Position numbers and translations under genes: made by a program. A stretch of 64,000 bases of DNA from contig NZ_FOVJ01000002.1 of assembly GCF_900115125.1 (NCBI RefSeq), forward strand, positions 124,001-188,000. Reading direction: 5' to 3'. Under the pieces are notes generated by a model, which saw only the letters and a program-made list of their open reading frames with translations, was not told the DNA's origin and did no database searches. Position 1 is the stretch's first letter. Every line of letters begins with the position of its first letter. The stretch comes from Nitrosospira briensis (GTDB lineage: Bacteria > Pseudomonadota > Gammaproteobacteria > Burkholderiales > Nitrosomonadaceae). Of this stretch, positions 1-64,000 are shown one piece after another.

Positions 1-1113
1 TTCCCCGTTCGCCACCCTGGGCACGTCAAGCAGAAAGGTAATGCCGTGAGTGATGAGCGTCCGCATCTTGTTGGGAAGAAAAGGGGAAGCTTCGTAGTTG
101 CCGAAGGAAAACAAAGTGGCGTTATTTTCATCCCGATAATGAAACAAGCCATCGGCTCCCGGTTTGAAACCGGATGTTTCTGCCAGGACATGGATTTTTG
201 CGCCCGTAAATACGCTGTTATCCTTGCTGATGATATTAATGCCCACCATGACGTCCACTTGCGTGCAGAATTCGTCGAGGAATAGCGCCTGTGCATAAGC
301 TTGCGGTATATCAGGACAGTTTGCAGCCGCTTTTACCTGCGCGGCGAAATTTTCCGCCATGTCGCGAAACGCGGACAAGCTTACTTCACTTACGGGACCG
401 TTACGGTCAGCGAGTTGCAGATGACCCCGCAAATTAATGTAGCTTCCCTTACTGCTACTCTCCGCCGTGATTTCTTCCCAGGACGCTTCTGCCTCTTGCT
501 GACCCAGCCACCGTACCGGCTTGCCAAAATCAAATTTTCGCTGCAACAACTCCGACAGGTTCGAATCCGTGATCGATGTTCCTCCATCAATGCCCACTAC
601 ATAATCCACCGCATCCGCAGCAGCGACGCTATCAACGATACGGCGACCGGCCGGCGCGGGCCCGGGCCCAAGGGGAGTAATATGCATTGCGGGCCTGAAA
701 CGGGGTTCCGGCTTCACATGAGAAGCTTCTGGTCTTACCGGGGAGCGTTCCGTCTTTACCGTCTCGCCTTCTGGTTTTACTGGCGCAGGTTCCGGCGTTG
801 GCTGGGCGGATTCCGGCGCAGGCTGGGCGGACCCGGGCGTTGGCTGGGCAAGTTCCGTTATTCCGGCCGACTCCGCATCCGGCTCGTCAAACGATTCATG
901 CAACGGCTCCTTGCCGAGTTGCGGTTCAATCCTTTCATCTTCTCCATCGGATACCCCGGTTCTCAGCAGCACATCCTCATGCTTGCTGCCAAATGCCTTT
1001 TCCGCACCCCGCCGGTAATGACGTTGCTGCATCCAGTTAAAAAAAACAACGCCCAACACCACCACAATGCCAATCGCGATGAGGCTGATTTGCAATTCAC
1101 TTAAATTCGCCAT
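1..1113 (-). CDS. zipA: Cell division protein ZipA, 3' end cut by window edge
   Basis: The frame is open from the ATG at 1113 down to base 1 (371 codons), so the C-terminus lies outside the window. It starts with MANLSELQISLIAIGIVVVL, a single N-terminal membrane anchor. Next comes a charged stretch, then a Pro/Glu/Gln-rich linker with near-repeats of the type AQPTPGS/AQPAPES (about residues 85-115). The globular C-terminal part (from about residue 165) matches the layout of the FtsZ-binding ZipA domain. ZipA anchors FtsZ to the inner membrane at the division ring. The start lies 4 bases after the smc stop, so the two genes are probably co-transcribed, an order common in beta- and gamma-proteobacteria, where ligA often follows. 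The family call rests on architecture and gene order, because the C-terminal domain is poorly conserved. Confidence 0.85.
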   Translation of the reverse strand, partial: MANLSELQISLIAIGIVVVLGVVFFNWMQQRHYRRGAEKAFGSKHEDVLLRTGVSDGEDERIEPQLGKEPLHESFDEPDAESAGITELAQPTPGSAQPAPESAQPTPEPAPVKPEGETVKTERSPVRPEASHVKPEPRFRPAMHITPLGPGPAPAGRRIVDSVAAADAVDYVVGIDGGTSITDSNLSELLQRKFDFGKPVRWLGQQEAEASWEEITAESSSKGSYINLRGHLQLADRNGPVSEVSLSAFRDMAENFAAQVKAAANCPDIPQAYAQALFLDEFCTQVDVMVGINIISKDNSVFTGAKIHVLAETSGFKPGADGLFHYRDENNATLFSFGNYEASPFLPNKMRTLITHGITFLLDVPRVANGE

Positions 1114-1117
1114 ACGA

Positions 1118-4100
1118 TCAGCTTATCACAGCGGCATCGCTCAGCCGGACAGCTTCTTCGATCTCTACCGCGACCACCCGCGAAACACCTTTTTCCTGCA
1201 TGGTGACACCGATCAATTGCTGCGCCATTTCCATAGTGATTTTGTTATGGCTGATGAATATGAATTGAGTCTGACGCGACATTTTTCGCACCAGGTTGCA
1301 GAAGCGTTCTGTATTGGTATCGTCCAGAGGAGCATCCACCTCATCCAGCAGGCAAAACGGTGCCGGATTCAGCTGAAACAGCGAGAATACCAGCGCTAGC
1401 GCCGTTAATGCCTTTTCGCCGCCTGACAGCAAATGGATGGAACTGTTTTTCTTGCCGGGTGGTTGTGCAAAAATCTGTATCCCCGAATCCAGTATTTCTT
1501 CGCCCTTCAATATCAACTTCGCTTGCCCGCCCCCGAACATGGTGGGAAACATCTCATCCAGGTGACTGTTGACTTTGCCGACAGTGTCCAACAGACGCTC
1601 GCGGGTTTCCCGGTCTATTCGCCGGATTGCATTTTTAAGCGTCTCCGATGCTTCCTCCAGGTCCTGCGACTGCGAATCCAGATAGGCCTTGCGCGCCCGA
1701 CAGGATTGCAATTCGTCGAGCGCGGCGGAATTGACCGCTCCCAACGCGGCTATTTCCCCACTGAGACGATTGATCTCGGCTTGCAGTGCGGAAGGCCGCC
1801 CTTTCCCAAGTGCACGCATCAACTCATCCTCCGCCTCACCCGATTCCTTTAATTGTTCGCCGAACCGGTTCTCCGTAATTCTCGCCTCCTGTTCCTTGAG
1901 CCGCGCCTGGCTAATGGCTTCTCGCAACGGTTGCAATTTTTGTTCGGAAGTCATGCGATCCTGCTCTATCTCGCGTAACCCACGAGCCACGTCTTCCAGA
2001 GAATTGCGCAGCACAGCCAATCTCTGCTCGCGCTGTTCCCGTATTGTCAACCGTTCCTGGAGCAGGTTGTTCAGTTGCGTTTCTTCAAATCCGCGTTGCT
2101 CGGCTTGCAATCTTTCCAGATGAGCGTTGAACTCGACCATATTCTCGTCGATGATCCGAATTGAATTCTCCAACTCGGCGATTTTATCCTCGCAGTTTTT
2201 TTCATGAAATACCGCCTCCTGCATTTCCCTTGCGGCTTTTTGCGCTAGTTGACGCTGTGCGGAGAGGACCTGTTCGGCCGCATCCCGAGCCAGTTTTTGT
2301 TCTTGCACCTGCTGTTGCAGCAGCTCAATCTGAATCCGGCACTCCGCCAGCCTGGTTTCCGCATGCTGCTTTCGGGAAGCCTCCACCCCGGCCTGCTGCA
2401 TGATCTCCGCCAACTCGCCATCAATCTGCTTGCGGCGCTGACCCGTGCGTTCGGCTGATTGAGCAAGCTTCAACGCCTGCATCTGAACTTCATGATGCCG
2501 CTGCTGGAGCCGGCCGCTATCGTGCCGCAAGCCGGAGGCAGTCGATTCAAGCTCGTGACAGACTTCCTCCGCCGTCTCCAGCGCTGATCTCTCGACCAGG
2601 AGGCTTCCTCTCAATAAATCCGCTTCAATTCGGATCTGGGCTATCTCGCGTTGGCGCGCAAGCACCCCGTGTAATTGGGAATCGGGAGCGTAATAGGTAA
2701 GGCTGTGTTGCGTAATGATATGTCCTTCGCGGGTCACCAGTATCTCGCGGGAGGAAAGTTCCATTCGCCGGGAAAGCCCCAGGGGCAGGTTCTCAACCGT
2801 GAAAACCCCACCTAACCACTCGTCCAGCACGCATTGCATTCCTGCATTGCCGCAGGTCAGATACGATTGCAACGGAATGTAGCCTTTCCTCTCCGGTGGC
2901 ACATCCCGGGCTTGTTGGTCCGGCTCGAAAAGTGCCCATTTTCCGGGAGGCGGCTCACCCGCCCATTCGTGCACCGCTTCCAACTGCTCAAGCTGAGAGC
3001 TGTTCAGACGCTCCCGCAGCACAGCTTCGAGCGCGTCTTCCCATCCTTTCTCGATCTGGATGTTTTGCCACAAACGCGGCAAGGTATCCAGCTGATACTT
3101 CACAAGCCAGGAGCTCAATCCCTCGCTGCCTTCGAGTCGGTTCTGCAAGCGCTCCAAGGCATTAAGACGCGCTTCCGCCTGGATAATTTGTTGCTCCAGA
3201 GCCTGTACTTTACGTGCACGCTCTCCTTTCACTTCTTCCGCACTCAGCAGCAGGTCTTCGGTTTGCGCAAGCATTTCCTGTTGATGTTTCAGGCCGGCCG
3301 CCGTATCTTCCGTCTCCCGATTCAAATGCGATAACTCTTCGATTTCGGGCGGTGGCAAGGCGTCATGCTCAGCAGCCAGCCGTACGCGGCGCAATTCGAG
3401 TTGCCGGAAGTTCTTTTCGGCATGGCCGCGATGACTTTCTTCCAGTTGCCCAGCCTGCTCAACCAGCAGCAAATTCCGCTGTATTTCAGCCAGTTTTTCC
3501 TGGCACATGCTAAAAGCCGAGTCCGCCAGCGGCAGCTTTTCATTCTCCACAGCGGTTTTTTTCTTGCCCGCTTCGCGAGCAAGAGAGGCGACCTCAACCT
3601 CGGCCCTCAAACGATTCAAGTTGTCAGCTGCGTCTTCCGCCTGTTTTTCCTTACGCTCAAGCTGGCTCCTCACTGTACTGATCTGTTGCACGATACGTTG
3701 ACGGTTCTCGCGCATGTGGCGTATTTGCTGTTCGATATGCGCAACCTCCGCGTTCGTGGCATAAAGCTCGCCCTGCGCCTGATGCAGACTGTCGCCAACC
3801 TCGTAGTGCAGCCCGCGCTTTTCCTCAAGCTGTTTTTCGGCGCGGCGCAGATTCGCGATTTCCGCGTCCAAAGCCGTTTGGAGCGATTGAAGCTCTTTTT
3901 CCGCAAGTGCCCGCTGCGTGGCCGCCTCGTGTTTGCGGGCGCAGCACAGCAAACTTTGCGCCCTGAGCCGCCGGTCTTCCATATCCCTGAATCGTGAGGC
4001 GACCTCGGCCTGCCGTTCCAGCCGTATCAGTTGTTTTTCCAGTTCCTGGCAAATATCGTTCACTCGCAGCAGATTTTCGCGAGCATCGGTCAAGCGGGAT

Positions 4101-4642
4101 TCAGTCTCACGGCGGCGTTCCCGGTATCTGGAAATACCGGCGGCTTCCTCCAGAAATACGCGCAACTCCTCCGGCTTTGCCTCGATAATGCGAGAGATCA
4201 TCCCCTGCTCGATTATGGCGTAGCCGCGGCCGCCTATGCCCGTGCCAAGGAAAATATCCGCGACATCGCGCCGGCGTACATGGATATTATTGATGTGGTA
4301 GGCCGATTCCCCATCCCGGCGCAATACCCGCTTGATGCAAATCTCCGCGTAACTCGACCATTGGCCGGCAGCCTTTCCCATATTGTTGTCAAACATCAAC
4401 TCAACGCTGGCTCGCCCAACCGGTTTACGATTCGCGGAACCGTTGAAAATCACATCCTGCATGGACTCGCCGCGTAATGCGGATGCCCGCGATTCGCCGA
4501 GAACCCAGCGCACCGCGTCAATGACGTTGGATTTGCCACAGCCATTAGGACCCACAACTCCTACCAGATCGCCCGGAAGGGGAATCTCGGTGGGATCGAC
4601 GAAGGATTTAAAGCCGGCAAGTTTGATGTGGGAGAGGCGCAA
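1118..4642 (-). CDS. smc: Chromosome segregation ATPase SMC
   Basis: At 1174 residues this is a full-length SMC protein. The N-terminal ATPase half shows Walker A GPNGCGKSNVIDA. A long coiled coil follows, then a hinge region at about residues 500-660, and a second coiled coil. The C-terminal half carries the ABC signature LLSGGEKALTALAL and Walker B FCLLDEVDAPLDD. The protein dimerises through the hinge and, with ScpA/ScpB, organises and separates sister chromosomes. The start ATG is followed at once by the family-typical RLSHIKLAGFKSFVDPT. It is the first gene of the smc-zipA unit and is divergent from queF across about 125 bases. All nucleotide-binding residues are present. Confidence 0.97.
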   Translation of the reverse strand: MRLSHIKLAGFKSFVDPTEIPLPGDLVGVVGPNGCGKSNVIDAVRWVLGESRASALRGESMQDVIFNGSANRKPVGRASVELMFDNNMGKAAGQWSSYAEICIKRVLRRDGESAYHINNIHVRRRDVADIFLGTGIGGRGYAIIEQGMISRIIEAKPEELRVFLEEAAGISRYRERRRETESRLTDARENLLRVNDICQELEKQLIRLERQAEVASRFRDMEDRRLRAQSLLCCARKHEAATQRALAEKELQSLQTALDAEIANLRRAEKQLEEKRGLHYEVGDSLHQAQGELYATNAEVAHIEQQIRHMRENRQRIVQQISTVRSQLERKEKQAEDAADNLNRLRAEVEVASLAREAGKKKTAVENEKLPLADSAFSMCQEKLAEIQRNLLLVEQAGQLEESHRGHAEKNFRQLELRRVRLAAEHDALPPPEIEELSHLNRETEDTAAGLKHQQEMLAQTEDLLLSAEEVKGERARKVQALEQQIIQAEARLNALERLQNRLEGSEGLSSWLVKYQLDTLPRLWQNIQIEKGWEDALEAVLRERLNSSQLEQLEAVHEWAGEPPPGKWALFEPDQQARDVPPERKGYIPLQSYLTCGNAGMQCVLDEWLGGVFTVENLPLGLSRRMELSSREILVTREGHIITQHSLTYYAPDSQLHGVLARQREIAQIRIEADLLRGSLLVERSALETAEEVCHELESTASGLRHDSGRLQQRHHEVQMQALKLAQSAERTGQRRKQIDGELAEIMQQAGVEASRKQHAETRLAECRIQIELLQQQVQEQKLARDAAEQVLSAQRQLAQKAAREMQEAVFHEKNCEDKIAELENSIRIIDENMVEFNAHLERLQAEQRGFEETQLNNLLQERLTIREQREQRLAVLRNSLEDVARGLREIEQDRMTSEQKLQPLREAISQARLKEQEARITENRFGEQLKESGEAEDELMRALGKGRPSALQAEINRLSGEIAALGAVNSAALDELQSCRARKAYLDSQSQDLEEASETLKNAIRRIDRETRERLLDTVGKVNSHLDEMFPTMFGGGQAKLILKGEEILDSGIQIFAQPPGKKNSSIHLLSGGEKALTALALVFSLFQLNPAPFCLLDEVDAPLDDTNTERFCNLVRKMSRQTQFIFISHNKITMEMAQQLIGVTMQEKGVSRVVAVEIEEAVRLSDAAVIS

Positions 4643-4767
4643 TTTGTGGTTCGCAACCAGTTATAATTGTGCAGCCCGGATAAACGGCCTGGAAGAGGCC
4701 GCGATGGGCCGCTCTGGAGAATGTGTCCAGGAAAGATTATTCTAACCGATTTGCCCGAGATAAGAGA

Positions 4768-5187
4768 ATGCCCAGCAGCCCTACAAAAAACCTGGAAATC
4801 TTCGACAACCCGGCGCCGGCGCGGGATTACCAGATTCACATGGAAATTCCCGAGTTTACCTGCCTTTGTCCGAAAACCGGGCAACCTGATTTCGCTACGC
4901 TGATTCTCGATTACATCGCGGATGAAAAATGCATTGAACTCAAGAGCCTCAAACTTTATATCTGGTCCTACCGGAACGAGGCGACGTTCCATGAAGCGGT
5001 GACCAACCGTATCGTAGATGACCTGGTTGCCGTCCTTGAGCCACGCTACCTCCGCCTCACCGCGAAATTTTATGTACGCGGCGGCATTTTCACTAATGTC
5101 GTTGTGGAACACCGAAAATCGGGATGGCAACCATTGCCGCCGGTGGATCTGGCGAAATTCGGGAGCCAGCCTCCGATCCGTGAATGA
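4768..5187 (+). CDS. queF: NADPH-dependent 7-cyano-7-deazaguanine reductase
   Basis: QueF reduces preQ0 to preQ1 in queuosine tRNA-modification synthesis. The frame is open 15 codons further upstream, but the family-like start is the ATG giving [15 protein letters not shown], 139 residues, the size of the short unimodular QueF type. The motif [14 protein letters not shown] holds the catalytic Cys (residue 34) and the conserved Asp. Downstream, [16 protein letters not shown] is the QueF signature region that binds NADPH and substrate. No other queuosine genes are adjacent, and it stands alone between divergent smc and co-directional mltD. Confidence 0.95.
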
Positions 5188-5250
5188 AATTTTTACGCCT
5201 CATGCACGAGGCCGGACTCAATCGCGCCGGGATTTATTTGTGTTCCCGGT

Positions 5251-5288
5251 TCCAATTTTCAACTTTTCCAATTTTCAACTTTTCCAAT
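5251..5288. repeat. Short tandem repeat, 16-bp unit x 2.4
   Basis: The unit TCCAATTTTCAACTTT occurs twice in full and then partially (TCCAAT) in the gap between queF and mltD. It is AT-rich compared with its surroundings and sits about 50 bases before the mltD start, so it falls in the 5' leader or promoter of mltD. Two exact copies suggest slippage. No function is evident. Confidence 0.8.
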
Positions 5289-5340
5289 AAAACCTCGACG
5301 ACACTTTACCTATCTTTTGCATACCCGCTGAATCATAAAA

Positions 5341-6840
5341 ATGAAAATACAGCGATTCACAATAATCCTGGTTGCCAGCCTGACGCTGGCAACTGCAAGT
5401 TTTTTGGCACATGCAAGCGAAGTTGCCGAACCCGCTAAATCAGTAATTATTGAGTCCCTCGAAGACGAGCTGCCGGAAGACGCGCCCAATGCATCCGGCA
5501 CTCTTTCTGCAATGGATGGCAATGCCGCTGTCCCCACCCCGGACGATGACGTAAGTCCCCTTGCTGAAACAAGCGATCACGCCGCTAACATATCCGTTCC
5601 CCCCATCGATCTATGGGAACGCATACGCAACGGCTTTTCCATGGATGAGCTGGATAGCGAGGAGGTGCGCAATAGCGAGGATTTTTACGCCAGTCATCCG
5701 AAATACATGAAGCGCGTCGTCGAACGCGGCAAGCGTTACCTCTTCCATATTGTTGAAGAGGTCGAGCGCCGGGGCATGCCTTCCGAGATGGCCCTGCTAC
5801 CCATTATCGAAAGCGCGTTCAATCCCAGGGCCTATTCCAGTCGCCATGCCAGTGGCCTTTGGCAGTTTATCCCGTCCACCGGCAAAAATTATGGTTTGAA
5901 GCAGAATTGGTGGTATGACGAGCGCAAGGATGTTATCGCCGCCACGAGCGCTGCGCTGGATTATTTACAGAACCTGCACCGCATGTTTGGTGACTGGGAG
6001 CTGGTACTGGCTTCTTATAATTGGGGCGAAGGTGCTGTCGGGCGTTCACTCGTGAAGAACCGGAGCAACGGATTGCCGGAGGATTTCCGGAACATCAGTT
6101 TGCCGCCCGAAACGCAAAATTATGTTCCCAGGCTGATAGCGATAAAGAACATCATCTCCAATCCTGCGATGTTCGGCGTCGAACTCGAGTCGGTGCCAAA
6201 CCGGCCTTATTTCGAAAAAGTCGCGACAACTCGCCATATCGATGTAAAACTCGCGGCGAAGCTCGCGGGAATCTCGGTAGATGAATTCAAGGCCCTCAAT
6301 CCCGCCCACAAGCGGCCCGTCATCCATACCGACGGATCGCGCGCCTTGTTGTTTCCTGCTGATAAAGCCGAGATTTTTATGGAGAATCTTAAAAATCACG
6401 ACAAGCCGCTGGTGTCCTGGCAAGCTTACAGGGCGAAAAACGGGGAGACCGCTGAAAAGATCTCGGCCCGGTATGGGATCAGCATACGACGACTGAGGGA
6501 GATCAACGATATCGGCAAGAACAGCACGATTATGCCAGGCCAGGCTTTGCTGGTCCCGCGCAATGGAAGCATGGAGGGCGAGGATATCTCCATTATGAGC
6601 AACAAACCGCTAGCCCCGCTAATGCCCGAACAGGGCTTTGTCTATGCCGTGAAAAAAGGTGATTCGCTATTCGGGATCGCAAAGCGTCACGGCGTTACCA
6701 TTCCACAGATAAAATCTTGGAATGGGGGTACCGCACGGCTGCTCATCGGCCAGAAGCTGATACTCAAACATAGCTCGCCTGGCAGAACCAAGGCACCCAC
6801 CCCTGAGGGCAGCGCCATGCCCGAAAAGAAACGGATGTGA
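5341..6840 (+). CDS. mltD: Membrane-bound lytic murein transglycosylase D
   Basis: This 499-residue exported enzyme cleaves the MurNAc-GlcNAc bond of peptidoglycan with 1,6-anhydro product formation. A Sec signal peptide (about residues 1-26, ending ASFLAHA) has no obvious lipobox Cys. The SLT domain at about residues 135-270 has the catalytic Glu (residue 157) in LPIIESAFNP, followed by SGLWQFIPSTGKNYGL and a YNWGEG motif. Two LysM peptidoglycan-binding repeats follow, one near residues 360-405 and one near 435-480 (FVYAVKKGDSLFGIAKRHG). This order matches MltD. The ATG was chosen because it directly opens the signal peptide. The gene is monocistronic and convergent with the pirin gene. Confidence 0.93.
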   Translation: MKIQRFTIILVASLTLATASFLAHASEVAEPAKSVIIESLEDELPEDAPNASGTLSAMDGNAAVPTPDDDVSPLAETSDHAANISVPPIDLWERIRNGFSMDELDSEEVRNSEDFYASHPKYMKRVVERGKRYLFHIVEEVERRGMPSEMALLPIIESAFNPRAYSSRHASGLWQFIPSTGKNYGLKQNWWYDERKDVIAATSAALDYLQNLHRMFGDWELVLASYNWGEGAVGRSLVKNRSNGLPEDFRNISLPPETQNYVPRLIAIKNIISNPAMFGVELESVPNRPYFEKVATTRHIDVKLAAKLAGISVDEFKALNPAHKRPVIHTDGSRALLFPADKAEIFMENLKNHDKPLVSWQAYRAKNGETAEKISARYGISIRRLREINDIGKNSTIMPGQALLVPRNGSMEGEDISIMSNKPLAPLMPEQGFVYAVKKGDSLFGIAKRHGVTIPQIKSWNGGTARLLIGQKLILKHSSPGRTKAPTPEGSAMPEKKRM

Positions 6841-6959
6841 CTGATGACCTTGAGCCACAGCCCGGCAAAGTAACATCACATGAACAAGGAAACGCGCGGA
6901 GCCCGGTGAAGTCAGGCGTATTTTCGCCAGCAAGAAAATGTCGCGGGAGCCATTTTCCA

Positions 6960-7856
6960 TCAAGACAGACGTCCCATCCTGCCGCTCTGGTAGTCCGTGA
7001 TTGCCTGCTTGATCTCCTCGGCACTGTTCATAACGAAAGGTCCGCTCCCGACGATCGGTTCCTCGATCGGCTCGCCGCAAAGCAGCAATATCGTCGCATC
7101 TTTTGCGCTGTGGATACAAATCTGGTCACCCGTCCTTTCAAACAGGCCCACCTCGGCCGCACCGATAACGTCCGAACCACTGAGGTGTACCGAACCCTTG
7201 AGCACCACCAGCACCGTGGTATGATTTTCGGGTACAGGAAGGCAAAACGGCTGCTCACCAACCAGATGAATGTCCCACACATGGACCGGAGTGAAAGTCT
7301 GCGCCGGTCCCCTGACACCGTCAAACTCGCCTGCAATAACGCGCAGGCTCCCATGACCCCCGGGAAGATCCAGCACAGGGATCTGACTATTCAAGATACC
7401 CTGATAGCGGGGTGGCGACATCTTGTCCCTGGCGGGCAGGTTGACCCATAACTGCACCATTTCAAGCACGCCGCCGTGCCGCGCAAAATCGCGCCCGTGA
7501 AATTCTTCATGAACCAGGCCAGATGCGGCAGTCATCCACTGCACATCCCCCGGAGCGATATGGCCGCCGCCACCGGAACTATCGCGATGCTCCACCTCGC
7601 CGCCGTAGACGATGGTTACCGTTTCAAACCCGCGATGCGGATGCTCCCCAACACCCAGCCTTTTCTCTGTCGGCGGAAATTCCACTGGACCAGCGTAGTC
7701 AAGAAGCAGAAAGGGGCTGATCGCTGGCCCAAGACTCGAATAAGCAAAAAGGTTCCGTACGGGGAATCCATCGCCGACCCAACGGCGGTCGGAACCGCGC
7801 TGGATGCGCTGAAGTTTCTTGACGGATTTTCCGGCTGCTATTTCCAGTGATGTCAT
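6960..7856 (-). CDS. Pirin family protein (bicupin)
   Basis: This 298-residue bicupin is of the pirin/YhhW type. The N-terminal cupin carries the metal-binding set, with HPHRGFET giving two His, then GLVHEEFHGRD giving another His and a Glu. The C-terminal Pirin_C domain covers about residues 190-290. Bacterial pirins bind a single iron or other metal, and some are quercetin dioxygenases or affect central metabolism. No substrate can be assigned from the sequence. It lies 29 bases after the SMR transporter gene in the same direction, so the two may be co-transcribed. Confidence 0.9.
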   Translation of the reverse strand: MTSLEIAAGKSVKKLQRIQRGSDRRWVGDGFPVRNLFAYSSLGPAISPFLLLDYAGPVEFPPTEKRLGVGEHPHRGFETVTIVYGGEVEHRDSSGGGGHIAPGDVQWMTAASGLVHEEFHGRDFARHGGVLEMVQLWVNLPARDKMSPPRYQGILNSQIPVLDLPGGHGSLRVIAGEFDGVRGPAQTFTPVHVWDIHLVGEQPFCLPVPENHTTVLVVLKGSVHLSGSDVIGAAEVGLFERTGDQICIHSAKDATILLLCGEPIEEPIVGSGPFVMNSAEEIKQAITDYQSGRMGRLS

Positions 7857-7884
7857 AATGTTCCCCGGTTGGATGTTAATCCGA

Positions 7885-8214
7885 TCAGTGAATTGCCGAC
7901 TTGGAAAATACGTTCAGGACGATCACGCCGGCGACGATAAGCGCCAGTCCCACAATGGCGGGACCATCCAGGGCCTGCCCAAGAACAAGCCAGGCAATGA
8001 GCGTAATAAGCACGATACCCGCGCCGGACCAGATGGCGTAGGCGATTCCCACGGGGATTGTGCGTAAGGTAAGAGACAGGAAAAAGAAGGCAGCGGCATA
8101 GCCTGCTACCACTACAAGGGACGGCCACAACCGGGTGAATCCGTTACTCGACTTCAAGGCGGAAGTCGCCATCACTTCACTTATAATTGCGATAGAAAGG
8201 AAAAGCCATTGCAT
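7885..8214 (-). CDS. Small multidrug resistance (SMR) family transporter
   Basis: Starting at the ATG giving [20 protein letters not shown], the protein has 109 residues and four predicted membrane helices, the standard SMR form. The essential membrane Glu is in helix 1 ([12 protein letters not shown], residue 13). The helix 4 region [13 protein letters not shown] is also typical. SMR proteins work as antiparallel dimers that exchange protons for cationic drugs (EmrE) or guanidinium (Gdx/SugE). The N-terminus and the [12 protein letters not shown] segment look more EmrE-like. The frame is open further upstream, but that part is not family-like. It probably forms a unit with the downstream pirin gene. 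Confidence 0.9.
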
Positions 8215-8466
8215 TGCCGGTTCCTGCCTGATTGAGCGCCTGGAATTGACCTTGTCAAGATCATACCCCAAGTGGCAACAACGGTGATAATCGAAAGGCA
8301 ACACCAACGTTTTATGTGCGTCACCGTACCGACCAGTTTGTCGCTCCTCAATAATGTTCAGAAAATTCGGGCGCGGTCGCCGAAAATGCCAATCTACAAG
8401 CTGCAAACTAACAAAAAAAGCAAAAACTACACATCCTCAATTACGATCCTAAAAAAGGGAAATACC

Positions 8467-9636
8467 GTGCGACATCTTTCTATCATCGCAGCTGCATTGT
8501 TTTTTACATCGACGGGCCACGCTGCGGTAACCGAGGACGCTTATATTGCCGGTTATGCCGCGGGAATTCTCAAGCACGGTTTCAAGGTCGAAATTCCGAC
8601 TTTGATCGTGCGCGAAGGCGTCATTACAGTTCCTGCAAATAAACTGACACCCGATAACCGGGTCTCGATTGTGCAGGCACTGGCACAGATTCCCGGCGTC
8701 ACCGCAGTAACCGTGTCGGACAGTATTGCGGGCGGTCCCACGGAACGGGATGCGTTCGCACCTATTCAACGACCCGGTGCCAGCGCCCGGGAACCGGGAC
8801 CGGGATCAGAAGAGGCAGTTGCGAGTGAAGGAGTGCCAGCAGCAGGTCCGGCAGTTCTCGAAACCGGAATGCTGCCCAAAGGCCATCTGTTCAAGCCGTT
8901 GCTGGCGGATCCCCGATGGGCTCATTTCTCCGCCGCATATCGCAATTATGTCGGAAACAATATTGATGGAAACAACAATGGCGCGGTCAGCTTCGGGGAA
9001 ACGATCCCGTTCTACCGCGGCAATTTTGGAAATTCCACCGTGCAATGGGAGGCCGGCCTCCAGGCTGCTGTCTTCAGCGACTTCAATCTCGGCGCACCCT
9101 CCGCGGATCTCATCAATAGCGATTTCATCGCATCGGCCTACGGAAGCATGCGTGCGGGAAATTTTTCCGCTTTCGGCCGCGTCTATCACCAGAGCTCGCA
9201 CCTTGGCGACGAATTTTTGCTGCGCAGGTTAACCAGCCTGGAACGGATCAATCTCAGCTATGAAGGAGCCGATCTCCGCTTATCGTATGAGCTACCATAT
9301 GGACTACGGGTTTATGGGGGGGGAGGAGGTATCTTTCACAAGGAACCGTCGACAATCAAGCCCTGGTCAATACAATATGGCGTCGAGTTCAGAAGCCCGT
9401 GGCGGATCGAGGTTGTATCCTTGCGGCCAATTGCGGCGGTCGACATCAAGAATCATGAACAGAATGACTGGAATGCCGACGTATCCGCGAGAGCAGGCGT
9501 ACAGTTGGACCATTTTCAGACGTTCGGCCGGAAACTCCTGTTCCTGGTAGAATATTTTCACGGAAATTCCCCCACGGGCCAGTTTTTCAGACAAAGAGTC
9601 GACTATCTGGGTATCGGCGCGCACTATCATTTTTAA
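8467..9636 (+). CDS. DUF1207 outer-membrane protein with N-terminal BON-like segment
   Basis: The start is set at a GTG (8467), preceded by an AAAAAAGGGA ribosome site. It gives 389 residues and a clean signal peptide, MRHLSIIAAALFFTSTGHAA. Residues 20-80 resemble a BON-type domain (KVEIPTLIVREGVITVPANK). A variable Pro/Gly/Glu-rich linker follows. The C-terminal region from about residue 145 matches the DUF1207 family, a predicted beta-barrel, with alternating aromatic strands and a terminal Phe (GIGAHYHF). The terminal Phe fits outer-membrane insertion. Function is unknown. It stands alone, divergent from the SMR/pirin unit. Confidence 0.8.
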   Translation: MRHLSIIAAALFFTSTGHAAVTEDAYIAGYAAGILKHGFKVEIPTLIVREGVITVPANKLTPDNRVSIVQALAQIPGVTAVTVSDSIAGGPTERDAFAPIQRPGASAREPGPGSEEAVASEGVPAAGPAVLETGMLPKGHLFKPLLADPRWAHFSAAYRNYVGNNIDGNNNGAVSFGETIPFYRGNFGNSTVQWEAGLQAAVFSDFNLGAPSADLINSDFIASAYGSMRAGNFSAFGRVYHQSSHLGDEFLLRRLTSLERINLSYEGADLRLSYELPYGLRVYGGGGGIFHKEPSTIKPWSIQYGVEFRSPWRIEVVSLRPIAAVDIKNHEQNDWNADVSARAGVQLDHFQTFGRKLLFLVEYFHGNSPTGQFFRQRVDYLGIGAHYHF

Positions 9637-9780
9637 ACCCGGGGTCAGCAAATGCCGCATGAAGGTCCTTCCTGGCAACCGCACTTCAACCATGGCCACC
9701 CGGTCGGACTGGCCATTGCTGCACGGGCTGATGAGTTTTAACGGCACACCGGCAGCAGTTGTTCGAGGACTTCCTGACGC

Positions 9781-11604
9781 ATGTCCAACACCCTTCAGCG
9801 GGTCTTTCCACTGCACGCTTTCGATGCGCTGATCCGGCACGGATATCATCCGGTGCTGGCCCGCGTCTATGCCGCGCGCGGTATTGAAGATGCAGCTCAG
9901 CTCGAGGTGGACTGGCCTCGACTTATCCCTTTCGATCGCCTGAAGAACGTTTCACTCATGGCGCGATTTCTCGCCGAAGCTATCCTGGCGCGCAAACGTC
10001 TCCTGATCGTAGCCGATTATGATTCCGATGGCGCCACCGCTTGCGCGGTTGGCATACGCGCCCTGAGGCAATTCGGCGCGGTAGTCGATTACCTTGTCCC
10101 TAACCGCTTCGAATACGGTTATGGGCTCACGCCGGAAATCGTACGCCTTGCAGCCCGCACCGAGGCGACGGCCGCAACTGCAACCAGTTCGGCAAGCCGT
10201 CCCGACATATTGATCACGGTGGACAATGGCATAGCAAGCGTGGAAGGCGTAGCTGAAGCCCACCGTCACGGCATGCAAGTGCTTGTTACCGATCATCACC
10301 TGCCCGGAGACGAACTGCCGGATGCTGACATCATCGTGAATCCCAACCAGCCTGGCTGCGACTTTCCCAGCAAGCACCTCGCAGGCGTGGGCGTGATATT
10401 TTATCTGGTATTGGCGTTGCGGGCGGAATTGCGGGCAAGAGGCGCATTTTCCACTGCATGGAAAGAACCCAATCTTGCCAGCCTGCTTGATCTGGTGGCA
10501 TTGGGCACCGTGGCGGATGTGGTGAAACTCGATGACAACAACCGGCTCTTGGTACACCAGGGTTTGCAGCGTATACGCAAGGGTCGCGGCTGTGCGGGCA
10601 TCAACGCCCTTTTGCAGGTTGCGCGCCGGGACTTCCGGCAGGTCTCCGCCTATGAACTGGGTTTCATGATCGGACCAAGATTGAACGCAGCGGGACGGCT
10701 CGACGATATGTCGCTCGGGATCGAATGCCTCATTACAGACGACGAGTCCCGCGCTTCGCAGATCGCTCTGCAGCTCGATGCGCTCAACCGCAAGCGGCAG
10801 GAAATCGAAGCGGCGATGCAAGATAGCGCACTGATTCTGCTTGAGAACATCCTTTCCGCGCCCCATGCACAAAATGGGCAACATGCGGCCGTCAAGGAAT
10901 CCGATGCGAGCAGCCTGAGTTTGTTCGATCCTGCATGGCATCAGGGGGTGATAGGAATACTCGCATCACGCATCAAAGACAAATTCCACCGCCCAGTGAT
11001 CGCATTCGCGCGAGGCGGTGACGGCGAATTAAAGGGGTCGGGGCGGTCCATTCCCGGGTTTCACCTGCGAGACGCGCTCGATCTCGTTTCCAAACGCCAT
11101 CCCGGTCTTTTGTTAAAATTTGGTGGCCATGCCGCCGCCGCGGGACTGACGATACGTAGCTGTGATTTCGAAAAATTTTGCGACGCTTTTGAGCAAACCG
11201 TGCGGTCGCTGCTCGGGTCGGCCGGCCTTAAGCGCATCATCGAAACAGACGGCGATCTGGAAGAATCCGACATGAACCTGGAACTGGCGCGGCATCTTGC
11301 GGAACAGGTATGGGGGCAAGGTTTTGCCCAGCCTACCTTCAGTACCCGCTTTACTGTGGAAGATCAGCGCGTGGTCGGGCAGAGGCATCTGAAATTAAAG
11401 CTGAGGAAGCAGGAAGCAGAAATCAGGGCGTATGGACCAGAAAAATCGGCAAGACTCAACGTGCTTTATGATGCAATATTGTTTGCTCATGCTGTCCCCC
11501 TTCCCGGCGTAATAGACGCCACCTATCGAGTGCATGTAAACGAGTACAACGGCAACGCGACCTTGCAGTTCATCCTGGAGCACTGGGTCGCGGTCGATGC
11601 CTGA
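9781..11604 (+). CDS. recJ: Single-stranded-DNA-specific 5'-3' exonuclease RecJ
   Basis: The protein has 607 residues. RecJ degrades single-stranded DNA 5' to 3' in RecF-pathway recombination, mismatch repair and base-excision repair. The DHH phosphoesterase core shows LIVADYDSDGATACAVG, LITVDNGIAS and the DHH motif in VTDHHLPGDELPDADIIVNP. The DHHA1 domain carries GSGRSIPGFHLRDAL and KFGGHAAAAGLTI. A C-terminal OB-fold follows. All metal-ligand Asp and His residues are visible. It is followed 197 bases later by mfd, another repair gene, in the same direction. Confidence 0.97.
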   Translation: MSNTLQRVFPLHAFDALIRHGYHPVLARVYAARGIEDAAQLEVDWPRLIPFDRLKNVSLMARFLAEAILARKRLLIVADYDSDGATACAVGIRALRQFGAVVDYLVPNRFEYGYGLTPEIVRLAARTEATAATATSSASRPDILITVDNGIASVEGVAEAHRHGMQVLVTDHHLPGDELPDADIIVNPNQPGCDFPSKHLAGVGVIFYLVLALRAELRARGAFSTAWKEPNLASLLDLVALGTVADVVKLDDNNRLLVHQGLQRIRKGRGCAGINALLQVARRDFRQVSAYELGFMIGPRLNAAGRLDDMSLGIECLITDDESRASQIALQLDALNRKRQEIEAAMQDSALILLENILSAPHAQNGQHAAVKESDASSLSLFDPAWHQGVIGILASRIKDKFHRPVIAFARGGDGELKGSGRSIPGFHLRDALDLVSKRHPGLLLKFGGHAAAAGLTIRSCDFEKFCDAFEQTVRSLLGSAGLKRIIETDGDLEESDMNLELARHLAEQVWGQGFAQPTFSTRFTVEDQRVVGQRHLKLKLRKQEAEIRAYGPEKSARLNVLYDAILFAHAVPLPGVIDATYRVHVNEYNGNATLQFILEHWVAVDA

Positions 11605-11801
11605 AGCTCTGCATGCGTTCTCATACCATAAAGGTGTGAAAATGCTCGGGGATCGCTGACTGAGCAGTCCGGCTCATTCCGCAAAACCCCTCGTGCCCCC
11701 TCGCGAAACCAGGGCTTATACAGAGATTCCCTGCCAGTGACATATAATGTCCGTCTTTTTTTGAACTGCATTATTTGCCGTCCATCGAACCAGTATTCCA
11801 G

Positions 11802-14800
11802 ATGCCATTCAAACTGACCATTCCCTCACCTGGCTCGACAATTCGCTATGGTCATTTCGATGGCTCCGGGGATGCGCTTGCTCTGGCCCAACTGGGGCAG
11901 GAAGCAAAACCTCTGACAATCATTACGGCAAGCGCGCTATCGGCGCAAAGGCTTCTTGAAGAAATACCCTTCTTCGCACCTGAGTTGAAAACCAGGCTGT
12001 TGCCGGACTGGGAAACGCTGCCCTATGATACTTTCTCGCCCCATCAGGATCTGGTATCTGAACGGCTTGCCACGCTTTATCAGCTCACGAGCGGCGCCTG
12101 CGATGTACTGATCGCTCCAGTCACAACCGCGCTATATCGGTTACCGCCCAGAGAATATCTTGCGGCTCACACTTTTTTTCTTAAACGGGGTGAAACGCTT
12201 AATCTGAACGCATTGCGCAGCCAGATGACTTTAGCGGGTTACACGCACGTAACCCAAGTGCTCTCACCCGGGGAATACAGCGTACGGGGCGGGCTGGTCG
12301 ACCTCTTCCCGATGGGCAGCCCGCTGCCCTACCGCATCGATTTGCTGGATAATGAAATAGAGACGATTCGTACTTTTGACGTGGATACGCAGAGAAGTGT
12401 GTATCCCGTCACTGAAATACGGCTATTGCCAGCGCGTGAATTCCCTCTCGACGAAGAAGGCCGCACTCGTTTTCGGGGTAGCTTTCGTGAAAAATTCGAG
12501 GGTGACCCGTCGAAAAGCCGCGTTTATAAAGATATCAGCAAAGGGGGCACGCCTGCGGGCATCGAATACTACCTGCCGCTTTTTTTTGAACAGACTGCAA
12601 CGCTCTTCGACTACCTGCCGCAGACAACGCTGCTATGCCTGCACGATGAAATTCATCCTGCAGCGGAAAATTTCTGGCGCGACACACAATCGCGCTATCA
12701 ACTGCTGCGCGGCGATAACGATCGTCCACTGCTGCCGCCAGTCGAATTATTTCTCACTACAGAAGCCTTCTTCGGCGCGCTGAAGCCTTATCCACGTATC
12801 GAATTCCAGGGTGACGGACAGAATTCGAAAGCCAGAACCCAAGACTTGTCCAGGGCATTGCCGCCCCTTCAGATTGACCGGCGCGCTGATAATCCGGCAG
12901 AGAGACTTGCTGCATTTGTCGCACAATTCGCTTCCGAGTTTGAGTCCTCTGGTGGCCGCATACTGCTTCTGGCGGAAAGCCTGGGCAGACGGGAGCTGAT
13001 CGCGGATCATTTGAGGCAGTGCGGGCTATTCCCGTCTATTTGTGATGATTATGCGCAGTTTCGAGCCGGCGCCGCGACTTTCATGCTTGGTGTGGGTCCC
13101 CTGCACAACGGGTTTATATTCCTGGGCGAAGGGACAGCTTTTGTCACCGAAAGCGAGCTGTACGCCAGGCATCTGCACGGGCGAGGCGAGCGTGACTCGC
13201 GCAAAACCACGGCAGTGGCGGACGCCATGCTGCGTGATTTATCGGAGATCAAACCAGGAGACCCGGTGGTACATGAGCAGCATGGCATCGGCCGTTACCT
13301 CGGGCTGGTAAGCATGGATCTGGGCGAAGGCGCGACTGAATTCTTATCGCTGGAATACGCTGGCGGCGACAAGTTATACGTACCGGTCTCTCAACTGCAT
13401 CTTATTGGACGATATAGCGGAGCGACGCCGGAAACGGCACCGCTGCATAAACTCGGCAGCGGCCAATGGGACAAGGCCAAGCGCAAAGCGATGCAGCAGG
13501 TGCGTGATACCGCGGCAGAACTGCTGAATATCTACGCTCAGCGCAATGCCCGTACCGGCCATGCATTTGCACTCAAGCAACATGATTACGAGGCATTCGT
13601 CGAAGGGTTCGGCTTCGAGGAAACACCCGATCAGGCCGCTGCGATTGACGCTGTGATCGAGGATCTGGCTTCCGCAAAACCCATGGATCGGTTAATTTGC
13701 GGGGATGTGGGTTTCGGCAAGACCGAGGTGGCGTTGCGGGCTGCCTTCGTTGCTGTCGCCGATGGCAAACAGGTAGCAGTTCTGGTGCCCACCACGCTAC
13801 TGGCGGAACAACATTTCCAGAACTTTTCCGACCGCTTCAGTCTGGTTGCGGATGAATGGCCGATTAAAATTGCGGAGCTATCGCGTTTCCGTTCGGCAAA
13901 GGAACAGACACAGTCGCTGGCGGGACTGGCCAGCGGGCAAATAGACATCGTGATTGGCACCCATAAACTGATTCAGAAAGGCGTGAAGTTCAAGAACCTG
14001 GGCTTGGTGATCATTGATGAGGAACATCGCTTTGGGGTGCGCCACAAGGAACAATTGAAAAGCCTGCGTTCCGAAGTGGACGTATTGACGCTGACCGCGA
14101 CACCCATTCCGCGCACGCTTGCCATGTCCCTGGAAGGACTGCGCGACTTTTCCGTGATCGCTACCGCACCGCAGCGGAGGCTGGCCATCAAAACCTTCGT
14201 CAGCCGTTTATCCGAAGGAATCATCCGCGAAGCGTGCTTGCGGGAATTGAAACGCGGCGGGCAGATATATTTTCTGCACAACGAGGTGAGCACCATCCAG
14301 ACCATGCATGACAAGCTCGCCCGGCTATTGCCGGAGGCGCGCATAAACATCGCCCACGGGCAGATGCGCGAGCGCGAGCTGGAACATGTAATGAAGGATT
14401 TTTACCAGCAGCGTTTTAATCTTCTGCTGTGCACAACCATTATCGAAACCGGGATCGATGTTCCCACCGCCAATACCATCATCATCAATCGCGCGGATAA
14501 ATTCGGTTTGGCTCAATTGCACCAGTTGCGCGGCCGGGTCGGCCGCTCTCACCATCAGGCGTATGCGTATTTGCTGGTACCGGAAGAAGAAGCTCTGGGC
14601 GTCCAGGCCCGGAAGCGCCTGGACGCTATCCAGGCAATGGAGGAACTGGGCGCGGGCTTCTACCTTGCCATGCATGACCTGGAAATCCGGGGGGCGGGCG
14701 AAGTACTGGGCGAATCGCAAAGCGGGGAGATGCAGGAAGTGGGCTTTAATCTCTACGCCACCATGCTGGACGCCGCTGTCCGATCATTGAAAGAGGGCAA

Positions 14801-15263
14801 GGAACCGGATATCCAGCATCCCCTCGGCGTTGCTACCGAAATCAACCTGCATGTCCCCGCCTTGTTACCGGATGACTACTGCAACGATGTGCATGAGCGT
14901 CTGGTACTGTACAAACGCATGGCCAATTGCACAAGCGACGATCAACTGGATGACATTCAAATTGAATTGACGGACCGGTTCGGCCTCTTGCCGGATCCCG
15001 TCAGGGCATTGCTGGACTGTCATCGCCTGCGTATTGCGGCGACGCCTTTGGGGATTACCCGAATAGAAGCGAGTTGTGACTCGATACAGGTGCAGTTCGT
15101 CCCCGATCCACCGGTGGACGCCAGCAGTATTGTCGCCCTGCTGCACCGCAGCCGCGACTATCAGCTGTCGGGCCCCGACCGTCTCAAAATTCAGGTGCGG
15201 ATTGCTGGCGTTAAAGAACGGGTGGCACGAATAAAAAGCTTGATCACGGAGTTGAGCGTGTAA
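11802..15263 (+). CDS. mfd: Transcription-repair coupling factor Mfd
   Basis: Mfd removes RNA polymerase stalled at lesions and recruits UvrA. It has about 1153 residues from the ATG giving MPFKLTIPSPGSTIRYG; an in-frame TTG nine codons earlier is possible but less likely. The N-terminal UvrB-homology module includes LLPDWETLPYDTFSPH. The RNA-polymerase-interacting domain begins near DPVVHEQHGIGRYLGL. The RecG-like translocase has Walker A GDVGFGKTEVALRAAF, motif II IIDEEHRFG and motif III LTATPIPRTLAMSL. The C-terminal TRCF domain is complete. All helicase motifs are intact. Confidence 0.97.
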   Translation: MPFKLTIPSPGSTIRYGHFDGSGDALALAQLGQEAKPLTIITASALSAQRLLEEIPFFAPELKTRLLPDWETLPYDTFSPHQDLVSERLATLYQLTSGACDVLIAPVTTALYRLPPREYLAAHTFFLKRGETLNLNALRSQMTLAGYTHVTQVLSPGEYSVRGGLVDLFPMGSPLPYRIDLLDNEIETIRTFDVDTQRSVYPVTEIRLLPAREFPLDEEGRTRFRGSFREKFEGDPSKSRVYKDISKGGTPAGIEYYLPLFFEQTATLFDYLPQTTLLCLHDEIHPAAENFWRDTQSRYQLLRGDNDRPLLPPVELFLTTEAFFGALKPYPRIEFQGDGQNSKARTQDLSRALPPLQIDRRADNPAERLAAFVAQFASEFESSGGRILLLAESLGRRELIADHLRQCGLFPSICDDYAQFRAGAATFMLGVGPLHNGFIFLGEGTAFVTESELYARHLHGRGERDSRKTTAVADAMLRDLSEIKPGDPVVHEQHGIGRYLGLVSMDLGEGATEFLSLEYAGGDKLYVPVSQLHLIGRYSGATPETAPLHKLGSGQWDKAKRKAMQQVRDTAAELLNIYAQRNARTGHAFALKQHDYEAFVEGFGFEETPDQAAAIDAVIEDLASAKPMDRLICGDVGFGKTEVALRAAFVAVADGKQVAVLVPTTLLAEQHFQNFSDRFSLVADEWPIKIAELSRFRSAKEQTQSLAGLASGQIDIVIGTHKLIQKGVKFKNLGLVIIDEEHRFGVRHKEQLKSLRSEVDVLTLTATPIPRTLAMSLEGLRDFSVIATAPQRRLAIKTFVSRLSEGIIREACLRELKRGGQIYFLHNEVSTIQTMHDKLARLLPEARINIAHGQMRERELEHVMKDFYQQRFNLLLCTTIIETGIDVPTANTIIINRADKFGLAQLHQLRGRVGRSHHQAYAYLLVPEEEALGVQARKRLDAIQAMEELGAGFYLAMHDLEIRGAGEVLGESQSGEMQEVGFNLYATMLDAAVRSLKEGKEPDIQHPLGVATEINLHVPALLPDDYCNDVHERLVLYKRMANCTSDDQLDDIQIELTDRFGLLPDPVRALLDCHRLRIAATPLGITRIEASCDSIQVQFVPDPPVDASSIVALLHRSRDYQLSGPDRLKIQVRIAGVKERVARIKSLITELSV

Positions 15264-15447
15264 AAGCAATCGAGGGGGCAAGCCTGGACGCCCCAGTCCC
15301 CGAGTCCATGCCGTTCCACAGGTATCATTCCCTGATTTTTTGTTTTCGGTAAAAATTCCCGTTTAAATCGTTGCTTTTCAGGAAAATGATCCTGTATTCG
15401 CGCTTAATTTGTCCGTTAACTCATATTTACCGCCGGAAATTTTTCTG

Positions 15448-17085
15448 ATGCTGGGGTTAAAGAGTATTAAAAGCAAAATCGTGGCATTCGCCATCATGGC
15501 CACGCTCATTCCATCGGTAGGGCTGGGGTTGCTATCCTTCCGTCAAAACGAAGCACAGATCAGCGATAACGTGACGCTTGAGCTTCGCGCCCTGACAAGT
15601 TACGCCAGCCGGGAAATAGAACTGTGGATTGATAAGCGTGTACATGAAGTGTACGTTACTTCCTCGTCCAGTGCGGTAATAGACGGGTTATCGGCAATTT
15701 ACCGGCCTGCGCCCGACGCGTCCGGCAGAGATCCGCGCGCGCTTGCACTTTATCTGCGGTCGGTGCAGGAAAAGCTCGAAACAATACTGGAGCTCACCGT
15801 CGTGAATGCCGCGGGGCAAGTCGTTGCAAGCAGCATGGAAACGACGGCCTCGGTGACGCTTCCGCAGGATTGGCCCCAAAACTCCCTTACAGAAGGTCTT
15901 GTGATTGAACCGGCGCACTGGGACAAGCAATATGCCACCGCAACAGTCAGCATTGCAATTCCGGTATTGTCGTACGACAACATGCTGATGGGCGCATTAG
16001 TCGCCGTGCTTGATCTGCGCGCCTTGCAACCCGAGCTGAAAAGTCCGACAAGATCACCCCCGGGCGAGGTCCTCCTGCTCGATCCGGAGGGCAGGATTCT
16101 TGTCAGCAGCCAGGCTGATGCGGAGAAGCTAAAGAAACTGGACGCATCCTTGCTCCAGAGCCTGCTCGCGCAACCGGGTGAGTCTGCCGTCTTTCAGGGG
16201 GTCACGCGTCCCGAGGTCATCGGTGTGGCCGATGTATCCGGGGAACTGGCGATCACCATTCTGGCCGAACGCGATCGCCAGGCGGTCTACGGTGACTGGA
16301 TAGACCTCCGCAATATGTTCCTGGCACTTGTGGGGGCTCTGGTTCTGTTAATGGCGGCAGTGGCCTTCCAGATGGGCCGTTCGATTGTTGTCCCGCTAAA
16401 ACGCCTGATACGGGCAGCAGACCGTATTGCCGGCGGGGACCTTGATGTCCGGCTCTCGGCGACGCGAAACGACGAACTCGGTCATCTTACACAGGTGTTC
16501 GACCAGATGGCCGACAGGCTGCGCCGTAATCATGCAGAGATCATGGCTGTCAACGAAGCCATGCAACAACAAAACCAGGTGCTGGCGACACTTTCCATAA
16601 CCGATAGCCTTACCGGCCTGTACAACCGCAGCAAGCTGGATACCATACTGACCGATGAGCTCGCTCGATTTAAACGCACCCAACGGCAATTTTCATTGTT
16701 AATGCTGGATATCGATTACTTCAAGACCCTCAACGACAGCTATGGACACATCACGGGTGACGAAATCCTCGTCGCCGTAGCCCGAATACTTCTTCAATCC
16801 ATCCGCAGTATCGACTATGCAGCGCGTTATGGTGGCGATGAATTCATTATTGTCCTGGTCGAGACTTCAGCCGGCCTCGCGTTTAAAACTGCTGAGCGGA
16901 TCCGCTCGCAGGTAGAAAATATGCGCTACAGCGTCAATGGCTCGACAATCAACGTAACAGTAAGTATCGGCATACTCCAATGCCGGCCGGATGATATGAC
17001 ACCGACCTCGTTGCTCGCCCGCGCTGATCATGCGCTCTACGAAGCGAAAGGCGCCGGACGCAACCGGGCGCATCGCGCGCATTAG
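15448..17085 (+). CDS. Membrane sensor diguanylate cyclase (Cache-HAMP-GGDEF)
   Basis: This is an inner-membrane receptor predicted to make cyclic di-GMP in response to an extracytoplasmic ligand. From ATG 15448 it has 545 residues; a TTG 13 codons upstream in frame is an alternative start. The order is a membrane helix (about 10-30), a dCache-type periplasmic domain (about 35-280), a second helix (VGALVLLMAAVAFQMGRS), HAMP (about 315-365) and GGDEF (about 385-545). The catalytic motif RYGGDEFIIV is intact. The inhibitory I-site RxxD is present as RSID exactly five residues before GGDEF, so the enzyme should be active and product-inhibited. The ligand is unknown. Confidence 0.93.
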   Translation: MLGLKSIKSKIVAFAIMATLIPSVGLGLLSFRQNEAQISDNVTLELRALTSYASREIELWIDKRVHEVYVTSSSSAVIDGLSAIYRPAPDASGRDPRALALYLRSVQEKLETILELTVVNAAGQVVASSMETTASVTLPQDWPQNSLTEGLVIEPAHWDKQYATATVSIAIPVLSYDNMLMGALVAVLDLRALQPELKSPTRSPPGEVLLLDPEGRILVSSQADAEKLKKLDASLLQSLLAQPGESAVFQGVTRPEVIGVADVSGELAITILAERDRQAVYGDWIDLRNMFLALVGALVLLMAAVAFQMGRSIVVPLKRLIRAADRIAGGDLDVRLSATRNDELGHLTQVFDQMADRLRRNHAEIMAVNEAMQQQNQVLATLSITDSLTGLYNRSKLDTILTDELARFKRTQRQFSLLMLDIDYFKTLNDSYGHITGDEILVAVARILLQSIRSIDYAARYGGDEFIIVLVETSAGLAFKTAERIRSQVENMRYSVNGSTINVTVSIGILQCRPDDMTPTSLLARADHALYEAKGAGRNRAHRAH

Positions 17086-17183
17086 AAAAACAGCTGTCGA
17101 ATCCTCCGAATCCCACGCTGGAATTGCTCACCTGCAAGTGAATCGGCAAGTGTGCCCATCGCCCCATTTGATCAGCTGAGGAT

Positions 17184-18092
17184 TTATTCAGACGCTCGCT
17201 GGAGTTGAACGCTGCGTCTGGGCGCAGCCAACTGCGCTTCGACCAGTGTATTGAACACCCATCCTGACCGTCCATCTGCGGTAACGATTTTCAGCCAGTC
17301 TCCCCTGTACGCCTCTGCTGTCATTGTGGAGTCTTTTCCCAGCATTCCGAGCACCGCGGCTCTCAGGCTTGGCTGCTGGCGCAAATTGCTGTCGACCTTG
17401 GCGCGGAGCGGAATCGGGACCTGAAACGGAACCGTCACCTGGTGCGGATCCGCGGCTTTGTTGGCGCGATTATTCCTCACCATGTCGATGAATTCGCGGG
17501 CCTGCGCCGCGTAATCCATGGCTGTAGCATAGTTATCTTCCGCATACGACGCAGCTGCCGCACTCAGCAAAAGCTGTGCCTGAGTTTGCAATATCTTTTC
17601 GGAATCCGTCATTGAGGATGACTTCAGGTTTTCCATGATCATTTCAACTTCCGCAATAGTCGAGGCGGCGGCAGGACGCGTGGCCAAACGCCGGAGTTTC
17701 ACCTTGGCCTGGGCGGCTTGACTGCTGGTTTCCTGTAAGGCCTTTGCCTGATCCTGCTGCCGAGCCTCCTGGCTGCGGATGTGCGCTTCCTTTTCCGCCA
17801 GCAACTTCTGCAGGCGCTCGATTTCGTGTTGTTGCGCCTCTTTTTCCGCCAGCAGTTTTTCGTACTCAATTTCACGCGGCCCCTTCACGCGGGATTCCGG
17901 CCGCGCACTCTCGGCCTCGACCTCGGGCAGATCGGCTTTCGGAAGAATGTTGCATCCCCCAATATTCAAACCGAGAAGCACCAGGGCTATCCAACACAGC
18001 ACTTGATCCGGCTGAACCTTTGGCTGCCTGTGGAGCTTGCCGTGTTGTCCCACTAGTTCCATACTTCGTTTTCTCCCGATCTTGATATCCAT
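17184..18092 (-). CDS. Putative lipoprotein with coiled coil and C-terminal SH3-like domain
   Basis: The 302-residue product has a delayed signal sequence, VLCWIALVLLGLNIGGC, whose Cys (residue 47) fits a lipobox. A second ATG ten codons in would give a more usual signal length. Residues 75-125 form a Glu/Lys/Gln-rich coiled coil with a repeated LLAEKEA segment. The middle part is helical (AAAASYAEDNYATAMDYAA), resembling DUF4398-like helical repeats. The last 75 residues form an SH3b-like domain (LRQQPSLRAAVLGMLGKDS, GDWLKIVTADGRSGWVF). Such domains often bind peptidoglycan. The specific role is unknown. It is convergent with the diguanylate cyclase gene. Confidence 0.75.
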   Translation of the reverse strand: MDIKIGRKRSMELVGQHGKLHRQPKVQPDQVLCWIALVLLGLNIGGCNILPKADLPEVEAESARPESRVKGPREIEYEKLLAEKEAQQHEIERLQKLLAEKEAHIRSQEARQQDQAKALQETSSQAAQAKVKLRRLATRPAAASTIAEVEMIMENLKSSSMTDSEKILQTQAQLLLSAAAASYAEDNYATAMDYAAQAREFIDMVRNNRANKAADPHQVTVPFQVPIPLRAKVDSNLRQQPSLRAAVLGMLGKDSTMTAEAYRGDWLKIVTADGRSGWVFNTLVEAQLAAPRRSVQLQRASE

Positions 18093-18491
18093 ACTATCAG
18101 TATGCTTATTATCCCGCAGTTGGCGCTTATATGATACGCATCATCAGGAATATTCAAGAGTGGATTCATTTATATATCTGCATTTAGGAATATATGGACG
18201 CCGGAAGCCGGCTCAGTTGGACCACGGCGCGCTGATGCCCGGCTGGTATGGAAGTTCGCCGCGATTGCTGGCACAATGCCAGCTGTCTGAAAAATAGCAG
18301 CTTCTATAAAAAATGGCTTCCTTCGCAGCGCTGCTGCGTTGGTAATCCATTGGGCTGGGTTATAACAGAGGCGTAAAGAACAACCCTCCATCTGTTCCGT
18401 ACCCGAGTGCAAGACATGCCTGCCGGGCAGCTTGTTTTCGAACGCCTTATCCAGCCTTGAAGCATCCTTAACATTAAAACTGGAATGGTAC
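18093..18491. other. Intergenic region between divergent lipoprotein and serB genes
   Basis: This 399-base gap should hold the promoters of both flanking genes. It contains AT-rich stretches near 18165-18195 and a small GC palindrome near 18324-18340 (GCAGCGCTGCTGC). No open frame looks like a protein and no RNA motif was recognised. Confidence 0.5.
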
Positions 18492-19322
18492 ATGAACCTC
18501 ATCATACAAGGGCTTGAAATCGAGAACAGGGATCTGAGAGAGCTTGCGAAACTGGCCGGCGCCAACGATATCGAACGAATCACAGGCCAGGCTTTCCGGC
18601 TGAAAAATGCGAACCGGCGGGATCAGGTTCCGGAATACTGTGCCGACGCCGGACTGGATTTTGCTTTCGTCGAACAAACGGCCAGGCTGGGCGATTTTGG
18701 CCTTGTTGCGATGGATATGGATTCCACCCTTCTTGCGATCGAGTCCATTGATGAAATAGCCGATATGCACGGTGTAAAACCACAGGTATCCGAAATTACG
18801 CAGCGGACCATGCGCGGCGAGATCGTTTTCGCCGAAAGCTTGAGACAGCGTACAGCGCTGCTCCGGGACCTGGACGAGGACGCACTGCAACGTGTATACG
18901 ATGAACGGGTCCGGCTGAGCCCTGGTGCGGAAAAGATGTTACTTCGGATGAAGTCGGCCGGCATCCGGACAATGGTCATTTCCGGAGGTTTCACGTTTTT
19001 CACCGATAGAATCAAGGCAAAACTAAATCTCGACTATTCCGCCGCCAATACGCTTGAAGTTGCCGATGGCAAGCTTACGGGTAAAGTGCTGGGCGAAATC
19101 ATAGGGGCGCACGGAAAAGCTGAAGTGTTAAAAAAAGTGCGTGACGAACTGGGATTGAAACGGGAACAGGTAATCGCCATTGGCGATGGCGCCAACGACC
19201 TTAAGATGATGGAGGAAGCCGGGGTCAGCATTGCGTATCGCGCCAAGCCAATCGTGCAGGAAAACGCGACTTACGCGATCAATCATGTAGGCCTGGACGG
19301 GGTGTTAAACCTGTTCGATTGA
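18492..19322 (+). CDS. serB: Phosphoserine phosphatase
   Basis: SerB carries out the last step of serine synthesis, O-phosphoserine to L-serine. The ATG at 18492 gives 276 residues. An N-terminal regulatory-like region (residues 1-70) precedes a HAD phosphatase domain. HAD motif I is MDMDSTLLAIESID (nucleophile Asp), motif II is VISGGFTFF, and motif III/IV is IAIGDGANDLKMM. The region LGEIIGAHGKAEVL carries the substrate-loop Lys. All catalytic residues are present. The frame stays open 20 codons upstream of this start, but that part is not family-like. The gene is convergent with the TonB receptor gene, with a hairpin between them. Confidence 0.95.
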   Translation: MNLIIQGLEIENRDLRELAKLAGANDIERITGQAFRLKNANRRDQVPEYCADAGLDFAFVEQTARLGDFGLVAMDMDSTLLAIESIDEIADMHGVKPQVSEITQRTMRGEIVFAESLRQRTALLRDLDEDALQRVYDERVRLSPGAEKMLLRMKSAGIRTMVISGGFTFFTDRIKAKLNLDYSAANTLEVADGKLTGKVLGEIIGAHGKAEVLKKVRDELGLKREQVIAIGDGANDLKMMEEAGVSIAYRAKPIVQENATYAINHVGLDGVLNLFD

Positions 19323-19340
19323 CCTACGGGGCGGCTGATC

Positions 19341-19384
19341 TTCGGGGGTCAATTCTGTTGTGCATTGGAATTGGCAACCCCGAA
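19341..19384. terminator. Candidate bidirectional terminator hairpin
   Basis: TTCGGGG (19341-19347) pairs with CCCCGAA (19378-19384), and inside it CAATTC pairs with GAATTG. The hairpin lies between convergent serB and the TonB receptor gene. It has no clear T-run on either side, so it may be a weak or Rho-assisted terminator. Confidence 0.5.
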
Positions 19385-19426
19385 ATCCGCTTCCGTGGAA
19401 GGTCCCGCAATAGCCACGTAAGCCGC

Positions 19427-22039
19427 TCAATAACTGAATGCGGCTTCAACAAGATAGGTGCGTTGCGGGTAGGGATGAAAAACAAACGCCTTGTCATTGT
19501 TCAGATTGGTAATGCCGAACGAGACCCGGCTTTTCAGTCCGTTTTGCAATTTAAACCGGTAGCTGGTTTTGAAGTCCATGAAAAAGAAATCGCTCTGGGA
19601 ACCGAAAACATTGTTCACATGGTCTCTGTTATCGAGATCGTTGAACGAGTCGCTGGTGTAACGGCCGGAAAGCGAGATATCCCATGCGTCGGTAGCGTGG
19701 TAGGTGGTAAAGAAGTTTGCTCGCCAATGTGGTAAACGGATACGTTGCTTGCCAGTCAAATCAAAGTTGGCAGGCGTTCCGGTCGACTCCGTAAAGCTGA
19801 TGACCGGACCCTTGTCCACTTTTGCATTCATCCAGGTGCCATTGAACATAAAATCAAACTTGGAGCCGAGAATACGCCGCTGATCAAAGATAAGTTCAAC
19901 ACCCGTAGTGCTGGTCTCATCAATATTCTGGAACGCGCTCGATGTGAGCACGCCGGAGGCGGTTAACACTTGCTGGATGGCGTCCTTGATATCGTCGCGA
20001 AAAACATTCACCCGAATGTAGCCCTTCGGTAGCGCATATTCAACCATGAAGTTGTGATGTACGCCATTCTCGGGCCTGAGCAGCGCATTTGCCGTAATAA
20101 TGCTGGTCGGGGAGCTGAGCGATTGAAACAATTCAGCAATTACGGGAAATCGATGGGCCCTGCCAAAGGAATAACGTAGTTTCCACGGCCCAGGTTCGTA
20201 GCCGAGGGAAACCTTGGGCGAAAGTGCCGATACGTCGCGATCAGGGACCGATGTACTTCCCACGATGCCATTGCTCGCCGACCACCATTCCTGGCGCGCT
20301 CCCACCGTGATATCCCATGCCGGATAAAACCGGTATGCGGCTTGTGCAAACATTGCCTGAGTCGAAGTGCGGCCGTCATTATTTCGATTAGCCTGCAGTC
20401 CCCCGCGCGTGAGGGTAGCGTAATCAATCAAGGAATACTGGCGGAAGCTCAAATTGTATTGATCGAAATGGTAGCCGCCCAGCAACGATATTTTTTCATA
20501 ACCGAATAATGCCGGAGTACTCAGCTTGAGGTCGGCATTCAGCCAGTTGAATTTCTTGAAATCCTGAAGTTGGCCTGCCCCGGTATTCGCGGGATCATTT
20601 TTATTGAAAAAGGCGGTGGCGCGGATATCTTTGAGAACATCGAAATGACTGATTGTCGTATCGATATTCCAGTTCGGAGTGAGGGCGCCACGTAGCTGCA
20701 GCCCTAGATTCAGCGTCTCGCGCTTGTCCTGGCTGCCTCCAAAACCACGTTGTACGACATCGAAGCGTGTCCCATCCAGAGAAGCGTTACCTGCCGTATC
20801 GCAGCAGGCTGGCGCGGCCCCTCCCCAAAACGGCTGTCCGGTTATGTCGCTTACGTAGTTGCGGGGCCGATTCTGGCTACGTGTACGATCCTCATACGCC
20901 ACTGTAAAAATAGCCTGGACATCCGTAGTGATGTCATAACCGAATTTGCCCTTGAACAGGTGAGTGTGTACTTTCTCCGGCCCGGTATCCCCGTAGATGA
21001 TGCTGGGCGTCCCGCGAGTATCGGGTGTTCGCACGCCACCCGATACCGGAGCGCCACCCGGCACATCGAATAGCCCCGTATTGTCGATGAAATAAGACTG
21101 CGGGTGGCTCTGGGCTTCAAGCCGATTATAGGCCAGGAATACGGTGAACCGGTCCTGAATCCGGTTTCCGTAGGAAACATATTGCCGGTCGCCTATGAAG
21201 GTTCCTTGATCAGGACCATAAAGCTTGTAAGGCTGAATAAAGAGGCTGCTCTCGAAATAGAATTCCTGTTTGCGCGGCATGCGCGTTTTTATATTTACCA
21301 CCCCTCCGATGGAGTTGCCGCTATATTCCGCGGAAAAGGGGCCATAAACAATATCGACAGCATCAATTTCATTCGGGCCCACAAGAGACCAGCGGGGTGC
21401 GCCATTAAAGGAAGCTTGCAGGAAATTATGCAGCGGCAGACCATCTGCATAAACCATATTGCGCGCAGTGGAGAACATGTCTGCGCCGCGAATACCCAGA
21501 ACACCGTTCGGATCTCCGACATAACGCTGGCGGATCTGCAGGCTCGGCTGGTACTTGAGCACCTCTTCCGTGGTCTGCGCGTTCTGAAGCTCGATCTGCG
21601 CCCGATTGACGCGGGTGGAAGGTGATGTGTAATGAGAGTCGCGCTCGACATCGCCCGTAACCACCATTTCCTTGAATACAACCTCTTTGGGCTTATCCTC
21701 TACCGGCTGATCGCTGTTTTTATCCTTATTCTCATCCTTGTTCTGCTCGACTATTTCACTTGGACCTTCTTTTGCCGGAGCAGCCGGGCCCGGACCGGGC
21801 GCTACCGTCCCGGCCTGCGCGATGGCACTTGTATCGTGTACCGATGAGTTTGTTTTGTTCGCGTGCACAGGCGGCTTGCGGACCTCGCCACTCGATCGAG
21901 GTGCTACAGCGACTGGATTGCTCCCGGAGGTAAGTGCGATGGGTTTTCCCGCCAGCGTGTTATTTATTTCTCCCATATCCTCTGCCCCCACGAAAGAGGC
22001 AAAAAGCAGACTCGCCAAGGCGATGGAGATAGATTTCAT
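19427..22039 (-). CDS. TonB-dependent outer-membrane receptor
   Basis: The ATG at 22039 opens a signal peptide (MKSISIALASLLFASFVGA) and gives 870 residues. After a low-complexity Pro/Lys/Asp/Glu-rich N-terminal stretch (about residues 60-115) comes the plug domain, with VVTGDVERDSHYTSPSTRVN and VYGPFSAEYSGNSIGGVVNI. The 22-strand barrel ends in an aromatic residue (TYLVEAAFSY). Such receptors import scarce nutrients, driven by TonB-ExbBD. No SecA-like signalling domain is present. The substrate is unknown. The gene lies about 260 bases downstream of the BNR-repeat gene in the same direction, and the two may be functionally linked. No riboswitch was recognised upstream. Confidence 0.9.
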   Translation of the reverse strand: MKSISIALASLLFASFVGAEDMGEINNTLAGKPIALTSGSNPVAVAPRSSGEVRKPPVHANKTNSSVHDTSAIAQAGTVAPGPGPAAPAKEGPSEIVEQNKDENKDKNSDQPVEDKPKEVVFKEMVVTGDVERDSHYTSPSTRVNRAQIELQNAQTTEEVLKYQPSLQIRQRYVGDPNGVLGIRGADMFSTARNMVYADGLPLHNFLQASFNGAPRWSLVGPNEIDAVDIVYGPFSAEYSGNSIGGVVNIKTRMPRKQEFYFESSLFIQPYKLYGPDQGTFIGDRQYVSYGNRIQDRFTVFLAYNRLEAQSHPQSYFIDNTGLFDVPGGAPVSGGVRTPDTRGTPSIIYGDTGPEKVHTHLFKGKFGYDITTDVQAIFTVAYEDRTRSQNRPRNYVSDITGQPFWGGAAPACCDTAGNASLDGTRFDVVQRGFGGSQDKRETLNLGLQLRGALTPNWNIDTTISHFDVLKDIRATAFFNKNDPANTGAGQLQDFKKFNWLNADLKLSTPALFGYEKISLLGGYHFDQYNLSFRQYSLIDYATLTRGGLQANRNNDGRTSTQAMFAQAAYRFYPAWDITVGARQEWWSASNGIVGSTSVPDRDVSALSPKVSLGYEPGPWKLRYSFGRAHRFPVIAELFQSLSSPTSIITANALLRPENGVHHNFMVEYALPKGYIRVNVFRDDIKDAIQQVLTASGVLTSSAFQNIDETSTTGVELIFDQRRILGSKFDFMFNGTWMNAKVDKGPVISFTESTGTPANFDLTGKQRIRLPHWRANFFTTYHATDAWDISLSGRYTSDSFNDLDNRDHVNNVFGSQSDFFFMDFKTSYRFKLQNGLKSRVSFGITNLNNDKAFVFHPYPQRTYLVEAAFSY

Positions 22040-22296
22040 GGATGTTTTCCTCGCCTGTTTTCTTATGACAACCAGCTTATCGCTGCTGTTCACATTACGC
22101 ATTTCACGTATTTACTTATCAAATCTCCGGGATTGCGGAGCAGATGACGGCGTCAGCAGAGCCAACAGCCTCTTGCGTGAGTCCTGCCAGGCGACAAGTG
22201 AGCTTGCGGCGAGCGTGCGAGGGAAGATGCCAAGTGCGCCCCTTTATGATTTTCCCTCGCGCGATCTTGTGGCCGGTTACCTGTTTATAAACTTGT

Positions 22297-23508
22297 TCAA
22301 CGGCGTCTGGCTGTAATTCGTTCAACGGGAAAAATACGCAAGCCTTCCTTTGCTGTGTTCCAGGCTATCAGTACTTTTTTATTGTCAATCAATGGCACGG
22401 GGTAGTCGGTCGCGCCAGCGGACACCATTACCTGCGTTGGTTCGCTCCAGGACTCACCGCCATTAATGGAGTACATCATCTGCGCGGAATAGGACTGTCC
22501 GTCAAATTCTCGCCAGGTAATGAGAACGAGTTTATCCGCTACAGCAACACCTGCATGGTTAGCCTGCGCTGCGGGATTGCCTATAGGCATGGGCCGGGAT
22601 TCCCAATTTCCATCGATGTTTTTGTAGAACAGCCCCTGACGGGCGGAGCCGTTGGTAAACCATGCCATATGCAATTTACCCCAACGGTCGGCTGCAATGC
22701 TTGCGCCATTGTGGGGGCACGCGTCAATTTGCCAATTGTCACGCGTCACCCGCCTTACGCCCCCTTTATCGAGGTTTGCCATGGCAAAATCACGGGTGTT
22801 GATATCAAAGATATTACGCCAGACAACAATCGGGCCATCCTTTGTCCAGGTCAGCGCCGTCCGGCAACATTCGCAGGTATGCGCCTGAAAGCTGCGATTG
22901 CGGCCGAAGTTGGCGCCATTATCGAAGGACTGCGCCGTATAGAGTGATACGCCGGAAAAAACTTCGCCTCTTTCCTTCGTGGCGTCCCGATCGCGCGCGT
23001 CGAGCCATGCGACTACTACCCTGCCGTCACCGTCGATCGCCAACGAATCAAAGCGGTGACTGGTTAGACGATCGTCATCATTCAGCGTAACAGGTTTGGA
23101 AAAAGTTCGGCCTGAATCTATCGACCGTGCGAAGCGGATGTTGCCAGCATATTTCTGCGGCAGGGAATGTGTCCAGGATAGAAGCACGGTACCGTCCTGT
23201 GCAACTGCAATCTTCGGACGGCTCTCCCCGTCAGCCGATATGTTTTCCGGTTCGGGTGTGACAAGCACGGGATTGGAAAAATTTTTTCCGTCGTCTTCCG
23301 ACCAGGAAACCAGCAATTGCTGGTCTTCAACTCTTGCCAACCATAATCGTCCGCTCCCATCCAGCGTTACCCCCACTGCAAGCGTAGACTTGGCGGCCCT
23401 GGACGAGGTGGGCATCGAGTGGCCCGGTTCTTCTCCGGCAGAAACTTGCTGGCTCGCAAGCGCGGCAGCGGCAAAGCTCATCAGGAAAACGGCTGTGATA
23501 CGAAGCAT
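22297..23508 (-). CDS. Secreted BNR-repeat (sialidase-fold) protein with CxCC motif
   Basis: Several in-frame ATGs exist. The one at 23508 has a GAGAGAG site at good distance and gives a clean signal peptide (MLRITAVFLMSFAAAALAS), 403 residues in all. At least four Asp-box/BNR repeats are visible: SWSEDDGKNFSNP, ARSIDSGRTFSKP, AQSFDNGANFGRN and MYSINGGESWSEP. They indicate a six-bladed beta-propeller. The sialidase Arg triad and catalytic Tyr/Glu could not be assigned, so true sialidase activity is doubtful. A HTCECCRTAL motif (Cys 212, 214, 215) and a later DACPHNG could bind a metal or form disulphides. The pairing with a TonB receptor suggests a role in binding or delivering a nutrient. 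Confidence 0.75.
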   Translation of the reverse strand: MLRITAVFLMSFAAAALASQQVSAGEEPGHSMPTSSRAAKSTLAVGVTLDGSGRLWLARVEDQQLLVSWSEDDGKNFSNPVLVTPEPENISADGESRPKIAVAQDGTVLLSWTHSLPQKYAGNIRFARSIDSGRTFSKPVTLNDDDRLTSHRFDSLAIDGDGRVVVAWLDARDRDATKERGEVFSGVSLYTAQSFDNGANFGRNRSFQAHTCECCRTALTWTKDGPIVVWRNIFDINTRDFAMANLDKGGVRRVTRDNWQIDACPHNGASIAADRWGKLHMAWFTNGSARQGLFYKNIDGNWESRPMPIGNPAAQANHAGVAVADKLVLITWREFDGQSYSAQMMYSINGGESWSEPTQVMVSAGATDYPVPLIDNKKVLIAWNTAKEGLRIFPVERITARRR

Positions 23509-23811
23509 CTGGCGCATCTCTCTCTCCATCACAATACCGGATCGAGGATAGCCCATTTCCAGAAGCATGTGAATGTGGCAAATTGTCGCACCTGCCTCGC
23601 CGGGTTTTCTTGAATTCCGAAGCAGGTGATATGATAGGAGCATTACACCGGACGAACTATTTCGGCAAGCATTTTTTTTCGAACAAACCCAATGGCACGC
23701 ATGGCCTACGGATGAATCAGGGTGCAAAGAGAAAATAAGGGGAATCGGTTCGGGAAACCGCACGTTCGGCGGGATATCCGCCAACCTCATACCGCCGGAT
23801 CAACTTGCGGA
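23509..23811. other. Intergenic region upstream of the BNR-repeat gene
   Basis: This 303-base gap lies between the end of the symporter gene and the BNR-repeat gene, both on the minus strand. It contains a short hairpin near 23775-23790 (GGCGGGATATCCGCC) without a T-run, which may end the symporter transcript. No gene was recognised. Confidence 0.45.
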
Positions 23812-25056
23812 TTACCCATCATGGTCACCCCTTACCCACTTTTGCACCACCAGGCTGCCCACCATGTCGCCCTCGACATTGACTGCGGTGCGGAATGTGT
23901 CCAGCAGGCGATCGATAGGCAGCAGGATGGCGATACCTTCTGCGGGCAATCCCACCGACTGAAGCACCAGCACCATGGTTACCATTCCGGCGCTGGGAAT
24001 GCCCGGCGCCCCCATCGCGGCAAGCATGGCGGTCAAAAACACGATCATCTGCTGTATGAGGTTGAGTTCTATACCCGCGAGGTTAGCAATAAACAACGCG
24101 GCAACCGCCTCGTACAGCGCCGTGCCATCCATGTTGAGCGTAGCGCCCAGCGGCAGGACAAAGCCGGCAATATCGCGTTTGACATGCAGATGCTGTTCGA
24201 CACAACGCAAGGTGACCGGCAAAGTGGCAGAACTCGAACTGGTGGCAAAAGCAGTTATCAGCGCTTCACGCCCACCGCGCCAGAATTTGAACGGGGTCAT
24301 GCCCGTAACCAGATAAAGAATGAGTGGCAGTACCACTATGCCATGCAGCAGTGTCGTCCCCACCACCACGGCGATAAATTGGACCAAGGTCGTTAGCAAA
24401 GCCGGATCCTGTGTAGCGGCCAACTTCATCAGCAGGGCCATGATTCCCAGCGGAGCCAACCGCATGATCCAGCCGACCAGCATCAGCATCAGCTCCAGAA
24501 ACTCCTGTAACAGAACGAGAATATTGGCGTAGCGCTCGCCACCCACAACCAGGGCAATTCCAAGCAATAGCGCGAAAACCACTACCGCAAGCACGTCGCC
24601 TTGCGCAAGCGCCTTTATCGGATTCTGAAACAGCGAGTGGAGCAGATGCGAAAAGAACTCGGACAGCGGCATTTCCCGCGCCCGAAACCCCTGCATGGCA
24701 TCCTGAAACATGGCGAGCTGCAGTCCTTCCCCCGGCCGGACAAGATTGGCGGCAGTCAGCCCCAGCATAATGGCCAGTACCATGGAAAATATGAAAAAGC
24801 CCAGCGTTGCTTTCCATACCTTGTGCATCTGCCGATGCGCGCGCAAATTTGCAACGCCCACTGCGATGGAAGTAAAAACCAGCGGGATGAGCACCATTTT
24901 CAGCAAATCAATAAACAACGTTCCGGTAAGCTCAGCGAAATATAGCCCAGCCTGGGCGACGGCTGATTCCTTTCCCAGGAGGGGCAACGCCAGACCCAGC
25001 AGTAGACCGGCCAGCACACCGTATAGAATTTGCGTATTAAGCGAGATTTTTTTCAT
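23812..25056 (-). CDS. Dicarboxylate/amino acid:cation symporter (DAACS family)
   Basis: This 414-residue inner-membrane carrier is of the GltP/DctA type, importing glutamate/aspartate or C4-dicarboxylates with H+ or Na+. Family signatures are the serine-rich ATSSSSATLPVTL re-entrant loop and GATLNMDGTALYEAV, which holds the ion- and substrate-binding residues. Eight or so hydrophobic helices are visible. Substrate specificity cannot be set from these motifs alone. The start is the ATG giving MKKISLNTQILYGVLAG. It is transcribed alone, divergent from the polysaccharide genes. Confidence 0.92.
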   Translation of the reverse strand: MKKISLNTQILYGVLAGLLLGLALPLLGKESAVAQAGLYFAELTGTLFIDLLKMVLIPLVFTSIAVGVANLRAHRQMHKVWKATLGFFIFSMVLAIMLGLTAANLVRPGEGLQLAMFQDAMQGFRAREMPLSEFFSHLLHSLFQNPIKALAQGDVLAVVVFALLLGIALVVGGERYANILVLLQEFLELMLMLVGWIMRLAPLGIMALLMKLAATQDPALLTTLVQFIAVVVGTTLLHGIVVLPLILYLVTGMTPFKFWRGGREALITAFATSSSSATLPVTLRCVEQHLHVKRDIAGFVLPLGATLNMDGTALYEAVAALFIANLAGIELNLIQQMIVFLTAMLAAMGAPGIPSAGMVTMVLVLQSVGLPAEGIAILLPIDRLLDTFRTAVNVEGDMVGSLVVQKWVRGDHDG

Positions 25057-25375
25057 CAGCAGCTTCTTTGTGAAGTATTTTTTTTGCCGTGCCTGGAGAA
25101 ATATTATCGCAGCGATGATTGATCAGGCATTGAAGACTTGCGCCACGTGAAAAAGGAATAACCGTCGGCGAGCAACAATATCAGATTCCCCGCGTGAAAA
25201 GCCGGGGGTACGCAACCTCGAGCGAGGCCCGCGCAGCGGATGCCAATTACGAATTTTCCGGACAGCGCTATCGGCAGCGCTTCGCCAGCAAGCGGCATTG
25301 CAATCATTTTATGATAGCGGCATCACACCTGCGGATATCGCCCCATGGTACTCTCCGCAGTTATAATTCATCATC
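25057..25375. other. Intergenic region between divergent symporter and glycosyltransferase genes
   Basis: This 319-base gap presumably carries both promoters. It has a CAGC/GCTG-rich and a poly-A/T stretch close to the symporter start. No convincing gene, RNA motif or repeat was seen. Confidence 0.45.
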
Positions 25376-26368
25376 GTGATTACCGGCATGGCGTTTTCGC
25401 CTTTTATAGCACCATTTACAGCGTTTATCGCGGCATTCGTCCTGATCCAGTATTTGATCAAGGGTGAAACCCTCAAGGTACTGGATCATCCCAACCCCCG
25501 ATCCCTTCATAGCAAGGCTATCCCCAGAACGGGAGGATTGGGCATGATGTCGAGCATCCTGTTTTCATGGGCATTTCTACCCGACGCCCTGCCGCTGTCG
25601 GTATGGGCAGGCGTGATGCTCCTGGTGGCGATATCTTTCGCGGATGATGTTTTTGATTTACCCGTTTGGTTAAGGTTACTGATACATGGTGGCGTCGCGC
25701 TCTGGTTCCCGTTAACGATGCTCTCCGGTGCGCATGGCTGGATTACCGCGGCCTTGGCGGCGATTGCGATAACCTGGGTCCTCAATCTTTATAATTTCAT
25801 GGATGGCTCGGACGGACTGGCGGGCGGCATGACTTTTTTTGGTTTCAGTTCTTACGGGATAGCCGCCTGGTTGGGCGGTAATGAGGCATTCGCCATTATT
25901 AATTTCTGCGTGGCTGCCGCCGCTGCTGCTTTTCTGGTTTTCAACTTTCATCCGGCACGCATCTTCATGGGCGATGCCGGCGCAATTCCACTGGGATTTC
26001 TGGCCGCGATACTGGGCATGATGGGCTGGAAGAATGGTATTTGGCCGTTATGGTTGCCGCTACTCGTATTTTTTCCGTTTATTGCCGATGCCTCCGTTAC
26101 TCTCGCAAGACGTGGCCTGCGTGGTGAAAAAGTGTGGCAGGCGCATCGCGAGCATTACTACCAGCGCATGGTGCAAAGCGGTTTTGGCCATCGCAATACC
26201 GCGCTACTCGGTTATCTTCTCATGCTGGCGGCCGGCGCCAGCGCAATCTGGGCAATGCGACAGGATATTGCGGTTCAGCTTGGGGTTGGCATCGCATGGT
26301 GTGCAATTTATCTTGCTATGATGCGCGTCTTTGACCGGTATTGGGAACGCCGTTCCGACGGCCGATAG
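25376..26368 (+). CDS. WecA/MraY-family undecaprenyl-phosphate sugar-1-phosphate transferase
   Basis: This 330-residue polytopic enzyme transfers a HexNAc-1-phosphate from a UDP-sugar to undecaprenyl phosphate, the first lipid-linked step of O-antigen or exopolysaccharide synthesis. Visible motifs are FADDVFDLPVWLRL (catalytic DD region), NLYNFMDGSDGLAGG, FMGDAGAIPLGF and the cytosolic HREHYYQRM loop that sets sugar specificity. It resembles WbpL/TagO-type members. The start is a GTG, with a second in-frame ATG four codons on. The next gene starts 2 bases after its stop, so the two form an operon. Confidence 0.9.
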   Translation: MITGMAFSPFIAPFTAFIAAFVLIQYLIKGETLKVLDHPNPRSLHSKAIPRTGGLGMMSSILFSWAFLPDALPLSVWAGVMLLVAISFADDVFDLPVWLRLLIHGGVALWFPLTMLSGAHGWITAALAAIAITWVLNLYNFMDGSDGLAGGMTFFGFSSYGIAAWLGGNEAFAIINFCVAAAAAAFLVFNFHPARIFMGDAGAIPLGFLAAILGMMGWKNGIWPLWLPLLVFFPFIADASVTLARRGLRGEKVWQAHREHYYQRMVQSGFGHRNTALLGYLLMLAAGASAIWAMRQDIAVQLGVGIAWCAIYLAMMRVFDRYWERRSDGR

Positions 26369-26369
26369 A

Positions 26370-28367
26370 ATGCCCCTACGAAAACCCAACATACGCACAG
26401 TAATCGCCTTCGTTCACGATCTCGCCGCGGCAGCCGCCGCCTGGTGGCTCGCCTATTCGTTCCGATTCAATTTTGAGATACCTTCCCCGTATCTGGCGTC
26501 ATTGCAAGAAATTCTGCCTTGGACAGTCATGTTGCATGCCGCAGCGTTTATGTGGTTTGGCCTGTATCGCGGACTTTGGCATTACGCCAGCCTGCCCGAC
26601 CTACGGCGTATCCTGATCGCGGTACTGGCGTCGGCGGCGGCAGTGCCGCTTGCGTTATTCATGCTGCAAATACACACCGGCGTGCCGCGGACCGTGCTGC
26701 TGCTGGCTCCCATTCTCTTGCTGTTTATCATGGGAGGCAGCCGCCTTGCTTACAGGTTATGGAAAGAGCATCGACTCTACGGGCAAAAAAAGCTGGAAAG
26801 CAACCTCGTCCTGGTGCTGGGAGCGGGCGACGCCGCCGTCGGTCTCGTGAAAGAGCTTGCGCGCAGCGTGCAATGGCAAGTGGTGGGATTACTGGATGAC
26901 GACCCCGCAAAACTTGGCCTCATGCTGCATGGTTTCAAAGTGCTGGGGCGGATCAATGAGCTGCCTGTTGTAGCAAAAGAACTGGGCGTTGCTCATGCCA
27001 TTATCGCCATGACCTCTACCGTCTCTGACCGCCGAAAATCCCACCGCCCTCAACTCGACCGCCGCCGGGCGGGCCGTCTTATCCGTGACCGCCGCCGGGC
27101 GCTGCAGATGTGCGCAGCCGCGGGGGTAAAGGCATTGATCGTCCCTTCGTACGATGACTTGATCAGCGGGAAAATCACCGTATCGCAAATCCGCACTGTA
27201 GAGCCGGAAGATCTGTTGGGCCGAGATCCCGTGATACTGGATAACGACGGTTTGCATGACCTGTTAACGGGAAAAACCATCTTGATCACCGGGGCTGGCG
27301 GCTCAATCGGGTCGGAATTATGCCGGCAAATTGCCAGATTCGGGCCGGGGCGGCTGGTGCTGTTCGAACTGAACGAATTCGCGCTCTATAGCGTCGAGCA
27401 GGAATTCCTAGCCAAATTTCCGGAAATACCAATGGCTTTCACAATAGGCGATATCAAGAACCAGGCGCGGCTGGCCCAGGTATTTTCGCAATACCGGCCC
27501 GCGGTCGTATTTCATGCCGCCGCTTACAAACACGTGCCGCTGATGGAGCAGGAGAATGCCTGGCAAGCGATATTGAACAACGTTTTTGGCACTTATGTCC
27601 TGGCGCGGACCGCGCTTGCGTACGGGGTCGAGAAATTTGTATTGATCTCGACCGATAAAGCGGTAAATCCTACAAATGTGATGGGCGCAAGCAAGCGGCT
27701 GGCGGAAATGGTTTGCCAGGCATTGCAACCGGTCATCTCCAGCTTTGGAGACCAGGCCGGGAATACCGGTCCAACTGCTAAAATACAGAAACCGGGTTTT
27801 GTAATGGTTCGTTTCGGCAACGTACTGGGTAGTGCCGGAAGCGTTATTCCGAAGTTCCGGGAACAGATCGAAAAGGGTGGCCCCATCACCGTCACTCATT
27901 CTGAAATCACGCGATATTTCATGTCCATCCCTGAAGCTGCGCAACTGGTTCTGCAAGCCGGATTGATGGGAGGAAAAAACGGGGGGGGAGAAATTTTTGT
28001 GCTGGATATGGGTGAACCAGTGAAAATAGCCGACCTTGCGCGAGACCTTATTCGTCTCTCAGGCCTGAGCGAGGACGAAATCCAGATCGTTTACAACGGG
28101 TTGCGTCCCGGAGAGAAACTATACGAAGAATTATTGGCGGACGACGAGAACACCTTACCTACACCTCACCCCAAATTACGTATCGCCCAGTCCCGTCAGG
28201 TAGATAAAAAATGGCTGGAGAATCTGCTTGCATGGCTCTATGCACACCCGGTACTGAGCGATGAGGAGGTAAAACGGGATTTGACAAAATGGGTTCCGGA
28301 ATACTCAAACCGGGGTCGATGCAATGATTCCCACGACTCCCCTGTTTCATATCTTGATTGCCGGTAA
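26370..28367 (+). CDS. Membrane-anchored nucleotide-sugar 4,6-dehydratase/epimerase (FlaA1/CapD/WbpM family)
   Basis: The ATG directly after the upstream stop gives 665 residues, the usual size for full-length WbpM-like proteins. Four N-terminal membrane helices (about 1-130) are followed by a CoA-binding/Rossmann-like domain (about 145-270). The SDR catalytic domain has GAGGSIGSELCRQIARFGPG. Its active site reads STDKAVNPTNVMGASKR, where Met replaces the usual Tyr, as is normal for the FlaA1/WbpM subgroup. These enzymes convert UDP-GlcNAc to a 4-keto-6-deoxy sugar for surface glycans. An extra Arg-rich stretch encoded by a 30-bp repeat sits in the middle domain. The tail after WVPEYSN is unusual and Cys-containing. 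Confidence 0.88.
   Translation: MPLRKPNIRTVIAFVHDLAAAAAAWWLAYSFRFNFEIPSPYLASLQEILPWTVMLHAAAFMWFGLYRGLWHYASLPDLRRILIAVLASAAAVPLALFMLQIHTGVPRTVLLLAPILLLFIMGGSRLAYRLWKEHRLYGQKKLESNLVLVLGAGDAAVGLVKELARSVQWQVVGLLDDDPAKLGLMLHGFKVLGRINELPVVAKELGVAHAIIAMTSTVSDRRKSHRPQLDRRRAGRLIRDRRRALQMCAAAGVKALIVPSYDDLISGKITVSQIRTVEPEDLLGRDPVILDNDGLHDLLTGKTILITGAGGSIGSELCRQIARFGPGRLVLFELNEFALYSVEQEFLAKFPEIPMAFTIGDIKNQARLAQVFSQYRPAVVFHAAAYKHVPLMEQENAWQAILNNVFGTYVLARTALAYGVEKFVLISTDKAVNPTNVMGASKRLAEMVCQALQPVISSFGDQAGNTGPTAKIQKPGFVMVRFGNVLGSAGSVIPKFREQIEKGGPITVTHSEITRYFMSIPEAAQLVLQAGLMGGKNGGGEIFVLDMGEPVKIADLARDLIRLSGLSEDEIQIVYNGLRPGEKLYEELLADDENTLPTPHPKLRIAQSRQVDKKWLENLLAWLYAHPVLSDEEVKRDLTKWVPEYSNRGRCNDSHDSPVSYLDCR
27027..27116 (+). 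repeat. In-frame 30-bp tandem repeat within the FlaA1-like gene
   Basis: GACCGCCG recurs at exact 30-base spacing at 27027, 27057 and 27087. The second and third units share GACCGCCGCCGGGCG. Each unit is 10 codons, so the frame is kept, and the units translate as DRRKSHRPQL, DRRRAGRLIR and DRRRALQMCA. Relatives normally have a short linker here before the AGVKALIVPSYDDL segment. Confidence 0.85.
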
Positions 28368-29047
28368 TATTGATTTCCTTGCCGCTTCATAGTCGAACCG
28401 CTTCATAGTCGAACCACACTCATTTCCTTATCTAACCGGTCATGAATATTGGAGGCCGTCCAGCGATCCGCACTCGTCAGCTTCGCCAGTTCTTCCCCAC
28501 GTAGGAGCGCTGGCACTACTGGACGGGCACGAACTGACCAGGCGTGTACAGTCGCCCTACGACCTCTGCCTGCTTGTCGGGGCCGAAGAAGTCGCGAGTC
28601 TTTGGCTGCGTCTGAGGTGAAAGCCTTAGGCTTCTGGATTAAGCGAAGCTTTCGAGTCGTGATAAAACAAGTACCAAAAGTAGCCGTTCCGCCCTCCTTT
28701 TTACAGTTGATAAAATATGTTATCAACTGTAGATGGCCAGAGAAAAACTTCCTCTTCATCACAATGAAAAAGACCACCATGCCGAAAATCAACAGCTGAT
28801 ACCGCAGGGGAAAATCTAAATAATATCCTTTCGGCCTAATAGAAACCGGGATTAGCTCCAATTCTGCTTTCGTGGATAATTTTTTCCCGTACCCATCTTT
28901 CGCTTCCTCTCTGTAGTCGTTCCCGCCTCCCCGCTAGACACAGGTGTGCCGGCAGCTGGTTTTAAGTCGAGCATTTCCCTCGAGGGGCGCCTTGATTCAG
29001 ATAGCGCCGGATTGGATAGTCTCGCTGCATCTGCTATTTCTCTCTTC
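28368..29047. other. Gene-poor stretch after the polysaccharide operon
   Basis: This 680-base stretch contains no frame that looks like a real protein. Near the start, CATAGTCGAACC is directly repeated (about 28389-28412). The part at about 28480-28620 is GC-rich and could be decayed coding sequence on the minus strand, but no family was recognised. A perfect inverted repeat lies at 28703-28730. The last 200 bases lie just after the downstream end of the lipoprotein gene. Confidence 0.4.
28703..28730. repeat. Perfect 10-bp inverted repeat with 8-base spacer
   Basis: ACAGTTGATA and TATCAACTGT flank AAATATGT. The AT-rich spacer and full dyad symmetry would suit a dimeric regulator's operator, while the lack of a GC stem or T-run argues against an intrinsic terminator. 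No clear gene starts next to it. Confidence 0.6.
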
Positions 29048-29731
29048 TTATTGGGCTTCCCACAATTGCTGGGCTTTGGCTCGGTCGAAAGGAGCCAAAA
29101 CAGCTTTCTGAATGACAACCTCTCGTAAAGCTGGAAATCTAGCTCTGAACTCTGGTACATCGGTTTCAAACTGATCAGTGATCTCGATATCGAAGGTCCC
29201 CCCGGAAAAACCCGTTACCGCCTGATCAATCAAGGGAATAGGGAACCCGGCTCTAAACTCGTTCCCAATACGTTCGCGAACGGTGGCATTTACACGCCCT
29301 AAATAAAAAATCCCTGGCACAGCCGATTTCATCTCCGCGTGAAGAGGCAGAAAGAAATTTCCTCTTACCGGAAAGACACCGCTGAAACCAGTTAAGCCTC
29401 TGAGCAGATAGTTTCCCTTTTCAAGCTCCAAGCGAAAGAAATAGCTGTTACCCAATTCGGGAGAGTCAGGCTCATTCTTGGCCTTATCGTCCATAGTAAA
29501 AGTAATGTGCTCGCTTCTCTGGCTTGCTCCTTCTTTCTCGACACTCAGCAAAATCACTTTTGGTTGATAACTCGGGCGGTAAGAATTTTTTAACGTAGCG
29601 GTCATAAGGAATATAGGCTTTGTTGTGCTGGTCACTGTCTCCGTGTCTTTATGAAAAGCCATCTTGGTCGCGCAACCCCCGAGAATTAAAGCGACAGCAA
29701 CGAAGAAAGGAGCAAAGAGTTTAAAAGACAT
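29048..29731 (-). CDS. Uncharacterised lipoprotein
   Basis: I do not recognise the family. The 227-residue product starts with a lipoprotein signal, MSFKLFAPFFVAVALILGGC, with the lipobox LGGC at residue 20, so it should be membrane-anchored and, without Asp at +2, probably outer-membrane. The mature part looks like a beta-rich domain (FFRLELEKGNYLLRGLTGF) followed by a helical C-terminus rich in Ala, Arg and Gln. No catalytic motif is visible. It is flanked by long non-coding stretches and appears to be transcribed alone. Confidence 0.65.
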   Translation of the reverse strand: MSFKLFAPFFVAVALILGGCATKMAFHKDTETVTSTTKPIFLMTATLKNSYRPSYQPKVILLSVEKEGASQRSEHITFTMDDKAKNEPDSPELGNSYFFRLELEKGNYLLRGLTGFSGVFPVRGNFFLPLHAEMKSAVPGIFYLGRVNATVRERIGNEFRAGFPIPLIDQAVTGFSGGTFDIEITDQFETDVPEFRARFPALREVVIQKAVLAPFDRAKAQQLWEAQ

Positions 29732-29818
29732 TTGACTTCCCCTACGGAGTTGGTCTAGAACCAGAGTTGCGTTTAATGGGAGAGATGTAAAAAGTTTACG
29801 AAAGAACCGGCGAGTGAT

Positions 29819-29956
29819 CTAGGCAGGTCCGGCAAGTACTCGGGTGTCAAAAAGCGGTAAGACTATCCGTTTTCTTGCCCACCGCTTCACGCGCAACTCC
29901 GCATTCAGCAAGCGAAACACTTGATCGCGCGTGAGAATACGAAAAAGCGGAACATC
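29819..29956 (-). pseudogene. Possible protein remnant without a start codon
   Basis: A 46-codon stop-to-stop frame reads ADVPLFRILTRDQVFRLL then NAELRVKRWARKRIVLPLFD. The sequence has normal protein composition and ends in TAG, but has no start codon. It may be the tail of a decayed gene. No family was recognised, and chance is not excluded. Confidence 0.2.
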
Positions 29957-30030
29957 GGCTCAGCTTGGAAAGTATCCTGAATTCTTTGGTCATTTTCAGC
30001 CCTAAGATGTGGAGTTCTGCTCAGCATAAA

Positions 30031-30051
30031 AAACCCGCATACAGCGGGTTT
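30031..30051 (-). terminator. Intrinsic terminator of the PEP-CTERM gene
   Basis: An 8-bp perfect stem AAACCCGC/GCGGGTTT with a 5-base loop is followed on the minus strand by a run of T. It starts 16 bases after the stop of the PEP-CTERM gene, the right place to end its transcript. Confidence 0.85.
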
Positions 30052-30066
30052 CTTCACTACTTCACG

Positions 30067-30735
30067 CTACTTGTTTTTATTTTGCTTTCGCCGCGCCATA
30101 AAACCCATCAGGCCAAGCCCCGCCAGAAACATCGCATATGTTTCAGGTTCCGGGACAACTCCAGCCACGGGAGTCTGGACCAAGGAAAACGTATACGCGT
30201 TGCCTGCACCAGGATCAGGAATGTTTAAACTGAAGTATCCTTCCTCGATGTACGCTCCCGCCTTTAACTCTCCAGTGAAATTAAGATCGCGGGGGCCAGT
30301 CGGCTCAAAAGGAGCAGCCTGGGCTTTGGATGGCGAATCAAGCGTGAAGCCCGGAGGCAGCTCAGGCGCGAAGATATTATCTTCCGCGTCAAAGTAGTTG
30401 AATGTTACGTTACTGGCCGGGCCGCTTGCGGACTCATCAAGATGAAAGTGAAAGTTGGAAAAAGCAGCTGAGGTGCCATTGCCAATCGTCTCATATACGT
30501 GATGCTCACGATCCCCCCCCTCGGCGTGACCAACGGTAAATGTCAGAGTGATAGGATCAACACTAGCATATGTGCTCGACAAGTACGAAAAACTAGGAGG
30601 GCTTTCCTCAAGAGAAAATGACCCCAATCCAGGTCCACTCGCTGTGACATTGGTGACGACGGAAGAAGCGGTTGCGGTAGCAACCGATCCTCCAAAAGCC
30701 ATGGCAACTAGTAGAGATTTTGTTGTTGCGTTCAT
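30067..30735 (-). CDS. PEP-CTERM sorting-domain protein
   Basis: This 222-residue exported protein has a signal peptide (MNATTKSLLVAMAFGGSVATATA). Its mature domain is Ser/Gly/Pro-rich and beta-strand-rich. The C-terminus is a complete PEP-CTERM tripartite tail: VVPEPETYAMFLAGLGLMGF, then MARRKQNKNK. The tail directs the protein to an exosortase (EpsH/XrtA type), which cleaves it and transfers it to the outer surface, often together with exopolysaccharide. No exosortase is in this window. A strong site, TTAGGAGT, precedes the ATG. The mature domain itself belongs to no family I can name. A clear terminator follows. Confidence 0.85.
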   Translation of the reverse strand: MNATTKSLLVAMAFGGSVATATASSVVTNVTASGPGLGSFSLEESPPSFSYLSSTYASVDPITLTFTVGHAEGGDREHHVYETIGNGTSAAFSNFHFHLDESASGPASNVTFNYFDAEDNIFAPELPPGFTLDSPSKAQAAPFEPTGPRDLNFTGELKAGAYIEEGYFSLNIPDPGAGNAYTFSLVQTPVAGVVPEPETYAMFLAGLGLMGFMARRKQNKNK

Positions 30736-30962
30736 TATTTACTCCTAAAGGTTAATTTCCCTCTTGTTACTTGTACCAATTGTGGAAGGAAGTTCCTACA
30801 GGTCGGCATCTTGTTATCAGTTATATCGTTGACATCTTTCACACCAAGTTTAGATTTGATGAAGGTTGCTGCTGAGTTTACTGTCACGCATCCTTGCTGG
30901 GTTCTGCCGACGGAACAGACATAATCCAGCCCCTCAAGGTCCTGACCAACATACGATTGCAT
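30735..30962 (-). CDS. Small open frame overlapping the PEP-CTERM start
   Basis: The 75-residue frame ends in TAATG, sharing bases with the ATG of the PEP-CTERM gene, an arrangement that allows translational coupling. The product has four Cys and no recognisable family, signal peptide or membrane segment. Its own ribosome site is weak. It could be a real leader gene, or the decayed 3' end of an older gene. Coding potential is unproven. Confidence 0.3.
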   Translation of the reverse strand: MQSYVGQDLEGLDYVCSVGRTQQGCVTVNSAATFIKSKLGVKDVNDITDNKMPTCRNFLPQLVQVTRGKLTFRSK

Positions 30963-31208
30963 CTCATATCAATTAGCTCTTCCCGTCCCTTTTTTTAAAT
31001 TTCCGTGACGATACCGTATCGTCTTTAAGCGGGCAAGCTTATCCTTGAGAAGCATTATCTATTTCCCCCACACGAATTCTAAAGATCGCGCGAAGAGATT
31101 AGCACTCTCCTCCTTCAGTCTTTCACTCCCGCCCACCATCTAGAAACTGACAGGATCCGGTTCGTCCCTTGGGTCCGGCACTTCCTTCTCAGTGCTGGAT
31201 CAAATAGC

Positions 31209-31319
31209 TCATTTTTTGCGGCGAACCATGAAACCTGTAAGCCCGAGCCCAGCCAGCAACATCGTATAAATCTCTGGCTCCAGAACGGGAGAAAGCAGTA
31301 GGCATGGCCATTGTTCTCC
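31209..31319 (-). pseudogene. PEP-CTERM gene remnant (tail only)
   Basis: A 36-codon stop-bounded frame ends with PVLEPEIYTMLLAGLGLTGF and then MVRRKK, a well-kept PEP-CTERM tail closely similar to that of the intact gene 500 bases away. A TAA lies directly upstream in frame. No start codon, signal peptide or mature domain remains, so only the sorting tail of a lost paralogue survives. Confidence 0.75.
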
Positions 31320-31506
31320 TTATCCCCTACAAACAGTTTCCGTAAGTCGTAATATGAATTCGTGCGAAGCAGCGGGACGTACTTGCAACCAAGTAGAGCG
31401 TTACGGCCCGATTAACGGAGGTATCATTCCACGTCAATTGCATTAATGGATCAGCCCGCTTTTTACCACCTCATCTGTCTCCCGCATGGTGTATTTCGAA
31501 ACCACC

Positions 31507-31830
31507 TCATCCTTTGAACATGACTACAAGCTCTTTGGTTTTTACGTCAGCACCGCTTGAAAACAAGCCGACAAGCGGGATGAAGTTTTGAGCTTGGGGA
31601 GTTGCTCGCGCATGCTTGTAAGTCCAGATCTCGTTGCCCGCATCGGTAAAGCTGACAACGGAAGGCTGCCCCAGAGCAGCAATAACCTGGTTTTTGGTGG
31701 TCCTGCCTTCCGTTATTCGCTGCGAAATTGTCGATTGAGTATGGTCTTTCAATTTTTCGTTTCCAGCCGTTGCGCAGCCAGCCAATAAAATAACCACAGC
31801 TGCACCTGCAAAACCTTTTACTATTTTCAT
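31507..31830 (-). CDS. SmpA/OmlA (BamE-like) domain lipoprotein
   Basis: This 107-residue lipoprotein has signal MKIVKGFAGAAVVILLAGC and lipobox LAGC. The mature part matches the small SmpA/OmlA fold, with ITEGRTTKNQVIAALGQPS (helix and turn) followed by DAGNEIWTYKHARA. BamE itself belongs to the outer-membrane protein assembly complex, but many SmpA/OmlA-type lipoproteins have other or unknown roles, and the short length and accessory context suggest this is not the main BamE. A good ribosome site, GGAGGATAGGA, precedes the ATG. Confidence 0.75.
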   Translation of the reverse strand: MKIVKGFAGAAVVILLAGCATAGNEKLKDHTQSTISQRITEGRTTKNQVIAALGQPSVVSFTDAGNEIWTYKHARATPQAQNFIPLVGLFSSGADVKTKELVVMFKG

Positions 31831-32071
31831 TTCCTATCCTCCAATGGAACTTCGTTAAAGCAGCTTTATAACTATCGCTAATTGATGCTGTGAATCGGCG
31901 TCATGTTTAAAGTGCGTTCATCGCCTCCTCCTAGATTTAAAACGTATCGGATACTGCAGGGCCTAAAGCTGTAGTGGGCCACAAGAAAGACAGGGGCATA
32001 ATGGCGCTTAGGGTAGGGAGACTCATCAAAATGATGATGCGAGAAATAAAACCGCTCGATATAGTTACACC

Positions 32072-33442
32072 ATGAACCTTCGTCAAAAAATTATCCTGTT
32101 TGCGGTTCTGCCGATGATGCTGGCCTTATGTGCGATCGCGCTGACAGTACGCCACCATGCAATATCTTTGTCCCAACAGCAGCGGGAGGTTATCAAGCCG
32201 GCCTATCTCGCCATGAAGGATGCTGAACTCAAGAATTATGTAGAATATGCCAAAAGAATAATAGCTCATCTGCAGGAAACCAGCAGAACGGATGCTGAAG
32301 CCATGGAGAAAGCCAAGACCATTCTGGAGAAGATGGATGATGGGAAGGATAGCTACTTTTTTGTATACGACCTGCAAGGGACCCTGCTCGCGCATCCAAA
32401 GCATGCGGAGTCAGTGGGAGAGAGCCTCTGGGAACTTCAGGACTCGACGGGCAAATTCATCATCCAGGATCTGATCCGCATCGCGCGGGAAGGAAGTGGA
32501 TATGAAACCTACGTCTGGCCTAAATTTTCAACTGGAAGTAGCGACCCCAAGCCTAAGCGAGCTTATGTTACTGCAGTGCCAGAGTGGCGCTGGATGATCG
32601 GCACAGGGGTGTATCTCGACGATGTAGATAAGGCCCTGGCAGAGATTGATTCACAGGTATCACGCAATATCGAGAACACGATGTTCTGGATCGCCGGTAT
32701 CGCTTTCCTCGCGGCCGTCGTAATATTCCTGGGCCTAATCAGCAACATCAGGGAGCGAACGGTACTGGATGATCGGCTTGGGGAAGCCAACACTAATCTT
32801 GCAGTATTGACGCAACGACTAATAATTGCGCGAAAAGAAGAAAGCGAGAGAATTCGAAATTTACATGACGGCATTCAATCGATGCTCACGGCAATAAAAA
32901 TGAATATTGAGATTGCCTTGTTCAAGTTGCCCAAAACCTCCCAGTTATCCAGGGAGTGCGCTCCCTTCAAGTCAGCAGCCAAGCTACTGGGAGGAACCCT
33001 TGGTGACCTGCGCAAAATAATCAAAGGCACCTCGATTATCGATCCCAACCTGTCCCTGACTGATCAATTAAATAAACTGACTCTTGACATGTCCACTGTT
33101 AGTACGCCGATTACGTTTACTGTAACAGGCGAGATAAAAGATTTGTCTTTGAATGCCAAGGAAGCTCTTTTTATGACCACAAAACCGGCCCTAGAGAACA
33201 TCCTCAAGCATGCAGCGGCCCAGCACGCATTCGTGCGCCTGGAAGGCATGCCGGATTGTGTAAAGCTGGAGATTTGCGATGATGGAAAGGGTTTTGATGT
33301 AGGGCAGGCCCACAATAATCCGGATTCAGGTATGGGCTTGTTCAGCATGAAAGAGCGCCTGAAGGCAATGGGAGGGGAATTGACGGTTGCCTCCTCGCCC
33401 GATGATGGCACGTGCCTGGTCGCTACGGTTCCTTATCGTTAA
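32072..33442 (+). CDS. Cache-domain sensor histidine kinase (NarL-type partner)
   Basis: The 456-residue protein has an N-terminal membrane helix, a single Cache periplasmic sensor domain (about 35-200; SYFFVYDLQGTLLAHPKH, WRWMIGTGVYLDDVD), a second helix (FWIAGIAFLAAVVIFLGL) and a cytoplasmic kinase. The dimerisation/phosphoacceptor helix has RIRNLHDGIQSMLTA with the likely His at residue 265, as in the HisKA_3 group. The HATPase domain shows ILKHAAAQHA (N box), EICDDGKGFDVG (G1) and GMGLFSMKERLKAMGGEL (G2). It is followed 9 bases later by its response regulator. Cache domains of this type often bind small organic acids, but the ligand is not known here. Confidence 0.92.
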   Translation: MNLRQKIILFAVLPMMLALCAIALTVRHHAISLSQQQREVIKPAYLAMKDAELKNYVEYAKRIIAHLQETSRTDAEAMEKAKTILEKMDDGKDSYFFVYDLQGTLLAHPKHAESVGESLWELQDSTGKFIIQDLIRIAREGSGYETYVWPKFSTGSSDPKPKRAYVTAVPEWRWMIGTGVYLDDVDKALAEIDSQVSRNIENTMFWIAGIAFLAAVVIFLGLISNIRERTVLDDRLGEANTNLAVLTQRLIIARKEESERIRNLHDGIQSMLTAIKMNIEIALFKLPKTSQLSRECAPFKSAAKLLGGTLGDLRKIIKGTSIIDPNLSLTDQLNKLTLDMSTVSTPITFTVTGEIKDLSLNAKEALFMTTKPALENILKHAAAQHAFVRLEGMPDCVKLEICDDGKGFDVGQAHNNPDSGMGLFSMKERLKAMGGELTVASSPDDGTCLVATVPYR

Positions 33443-33451
33443 GTTTTATTT

Positions 33452-34120
33452 ATGCCCTCTGCCCATATGTCCAATAAAGAACCTGTCCACATATTGATCG
33501 TCGACGACCATCCCATGCTTGTTCAGGGATTGTCAGATGGCCTGAGTACCGTACCCAATTTTAACGTAGTAGCCGCAGCCAACACTCTGGCTGAAGCACG
33601 CGAGCTCGCACAATCCACCACGCTCCACCTAGCAATAATCGATCTCTTTCTACCTGATGGTAACGGCATTAATCTGGCCATGGAGTTCGGCACAAACTAC
33701 CCTGACGTGCCCCTTTTGATTTACACCAGCAATAACGATCCCCGGGTTGTGACAGAAGCCAGGAATGCAGGTGCAAGAGGATATTTATTGAAGGGCGCCG
33801 ACCTTCAGAGGTTAATTCTGGCCGTAGAGGTTGTACTTGCTGGCGGTATTTACCTTGACCGTGATTTACCAAAAAGCAAAAGAATAGAACCGGCACCAAA
33901 ACTAACCCCAACTGAAGATAAGGTCATGCGTAGATTTGCCCGATGGATGACGAATAAGGAGGTCAGCAAGGATCTCAACATAAAACTGGTTACCGTGAGA
34001 TGTCATCGCACCAATATCATGTGGAAGCTGGGTTTATATAATACGCCTCAGCTTTACCGAGAGGCCATAAAACGCTATGGGAACCCCGATGACCCAAACT
34101 ATATTTGGGTTGATCTATAA
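33452..34120 (+). CDS. LuxR/NarL-family response regulator
   Basis: The 222-residue protein has a receiver domain (about 10-125) with the acidic pair in ILIVDDHPML, phosphoacceptor Asp 64 in AIIDLFLPDGNG, Thr/Ser in LLIYTSNN and Lys in GYLLKGA. The C-terminal HTH (about 150-205) reads LTPTEDKVMRRFARWMTNKE and then TVRCHRTNIMWKLGL, the NarL/FixJ arrangement. An internal ATG five codons on (MSNKEPVH) is an alternative start. It is co-transcribed with the Cache histidine kinase. Targets are unknown, but the pair is embedded among PEP-CTERM genes and their fragments. Confidence 0.92.
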   Translation: MPSAHMSNKEPVHILIVDDHPMLVQGLSDGLSTVPNFNVVAAANTLAEARELAQSTTLHLAIIDLFLPDGNGINLAMEFGTNYPDVPLLIYTSNNDPRVVTEARNAGARGYLLKGADLQRLILAVEVVLAGGIYLDRDLPKSKRIEPAPKLTPTEDKVMRRFARWMTNKEVSKDLNIKLVTVRCHRTNIMWKLGLYNTPQLYREAIKRYGNPDDPNYIWVDL

Positions 34121-34177
34121 GTCCATGCAACTCCCGCCAGCGTGCTGTAGTGTGTAGGTACGGATTATCTGAATTGA

Positions 34178-34753
34178 AAGGCCTGCGTCTGCCACGGCGC
34201 CTATGTTTCCCTGGACGACGAGGGGGATGGCAGCAGCACCGCTAACAATGGCCTCCAATCGGCTTTCACATTCGAATTGGGAGAAGGCGGGGCGTTTACT
34301 TTCTCTTTTGACGCGCGCGCATACCTGGAGGCTTGGTCCGCGAATGATGAGGTATTCCCGACTGCGGCTTCATCAGCGTATAACCTCACCTTCACTATCG
34401 ACGACCTGGAGGCTGGTGCAAACATCGTAACTTGGGCCCCAGACGGTCCGGGCGGCTCGCTTGGTACCGGAATTGTTTCTGAGATTGATCCATTCAGCCT
34501 GAACGACAACGTTGGCAGAAACGCACCATTCAATGGAACGAGCTTCAGAGGTGACAGCGAGGGTGTTGCATTTGTGGGAACATGGAGCGGCACGACTATT
34601 CCACTGCTGGCAAACAACACTTATCAATTAACCATTAGATCATCCGCCGAGGCTGACGCCCGGGAGGTGGTGGCCCTGCCAGAGCCGGCGACCGTGGCTT
34701 TGATGGGATTAGGTATGCTGGGGCTAGGTCTGAGCCGTCGTCGCCGCTCTTAA
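34178..34753 (+). pseudogene. PEP-CTERM protein gene lacking its 5' end
   Basis: A 191-codon frame follows an in-frame TGA. It has good protein character throughout (AYVSLDDEGDGSSTANNG; FTFELGEGGAFTFSFDARAY) and ends in a complete sorting tail, VALPEPATVALMGLGMLGLG then LSRRRRS. The only possible starts are internal (TTG at 34277) and would give a product with no signal peptide, which a PEP-CTERM protein needs for export. The most economical reading is a gene that lost its promoter and signal-peptide region. The tail differs from that of the other two copies, so it came from a different paralogue. Confidence 0.7.
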
Positions 34754-34782
34754 AACAGCAATGAATCAGCTACAGGAAAGGG

Positions 34783-34812
34783 AGAGAAGGGAGCGATCCA
34801 GCTCCCTTCTCT
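34783..34812 (+). terminator. Hairpin after the truncated PEP-CTERM gene
   Basis: A perfect 12-bp stem, AGAGAAGGGAGC/GCTCCCTTCTCT, has a 6-base loop. It lies 30 bases after the stop. No T-run follows, so it may be an mRNA-stabilising hairpin as much as a terminator. Confidence 0.6.
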
Positions 34813-35157
34813 AATGCGGCAAGCATACCTAGTCGTCCCTGAAAAACCCTATTTCCAATTAAACAGCCCGCATTAATTGAAGGCGGTCAGGATATTGTTT
34901 TTGTACAAGTCGGTCCATTCGTCCCGGAATTAAGGCGCGAAAGCGCCAGGCGGTGCAGAATCTTGCTCAAGACCCGGGGCGATTCCCTCCCTCAGCGAAT
35001 GTTAACGCTGAATTTGCTAAGGGGATTTAAATCCTGTATCCAGATGGCCGGGTTGGACGGCCAAAACGGTACAGCAACTTCTCTTTCTTTGACTCGATTG
35101 AGATATGAATTGAACACGAAACCAAAAGGGTAGAGGAATCAACCATAAGGAAAAAGC

Positions 35158-35289
35158 ATGGTATGTTCAATCAGGCAGGATGTAATCCGTCTTGCAGGAG
35201 AGAGGATGACGAAGATTGCTATTGCTGGTCAACCAAGCATTGCGGAAGCCACCGTATACCGGATACTCGCAGCAAAGCAAAAATCTTAA
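35158..35289 (+). CDS. Small open frame with HTH-like segment
   Basis: A 43-residue frame starts at an ATG preceded by ATAAGGAAAAAGC and ends in TAA. The C-terminal half, AGQPSIAEATVYRILAAKQK, resembles the recognition helix of transposase or resolvase HTH domains. Its closeness to IS3-type debris suggests a transposase-derived fragment and not an independent gene. Confidence 0.25.
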   Translation: MVCSIRQDVIRLAGERMTKIAIAGQPSIAEATVYRILAAKQKS

Positions 35290-35459
35290 TCCGTATCTTA
35301 GTAGTAGGTGGTTGCCCGTTGGAAGTCGATGGATTTGCCGCATGAGGCCTAAAACATCGCAAGCTTCACCGCACAAACAAAAATAATCTTAGTGACGTGG
35401 TCTTCTGCCTGCTCTCTAACTATTTAGATAAATTTCTTTGCAACTGCGCCTGAACGGGT

Positions 35460-35531
35460 AACCCTATACGTTTGGTAAAAGGGATTGCGGAGAGCTTCAA
35501 TGGCAAATTGCGTCACGAATGCTTTGGTACT
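35460..35531 (+). pseudogene. IS3-family transposase (integrase) C-terminal fragment
   Basis: The translated segment GIAESFNGKLRHECFG matches the well-known C-terminal core motif of IS3-family OrfB integrases (typically ESFNG-LR-EC). The fragment is cut off upstream and runs into the end of the ABC transporter gene. No inverted repeats were found. Confidence 0.6.
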
Positions 35532-35562
35532 ATGCTCATGGAACCCGCGCCTGCTCGACCAT

Positions 35563-37398
35563 TCATCGCCCGTCGCCCGGTTCAAGCAACCTGCGCGCAA
35601 ATGCTGGATAAGCGCCCCTTCTTGCTAGTAATTCCTGGTGACTCCCGCTTTCAACAATGCGGCCGTGATCCAACAGGACGACGCGATCGGCTTTTTCAAC
35701 CGTGGCTAAACGATGCGCGATAACAAGCGTGGTACGCCCTTCCATGACAGCGTCCAACGCTGCCTCCACATGATGCATGGGTTCAGAGTCCATCGTCTCG
35801 AATGCCTCGTCCAGAAGCAGGACAGGCGAATTTTTCAGCAGGGCGCGGGCTATGGCGATGCGCAAGCGCTGCCCGCCATCAAGGTTTACCCCCTGCTCCC
35901 CTACCAGGGTTTGCAATCCCTCCGGCATTTGCCGGATGAATTCCGATGCGTGGGCGGACAGGGCTGCGGCAGTGACCATACCTTCTGTAGCGCGGCTCAT
36001 GACACCGTATGCAATGTTGGCTGCGATCGTATCATTGAATATTGCCGTGTCTGCGGATACAAACGAAATATTGGCGCGCAGGCTGGCCAGCCTGAGGTTC
36101 TTCAAGTCGTGGCCATCAAGCAGTATCCTTCCCGACGAGGGGTTCACGAAACGCGCCACCAATCTGGCAAGAGCAACCGTGCTACCCCTTAAACCCATCA
36201 GCGCCACCTTCTCACCTGGCTGTATGGTCAGAGTGACGTCCCGCAGCACGGAATAGGACGCTGCACCGTGCTCGAGGTGAACTTCAGAGCCAGCTTTCGG
36301 ATCAACTTTGGGGTCAGCTTCGGAATTTTTTTCCCGGCCGGGGCGGTGGTGAAAACTGATCTGCTCGAGTTTCAATTCGCCCCGCGCACGCTCAATGCTA
36401 ATTGTCCCCGTGTCCGGCTCAGTTTCCTGATCCAGCAGCCAAAACACCGGTTCAGCGTTAGCCAGACCAAGATGCAAGGCCTCTTTCACACCTGCAACAC
36501 GCTTGACCGGCGCAATCAGCATCAGCATTGCGGCGACGAGAGAAGCAAAGCCACCTGCGGTAATCTCATCGGAGGACGCTTGCTGAGCGGTGATATAGAT
36601 AATAATCGCCAGCGAAACCGCGGTAGTTATCTGTATCAGCGGAACATGGAGAGATGCCATAGCCATCTGTTTCATGACAAGACGGGACACCTCCTCTGCT
36701 TGCTCTTTCATTCGTTGATGCTCATAATTTTCGCCACCGTGAAGCTTGACCACCCACTGGTTTTCGACGGAATCCTTCAGTACCGGGGTGAGGCCATCCG
36801 TTATCTGCCCGGCTTTCAATTCCATTGTATGCAGCCGCTTCGTTATTAACCGCAGGATCAGCACAGCCGCTGATATTATCAATAACGCCAGCAGGGAAAA
36901 TTCCCAGTCAAGATAAAACATCCATCCCAACAATCCGAGAATGGTAAATGTGTCCTTGACCATCACGGTTACCAGGCCGGTAAAAGTACGCGCGAGCTGA
37001 CTCGTACCGGATGTGATTCCCAAAACAGGATTATATTCCGCATGGCCGTCGCAATAGCGCCCCGGCAAGGCCAGCAACTTGTCGAACATTTTCATTCGCA
37101 GATCCATCACCAGTTTGTTGCCTACCCAGTTGATCGTATAGGCGCCTATGTGGCCCGCCACGCCCCGCACGGTAAATATGCCGACGATTCCCAGCAGGAT
37201 CAGTTGCATCAGTTCCAGATTCTTGCCGGTAATGACACCATCCACCATCGACAGCACCAGGGCGGCCAGCATCGGCATGGTTGCGGCCATCGCAATCATG
37301 CAGGTTAGTGCAACTGTGAGAGCATCCCAATAGGGGGCGATATATTTCATCAGCCACAGGCATAACTGGCGGCCGGTGATGGTTTGCATGTTTTGCAT
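35563..37398 (-). CDS. MsbA-like ABC transporter with degenerate ATPase motifs
   Basis: This 611-residue ABC half-transporter resembles MsbA (lipid A flippase) in its six-helix N-terminal half and its overall nucleotide-binding domain. The ATPase site is altered at several invariant places. Walker A reads ALMGLRGSTVALARLVARF, with no Lys and a shortened loop. The Q-loop position is Ala (FVSADTAIFNDT, usually VSQ). The signature is VNLDGGQRLRIAIARAL (LDGGQ for LSGGQ). Walker B (VLLLDEA) and the switch His (VIAHRLATVEKADR) are kept. An extra hydrophilic segment rich in DPK lies before the first strand (about 353-378). ATP hydrolysis by a homodimer is unlikely; it may need another half-transporter or act without transport. 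Confidence 0.85.
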   Translation of the reverse strand: MQNMQTITGRQLCLWLMKYIAPYWDALTVALTCMIAMAATMPMLAALVLSMVDGVITGKNLELMQLILLGIVGIFTVRGVAGHIGAYTINWVGNKLVMDLRMKMFDKLLALPGRYCDGHAEYNPVLGITSGTSQLARTFTGLVTVMVKDTFTILGLLGWMFYLDWEFSLLALLIISAAVLILRLITKRLHTMELKAGQITDGLTPVLKDSVENQWVVKLHGGENYEHQRMKEQAEEVSRLVMKQMAMASLHVPLIQITTAVSLAIIIYITAQQASSDEITAGGFASLVAAMLMLIAPVKRVAGVKEALHLGLANAEPVFWLLDQETEPDTGTISIERARGELKLEQISFHHRPGREKNSEADPKVDPKAGSEVHLEHGAASYSVLRDVTLTIQPGEKVALMGLRGSTVALARLVARFVNPSSGRILLDGHDLKNLRLASLRANISFVSADTAIFNDTIAANIAYGVMSRATEGMVTAAALSAHASEFIRQMPEGLQTLVGEQGVNLDGGQRLRIAIARALLKNSPVLLLDEAFETMDSEPMHHVEAALDAVMEGRTTLVIAHRLATVEKADRVVLLDHGRIVESGSHQELLARRGAYPAFARRLLEPGDGR

Positions 37399-37519
37399 GG
37401 ATGCGCAGGCGGTATCGGAGGAAACATTCCCCGTAGCCGGGAAAACCGTATTATGTCACCTGGCTCCGTGCGCGATAAGGTGGATAGCGAAGTTGATCAC
37501 GGCCCAACTTCGGCCAGCC

Positions 37520-39619
37520 TCAGTTGAACTGATATTTCATGGTGAACCAGACATTGCGCTCGCGAGCCGGCAGCGCGCTGAAGCTCGTGCCTGCCGCATT
37601 GCGTATTGCGTACGAGAAATACTTTTCATCGAATAGATTGTTTACCGCCATGCTCAACAGCAACTTTCTTAACTGATGCGTAACCTTGAGATCCACAGTC
37701 ACGTAATCCGGCATGCGGCGTGAAGCGGTATTGGCCTGATCGTTATCGAGCACCTGTTCACCCACATAATTCATCGTTGCCGCGAAGCGGGTGGTGGGAG
37801 CCAGGCGGAATGTACCACCGGCTGAAGCGCTATGACGTGGTACCAGGGGTATGATATTCCCCGAGATATCCACCCCGCCAAAGCTTCCCTCCCGAAAGCG
37901 CGCATCGCTGTATGTATAGTTGCCAAATATATCGATCTTGCTTGTAACCGCCCAGGAACCTTCAAGTTCGGCGCCCCGCCGCCGGGTAGGAGGGAGATTG
38001 GTATTGGCAAAGAACCTGAACGGATCCACGTTCATGAAGCCGATCTCGTTGTTGAGATTGATCTGGTAAAACGCCAGACGGGCACGGACCGGCTCCTTCT
38101 GATAATCCAATCCGACTTCGCCAGTATGAGCGGTTTGGGGCTCAAGTATGCTGACGACGGAGTCAAAGGACGGCCCGCCGAACTGATTGTAATTTTCATC
38201 CACCGTGGCTATTCGGAAACTCCGGCCAAATTTGCCATAGAATGAAAAGGCCGGCCCCAGAGGTTGGCGCACCGCCGCATCATAAGCATAAACGGTACGG
38301 CTCTGCCGGTCACGGGCGTGGGGTGCCGGATTGAAACGATCATTCGCCTTGTTTTCAACCCATTGCAGCCGCCCTCCGAATGTAACGACCGTGCCTCTGG
38401 GTAGAGTAATTGCATGCTGCAAGTAAACCGCGCGATTTTGCTGCGTCGCCACCACATCCGTCTGCAAAATGCTGGCAGATGCTGGACCCGGTATGGTTTC
38501 AGCTCCCGTCAGGCGTTGAGCCCCATAATTCCACCACTCTAGATTCGCGCCCAGCACAAGATCATGATTCATGCCGAAAGCCTGAAATGGCAGCTTCATT
38601 CTCGGGTTGAACAGCCACACATGAGATCGTGAATCGACGAATGTCTTGGAGTTGAAGGAATCAATACTGTAGTCGTCGAATAACGCAGTGCGATGATTGT
38701 CGCGAAAGGACAGATCCGCGGCAAGTTCGCCAAATCGCGTCGTATGCTCCCCTCTTAGTGTTACGAATGCCCCGTCCCGGGTGGTGAAGTCGCGCGGTGT
38801 TGAGGTTCCTTTTCGATCACTTCTCAGTTGTGCCTCAGTGCGGGTAGCAGGCAGTTCCAATTTTTGATCATCCAGCCCGAACTTCAGCAGTGCCCTGCCA
38901 TTGGTAAACTGATAGCGTAAATCCCCTTGCAGATTCATTTGGCGGAGTGCATTGTTGACGCGATAGTTGTCCGTTTGCAGCGCATTGCCGCTAAGCGCCA
39001 GCCCGAAATTCTTGGCTGCGGCGTTCAGCGTCCCATTGAATTCTGTCCCGCTGTAGCTGCCAAAGGAGAGCCCGCCCGTACCTGATACACGTCCGGGGGC
39101 GGCCGCTCGCGTCACTATATTTATCACGCCACCCGTGGCGCCAGTTCCGTAGGTTACAGCGCCGCTGCTTCTCAGCACTTCGATTCGCTCGATTGAATCA
39201 AGAGGAATCGAGGACCAGCGGATGCCCACCAGTTCATTTTCGTTTATCCGCTGGCCATCAAGCAAAACGAGCGTGTTCTGGTTGCCCGTAATGCCAAATC
39301 CACGCATATCGATCTGCGGATCGGGGCTCCCATCGACATTACGGGTATGTATCCCGGCCAGTTGCTGCAGTAATTCGGGCAGGGTTGACGCAGCGCTGTC
39401 CTTGATTTGCTGTGCGCTGACAATGGAAACGCCTATCGGCAGATCTCCGGCGCGCTGACTAAAGCGTGTTGCCGTAACCACAACCTCTTCCAACTGGTTT
39501 TTCGGCTGATCGTTAGCGCCGACAGCCCATGCAGACGCGGGGATGAGAAAAAAGGGCAGGATAAATTTGCGCAATATCACGGTATCCGCTTGTTCAGCTT
39601 GTATATGGAGATTTATCAT
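37520..39619 (-). CDS. btuB: BtuB-type TonB-dependent cobalamin receptor
   Basis: The outer-membrane receptor probably imports cobalamins or related corrinoids. The ATG at 39619 gives 699 residues; a GTG near the hydrophobic ILRKFILPFFLIPASAWAVG signal is an alternative. The TonB box region is LEEVVVTATRFSQRAGDLP, followed by the plug (GQRINENELVGIRWSSIPLD; VLRSSGAVTYGTGATGGVI). The barrel ends in Phe-Gln-Asn after an aromatic pattern (RNVWFTMKYQFN). The frame stays open 111 codons further upstream, but that part is the cobalamin riboswitch and not protein. The riboswitch is the main reason for the substrate call. Confidence 0.85.
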   Translation of the reverse strand: MINLHIQAEQADTVILRKFILPFFLIPASAWAVGANDQPKNQLEEVVVTATRFSQRAGDLPIGVSIVSAQQIKDSAASTLPELLQQLAGIHTRNVDGSPDPQIDMRGFGITGNQNTLVLLDGQRINENELVGIRWSSIPLDSIERIEVLRSSGAVTYGTGATGGVINIVTRAAAPGRVSGTGGLSFGSYSGTEFNGTLNAAAKNFGLALSGNALQTDNYRVNNALRQMNLQGDLRYQFTNGRALLKFGLDDQKLELPATRTEAQLRSDRKGTSTPRDFTTRDGAFVTLRGEHTTRFGELAADLSFRDNHRTALFDDYSIDSFNSKTFVDSRSHVWLFNPRMKLPFQAFGMNHDLVLGANLEWWNYGAQRLTGAETIPGPASASILQTDVVATQQNRAVYLQHAITLPRGTVVTFGGRLQWVENKANDRFNPAPHARDRQSRTVYAYDAAVRQPLGPAFSFYGKFGRSFRIATVDENYNQFGGPSFDSVVSILEPQTAHTGEVGLDYQKEPVRARLAFYQINLNNEIGFMNVDPFRFFANTNLPPTRRRGAELEGSWAVTSKIDIFGNYTYSDARFREGSFGGVDISGNIIPLVPRHSASAGGTFRLAPTTRFAATMNYVGEQVLDNDQANTASRRMPDYVTVDLKVTHQLRKLLLSMAVNNLFDEKYFSYAIRNAAGTSFSALPARERNVWFTMKYQFN

Positions 39620-39699
39620 CCCCAAGTGATTAACAAGGAAATACCGCGGAGGACTCTGTGAGCGAAAATGAAATCGATCAGGACATCGCCCCACGCGAT

Positions 39700-39960
39700 A
39701 GTTCCGTATACGTTCAAGGCCGGTATCCGGGCTTGCAGGATTTGACGTATCGCCTTCCCATGAACTGGAGAATTCACAGTGGCCTCGCGGACCTCCGAAT
39801 TGCTCAGAGGTTCCTTGATTGATACGCCCACACCTGCTCACCGTTGCGGGGGCAGCCCAGGCGTCCGGGAAGCTCTCAATGACCGTATGACTATTCAGAG
39901 CGTCCCGTACCTGGTTCCCGTTTAACTCGACCATGAAAAGCGATCGAAGCACCTCAAACG
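39700..39960 (-). promoter_or_regulatory. Cobalamin (B12) riboswitch
   Basis: Read on the minus strand, the leader shows the ordered cobalamin-riboswitch elements: GGTGC (39949-39953), then CGGGAACCAGGT (around 39908-39919), the highly conserved GCTGCCCCCGCAACGGT (39840-39856), CCACTGTGAATTC, GGGAAGGCGAT, and an AAGCCCGGATACCGGCC B12-box-like element (39718-39734). A TAGAAT -10-like element at 39968-39973 would start transcription at about 39960. The switch lies about 80 bases upstream of the btuB start and should repress expression when adenosylcobalamin is plentiful. Confidence 0.9.
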
Positions 39961-40133
39961 TGGCGGGAATTCTACCAGAATCCCCGAGCCCGAGCTGAAG
40001 CGCTGGACAAAATGATTCTCTGTCGCGATGCCGGATTTATCGCTATTTGAATCGCTGCCGATTACTTGAAATTACATTCGGAAGGCCACCTTAGCAGTTG
40101 ACTCACCACGGATTTCCAAACTATAGTGATCTG

Positions 40134-40334
40134 ATGGAATCGGAACTGGACTCTCTCGAAGAAAAAATCGATCAATTCGTGCGCTTATGTCAGCAACTGC
40201 GGTCAGAAAATATTCAACTACGCCAGCAACTCGCTGGCGCCGCGAGCGAGAACAGGCATCTCACGGAAAAAATAGGAGTCGCGGCCTCGCGGCTTGAAGC
40301 CATTCTGGCGCAAATCCCTCAAAGCGAAAAATGA
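40134..40334 (+). CDS. ZapB-like coiled-coil protein (TIGR02449 type)
   Basis: The 66-residue protein from ATG 40134 (MESELDSLEEKIDQFVRLC) is almost entirely coiled coil, with Leu/Ile heptads and many Gln/Glu. It belongs to the short family regularly found just before zapA in beta- and gamma-proteobacteria and resembles ZapB, which cross-links the division ring with ZapA. Its stop overlaps the zapA start (ATGA), so the two are translationally coupled. A TTG 12 codons upstream would add a non-conserved stretch. Confidence 0.85.
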   Translation: MESELDSLEEKIDQFVRLCQQLRSENIQLRQQLAGAASENRHLTEKIGVAASRLEAILAQIPQSEK

Positions 40335-40639
40335 AGGCCGGCAAAACCATCGATGTGATTATTATGGGGCGCGAATTTCGCGTTGCCTGTCCGGACGAAG
40401 AGCGCGAAGAATTGCTGCAGGCAGTGGCTTATCTCGACAAAAAAATGCGTGGAATCAGAGACAGCGGCAAAGTGGTTGGGTCGGAACGCGTCGCCATTAT
40501 GGCGGCGCTCAACATCACGCATGAATTGCTCACCGCCAGAAATCAGGGGGGCTTTGACATGGAAGAATTTAAGCGTAGAATCGATCACATGCAGGCAGCG
40601 CTTGATGCGGTAATCCCGGAACAGGACAAGTTGTTTTGA
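40331..40639 (+). CDS. zapA: Cell division protein ZapA
   Basis: ZapA binds and bundles FtsZ filaments at mid-cell. The 102-residue protein has the typical N-terminal beta-hairpin, IDVIIMGREFRVACPDEERE, followed by the helix ELLQAVAYLDKKMRGIRD. A second conserved stretch is ERVAIMAALNITHELL, and a C-terminal coiled coil mediates tetramerisation. It starts within the stop of the ZapB-like gene and is followed by the 6S RNA gene, the classical arrangement. Confidence 0.95.
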   Translation: MKAGKTIDVIIMGREFRVACPDEEREELLQAVAYLDKKMRGIRDSGKVVGSERVAIMAALNITHELLTARNQGGFDMEEFKRRIDHMQAALDAVIPEQDKLF

Positions 40640-40719
40640 TACGTATCACAGATTCAGGTCAGCTCGAACAAATTTCACATTTGCGTTTATTCGAGGTACG
40701 CGAAAATGGGCAAAGGTTG

Positions 40720-40896
40720 TTCCCTGCGGTGTTTGTTAAGGCCTATATTCTTTGAACCAACTTTTTAAGAATTGGTTACAAACCAGAGCGATGCTGTTGT
40801 GCGCGTCCTACACGGAAGCGCCTGATGCATCCGGTGAGTGACCGCCTTGGACCTTAAGGTTCAAGATAAATGGTCTGACGGCATTTGCGGGGACTT
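40720..40896 (+). ncRNA. ssrS: 6S RNA
   Basis: About 80 bases after zapA, the sequence TCCCTGCGGTGTTTGTTAAG opens the RNA and GGCATTTGCGGGGA closes it, forming the end stem. Inner conserved parts are TCTTTGAACCAAC on the 5' side and GGTTCAAGATAAATGGTCT on the 3' side, which bracket the large central bubble that mimics an open promoter. The RNA binds and sequesters sigma-70 RNA polymerase in stationary phase. The zapA-ssrS order is conserved in proteobacteria. The ends are estimates; a terminator follows immediately. Confidence 0.88.
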
Positions 40897-40908
40897 ATTC
40901 AGCAAACA

Positions 40909-40936
40909 AAAAAAGCGGCCTTGCCGCTTTTTTTGT
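40909..40936 (+). terminator. Intrinsic terminator of 6S RNA
   Basis: AAAAAGCGGC/GCCGCTTTTT forms a stem with a short CTT loop, flanked by A and T runs (A-tail before, T7 after). It is placed just after the 6S closing stem. Confidence 0.88.
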
Positions 40937-40980
40937 TGGTGCTCCACTATAACTGGCCGAGGAATAAAAAACTCGGACCC

Positions 40981-41005
40981 GTCGGATTACGCTTCGCTAA
41001 TCCGA
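40981..41005. repeat. REP-like palindrome
   Basis: GTCGGATTA and TAATCCGAC flank CGCTTCG. The element lies between the 6S terminator and the stop of the copper oxidase fusion gene. The same type of palindrome (GTCGGATTAGCGAAGCG...) is dispersed in many proteobacterial genomes as an extragenic repeat. It may end the fusion gene's transcript. Confidence 0.6.
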
Positions 41006-41076
41006 CCTACTTCTATTTTTTTTGTCTTCAACATAAACCTGCCAAGACCCGCTTCTGAACCGGGCATTATTGAAAG

Positions 41077-44000
41077 TCAATAATTCCGCCCCTTCGACCC
41101 CGGCACAGGACGGTTTTTGCTGGTCACCCGCATGTCGAGGCGTTGCTTTATTTCTGCAGGGTCATGGCTGGGTTTTTCGCCGCCAGTCAATTGCACCCAC
41201 TTGGCTACTGAAGGAACACCCTGCTTGTTAACCAGGAACAGCATGTACCATCCCGGAGGGGCGATGTTCTGCTCGGTCAGCACCTTTACATGCAAGTGAC
41301 AAAAATCGTGTGCTTCGAATTCAAGGTCTACTACGCGCTGACCTGTTTCCAATGAATGGGTTGTCGCCATTGGCCAGATCAGTTCGACCCATTGAATCTC
41401 TTTTGCCTGCGGCGTATGGATTTTGAAATCCCCACCGTAAAGGATCTGCTGCGGTACCGTTTCGATGAAGGGCCGGGGCCCACGGAACAGATATGGAGGA
41501 TGATAGATTTCAAGGCGTAACTCGTCGTCTCGCCTGTTCGGGTTGGAACCGGCTGCGAGCACGCGACCGTCGGGCAACAGGAGAGCGATCGAGTGGTACA
41601 TCCGTGCGGCTTGGGCCGTGGCAGCCGTAATCCAGGTATTTGTAGCAGGCTCGTATATCTCTGCCTCCAGGACCGCCGTAGCCGCAATTTCTGATTGGCC
41701 ATTTCCGCCCGAAACAAACACCGTCCGGTCCGGGAGCAGGACTGCATTGATGTGAAAGCGCGCATGAATCATGGGCGCCACCTCTTCAAAAACAGGCTCA
41801 GAGTTTTTTAGATCAATGATATGAGCGCTATTGATGGCCGGATCTCCTCCACCCATGATCATGAACCGCTGCGCTTGGGCGGGCGCCAGCAACACGCTGC
41901 CGCAATGATCCCTGTTCTGGCTGAATCCTTCAGGGAGTGTGACGCTAGTCATTGTACTTGTCGATATATCCAGAAATCCCGGCTGCGGGGCCGCCGGATT
42001 GGGAAACATGTTTCCGCCATCGTAGAATAATCTGCCATCCCGCGTGAGGAACAAGTGCGGGAAGAGAGGCCATTCTTCCTGGATGGGCATCTGAACCCAG
42101 CCACCTACGCTCGAGTAAATTTCCGCACGGTTGGGCCCGCCTGACACGTTGAATACCCTGCCGTCGCCGAGCGTTACCAACGTGGGGTACCATCGCCCTT
42201 CCACCATCGACGCAACGCGAATCCACGACTCGGAGAGAGGATCGAACATATAGCTCGTATCCAGTCCGATGAAGGGCTGTTCGCTATTATCGTATTCCTT
42301 CGTACCACCTGCGACGAGCAAACGTCCATCGGCCAGAAACGATTGGCCGGCGCAGAAAAAATCCACTGGGGTGAAGGGACAAGTAAACTCTCCATTTTCA
42401 TAATCCCAGACTGCGCTACGCAGGCCGGTGGTAAAAAGCTCATCATTGCCCGATCCCGCGAACAACAGGATTTTGCCGGTATGCAAGACAGCACCGTGAA
42501 CGGCGAGGACTGGCGCGGGGCACGGGAGCAGCTCCCACAGCCCTTTCGAAGCGGCTTCCAGGATATCTGGCGATAGCACGGCCGTCATGGGAGCGCCACC
42601 ACCCATGCCACCTATGCCACCCATTCCCGCACCGGCGACGCCGCCAGCCCTAATGGGCATCTCCTCCGCCGCTGCAGGCTGATCCGTGGCAGGCTCGGGG
42701 TGAACATGGGCTGATGCTGGTTCATTATGGTCGCGCAGGCAACGCAGCATGTCGACCGACGGGCATTCGTTCATGCCATTATCAAATGGTAATTCCACTT
42801 CGCACATCCTGCTCACTTCGTCAGATATCCAGATGTGTTGACAGGCACGAACCAGGCCAGCCAAACCCGCCATCATGTGCTCCTCAATATGGCAATGGAA
42901 AAGAAAATCTCCACTAATTCGCACGTGACAAGCGTTTTCCGGCGGATCCCACTGGAACTGCTCGAGCGCGTGCGGAAGCCGCATGGCGGGAGGAACCTCG
43001 GTATCCGTAACAAAGGTTTCGAGAGAACTTAATCCGTGCACGTCGGATGCGCCGCCCAAGCCACCGGGACGCGCCGGAAGCGCCCAGCGAACGGAGTGGG
43101 GATGAAAGTTGTGCCACATACCCGAGACATCCAGGTTGAATATATACCAGCGCAGGCGTTCACCTGTCTCTCCCACAATGGTGGGGGTATTTCCCACGAA
43201 TGCACGGCCGTTCAGGCAGAAATTGGGGATGCCGCCTCCAGCAGAAAATACCGTATGCTCGTGGTTGCCTTCATTACGCCAATCGACAGTCCCGCCGGGG
43301 CGGACCAGAACCAGCGGCGGGACAAACTTGTTATCCTGTATGCTTACGCTGGCGCCGGCCGGCGCGTCCGCCACCACTTGAACCGTCCCGTTCATCGTAG
43401 GACCATGAATCGCACAGTAATAGTTAACAACTGTTGCGTCCGTAAAATTGAAACTGAACGTTTCGTCACGGGTGAGCCGTTCGCTCTGGAATGCCACGCT
43501 GTTCGAACTGCCTGCAAATTGGTGAACAAAGATCGGAACCTCGTGATCTATGCAAGGCGCGGCCGGGTCTCGGACGATCAAGCCGCCAAACAAGCCGAGA
43601 TTGACGGTGCGCGCAACATCGTGCGCGTGATCATGGAATCCCCATGCGCCGATCATATCAGGCGTTACGTCATAAACGTATGTCCATTTCTGACCGGGAA
43701 GAATTTCATCGCTGCGACGTCCGTCTCGCGTCGAAACACCTAAGGGCCATGCCCCGTCGGATTCGATCCCGAACCGTAGTCCATGAATATGAAAACTGTG
43801 ACACTCGTTTTTATCTCCGTTTAAAACGTGTATGTACAGCCGCTCGCCTGGTTTCGCATAGAGCACGCAGCCCGGCATTCTGCGATCCCATGGAGGTTCG
43901 TTGACATCCGCTTCGATCAGCTTCGCCTTGTTAGGGACGGTGTAATGCGAATCAAGGTACTCGCGATAAACCAGTCCATCGGCTGTGCTGGCCAGTATTT

Positions 44001-44145
44001 CCTGCGCGGGTATACGGCCTGATTCATGACCGTGGTTGAACATGCAATCACGTCCAAAGTGACGAGCGCATGCTACAGGTGCAAGCGGGCTGTAATCTGG
44101 TAGTGACTCGATTTTCAGAAAGACGTCGCGGCGGCGAAAATTCAT
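41077..44145 (-). CDS. Fusion of multicopper oxidase and galactose-oxidase-like radical copper oxidase
   Basis: This 1022-residue protein joins two copper enzymes. Residues about 60-440 form a multicopper oxidase: HSFHIHG (His 119, 121), FHDHAHD (171, 173), WHNFHPH (345, 348, 350) and FHCHIEEHMMAGL (His 417, Cys 418, His 419, His 423). Between them lies an extra blue-copper-like module with Cys 244, His 247 and Met 251 (YYCAIHGPTMNG) and, after it, His 297 (NHEHTVF). A Gly/Met-rich linker (about 500-520) leads to a kelch propeller plus DUF1929 domain with the full galactose-oxidase site: Cys 598 (DFFCAG), Tyr 653 (RWYPT), Tyr 850-His 851 (RMYHS) and His 930 (THSLETGQ). No signal peptide is evident. 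GGAGA precedes the ATG. It is divergent from the amidohydrolase gene. Confidence 0.92.
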   Translation of the reverse strand: MNFRRRDVFLKIESLPDYSPLAPVACARHFGRDCMFNHGHESGRIPAQEILASTADGLVYREYLDSHYTVPNKAKLIEADVNEPPWDRRMPGCVLYAKPGERLYIHVLNGDKNECHSFHIHGLRFGIESDGAWPLGVSTRDGRRSDEILPGQKWTYVYDVTPDMIGAWGFHDHAHDVARTVNLGLFGGLIVRDPAAPCIDHEVPIFVHQFAGSSNSVAFQSERLTRDETFSFNFTDATVVNYYCAIHGPTMNGTVQVVADAPAGASVSIQDNKFVPPLVLVRPGGTVDWRNEGNHEHTVFSAGGGIPNFCLNGRAFVGNTPTIVGETGERLRWYIFNLDVSGMWHNFHPHSVRWALPARPGGLGGASDVHGLSSLETFVTDTEVPPAMRLPHALEQFQWDPPENACHVRISGDFLFHCHIEEHMMAGLAGLVRACQHIWISDEVSRMCEVELPFDNGMNECPSVDMLRCLRDHNEPASAHVHPEPATDQPAAAEEMPIRAGGVAGAGMGGIGGMGGGAPMTAVLSPDILEAASKGLWELLPCPAPVLAVHGAVLHTGKILLFAGSGNDELFTTGLRSAVWDYENGEFTCPFTPVDFFCAGQSFLADGRLLVAGGTKEYDNSEQPFIGLDTSYMFDPLSESWIRVASMVEGRWYPTLVTLGDGRVFNVSGGPNRAEIYSSVGGWVQMPIQEEWPLFPHLFLTRDGRLFYDGGNMFPNPAAPQPGFLDISTSTMTSVTLPEGFSQNRDHCGSVLLAPAQAQRFMIMGGGDPAINSAHIIDLKNSEPVFEEVAPMIHARFHINAVLLPDRTVFVSGGNGQSEIAATAVLEAEIYEPATNTWITAATAQAARMYHSIALLLPDGRVLAAGSNPNRRDDELRLEIYHPPYLFRGPRPFIETVPQQILYGGDFKIHTPQAKEIQWVELIWPMATTHSLETGQRVVDLEFEAHDFCHLHVKVLTEQNIAPPGWYMLFLVNKQGVPSVAKWVQLTGGEKPSHDPAEIKQRLDMRVTSKNRPVPGSKGRNY

Positions 44146-44658
44146 GGCGGTCTCCAGCTATCTAATCATTAACTCTACGGACGAGCAATTCCTGTCGGTA
44201 GCAGGAACGGCGCGATCGCGAAAACCGCGTAATGCCACCTAGTGAAAACCCGAGCTTATGCAGCCACAGCTTGTGGATAGCGCGAAATCCTGGCGACAAG
44301 ACTCAGGGGCGCTCTCCGATTAAGCCAGTGTAGATCACACTTCCCAAAAATCAAGAAAGAGCAAAACAGGAATTTGATGGGCATCGCCGTTGACAGGAGT
44401 TCACAACCGGATGCTGGAATCGCCGGACCGATTCCCCTCCAGACGTGATTGACTGGAATGCATGCAACAGGATAATGTGAATTGACACCTGCGTAACTTG
44501 ATCTATAGTTACTTTACCCGAGGGAATTCGCAGCGGTCGAACTTGCCGTTAAGCTGTTGCCAGCAAGTACAACGCCTCCATTGCACGGTGATCCATGCCT
44601 TGTTCGCCGGACGAAAGACTTCTTCGTTCCTTATTTGCTCCGTTTCAAAAGGACGCTC
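44146..44658. other. Divergent promoter region of copper oxidase fusion and amidohydrolase genes
   Basis: This 513-base gap has no convincing gene. It carries a good sigma-70-like promoter toward the amidohydrolase (44482-44509), giving a 5' leader of about 140 bases. No recognised riboswitch or copper-box palindrome was found. The sequence near the fusion gene contains short AT-rich patches that could hold its own promoter. Confidence 0.5.
44482..44509 (+). promoter_or_regulatory. Candidate sigma-70 promoter for the amidohydrolase gene
   Basis: TTGACA (44482-44487) and TATAGT (44504-44509) are separated by 16 bases. The -35 is a perfect match and the -10 a close match to consensus. Confidence 0.55.
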
Positions 44659-46140
44659 ATGAACTCTACCAATTGCCGCATCGATCCCGACGGCACGCGC
44701 CTCCCTATCAAGCTCGACACGACTTCCAACGGTGAGTTTGAGCCAGTGCCGCTATCGCCTGTGAATCGTGCAGCAAACCATCTGGCTCATGAAGCCGCCG
44801 ATACAAACGCGAAGCGCCTGGGTGTTTCCCGAAGAAACTTTCTTATCTCCGCTTGCGGCGCTGCCTCAACCCTTCTCGCCTTTAATGCCGCAAACGCCGC
44901 GGCGGGCAAAGCAGGCGGTTTCTTCGACCTGCCCGAGGAAGCGGCGCTCGAACCTGCACTCGCTCAAGCGAAAATTGGCGGCGAAGGCGAATTCATTTTC
45001 GATGTGCAGGGTCACTTCGTAGACCCGAACGGCGCGTGGCTGCAGAAGCTTGCCCCCGGCGTGAAACCCTTGAGCCAGATGCCCAAGACCGGTTGCGCGC
45101 TTGCCTCTGAGCCCGGCGCATATAGTTATCTCCGCTGCCTTGGCCCCGATGAGTTCGTCAAAGATGTCTTTCTGGATTCCGATACCGACATGATGGTGCT
45201 TTCCTTTGTCCCTTCCCGGCCTGATGCCGAGCCGCTGACCATCCAGGCAGCGGATGCGGTACGGCAAATTGTTGACAAAATGGAAGGCATGCACCGCCTG
45301 CTGATCCATGGGAGGGTCAACCCCAACCAGGCTGCTGATCTTGATTCAATGGATGAGCTAAAGGAGCGTTGGGGTGTATCCGCCTGGAAGACCTACACGC
45401 AGTTCGGCCCAGACGGCAAAGGCTACTTTCTATCGGACGATATCGGCACGCGCTTCATCGAGAAGGCGCGCAAGCTCGGCGTCAAGGTGATCTGCGTACA
45501 CAAGGGCCTACCTTTCGGCAAACGATCCTACGAACACAGCAAATGCACAGATATCGGTGTTGTCGCCAAACGTTTTCCGGATGTTGCTTTCCTCGTCTAC
45601 CACTCGGGCTTTGTAACCAGTGTTCCCGAACGCGCCTTCGAAGGCAGAGGCGCCGATGACGGCATTGATACGCTGATCCGGTCTCTCGTCGAGAACGGGG
45701 TGGCGCCAAATAGTAATGTTTATGCTGAGCTTGGCAGTACCTGGCGCTACCTCATGCGCGACCCGGAAGCGGCGGCGCATGCCCTGGGCAAACTCTTGAA
45801 GTACTGTGGTGAGAATAACGTTCTCTGGGGCACGGACTCCATCTGGTATGGCTCCCCGCAGGACCAGATTCAGGCATTTCGCGCGTTTCAGATTGCCCCC
45901 GGATTCCGCGCCAGATATGGCTACCCTGAAATGACGCCACAGCTACGGGCCAGCATTTTCGGGCTGAATGCTGCCAAGGTTTATTCGATCAGCCCCAAAG
46001 AGGTGAAGAAATATACCAAACGCGACCGTATCGCTCGCGACCGGTTGGCGTACCGCGAACACCCCGAGCCGCATTTCCTGACCTACGGACCGAAAACGCG
46101 CCGGGAGTTTCTTAATCTACCCGGGGCTGGACAACCTTAG
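44659..46140 (+). CDS. Amidohydrolase-family (TIM-barrel) metal hydrolase with internal Tat-like motif
   Basis: The ATG at 44659, with an AAAGGA site, gives 493 residues. About 55 residues in comes SRRNFLISACGAASTLLAF, a twin-arginine-type signal with hydrophobic stretch, suggesting export of the folded enzyme although the N-terminal extension is long. The catalytic part matches the amidohydrolase-2 family, with DVQGHFVDP (Asp-x-His ligand region), VICVHKGLPFG (His), FLVYHSGFV (His) and LWGTDSIWYGSPQ (Asp). Such enzymes hydrolyse or decarboxylate ring and amide substrates. The substrate is unknown. It is divergent from the copper oxidase fusion. Confidence 0.85.
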   Translation: MNSTNCRIDPDGTRLPIKLDTTSNGEFEPVPLSPVNRAANHLAHEAADTNAKRLGVSRRNFLISACGAASTLLAFNAANAAAGKAGGFFDLPEEAALEPALAQAKIGGEGEFIFDVQGHFVDPNGAWLQKLAPGVKPLSQMPKTGCALASEPGAYSYLRCLGPDEFVKDVFLDSDTDMMVLSFVPSRPDAEPLTIQAADAVRQIVDKMEGMHRLLIHGRVNPNQAADLDSMDELKERWGVSAWKTYTQFGPDGKGYFLSDDIGTRFIEKARKLGVKVICVHKGLPFGKRSYEHSKCTDIGVVAKRFPDVAFLVYHSGFVTSVPERAFEGRGADDGIDTLIRSLVENGVAPNSNVYAELGSTWRYLMRDPEAAAHALGKLLKYCGENNVLWGTDSIWYGSPQDQIQAFRAFQIAPGFRARYGYPEMTPQLRASIFGLNAAKVYSISPKEVKKYTKRDRIARDRLAYREHPEPHFLTYGPKTRREFLNLPGAGQP

Positions 46141-46162
46141 TTAGTGCTTCCTTTTACCGAAC

Positions 46163-46591
46163 GTGCGGCTCTGGACTCTTCATCCACGCTATCTCGACAC
46201 TAAAGGGCTGGTCGCGGCATGGAGAGAAGCGCTCCTGGCTCAGCAGGTGTTGTCGGGGTTAACCGCCGGATACAAGCATCATCCTCAACTTATCCGGTTT
46301 AGCTTGCATCCTCAGCCGCTTGCAGCAATAGGAACTCTGCTGGCGGGCATTGCTGAGGAAGGCGAGCGACGAGGCTACCAGTTCAACATAACGAAAATTT
46401 TAAAGTCAGGAACAGGCTGTCAAATTGAGGAAACTGAAGGGCAACTGCTCTTTGAATGGACTCATCTGCAAGAAAAGCTGGAAAAGCGTGCACCAGCTCT
46501 GCATCACCGGCTCAAGAACGTTATAACGCCCGACCCGCATCCATTATTCCGCATTGTTCCTGGGGGGATAAGGGAGTGGGAGAAGTTTTAA
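46163..46591 (+). CDS. Pyrimidine-dimer DNA glycosylase family protein
   Basis: The 142-residue product starts at a GTG, giving MRLWTLHPRYLDTKGLVAAW, and continues with a YKHHPQLIRF segment. This N-terminal arrangement characterises the small endonuclease-V-like/Pyr_excise family, whose phage T4 member cuts DNA at UV-induced pyrimidine dimers using the N-terminal amine. The C-terminal part, HPLFRIVPGGIREWEKF, is also typical. It sits 22 bases after the amidohydrolase stop and overlaps the convergent CapA-like gene by 4 bases. Functional proof is lacking for most bacterial members. Confidence 0.75.
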   Translation: MRLWTLHPRYLDTKGLVAAWREALLAQQVLSGLTAGYKHHPQLIRFSLHPQPLAAIGTLLAGIAEEGERRGYQFNITKILKSGTGCQIEETEGQLLFEWTHLQEKLEKRAPALHHRLKNVITPDPHPLFRIVPGGIREWEKF

Positions 46592-47925
46592 TTTTTCAAA
46601 GCTGACGGACTCGCCTCCCAGCGCAGCGTTAATGTGTTGTCGGCATTTTGCTCCACGGAGGTTCCGAATTTTTTTCCTTCCCGCCTCAAGACATTCCTCA
46701 GCCATGAGGCATCGGTTGCAGATGTGTGATTTAGCCTGAAGTTTCTCAGTTGCAGAGGCATCATGGTTAGACTGACCAGTCCGCCTGTTGCCGGGTCTGC
46801 ACTTGCAAAATACATCAGGGCCAAATCACCTCGATAAGCCTCGTGTCCCGAAATTCCCTCATAATCGTTGAGAAAATCGCCACAGCCGTAGAGAATCAGT
46901 TTTCCTTTATAAACTTCGATCCCTTTCACATGGTGAGAGGAGTGGCCGTGAACGATATCAACATCCGCTTCATCGATAAGCTGATGAGCAAATTCCTGTT
47001 GACCGCGTGGGACCTCATAGCCCCAGTTACCGCCCCAATGAATCGACGCAACCACGATGTCACCCGGCAATCTCGCTTTTCCGATATTGTCGCCGATGTC
47101 CCGGACCGTTGCAGCGGAAAAGTCGGGCAGCATGTTCACCCCCGGTCTGTCGGGCGCAGCAGCCCAGCTCCAGGGTATGCCGCTGGTTTCCGATCCAAAC
47201 GAGAAGACCAGCACTCTCCCCTTTTCTGGAACGGTCATCACTGCAGGTTGCTGCGCCTCCCGAATACCGCGGCCGGCTCCTGCAATTCTTATATTGGCAT
47301 CCTTCAACGTTTTCAGCGTCTCCGCAAGCCCCGAATATCCCCAATCCAGAACATGGTTGTTCGCGAGAACGCAACAATCGATATTCGCCGCGGTAATGCA
47401 GGGAATGTTGCCGGGATGCATACGATAATTGACTGCCTTGTTTGCCACGTCATCGCTCCGGGTGACGGCAGTTTCCAGATTGATAATGCGCACATCGGGC
47501 TTTCTGCGGTCCAGTTCGTCCAGCGCATCGCCCCAGATATAGGGAAAATCGACCGGTCTCGGAATTGGGCCGTTCGCCTCTTCGGCAAGCTTCACGTAGC
47601 CGGCCGCACTTTTCATGTAGCCTTCGAAGAGGATAGGGTTACCTGGATGGGGCAAGACCTGGTCGATACCCCTGCCTGTCATGACATCGCCACAGAGAAA
47701 CATGGTAATCGCGTGAGTGGCTTGTGGATGCCGGCCGCCGGCGTATTGTTCGCTATCCTTCGATGAGCGTCCGGCTTCGGCGGCGTTATCGCCAGTATCG
47801 ATTGTGGTCGCCTGCGCGCACACTCGCCTGACTGCAATGGTGATCCCCGCAGCTAGCGCATAACCGATAAACTGGCGCCGCTCCAGTTGCTGGTTTATAC
47901 GTCCCGAATTTTGAGGGCTCTTCAT
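46588..47925 (-). CDS. CapA-family (poly-gamma-glutamate synthesis-like) metallophosphatase
   Basis: The 445-residue exported protein has an N-terminal ERRQFIGYALAAGITIAV twin-arginine signal. The PGA_cap domain (about residues 75-380) carries the metallophosphatase-like ligands: FLCGDVMTGRGID (Asp), NLETAVT, LANNHVLDWG (Asn-His), ASIHWGGNWG (His) and VHGHSSHHVKGIE (His). It ends in a GCGDFLNDYEG segment. In Bacillus, CapA takes part in poly-gamma-glutamate capsule formation, but solitary homologues such as this one lie outside capBC operons and their substrate is unknown. A Thr/Asp/Ala-rich stretch follows the signal. Confidence 0.85.
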   Translation of the reverse strand: MKSPQNSGRINQQLERRQFIGYALAAGITIAVRRVCAQATTIDTGDNAAEAGRSSKDSEQYAGGRHPQATHAITMFLCGDVMTGRGIDQVLPHPGNPILFEGYMKSAAGYVKLAEEANGPIPRPVDFPYIWGDALDELDRRKPDVRIINLETAVTRSDDVANKAVNYRMHPGNIPCITAANIDCCVLANNHVLDWGYSGLAETLKTLKDANIRIAGAGRGIREAQQPAVMTVPEKGRVLVFSFGSETSGIPWSWAAAPDRPGVNMLPDFSAATVRDIGDNIGKARLPGDIVVASIHWGGNWGYEVPRGQQEFAHQLIDEADVDIVHGHSSHHVKGIEVYKGKLILYGCGDFLNDYEGISGHEAYRGDLALMYFASADPATGGLVSLTMMPLQLRNFRLNHTSATDASWLRNVLRREGKKFGTSVEQNADNTLTLRWEASPSALKN

Positions 47926-48017
47926 CGCGGAATCACACTCGTCTGCATGTCACGGGTTGGAGGCTGCTAAGAGTGCTGCTGAGGGTTAGTCTGATCATTT
48001 CCTCCGGTTGTGGCCAA

Positions 48018-48989
48018 TCAGGGCAGGAGATTAATTTCTTCCGCTAAACGATTAGAAACCAAAGAAAATCCGGCAAAGGATGGATGCAGCTCGTTGGCCC
48101 AGTCTTCCTGATAAACCGACAGATCATCACGTAATATACCGCGAAGGTCGACGTATATTACATGCGAAAATTCCGGATGACCTACTATGCTCCGAAGCAT
48201 GTCGTTGATTCTATCAACGAGTGTTCTCGCCAAACTCATCCTCTCGGGAAGGTCATCAAAACCTTTTTCCCGAAATCCGGGTTCGAGCCAGGGACCAGGG
48301 AAGAGGCCCCATCCCCCCAGGAATCCTCTCCCATCCGGAACGGGATAATCGTAACCGTGAATCAGAATTGGAATCTTTCTACCAATAGCTCTATTACAAA
48401 GCGTAGTAAGTTCACTCAATATCGTACCGTAAGCGGTGAAGATTCGTTCAATGACACCGTCCACCACCTGGCTGTTTAATCCGCTTATTGGCGATAGCCT
48501 GTGATTTAATATCATTCCAAACTCCCTGCCCGCAAAATCGTTACCGCCGCCCGACAAAAGAACAGCCTTGGGGATTTTACTTTCCCTTAATAGCAGTCTT
48601 TCCAGGCGCCGTAGAAATTGCACGAGCTGGCCACCATCATAGGCCATATGTTCAACATGGTCCCCTTTGTGCGCAACGGACTCGACATCATATCCATGCT
48701 CATCTTCAAGGCAACCCAAGACATCTTTCCATGGGTAATCAAACCAGGAATCGCCCTCTGCCATGAGGGTACCTTTCGATCTCGCATCCCTGAAATTCCT
48801 TATGAAATCGGACTCAGGCATGGCTTTCATCTCGGTTAGCGAGTCTATTGGCAAATTTTTTTCGAACTCGTCGAGGGCCACGGCACGTGTTTTTATGGCA
48901 CCAAGGCGATACTCGAACACTTTCAGTGCCAGGTTCTCGCCTACTTTAATTGCAGCGTCCAGATTGGAACTCGTTGCGCTCGCTGGCAT
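48018..48989 (-). CDS. SGNH/GDSL-type hydrolase
   Basis: The ATG at 48989 has an AGGAGA site 6 bases upstream and gives 323 residues; a TTG five codons earlier overlaps that site and is not used. The serine-hydrolase blocks are in order: LMAEGDSWFDYP (nucleophile Ser 81), VLLSGGGNDFAG (oxyanion Gly/Asn) and WANELHPSFAGF (block V, with His). SGNH enzymes hydrolyse esters of lipids or sugars. No signal peptide is present, so it probably acts in the cytoplasm. It follows the cyclooxygenase-like gene by 97 bases in the same direction. Confidence 0.8.
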   Translation of the reverse strand: MPASATSSNLDAAIKVGENLALKVFEYRLGAIKTRAVALDEFEKNLPIDSLTEMKAMPESDFIRNFRDARSKGTLMAEGDSWFDYPWKDVLGCLEDEHGYDVESVAHKGDHVEHMAYDGGQLVQFLRRLERLLLRESKIPKAVLLSGGGNDFAGREFGMILNHRLSPISGLNSQVVDGVIERIFTAYGTILSELTTLCNRAIGRKIPILIHGYDYPVPDGRGFLGGWGLFPGPWLEPGFREKGFDDLPERMSLARTLVDRINDMLRSIVGHPEFSHVIYVDLRGILRDDLSVYQEDWANELHPSFAGFSLVSNRLAEEINLLP

Positions 48990-49086
48990 GGCTTTTCTCC
49001 TCAATTCATAAATATTCTGATGTTTTTTCGAGTTCAGTTCCTCGTAGGCTGGAAAGCTCTACCAGGAGAAGTGTTTTTGCGGAGCC

Positions 49087-50619
49087 TTACCCTTCCCTTG
49101 CGTTTCCCTCAACAACAGGTTCCCAGTCCGGCAGGGTCAGGCCGATGTGTAAGTCGCCGGACGGGTCGAAACGGGTGTTCCTGTCCACGATATCCCTTAA
49201 TCTCGACGTATTGTGGATCGCCTTCCACCCGGCGGCGGAAAAAGTATCTTCCTTAAAGACGTATTTGGAGAGCAAGGGATTGGTCAGCGCTTGAGAAAAA
49301 GCATCCACGCCAACCATTCTGAGCATCAAGGGTGGTAATGGTGAATTCGGCACAGGATCTTCCGCAAATAAGCCGACGTAAAATTCGACATCTTCTACAC
49401 GGCCATATGTGTTCCTCAAAAAATCGACCACCCTGACATCCCTGGAAACGTCATCGAAGTGCCGGGGCCTTGGTAGCGACACATATTCCCGATAGTCGGT
49501 ATAGGGGGCCAACTCCCCAAGGCGTCCTTGATCGATGGCGCGAGCTTCAAGACCCAGCAGCGGGTCAGGGGTATTAAACGGGCCGAGCCGGCCTGCTCGT
49601 TGTCCACTTATATCCGTGAATGCCAGACGCAACCCGGCATCCAATAAAAGCTTATTGTTCATGAATGTTTTTTCTACGGCACAGTCATGGCCGTTCCACG
49701 TTATCGCATTCGGGACTAGCGAGTGCCACCGATACAGCAAACTGAATTCCGTTGTAATCCAGTTCGGCTTGTTCCATGGCGCATCCCATGCGACTGACGG
49801 ATCGAGCCGGTATAGACTACGGGGAGAGATATGATTGATATATTCTTCGACGACAATCTTGATGAACAATACGATCACTGTATTTCTTGCTGTCTGAAAT
49901 ACGCGCTCATCATTCCATTGAGGATGGTTTTGTTCGATCTCGCCGGCAAGCCGGTTATGCTCCCGGAGAAATAACGTATTCATCATGGCGATCTGCGGAA
50001 CGGCGTTTGTTCGATCTCCTCCAAAAGCAAAAATTCGAGCACGCAGTTCTTCCAGGCTCGGCGTATCACCCAGAGTACTATCCATTCCGAGCGGCTTATC
50101 GAGGACGGCAAATTCCTCCTTCAGCATGCCGTTATCGAAAAGGAAAGGCGAAAACTCTTCACCTTCGATTAATTGTGACTTCAAACGGCCCCTCTCTCCG
50201 GCGTTCTCACTTCGAAGCCGAAGCGCTTCGGTTTGCCGTGGCAACCGCCCGTAAAGCGGACACATGTCAATCTGATGGTTGGAGGTATTTTGTAGCCGGA
50301 CCTCCTCCGGTTCGCCTGCATCGGGCATGCGCGTGCGAATAAAACCATCGGTCAAATACTGGGCAAATGTTGGAAACAGCAAAGTCGACTTATCGCAAAA
50401 GAGAGGATTCTCATCCTGTTGCCTGAAAAGTTCGAGCAGATCCTCGGTTTTTGGAAGATTTGTCGTTTTTTTTGGCGGCAAATGACGTGCGCTCCACCGC
50501 TGATCTGTAAGAGAGGTCCACGAGGTATAGTCGTGGACGGTACTCAAGGGATGGGGCCTGTGACGGGAAACATTAATTACACCATTGATCGCCTGCGCGT
50601 TCAAATCGTCCGTCGCCAT
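49087..50619 (-). CDS. Cyclooxygenase-like animal-type haem peroxidase/dioxygenase
   Basis: The 510-residue protein belongs to the peroxidase-cyclooxygenase superfamily. Segments line up with cyclooxygenase in order: FAQYLTDGFIRT (distal helix), HQIDMCPLYGRLPRQTEALR, FLREHNRLAGEI, EFSLLYRWHSLVP and TFSAAGWKAIHNTSRL. The proximal haem ligand His 299 and the catalytic Tyr 296 (YRWH) are kept. The distal Gln 87 is kept, but the distal His position is Asp (91). Known relatives oxygenate fatty acids (cyclooxygenases, plant alpha-dioxygenase). No EGF domain, signal peptide or membrane helix is visible. AGGAGA precedes the ATG. The SGNH hydrolase gene lies just downstream. Confidence 0.85.
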   Translation of the reverse strand: MATDDLNAQAINGVINVSRHRPHPLSTVHDYTSWTSLTDQRWSARHLPPKKTTNLPKTEDLLELFRQQDENPLFCDKSTLLFPTFAQYLTDGFIRTRMPDAGEPEEVRLQNTSNHQIDMCPLYGRLPRQTEALRLRSENAGERGRLKSQLIEGEEFSPFLFDNGMLKEEFAVLDKPLGMDSTLGDTPSLEELRARIFAFGGDRTNAVPQIAMMNTLFLREHNRLAGEIEQNHPQWNDERVFQTARNTVIVLFIKIVVEEYINHISPRSLYRLDPSVAWDAPWNKPNWITTEFSLLYRWHSLVPNAITWNGHDCAVEKTFMNNKLLLDAGLRLAFTDISGQRAGRLGPFNTPDPLLGLEARAIDQGRLGELAPYTDYREYVSLPRPRHFDDVSRDVRVVDFLRNTYGRVEDVEFYVGLFAEDPVPNSPLPPLMLRMVGVDAFSQALTNPLLSKYVFKEDTFSAAGWKAIHNTSRLRDIVDRNTRFDPSGDLHIGLTLPDWEPVVEGNAREG

Positions 50620-50919
50620 TTTGGATTCTCCTATCCTTCAGATAAGTTCCAAGGTAAATTCAATTACTATCGTTCGTCATCGCTCATAACTCTTTTTGCA
50701 TTGAGTATCACGGCGAGCCGGGCCAATAGGTAGCGGCAGAGTTTTACGAACTGCATAGCCGACCTCAATTATTAATAGCACAAATATGAGGATGAACATG
50801 ACGGCTGCTATACTCCTTCCCACCGATCAACTACACCGGCATGGACATCGTATTTTCCATCGGCGAGGTAAAGCCATCAAAATGCGGTATTCCAGCGGCT
50901 TTAAAATAATGGATGAAAC
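50620..50919. other. Divergent intergenic region before the EVE gene
   Basis: This 300-base gap lies between the cyclooxygenase-like and EVE-domain genes and should contain both promoters. A TATACT -10-like element occurs near 50811 in the plus direction without a clear -35. No gene or RNA was recognised. Confidence 0.4.
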
Positions 50920-51378
50920 GTGCGTTACTGGCTGATGAAGTCGGAGCCTTCCGATGTAAGCATCGACGACCTTGCCTCGATGCCGGGCCAAAACGTGGCA
51001 TGGTATGGTGTGCGCAATTATCAGGCGCGCAATTTCATGCGCGACCAGATGCGCGTCGGGGACGGGGTTTTCTTTTACCATTCAAGTTGCGAACAGCCAG
51101 GGATTGCCGGAATCGCCGAGGTCAGCAAGCTCGCCTACCCTGATGCTACTCAATTCGACCCCGGCAGCAAGTATTTCGACTCGAAAGCCGCGCCGCAGAA
51201 TCCCCGCTGGTTCAATGTGGATGTACGATTTGTAAGAAAAACCCGTTTGATCGGTATCAAGGAGCTACGAGACTATCCCGATCTGGCCACCATGCGAATT
51301 CTGCAAAAAGGAAACCGCTTGTCCATCACGCCGGTAGATCCCTCCGAATGGAATTTCATTATGGGAATTCTGCAATGA
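50920..51378 (+). CDS. EVE-domain protein
   Basis: The 152-residue protein starts at a GTG, giving MRYWLMKSEPSDVSIDDLA. It is a single EVE domain, with WYGVRNYQARNFMRDQMRVG, VFFYHSSCEQPGIAGIAEV and a C-terminal SITPVDPSEWNFI. EVE domains belong to the PUA-like group and bind modified bases in DNA or RNA; the human homologue THYN1 reads 5-hydroxymethylcytosine. Bacterial solitary EVE proteins are widespread and their role is not settled. Related genomes often place this gene near zapA and 6S RNA, so it probably marks the right edge of the accessory block. Confidence 0.93.
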   Translation: MRYWLMKSEPSDVSIDDLASMPGQNVAWYGVRNYQARNFMRDQMRVGDGVFFYHSSCEQPGIAGIAEVSKLAYPDATQFDPGSKYFDSKAAPQNPRWFNVDVRFVRKTRLIGIKELRDYPDLATMRILQKGNRLSITPVDPSEWNFIMGILQ

Positions 51379-51456
51379 CCTGCTTGCGGCGAGTCTCCCT
51401 TTCAAGGGTCTGCGCGCAAGTGCTGAAGCCGGGCAACTATCACGGCAAAGCCTGAA

Positions 51457-52254
51457 GTGGAGTGGTGGCTTGCCTATCTGCTGCTAGGCATGTTTGTGGG
51501 GTTTTTTGCGGGACTGCTGGGTATCGGCGGGGGATTAGTCATGGTTCCTGTGCTCAGCTTTATTTTTAGCGCCCAGCATTTTCCTCCCGAACGCATCCTG
51601 CACCTTGCCCTGGGCACCACCATGGCGTCGATCATATTCACTTCGGCTTCCAGCCTGCGTACGCATCACGCTCACCGCGCGGTGAACTGGCAAGTAGTGA
51701 AATTTATCACTCCGGGTATCATCCTGGGCACATTGGGTGGTGCGACGGTGGCGGGAATGCTGTCCAGCCGGGTGCTCAGCATTATCGTAGTCGTATTCAT
51801 TTATTATGCCGCCACGCAAATGTTGCTTGAAATCAAACCGAAACCCAGCCGCACGCTTCCTGGCAGGTGGGGTATGTTCGGAGCGGGCGGCATAATCGGG
51901 ATGGTTTCCAGCTTCGTCGCGATCGGCGGGGGATTGCTCACGGTGCCGTTTCTTTCCATCTGCAACGTCAGGCTCCAGCACGCGATTGGTACTTCAGCCG
52001 CAGTGGGTTTTCCCATCGCTGTAGCGGGTGCTATCGGATATATCGTAAACGGCATGGCGCAACCTCAGCCGCTGCCGGATTATAGCCTCGGGTACGTGCA
52101 TGTACCGGCGGTAGGCTGGGTCGCGTTAGCGAGCATGTTGACCGCACCCCTCGGCGCAAAAGCAACTCACACCATGCCAACCGCTACGCTCAAGGCAATT
52201 TTTGTCGTACTGCTTTACCTGTTGGGGACAAAGATGCTGATAGGACTGTTTTAG
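51457..52254 (+). CDS. TauE/SafE-family membrane transporter
   Basis: The 265-residue protein starts at a GTG, giving MEWWLAYLLLGMFVGFFAGL, and has about eight membrane helices. Two similar halves each carry the family signature: GLLGIGGGLVMVPVL near the start and VSSFVAIGGGLLTVPFL in the middle. Members export sulfite, sulfoacetate or other organic sulfonates, but specificity is not visible in the sequence. It follows the EVE gene by 78 bases in the same direction and is convergent with purC. Confidence 0.9.
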   Translation: MEWWLAYLLLGMFVGFFAGLLGIGGGLVMVPVLSFIFSAQHFPPERILHLALGTTMASIIFTSASSLRTHHAHRAVNWQVVKFITPGIILGTLGGATVAGMLSSRVLSIIVVVFIYYAATQMLLEIKPKPSRTLPGRWGMFGAGGIIGMVSSFVAIGGGLLTVPFLSICNVRLQHAIGTSAAVGFPIAVAGAIGYIVNGMAQPQPLPDYSLGYVHVPAVGWVALASMLTAPLGAKATHTMPTATLKAIFVVLLYLLGTKMLIGLF

Positions 52255-52312
52255 CTCAACAAAACTTTCCGCTGGCCCCTGTGTGCGCAGGCTCGTTTTT
52301 CCGTCCTGCAAG

Positions 52313-53203
52313 CTAAGCTGCCAGGCGACTCAGGGCTTCGTGATATTTTTCCCTTGTTTTGGCGAGCACATCGGGGGGCAGGGCAGGCGCGGGTGCTTTC
52401 TTGTTCCACTCCTGGGTTTCCAGCCAGTCGCGCACGAACTGTTTATCGTAGCTGGGTGGATTTTTCCCTGGCGCATACTGGTCGGCAGGCCAGAAACGGG
52501 ACGAGTCGGGCGTCAGGGCCTCGTCTATGAGATAAAGCCTGCCCGCGTCATCCTGGCCGAATTCGAACTTTGTGTCCGCGATGATTATGCCTTTTGCTAC
52601 CGCATAATCCGCCGCTTCCGTATATAGCGCTATGGCTTTGTCCCGCACTTGCTCCGCCAGCTCCTTGCCCAGCAGTTTTTCCGCTTCGCTGAATGGGATA
52701 TTTTCGTCATGGGCGCCCTGCTCGGCCTTGGTTGAGGGCGTAAAGACCGCCCCTCCAGGTATCCGGTCGGCTTCCTGTAATCCGGGAGGAAATTTTATCC
52801 CGCAGATCATGCCGGTACTTTTATAGTCCTTCCACCCCGAGCCGGCAACGTATCCTCGCACGATGGCTTCTATGAGCAGCGGCTTCAACCGCTTCACCAC
52901 GAATGCACGGCCAGACACCTGTTCGCGTTCGTCCTTTGCTACGACTGCTTCGGGTGCAATGCCGGTCAGGTGGTTAGGAATAACGTGAGCCAGTTTTTCA
53001 AACCAGAAGCTCGATAGAGCAGTGAGCAGCTTTCCCTTCCCCGGCACCGGCGTCGGCAGGATCACGTCGAATGCGGAAAGCCGATCAGTCTGGATGATCA
53101 ACAGCTTGTCTTCATCAACCGCATATATGTCGCGCACCTTTCCGCGATGCAGGAGAGGCAGGCTTCGTATGTCGGTTTCAAACACCTCGGATTGATCAGC
53201 CAT
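52313..53203 (-). CDS. purC: SAICAR synthetase
   Basis: The 296-residue enzyme is phosphoribosylaminoimidazole-succinocarboxamide synthase of de novo purine synthesis; it joins CAIR and aspartate with ATP. Family motifs are [40 protein letters not shown] and, in the middle, [18 protein letters not shown]. It carries a C-terminal extension ([19 protein letters not shown]), like the longer beta-proteobacterial and yeast-type enzymes. It is the last gene of purE-purK-purC, with 40 bases after purK. Confidence 0.96.
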
Positions 53204-53243
53204 TATGTTTGTCTTTTACGAATCTGCCTCGTGAATGCGGGCG

Positions 53244-54404
53244 TCAGCATTCCAGCGACTGCTTGATTTCCAGCGCAAGCTGCAACGCGGCTTCCGTGCT
53301 TTCCGCCAGCACGGTATAGTGTCCCATTTTCCGTCCGTGCCGGGCTTCAAGCTTGCCGTACAAATGCAATTTGACGCAAGGATGCCGCAGCACCTGTTCC
53401 CACTTCGGCTCTCCTCCCTGCCACAGATCGCCCAATAAGTTCACCATCACCGCCGCCCCATGCATGGCCGTGCTGCCGAGAGGCATTCCACAAAGAATTC
53501 GTACCTGCTGTTCAAACTGCGAGGTAACACAAGCGTCTATGGAGTAATGGCCGCTGTTATGAGGACGAGGAGCAATTTCATTCACCAGCAGCCGGCCATC
53601 GGCAAGCACAAAAAACTCCACGCATAATACGCCGCGGTAATCGAGCTTCTCCGCGACGCGAACCGCGATATCCCGCGCGTTTTGTATGATCGCTGGTGAT
53701 GCACGGGCGGGAATGATGCTGGTATCAAGTATGCCGTCACGATGTTGATTCTCCGATACGGGGAAAGTGGCGACTTCGCCATCGAAACCGCGCGACACGA
53801 TGACCGACACCTCACTTTCCAACGGCAACAGCTTTTCCAGCACGCATGGCTCCCGGTTCATGCCGATAAACGCCGTGTCGAGTTCTGCTGGATTGCTTAC
53901 CCTCGCCTGGCCTTTGCCGTCATAACCGAACCGGCTTATTTTAAGAATCCCCGGAAATAATCCGGGAAACAGTTCGGGCCGCTTTTGCTGTATTACTCCG
54001 TCCGGATTATGGATATTTGACGAATTCTGAATTACCGCATAAGGCGCAACTCCGAACCCGTTGGCTGCGAGAAAGTTCTTTTCAAGAATACGATTCTGGG
54101 CAACCGCAACGCTGCTCGCGGCTGGACTGACGACGCAAGGTTCAGCCAGTGTTCTTAGCGATTCGGCCGGCACATTTTCAAACTCGGTAGTAACCCCCGC
54201 ACAGGTGGACCCAAGCTCACGCAATGCGTCGCTGTCAAGATAATCGGCATGCAAATGCCGGTCGGCCACGCTGCTGGCGGGGCCGCCATCGGCTGGATCG
54301 AGCACGGTGACGCGATAGCCCATGCTTTGCGCTGCCATAGTGAACATGCGCCCGAGCTGGCCGCCTCCGAGGAGGCCCAGCATAGCTCCCGGCTTGATGC
54401 TCAT
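53244..54404 (-). CDS. purK: N5-carboxyaminoimidazole ribonucleotide synthetase
   Basis: PurK carboxylates AIR at N5 using ATP and bicarbonate, feeding PurE. The start ATG overlaps the purE stop (ATGA), giving 386 residues. The ATP-grasp fold shows [20 protein letters not shown] at the N-terminus, [15 protein letters not shown] in the ATP-binding loop and [20 protein letters not shown] for metal and substrate. Although the frame stays open much further upstream through purE, those residues are not PurK. Coupled translation with purE is likely. Confidence 0.96.
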
Positions 54405-54892
54405 AACCCGGGAAGTGTCATTGCCGCAACGCTGGCTGTCTGGGTCCGGCGAAATTCGACGAGAAGGCCCGCTAGTTTTGTATCTTCTACCGCCAGCATC
54501 GCAACGGCAAACAGCGCGGCATTGGATGCGCCCGCCTCGCCGATGGCAAAGGTCGCGACAGGGATGCCCCTGGGCATCTGGACAATGGAAAGAAGCGAAT
54601 CGATGCCCTGAAGCTGCCGGGAGACGACCGGCACGCCCAGCACGGGCAGCGTGGTTTTGGCGGCAATCATTCCGGGCAGGTGCGCGGCGCCGCCTGCGCC
54701 GGCGATAATGCATTTGAGTCCTCGTTCGATCGCCGTTTCCGCATATTCGAACATGCGATCCGGCGTGCGATGGGCGGAAACCACCTCGGTCTCATAAGAT
54801 ACATTGAAATCATTCAATATACCTGCCGCGTGCTTCATGACCTCCCAGTCGCTGCTGCTACCCATGATGACGCCTACCAGAGGATTGTTCAT
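54401..54892 (-). CDS. purE: N5-CAIR mutase
   Basis: PurE moves the carboxyl group of N5-CAIR to carbon 4, giving CAIR. The 163-residue class I enzyme shows [35 protein letters not shown] with the catalytic His, and [20 protein letters not shown]. The active-site residues are complete. It starts 13 bases after the PsiE-like gene and overlaps purK by 4 bases. Confidence 0.97.
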
Positions 54893-54905
54893 TGGAGGGA
54901 GGCCA

Positions 54906-55352
54906 TCATTCGCGGAGATTGGTTTTCTTGGAAGCCTCCGCCAGATCCTCCAGGTCTTCCAGATAGGGGTAACGCACGTGCCCGTAGCGGATGGCCAACA
55001 CCGCTACCGCGATCAGCACGATTGAGCCGGAGACGCCAAGGAGACGCATGTTGTCCATTTCCTTGATATCCACCGTCACGTAGCGCGCCATCGCCACCAT
55101 GGCGATATAAAGAGGGAATCGGACAGGCAGCTTGCCTGACTCGAAATACAAGCCCACCATTGTCAGTATTTCCAGGTAGAGAAACATGAGCAGCAGGTCC
55201 GCCAGCGTAACCCTGCCATTGTGGATCATCAGCATGGTTTCCTGGTAACCTGCAAATATTGTGGCAAGCGCGATCACGATTAGCCCCGCACCCTCAAAAA
55301 GGTGAAGCACCCTGCGCGAATAGTTGGCTGTACGGATACGAGTACTAGGCAT
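54906..55352 (-). CDS. PsiE-family membrane protein
   Basis: The 148-residue protein has four predicted membrane helices ([74 protein letters not shown]). The conserved charged segment between helices, [13 protein letters not shown], fits PsiE, named for phosphate-starvation induction in E. coli; its biochemical role is unknown. It is placed directly before purE, possibly in the same operon. No Pho box was recognised. Confidence 0.85.
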
Positions 55353-55474
55353 TTAGCATTTAGCTTTTTTCTTGTCGGGAACCGTTCAGAGTAAGCAGTG
55401 TCAATACTACCTCTTCCAGATGACAATTCCAATTTCGATTGAACCTGCAAACAAGCCTTTGATTATTTTCTCCG

Positions 55475-56275
55475 CTAGGCTTTCAGTTTTAACAGCAGTT
55501 CCACGTCCACCCAGCCGCTTTGCGGCACACCCCCTTCAAGTACGGTGAATGGTTGGGTTGGCTCGCCCAGATCCGACAAGACAGCCGACGCTCCACGAAA
55601 GTCCTGCGACCGTGTGTAATCGCTAACCGTGACCAAGGTGTCAAGCCCGGCAGCAAGGGATGCTTTCAGCCCGTTTTCCGAATCTTCTATTGCCATGCAC
55701 TGTTCCGCGGGCAAGCCCAATTGCTCAAGCACCCAATGGTAAATATCCGGTTCGGGTTTTTTTCGCGGAACGATATCTCCCGCGCCAATAACATCAAACC
55801 AGCCGGGAGAATCTTCCCCGAGAGCAGACCTTAAAAGCGCGGTTACGTTTTCAGGTGTCGTGGTGGTTGCAATGGCAATTTTTATGTTTCTATCACGCAA
55901 ATGCTGGATCAGGCGAGCGACTCCCGGGCGTAAAGGAATCCCGCCGCTTTCGAGCAAGCTCACGTAATGCTTTGTTTTAACCCTGTGCAGGCCGGCAATC
56001 CAATCATCAAGTCCGCTTCTACCGAGTTCGGCTGGAACATATTTCTCCATGAAATGACGAATGCGTTCTTTGCCTCCGGTAATGGCAAGCAACTCGCCGT
56101 AAAGCTCCACGCTCCAATCCCAATCAAGGCCGGATTCTTTGAACGCGGCATTGAAAGCGGGGCGGTGACCATCACGCTCCGTATCGGCCAACGTGCCGTC
56201 AACATCAAAGACGACAGCACGAACTGCACTGTCCGCATAATCCTTGCTATCCACTGGTGGTTTCATTTGCAGCAT
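55475..56275 (-). CDS. HAD-superfamily phosphatase, CbbY/beta-phosphoglucomutase-like
   Basis: From the ATG at 56275 (GAGGAG site 7 bases upstream) the product has 266 residues. HAD motif I is VVFDVDGTLADTERDGHRPAF, whose acidic cap entry (GLDWDWSVELYGELLAITGG) is typical of CbbY. Motif II is IAIATTTTPENV, and motifs III-IV are PRKKPEPDIYHWVLEQLGL and CMAIEDSENGL. Red-type CbbY is a xylulose-1,5-bisphosphate phosphatase that protects Rubisco, which suits an autotroph, but no Rubisco genes are here. Its start overlaps the end of the Sua5 gene by 29 bases. Confidence 0.85.
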   Translation of the reverse strand: MLQMKPPVDSKDYADSAVRAVVFDVDGTLADTERDGHRPAFNAAFKESGLDWDWSVELYGELLAITGGKERIRHFMEKYVPAELGRSGLDDWIAGLHRVKTKHYVSLLESGGIPLRPGVARLIQHLRDRNIKIAIATTTTPENVTALLRSALGEDSPGWFDVIGAGDIVPRKKPEPDIYHWVLEQLGLPAEQCMAIEDSENGLKASLAAGLDTLVTVSDYTRSQDFRGASAVLSDLGEPTQPFTVLEGGVPQSGWVDVELLLKLKA

Positions 56276-57320
56276 TCCTGGCTCCTCGCACGGAGTCGTT
56301 CTCATCGATTTGAAATTTGAAGTCCGAAATGCAGCTCGCGCGCTGTAATCGATCCCTGATTGCCACCCATCCCGTTTCATCGGGCGGTGTTTCCACCAAT
56401 AAAAAGTCAAATCCTTGCTGGTCAAGCTGTCTCAAAGCTGCGTATAGCTGGCGGCCATATCCTTCTGGTTCCGCAGGCATGGAAAAATATACGACCTTTT
56501 CATTCTTTCCGATATCCGGTGGGAAGTGTTGATCCGACCATCCGATTAACGCTACGCGCAAGCCTTTTAACACCAGGCTCCCAAACTGGTGCCCGATGCT
56601 TTCCTGCGACACTAGCCCCAACGGGGTTAACGGGGCGTAATGAGAAGAAAGTGAGCCCGGTACGCGTGTGGTACGTTTCGCTCCCTCGGCAACGACAACC
56701 TTTCCATTCAGTACTTCTGCCAGCGCCGCAAGCGGGATACCGCCAGGCCGTAAGATGATGGCGGTTTCGCCTTCAAAGCCGACAATGGTACTTTCAAGAC
56801 CGACTCTGCACGGCCCGCCATCCAGAATCATGTCTACTGCTTCGCCCAACTCCTCGCGCACATGGGCGGCTGTCGTGGGACTTATCCGACCGAACCGGTT
56901 GGCCGACGGCGCAGCCAGCGCTCGTTCAGGTCCCAGCGCGCCCAGCAAGGCAAGCGCGACAGGGTGGTCCGGCACGCGTAATCCAACCGTGTCCTGACCT
57001 CCCGTTACATTTTCCGGTACACACGGACTGCGCGGCAATATCAGCGTCAATGGCCCCGGCCAGAAGTGTTCGGCCAGCCGCCAAGCCTGTTCCGGTACAT
57101 GTCGCGCCCAGCGGGGCAAGCACGACGAGCCCGCCATGTGAACAATGAGCGGGTGATCCGACGGGCGTTTTTTGATCTCGAATATGCGTCGCACCGCGGT
57201 CGGGTTTGAGATATCCGCACCGAGCCCGTAAACGGTTTCCGTCGGGAAAGCCACGGTGCCGCCTGCTTTTAGCCGGGCAGCAGCGGCAGCAATCTCACTA
57301 TGTAATTGCGGCGTTGTCAT
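56247..57320 (-). CDS. Threonylcarbamoyl-AMP synthase (Sua5 type)
   Basis: The 357-residue enzyme makes threonylcarbamoyl-adenylate for the t6A modification of ANN-decoding tRNAs. The YrdC domain (about 1-200) contains GGTVAFPTETVYGLGADI, KRPSDHPLIVH and SANRFGRISPTTAAHV. The C-terminal Sua5 domain (about 235-340) makes it the long Sua5 form and not the short TsaC. It lies between an EEP-family gene (4-base overlap) and the CbbY-like gene (29-base overlap), a tightly packed operon. Confidence 0.94.
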   Translation of the reverse strand: MTTPQLHSEIAAAAARLKAGGTVAFPTETVYGLGADISNPTAVRRIFEIKKRPSDHPLIVHMAGSSCLPRWARHVPEQAWRLAEHFWPGPLTLILPRSPCVPENVTGGQDTVGLRVPDHPVALALLGALGPERALAAPSANRFGRISPTTAAHVREELGEAVDMILDGGPCRVGLESTIVGFEGETAIILRPGGIPLAALAEVLNGKVVVAEGAKRTTRVPGSLSSHYAPLTPLGLVSQESIGHQFGSLVLKGLRVALIGWSDQHFPPDIGKNEKVVYFSMPAEPEGYGRQLYAALRQLDQQGFDFLLVETPPDETGWVAIRDRLQRASCISDFKFQIDENDSVRGARNAANETTSG

Positions 57321-58069
57321 CTACGTATCATCTGCGCCGACAGCACCGCATGATCGGAAATTTTTGACCAGGGATGCCCCTGATGCACCTGTGCCTTCTC
57401 GACGTGAAAACCGCGCACATAGATGCGGTCGAGACGAAATAGCGGTAGCACGGAGGGAAAACTGCGCGCCACTCTCCCCCCCGTCAGTTCGAATGCTTCC
57501 ATCAGTTCAAGCCGTTTAACCAGAATCCCGCTGGCCAATTCGCGCCAATCATTGAAATCCCCGGCAATAACCAGGGGTGCATGCCTCGGGACCAGCCGCT
57601 CGATATGCTGTTCCAGCGCTTGTAACTGCTGTGATTGTCCGCGCTTGAACAGTCCCAGGTGAACACATATGCAATGCAGGTTTTCCGGCCACTCGGGAAG
57701 GAGTATCTCGCAATGCAGCAGGCCGCGGCTCTCGAAACGATGCGCGGAAACATCCACATTATCCCAGCGCACGATGGGGTAACGGCTCAAGATAGCATTG
57801 CCGTGATGTCCTTCATCGTACACGGCATTTTTTCCATATGCAAAATCCGGCCAGATCGAGTCTGCCAGAAACTCATATTGGGGATTGCGCGGCCAGTTCT
57901 CGAAACGCGCAGCGTGTCCCTTGTGCTGGCCGACCACTTCCTGCAAAAAAATGATATCAGCATCGAGCGCGCGCAGATTGTCACGCAGCTGATGCAGCAT
58001 CACCCGCCGGTTGAAATGAGAGAAGCCTTTGTGAATATTGTAGGTGGCGATATGCAGCTTATCGAGCAT
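57317..58069 (-). CDS. Endonuclease/exonuclease/phosphatase-family hydrolase
   Basis: The 250-residue protein has the metal-dependent EEP fold: IATYNIHKGFSHFNRR, DIIFLQEVVGQHKGHA (catalytic Glu), GNAILSRYPI, IAGDFNDWREL (Asp/Asn) and the final SDHAVLSAQ. Members include DNA endonucleases, sphingomyelinases and nucleotidases; the target of this one is not evident. The YNIHKG and GDFNDW motifs are shared with small bacterial homologues found near aspS and nudB. It is the first gene of the EEP-Sua5-CbbY unit. Confidence 0.88.
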   Translation of the reverse strand: MLDKLHIATYNIHKGFSHFNRRVMLHQLRDNLRALDADIIFLQEVVGQHKGHAARFENWPRNPQYEFLADSIWPDFAYGKNAVYDEGHHGNAILSRYPIVRWDNVDVSAHRFESRGLLHCEILLPEWPENLHCICVHLGLFKRGQSQQLQALEQHIERLVPRHAPLVIAGDFNDWRELASGILVKRLELMEAFELTGGRVARSFPSVLPLFRLDRIYVRGFHVEKAQVHQGHPWSKISDHAVLSAQMIRR

Positions 58070-58187
58070 ATATAATGAATGTCAGGCTAAGCCAGAACTT
58101 TGCCCGGAAGCGTGTATGGACATTCAAAAGGCATATCGCTTGCAGATATCGGATTTGGATCAATCGTGGCGAAACAGCACGCTTCCA

Positions 58188-59288
58188 TTATCGAGATACC
58201 TCCAGCATCCGCTGCAAAGCCTGCTTTGCAAGTACCGCGTCATCCGCCGGCACCTTGATCTGATTCACCACCTTTCCTGCCACCAGATTTTCCAGCGCCC
58301 ACGCCAGATGCTGCGGATCAATGCGGGCCATGGTGGAGCACATGCAGATCGTGGACGCCATGAATTGCACTATTTTACCTTGCGGCTTGAACTCCTCCGC
58401 TATCCGGCTTACCAGGTTCAACTCCGTGCCCACCAGCCAGCGGGTTCCTGCCTCCGCTTCGCGGATAGTTCTGATAATGTAATCCGTGGAGCCCACATAG
58501 TCGGAATTCTTACATACCTCGAAACTACATTCGGGATGTGAAATCACCTTTCCGTCAGGATGCTGATTGCGAAACCGCAGTATATGCTGCGGTTGAAACA
58601 TCTGGTGCACGGAACAATGCCCTTTCCACAGCAGGATTCTGGCCTTTTTGATTTGCTCCGGGGTGAGCCCTCCCATCGGCTCATCGAAGTCCCAAACGGC
58701 CATCTCATCCATGGGAATTCCCAGCTGATGGCCGCTCCAGCGTCCCAGGTGCTGATCCGGAAAAAACAGCACTTTTTCGCGGCGCGAAAATGACCATTGC
58801 AAAATCTTTACCGCATTGCTGGAAGTGCAAACGATGCCGCCGTGCTCGCCACAGAACGCCTTAAGGTCGGCGGCGGAATTAATGTAGGTTACCGGCGTAA
58901 CCGACTCATCAGGATCAACCACTTCCGACAACTCGTGCCAGGCACGCTCAACCTTGAAACGGCTCGCCATATCCGCCATCGAGCAGCCGGCGGAAAGGTC
59001 GGGCAGAATGGCGACCTGCTCAGGTTTGGAAAGGATGTCGGCGACCTCTGCCATGAAATGCACGCCGCAGAATACAAGATAATCCGCATCCGTTCCCGCG
59101 GCAAGCCGCGAGAGTTGCAGCGAATCGCCGGTGAGATCGGCATGTTTATAAACGTCCGCGCGCTGATAATGGTGCGCGAGTATCACGGCGCGCTTTCCCA
59201 ACACGGCCTTGGCCTCCCTGATGCGCTGCTCGCAGTCATCATCTCTCAAGTTGTCGAAACGCTCAAATGCAATGGCCTCTGCTTGCAT
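58188..59288 (-). CDS. nadA: Quinolinate synthase
   Basis: NadA condenses iminoaspartate with dihydroxyacetone phosphate to quinolinate, using a [4Fe-4S] cluster. The 366-residue protein has the three cluster Cys regions, YLVFCGVHFMAEVA, ISHPECSFEVC and STICMCSTMARIDPQHLAW. Other conserved parts are AVILAHHYQRADVYK and TSSNAVKILQW. NadB and NadC are not in this window. It lies 81 bases after nudB in the same direction. Confidence 0.96.
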   Translation of the reverse strand: MQAEAIAFERFDNLRDDDCEQRIREAKAVLGKRAVILAHHYQRADVYKHADLTGDSLQLSRLAAGTDADYLVFCGVHFMAEVADILSKPEQVAILPDLSAGCSMADMASRFKVERAWHELSEVVDPDESVTPVTYINSAADLKAFCGEHGGIVCTSSNAVKILQWSFSRREKVLFFPDQHLGRWSGHQLGIPMDEMAVWDFDEPMGGLTPEQIKKARILLWKGHCSVHQMFQPQHILRFRNQHPDGKVISHPECSFEVCKNSDYVGSTDYIIRTIREAEAGTRWLVGTELNLVSRIAEEFKPQGKIVQFMASTICMCSTMARIDPQHLAWALENLVAGKVVNQIKVPADDAVLAKQALQRMLEVSR

Positions 59289-59369
59289 GGCTACTCCCGT
59301 TTTTCCTTTAAAAACCGTAAGTAAGATGTGATGTTGGACAAAAAAACCACACGGCGGTTCGGTCAGGTC

Positions 59370-59843
59370 TCAAGTACGGCGGCTCTCGCCCCGATCACTT
59401 CCTGTGCTCCTGTCGGCCAATCTTCGTATCGCATCCGCATTGCTGGGGGAAAAGACTTTTTCTGCCGCCTCCCGCCAGGGCAACCACATATAGCACAGGT
59501 GCTCTCGCGCCGCTACCGAAACGGGGACAGCTTCCGGCACCAGCAAGCCGAACACATGCTCGGTATTGTGGGTAACTGTCGGCGCATAACGCCAACGCCA
59601 TTCTTCATAAATCTCATAACGGTTTTGAATGCTCCAGTCAGTCAACTGGCAGCGACTGGCATCGAGTCCCGTTTCTTCAGCAACTTCCCGCACCGCCGTT
59701 TGCCACAATGTCTCGTCCTGGTTCTGGCTCCCCGTTACCGACTGCCAATAACCAGGATGATCGGCCCGCTCGAGCAACAGAACCTGCAAATCGGGCGTGT
59801 GGATAATGACAAGGACAGAAACCGGCGTTTTATAGATTTTCAC
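59370..59843 (-). CDS. nudB: Dihydroneopterin triphosphate diphosphatase
   Basis: NudB removes pyrophosphate from dihydroneopterin triphosphate in folate synthesis. The GTG at 59843 gives a family-like start (MKIYKTPVSVLVIIHTPD) and 157 residues; earlier starts would add an unrelated stretch. The Nudix box is complete: GSQNQDETLWQTAVREVAEE followed by TGL. YPGW-type specificity residues appear as ADHPGYWQSVTGSQ. It follows aspS by 102 bases, a common order in beta-proteobacteria. Confidence 0.88.
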   Translation of the reverse strand: MKIYKTPVSVLVIIHTPDLQVLLLERADHPGYWQSVTGSQNQDETLWQTAVREVAEETGLDASRCQLTDWSIQNRYEIYEEWRWRYAPTVTHNTEHVFGLLVPEAVPVSVAAREHLCYMWLPWREAAEKVFSPSNADAIRRLADRSTGSDRGESRRT

Positions 59844-59945
59844 TGCGAAGGTACCGCAACGAATAGAGGTTGGAAAATCATCCGGCTCCCGGACGTTGTT
59901 GTTTATCCGGATCCCCACGTTTCCATGCTTTTATAATCTGTCGAC

Positions 59946-61712
59946 TTACATGTTGCGAAGCTTGATGTGCAGTTCCCGCAACTGTTTTTCACCCACTGCG
60001 CTCGGTGCATGCGTCAGCAAACACTGCGCACGCTGCGTCTTGGGAAAGGCTATCACCTCACGAATTGATTCAGCCCCCGCCATCATGGTAACGATACGGT
60101 CAAGACCAAACGCGATACCACCATGCGGCGGCGCGCCGTATTGCAGCGCTTCCAGTAAAAAGCCAAATTTTTCATTTGCCTCGTCGGCCCCGATATTCAA
60201 AGCCCGGAATACTTTCGACTGTACTTCCTGACGATGAATACGTACAGAACCTCCGCCGATTTCCGATCCGTTCAGCACCATGTCGTAGGCCCGGGACAAA
60301 GCCTTGCCGGGATCAGTCTCAAGCAGGTCCTCGTGACCATCTGCAGGCGAGGTAAACGGATGATGCAGCGCTTTCCAGCGATTTTCTTCTTCATCGCGCT
60401 CGAACATCGGAAAATCAACAACCCAAAGCGGCTTCCAGGCAGACTCGGCAAATCCCCGATCATGACCTACCTTGGCCCGTAGTGCGCCCAGTGCCTCATT
60501 TACCACCTGGGACTTGTCCGCCCCAAAGAATATGAGGTCGCCATCCTTTGCGCCGCTGCGCTCCAGAATAATTCGCACTACCGGCTCCGGGAGGAATTTC
60601 AATATCGGCGATTGCAAGCCTTCCGTACCTTTTTCCAGCGCGTTGACCTTGATATATGCAAGACCCTTAGCACCGTAGATCGCTACAAAACTGGTGTAAT
60701 CATCTATTTCCTTGCGCGATAACGCTCCACCCCCGGGCACCCGGAGTGCCGCTACACGCCCGCCATTTTTGAGCGCAGCCTCGCGGAAGACCTTGAATTC
60801 GACATCCTGCATTACATCGGTAAGGTCGGTCAAAACCAGCGGGACCCGAAGATCCGGCTTGTCGGAGCCGTACTTGAACATCGCTTCAGCATGCGTCAGG
60901 CGCGGGAAAGGATTTGGCAGGTCAATATTCATTACATTTTTGAATACCCCGCAAATCATTTCCTCCATTAGCGCCATGATTTGAGTTTCATTCAGGAAAG
61001 ACGTCTCGATATCGATCTGCGTGAATTCAGGCTGGCGATCCGCACGCAGGTCTTCGTCGCGAAAGCATTTGGTGATCTGGTAGTAACGATCGAAACCCGC
61101 CACCATCAGCAACTGCTTGAACAATTGAGGCGATTGAGGAAGTGCAAAGAAATGACCGGTATTGACGCGAGATGGCACCAGGTAATCCCGGGCACCCTCT
61201 GGCGTCGATTTGGTGAGCATCGGCGTTTCCACATCGATAAAACCGTGCTGATCGAGAAATACGCGGACCGCCATCGCCACCTTGTAGCGCAACCGCAAGT
61301 TTGCCTGCATCTGCGGACGCCGCAGATCGAGATAGCGGTGCTCCAGCCGCACGGCTTCGCTCAAGTTTTCGTCGTCCATCAGAAACGGCGGCGTCAGCGA
61401 GGCATTGAGGATCTCGATGGACTGCACCAGCACCTCTATTTCGCCACTGACGAGATTAGGATTAGCTGTTCCGGCCGGCCTAGGCCGCACCTTGCCCGTG
61501 ACCCTCAGCACAAACTCATTGCGAATTTTCTCCGCAATCTGAAAAGCTGGCGCATTGTCAGGGTCGCAGACGACCTGCACCAGGCCCTCGCGGTCCCTAA
61601 GATCAATAAAAATGACGCCACCATGATCGCGGCGACGGTGCACCCAACCGTAAAGGGTTACCGCCTGATCAAGGTATTGGGCATTAATGAGGCCGCAGTA
61701 ATTAGTGCGCAT
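59946..61712 (-). CDS. aspS: Aspartyl-tRNA synthetase
   Basis: The 588-residue class II synthetase has an N-terminal OB-fold anticodon-binding domain ([20 protein letters not shown]). Motif 2 is [20 protein letters not shown]. The GAD insert lies at about residues 280-420, and motif 3 is [13 protein letters not shown]. It is the bacterial-type enzyme; many beta-proteobacterial versions are non-discriminating and also charge tRNA-Asn, which depends on GatCAB and cannot be settled here. It starts 27 bases after the DUF502 gene. Confidence 0.97.
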
Positions 61713-61739
61713 GAAGAGTTCGCAACCAGAAAAGTAGCG

Positions 61740-62411
61740 TCAGGGCTTATCGCTTGACGCGGGAGTGACCGAGCCGGTGCCGTGCAGCAATACGGCTTGT
61801 GAGGGGCTGGGGTGTTTCTTGCCGTTACCGGGCACAACCACGCCCATGGAAATAATGTATTTCAACGCTGCGTCCACGCTCATGTCCAGCTCAATCACAT
61901 CACTTTTTGGCATCATCAGGAAAAAACCTGAGGTTGGGTTAGGAGTGGTGGGTACATAAACGCTCACATACTCCCCCTTGAGATGATTGACGACATCTCC
62001 ACCCGGGTGGCCCGTCATGAACGCGATAGTCCATGAACCCTTACGCGGGTATTGCACCAGCAGCGCCTTGCGAAAAGCTTCACCCTGACTGGAGAAAAGC
62101 GTGTCACTGACCTGCTTGACGCCATAGTAGATCGATTTCACTACCGGAATGCGCCACAACACGCCCTCCCAGAAAATCACCAGCCGCTGGCCTATGATAT
62201 TGGTCGTGAGCAGACCTGTAAGGAAAACAACCAGCAATGTCAGCACTACGCCCATGCCGGGAACATAGATGCCGACCAGGGCTTCGGGATGAAGGCCGGC
62301 CGGCAAGAGCAACAGCGACTGGTCCATCGTGCTGATCAGAAATTTCAACGCCCAGGCCGTGATGCCGAGAGGCACCCAAATCAGAAGACCGGTGATGAAA
62401 TAGCGTTTCAT
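61740..62411 (-). CDS. DUF502 membrane protein
   Basis: The 223-residue protein has two membrane helices (MKRYFITGLLIWVPLGITAW; VVLTLLVVFLTGLLTTNIIG). A soluble domain follows with the family signature RIPVVKSIYYGVKQVSDTLF, WTIAFMTGHPGG and VPTTPNPTSGFFLMMPKSDV. The family is conserved just upstream of aspS in beta- and gamma-proteobacteria; its function is unknown. A plant relative (COV1) affects vascular patterning. The C-terminus is low-complexity and Ser/Pro-rich. It is part of the fmdB-DUF502-aspS-nudB unit. Confidence 0.92.
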   Translation of the reverse strand: MKRYFITGLLIWVPLGITAWALKFLISTMDQSLLLLPAGLHPEALVGIYVPGMGVVLTLLVVFLTGLLTTNIIGQRLVIFWEGVLWRIPVVKSIYYGVKQVSDTLFSSQGEAFRKALLVQYPRKGSWTIAFMTGHPGGDVVNHLKGEYVSVYVPTTPNPTSGFFLMMPKSDVIELDMSVDAALKYIISMGVVVPGNGKKHPSPSQAVLLHGTGSVTPASSDKP

Positions 62412-62432
62412 GTTAAGCGATATCGCCCTGAT

Positions 62433-62738
62433 TTAGTCAGTGGTGGAAGCAGGGCAAGCGGCGCCGGCCGCCGGCGTGGGCGGTGATGCTGGAGCAGCGG
62501 TTTCGCTCTTCGCAGCCGCTGGCGCTTCTGTATTGGCCGCGGATTTCGGCTTCTGGCCATTCTTGAAATCGGTAGCGTACCAACCGCTGCCCTTCAACTG
62601 AAAACCCGCGGCGGAGATAAGCTTGGCATAGGCATCACTGCCACATGCGGGACAAGCCGCCACAGGCGCATCATTCACCTTCTGCAAATATTCCTTTTCA
62701 AAACCACAGGACCCGCAACGGTATTCATAAATCGGCAT
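62433..62738 (-). CDS. FmdB-family zinc-ribbon protein
   Basis: The 101-residue protein begins with the family start MPIYEYRCGSCGFEKEYLQK. It has two CxxC knuckles (CGSC and CPAC), which form a zinc ribbon. A conserved GSGWYATDFK segment follows, then an Ala/Thr/Pro-rich tail. FmdB-type proteins were named after a putative formamidase regulator, but their role is unproven. It is the first gene of the unit leading to aspS. Confidence 0.92.
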   Translation of the reverse strand: MPIYEYRCGSCGFEKEYLQKVNDAPVAACPACGSDAYAKLISAAGFQLKGSGWYATDFKNGQKPKSAANTEAPAAAKSETAAPASPPTPAAGAACPASTTD

Positions 62739-62960
62739 GACAACCCTCCAACAAAGCGGAATTGAAAAAAATGGAATTATACCTCAACCACTTGCTTAAC
62801 CGGAAAATATGGGCTACAGGTGGAATTACAAGGTATGGATGCGGCAGGAGCAACAATGATGGCGAGATAGCGGATTTGTAGATTTTATAGATGAGAAAAA
62901 ACGTTCTACAGAAACACTGACCGTTGAGTAAAAGCAAATTTAAAATAGGCGGGCGCCTAT

Positions 62961-63164
62961 TTACGCTGGTAGCTGCACATTCACCGTGTAATCATCCCGG
63001 TTGTGTGAGCGATATGGAGTCTCCTCACAAAACCGAATAAACGCCAGATCTCCAGCTACACTTTCCGAGCTGGCTTCGATATCGTAAGCAGCAAGAATGC
63101 CGCTGAAATTGGGCCCATCATTTATCGACGGCTCAATGGGTGTAATCAGTACTTTGTATCGCAC
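62961..63164 (-). CDS. Small conserved-looking hypothetical protein
   Basis: The 67-residue product starts at a GTG with a strong GGGAGGAG ribosome site just before it, which supports real translation. It reads MRYKVLITPIEPSINDGP and ends in YTVNVQLPA, a compact mixed alpha/beta composition with no signal or membrane helix. Its central part (ILAAYDIEASSESVAGDLAF) resembles no domain I can name. It lies between ychF and fmdB and is separated from both by non-coding gaps of more than 200 bases. Confidence 0.55.
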   Translation of the reverse strand: MRYKVLITPIEPSINDGPNFSGILAAYDIEASSESVAGDLAFIRFCEETPYRSHNRDDYTVNVQLPA

Positions 63165-63416
63165 AACTCCTCCCTGTCTATCTGCCGTATTAATTCAAGT
63201 ACAACTGTCTGCCCAGCGCTGCAATTACAGTATAGGCAATAATCGGAGGTCTGTGTTTTCACTATCTCCTTACCGAATGGGGCGTATCATTCGACCCATT
63301 TACACCCATTTTTTAAGTTGCCCGCAGAAATCCATGCCATTCGAACGGATCGGCTGATCGATCTGAATACCGTACCGATAGGGCGCTATGAAGCGTGCTG
63401 AGCGGATGGATTTCGA

Positions 63417-64000
63417 TTAGACGTTAAACCGAAAATGCATCACATCCCCGTCCTTGACCACATATTCTTTCCCTTCCAGCCGCATCTTTCCGGCTTCCTT
63501 TGCGCCCTGTTCACCCTTGCAGGCGATGAATTCGTCATACGCAATGACTTCGGCGCGGATGAAGCCTTTCTCGAAATCGGTGTGAATTACTGCAGCCGCC
63601 TGTGGAGCGGTGTCGCCTTTTGATATGGTCCAGGCCCGCACCTCTTTCACGCCTGCAGTGAAATAGGTTTGCAGACCCAGCAGCTGGTAGGCAGCGCGCA
63701 CCAGGCGGTTCAATCCCGGTTCTTCCAGGTTCATGTCAGCGAGGAAAATCTGCTTGTCCTCGTCCGGCATCTCCGCGATTTCAGATTCGAGGGCCGCACA
63801 GATTGCTACTACGGGCGCGCCTTCTCGAGCGGCATATTCTTCCACACGGGCAAGCAGCGGATTATCAGTGAACCCCTTCTCGTCGACGTTGGCAACGTAG
63901 ATAGCCGGTTTGGCGGTCAGCAGGCACAGCGGCTTCAGTAATTGCTGTTGTTCCTTGTCAAGCCCCAGGCTTCTGACGGGTTTCCCCTGGTCGAGGTGCG
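63417..64000 (-). CDS. ychF: Ribosome-binding ATPase YchF, 5' end cut by window edge
   Basis: The frame is open to the window end, so about the last 193 codons are seen of a protein normally near 363 residues. Visible parts include [16 protein letters not shown] (the NVDE-type specificity motif that makes this Obg-family GTPase fold prefer ATP). The C-terminal TGS domain shows [37 protein letters not shown] and AEVIAYDE, ending in [10 protein letters not shown]. YchF binds the 50S or 70S ribosome and is linked to the oxidative stress response. The P-loop lies outside the window. Confidence 0.95.

Follow-up and report, generated by a model that had tools for sequence, protein, structure and literature searches.

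A predicted single-chain fusion of a multicopper oxidase, a permuted blue-copper domain and a GlxA-like radical copper oxidase in Nitrosospira

The locus and its three-module product

The window, a 64,000-nt stretch of Nitrosospira briensis DNA, contains at 41077-44145 on the minus strand an ORF that is open from ATG to TGA and encodes a 1022-aa product. The preceding in-frame stop lies only four codons 5' of the ATG, and a GGAG sequence occupies positions -10 to -7 relative to it. The gene converges with the 6S RNA, which is encoded downstream of it at 40718-40897 on the plus strand, and with the adjoining zapA; it diverges from an amidohydrolase gene. Genes for a PGA_cap protein, a GDSL hydrolase and an animal-type haem peroxidase also surround it. 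The peroxidase gene (49087-50619, minus strand; PF03098, 2.1e-43) is located 4.9 kb from the fusion and its product, which has no obvious signal peptide at its start, possibly uses H2O2. A cobalamin riboswitch (39701-39971, minus strand) is located upstream of a TonB-dependent receptor gene, which is followed by an ABC transporter gene.

Judged from its ligand motifs, the one chain is predicted to carry ligand sets for six coppers in three modules: a two-domain multicopper oxidase (MCO), a permuted cupredoxin inserted into it and a GlxA-like radical copper oxidase. The original prediction of a fusion between an MCO and a galactose-oxidase-type enzyme was borne out by Pfam matches and by 24 in-frame relatives; its two-part layout described both halves correctly but overlooked the third, permuted cupredoxin at residues ~209-306. 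An assembly or sequencing artefact that fused two genes, whether by a frameshift or as a chimaera, can be ruled out for practical purposes, because the 24 in-frame ORFs from 23 genomes have an identical order of parts, and nothing was found in its favor. We looked for a stop or frameshift between the halves, which would have pointed to such an artefact, and found none, the junction being in frame in 24/24 fusions. The predicted full-length structure is of moderate quality (pLDDT 74.9, pTM 0.65), and residues 461-525 of the model have pLDDT values below 50.

Residues 6-208 (43522-44130, minus strand) comprise a ceruloplasmin-type N-terminal segment, cupredoxin domain 1 with His119, His121, His171 and His173, and the first strand of domain 2, as assigned from Pfam, profile and fold matches. 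The remainder of domain 2 follows the insert at residues 307-475 (42721-43227, minus strand) and contains His345, His348, His350, the His417-Cys418-His419 motif and His423 of the type 1 (T1) and trinuclear sites. Pfam places Cu-oxidase_3 at residues 88-195 (8.2e-10) and Cu-oxidase_2 at residues 307-432 (1.8e-14), and a sequence search of the N-terminal half against solved structures returned ceruloplasmin (1.3e-7) and two-domain laccases (1.6e-6); profile and fold matches confirm that both cupredoxin domains of a laccase/ceruloplasmin-type pair are present. All ten histidines and Cys418 are invariant in the 24 aligned fusions, so that the trinuclear (eight His) and T1 (Cys, two His) ligand motifs are complete in every one. 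Residue 428, from its spacing the likely T1 axial position, is Met in 20/24 fusions and Leu in the four members of the window clade. The NCBIfam models for CopA, CueO, ascorbate oxidase, laccase and PhsA gave only 10-21 bits against cut-offs of 445-950. The half is thus predicted to be a two-domain MCO of the ceruloplasmin/small-laccase type in which both the T1 and the trinuclear ligand sets are complete. SLAC-type two-domain oxidases are homotrimers in which the trinuclear cluster forms between subunits, and because of this mode of assembly the fusion protein is probably a homotrimer as well. In the paralogue clade (including L011, 6697-9759), domain 2 has a His-rich loop ahead of its HCH motif; the loop differs in length between members, and the window protein has almost nothing at this position.

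The ~98 residues between the first strand of domain 2 and the NGRxFxGNTPT motif (residues 209-306; 43228-43521, minus strand) resemble plastocyanin or amicyanin with the two halves swapped. Cys244, His247, Met251 and His297, a T1 ligand set, are invariant in 24/24 fusions, and it follows from the alignment that His297 would complete the predicted site with the other three. Among five fusions scanned with profile halves, three gave the C-terminal half before the N-terminal half: L009 (Copper-bind 60-98 at residues 221-259, Cupredoxin_1 22-57 at 267-300), L036 (420-448 and 459-500) and L077 (363-385 and 395-437); L011 matched only the C-terminal half and L007 neither. When the usual order was restored, the insert gave a single near-full-profile match with 3.3-6.0 additional bits in all three proteins tested (window, L011 and L009). 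A rotation scan against the natural-order cupredoxin of a related genome (L106) gave the best score with the insert rotated near the predicted joint in 24/24 cases, with gains of 1 (L008) to 51 points; for 16 of the 24 inserts the best score was beyond all 200 shuffled-half controls, and for the other eight one to three controls reached it. The scan's natural-order controls were weak: the unrotated form gave the best score for 21 of the 28 but not for seven, with mostly low scores, one row being the reference itself and another (L125) mis-extracted, while L109 and L112 were left out for stops in the extraction. Mean pLDDT per ten residues ranges from 63 to 94 over residues 201-310, and the amicyanin model TIGR02657 scored 28.3 bits at residues 203-257, below its curated cut-off of 110.2. 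Like amicyanin and plastocyanin (PF00127, TIGR02657), the insert has a Cys-x2-His-x1-3-Met loop and a His in the other half, but its halves are reversed and it is nested inside another domain. The insert is therefore best described as a putative circularly permuted plastocyanin-type domain that lies inside domain 2 of the MCO and has all four T1 ligands. We infer that the simplest origin of the permutation is a tandem duplication followed by loss of the outer halves. A narrow search of titles and abstract openings returned no example of natural circular permutation in a blue-copper domain, of which the insert would be a case.

A Gly/Met/Ala-rich linker of low model confidence (residues 476-526; 42568-42720, minus strand) leads to the third module. 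The Gly/Met-rich linker of the original prediction is thus present in the window protein but is not conserved: it varies in length and composition among the fusions, and the MCO and kelch halves nearly abut in the paralogue clade. Residues 527-987 (41185-42567, minus strand) contain a kelch propeller and an early-set domain, with Pfam kelch motifs (Kelch_6), GO-like_E_set at residues 891-985 (6.6e-25), and a fold match that agrees in both the propeller and the galactose-oxidase-like early-set domain. The best solved structure in a sequence search was GlxA (9.2e-81), and the NCBIfam GlxA model NF052501 gave the best match at residues 622-986 (1.8e-108), its score of 363.5 bits being below the curated cut-off of 800, so that the protein is not filed as GlxA itself. 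The copper ligands Tyr653, Tyr850, His851 and His930 are invariant in 24/24 fusions, and Cys598, the candidate residue for the Cys-Tyr cross-link, and Trp652 are retained in 21/24, including the window protein. Together these matches identify a predicted GlxA-like radical copper oxidase site of Cys, Trp, Tyr, Tyr, His and His. Every metal ligand originally named was found at its position, and all are invariant in 24/24 except Cys598 (21/24). The exceptions, L077, L036 and L037, have Ser and Phe in place of Cys598 and Trp652 and retain every MCO and blue-copper ligand. According to the available text of PMC13094651, the equivalent Trp is critical for cofactor formation in GlxA; the oxidase half of these three proteins must therefore do something else. 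L036 and L037 also have an extra domain at residues 1-100, which in L036 weakly resembles transthyretin-type folds (TTR-52, 19.1 bits; cut-off 24.9).

Distribution and history of the fusion

The original prediction had called for the spread of such proteins to be mapped, and the fusion was found in 20 of 125 genomes of the window's family and in MAGs beyond it. With the full-length query at 1e-40, 28 of the 125 genomes matched, 21 of them in the MCO half. Twenty of these 21 contain in-frame fusions (21 ORFs, that of L074 truncated at the N-terminus); the window genome itself has a second fusion (paralogue C10, ~1021 aa) besides the window gene. In the twenty-first, Nitrosospira sp. Nsp11 (G113), the copy is split over several frames; this broken orthologue of the window fusion (L010, 8001-10775) is the nearest locus to the window gene. 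Outside the family, fusions occur in two gammaproteobacterial MAGs (L007, L008) and one acidobacterial MAG (L009). The alignment set held 24 fusion ORFs from 23 genomes, of which alignment A1 contains 18 and profile A2 contains 21, near-copies and L074 being left out. Within the genus, the whole MCO half is present in 7 of 23 genomes, broken in G113 and reduced to short N-terminal pieces in G100 and G095; the gene is therefore accessory, and it seems to be decaying in places.

No MCO half of this kind was found without a kelch half: profile A2 at 1e-20 against 274 genomes of the class matched the window's own genome, a fusion in G288 and, in G298, a piece of 62 residues, and the window MCO half at 1e-25 matched its own genome alone among 398 genomes of the phylum. 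In the acidobacterial phylum, 16 of 297 genomes matched at 1e-30, one of them (G494) including the MCO half. These class and phylum surveys are samples, with two to six candidates scored per genome. A third kelch/early-set protein of the window genome (L012, 6125-8098) is a 657-aa open frame with no MCO half, no obvious signal peptide and, close to the N-terminus, weak similarity to DUF3892.

Three strongly supported fusion clades appear in a tree built from 52 kelch halves (24 from fusions and 28 solo; of 14 new acidobacterial loci, all but L092 and L093 are included). The first holds the window protein, L007, L008 and L009; the second holds 17 members of the window's family, including the paralogue from its own genome; and the third holds the three members that have lost Cys598. 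The three clades are not joined in the tree, and a single origin is not rejected (p-AU 0.281). Independent fusions are unsupported, as AU tests reject none of the groupings tried (p 0.275-0.456). The kelch half of the window protein shares 36-39% identity with the paralogue fusions versus 40% with the solo proteins L080 and L043. Since it is as close to solos as to fusions, the kelch partner may have been exchanged during evolution; the permuted insert, being common to the fusions, points to a single origin of the oxidase half that holds it.

Cellular location and gene neighborhoods

By simple hydropathy, no signal-peptide-like hydrophobic segment was found at the conserved start of 23 fusions. 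Mild hydropathy (1.5-1.8) occurs 5' of the likely start in L067, L037 and L007, and the single high value belongs to L074, whose real N-terminus is missing. A strong hydrophobic segment (at least 2.0) is present within the first 70 codons in 12 of 16 stand-alone kelch relatives, and the locus boundary truncates two of the remaining four. GlxA is an exported protein. Given the lack of a hydrophobic segment at their starts, a point that the original prediction did not raise, the fusions look cytoplasmic or exported by another route. A shared N-terminal tag is not apparent: when residues 1-75 were compared with the genome, the two fusions were the sole matches, and the next hit had an E value of 0.29.

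Amidohydrolase and PGA_cap-like genes, a TonB receptor and an ABC transporter also surround the broken Nsp11 copy. No conserved operon partner was seen; the neighbors in L007 and L009 differ, and the most widely shared set among 17 paralogue-clade flanks is present in eight. Five of nine 19-kb neighborhoods from the paralogue clade contain tyrosinase genes at 1.6-2.0 kb from the fusion; two kinds occur, and they are found on different sides of it. These nine were picked after tyrosinase had appeared in 4 of 17 shorter flanks, and each of the 23 genus genomes has two to five tyrosinase-domain matches (some of them gene pieces; none in 14 control genomes), so that this nearness is no more than a hint. 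In the window's own genome, the nearest tyrosinase is ~50 kb from the paralogue fusion, and there is none on the window's contig. At L134 (10187-12507), L135 (8885-11105) and L136 (8545-10773), in three genomes of the genus, genes for a 299-aa tyrosinase and a 244-269-aa protein are divergent from the fusion, with a short protein between the two in L134 and L135; Pfam gave no match for the two smaller L134 proteins. L076 (G110), a relative of L012, lies ~3 kb from a tyrosinase match.

Possible roles of the joined modules

The original prediction proposed that the fusion could couple O2 handling, copper loading or radical-cofactor maturation in one chain, and we treat this as a hypothesis. Radical copper oxidases depend on redox or maturation partners (PMC9770985, PMC4736821, as far as their available text goes). 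They need a one-electron oxidant, supplied in vitro by HRP, and a fungal cognate peroxidase activates its radical copper oxidase without substrate (PMC9770985), while maturation of Streptomyces GlxA requires DtpA and Sco at low copper (PMC4736821). The partners in the available text of the cited papers are separate peroxidases.

The reading we prefer, though tentatively, is that the laccase half and the blue-copper relay activate the radical site in the same chain using O2. The radical half would oxidize an alcohol or aldehyde and yield H2O2; its site would rest in a one-electron-reduced, inactive form that needs a one-electron oxidant; the inserted relay would pass that electron from the radical site to the laccase half; and the laccase half would hand it to O2, switching the enzyme on, and keeping it on, without a separate peroxidase. 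With the O2-reducing partner and the relay built in, the activation of bacterial radical copper oxidases could be addressed by single-residue changes in one recombinant protein. Several observations count against this scheme: the full-length structural model is moderate, Cys598 and Trp652 are lost in 3/24 fusions, the linker is variable, the kelch halves are no closer to one another than to some solo proteins and do not group in the tree, and the missing signal peptide at face value places the protein in the cytoplasm, an odd place for such enzymes. The full picture of a self-activating, possibly intracellular radical oxidase with a permuted blue-copper relay, six coppers per chain and probably eighteen per trimer is slightly more doubtful than self-activation itself.

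Nearly as plausible to us is a bifunctional oxidase with no internal electron transfer, in which the laccase half would oxidize phenols or metal ions and reduce O2 to water, the radical half would make H2O2 and aldehydes, and the fusion would merely co-locate the two activities, possibly as part of quinone or melanin-like chemistry that also involves tyrosinase. The tyrosinase genes in five of nine neighborhoods, the haem peroxidase near the window gene and the intact laccase half of the three Cys598-less fusions are consistent with it; however, the tyrosinase association is weak and absent near both fusions of the window's own genome, and the invariance of a third, electron-transfer copper domain is left unexplained. 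We consider it rather unlikely that the architecture serves copper handling, with the MCO half providing Cu(II) for Cys-Tyr formation, either as a cuprous oxidase or as a copper store, and with Met- and His-rich segments binding copper. In one proposal, Cu(I) bound to Sco is oxidized by DtpA before it is passed to GlxA (PMC4736821), and the Met-rich linker of the window protein and the His-rich loop in MCO domain 2 of the paralogue clade would fit such a role, yet these segments differ between clades, and, in the available text of the same paper, copper addition alone rescues GlxA maturation in partner mutants. The substitutions of Cys598 by Ser and Trp652 by Phe in 3/24 fusions, the broken Nsp11 copy and the short relics in G100 and G095 could also mean that the radical half is a structural or regulatory partner, non-catalytic in some or all members; retention of Cys598, Trp652 and the four copper ligands in 21/24, including the window protein, makes this improbable.

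The original prediction allowed that the fusion might already be well characterized. Titles and abstract openings in a full-text literature resource, with few subscription papers covered, gave no earlier description of a fusion between an MCO and a radical copper oxidase, and neither 'multicopper' nor 'cupredoxin' occurs in the available text of PMC11267884. None of the parts is new in itself; within the literature searched, the novelty lies in their combination and in the permuted insert, and the enzyme design, which is real, is seemingly undescribed. Ammonia oxidizers thereby gain a conserved copper enzyme. We know of no two-domain laccase, SLAC and Ssl1 included, with an inserted cupredoxin or a radical oxidase half. 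Ceruloplasmin and factors V and VIII are six-domain proteins or coagulation cofactors and, unlike the window protein, have neither a kelch half nor an inserted plastocyanin. GlxA of Streptomyces lividans (PDB 4unm, 5lxz) has no MCO half, whereas the window protein has no counterpart to positions ~114-226 of the 4unm sequence and no apparent signal peptide. Closest in principle is the fungal AlcOx with its tandem haem peroxidase (PMC9770985, available text), likewise a radical copper oxidase with a one-electron redox partner; there the partner is a separate haem peroxidase, whereas in the window protein it would be a multicopper oxidase in the same chain.
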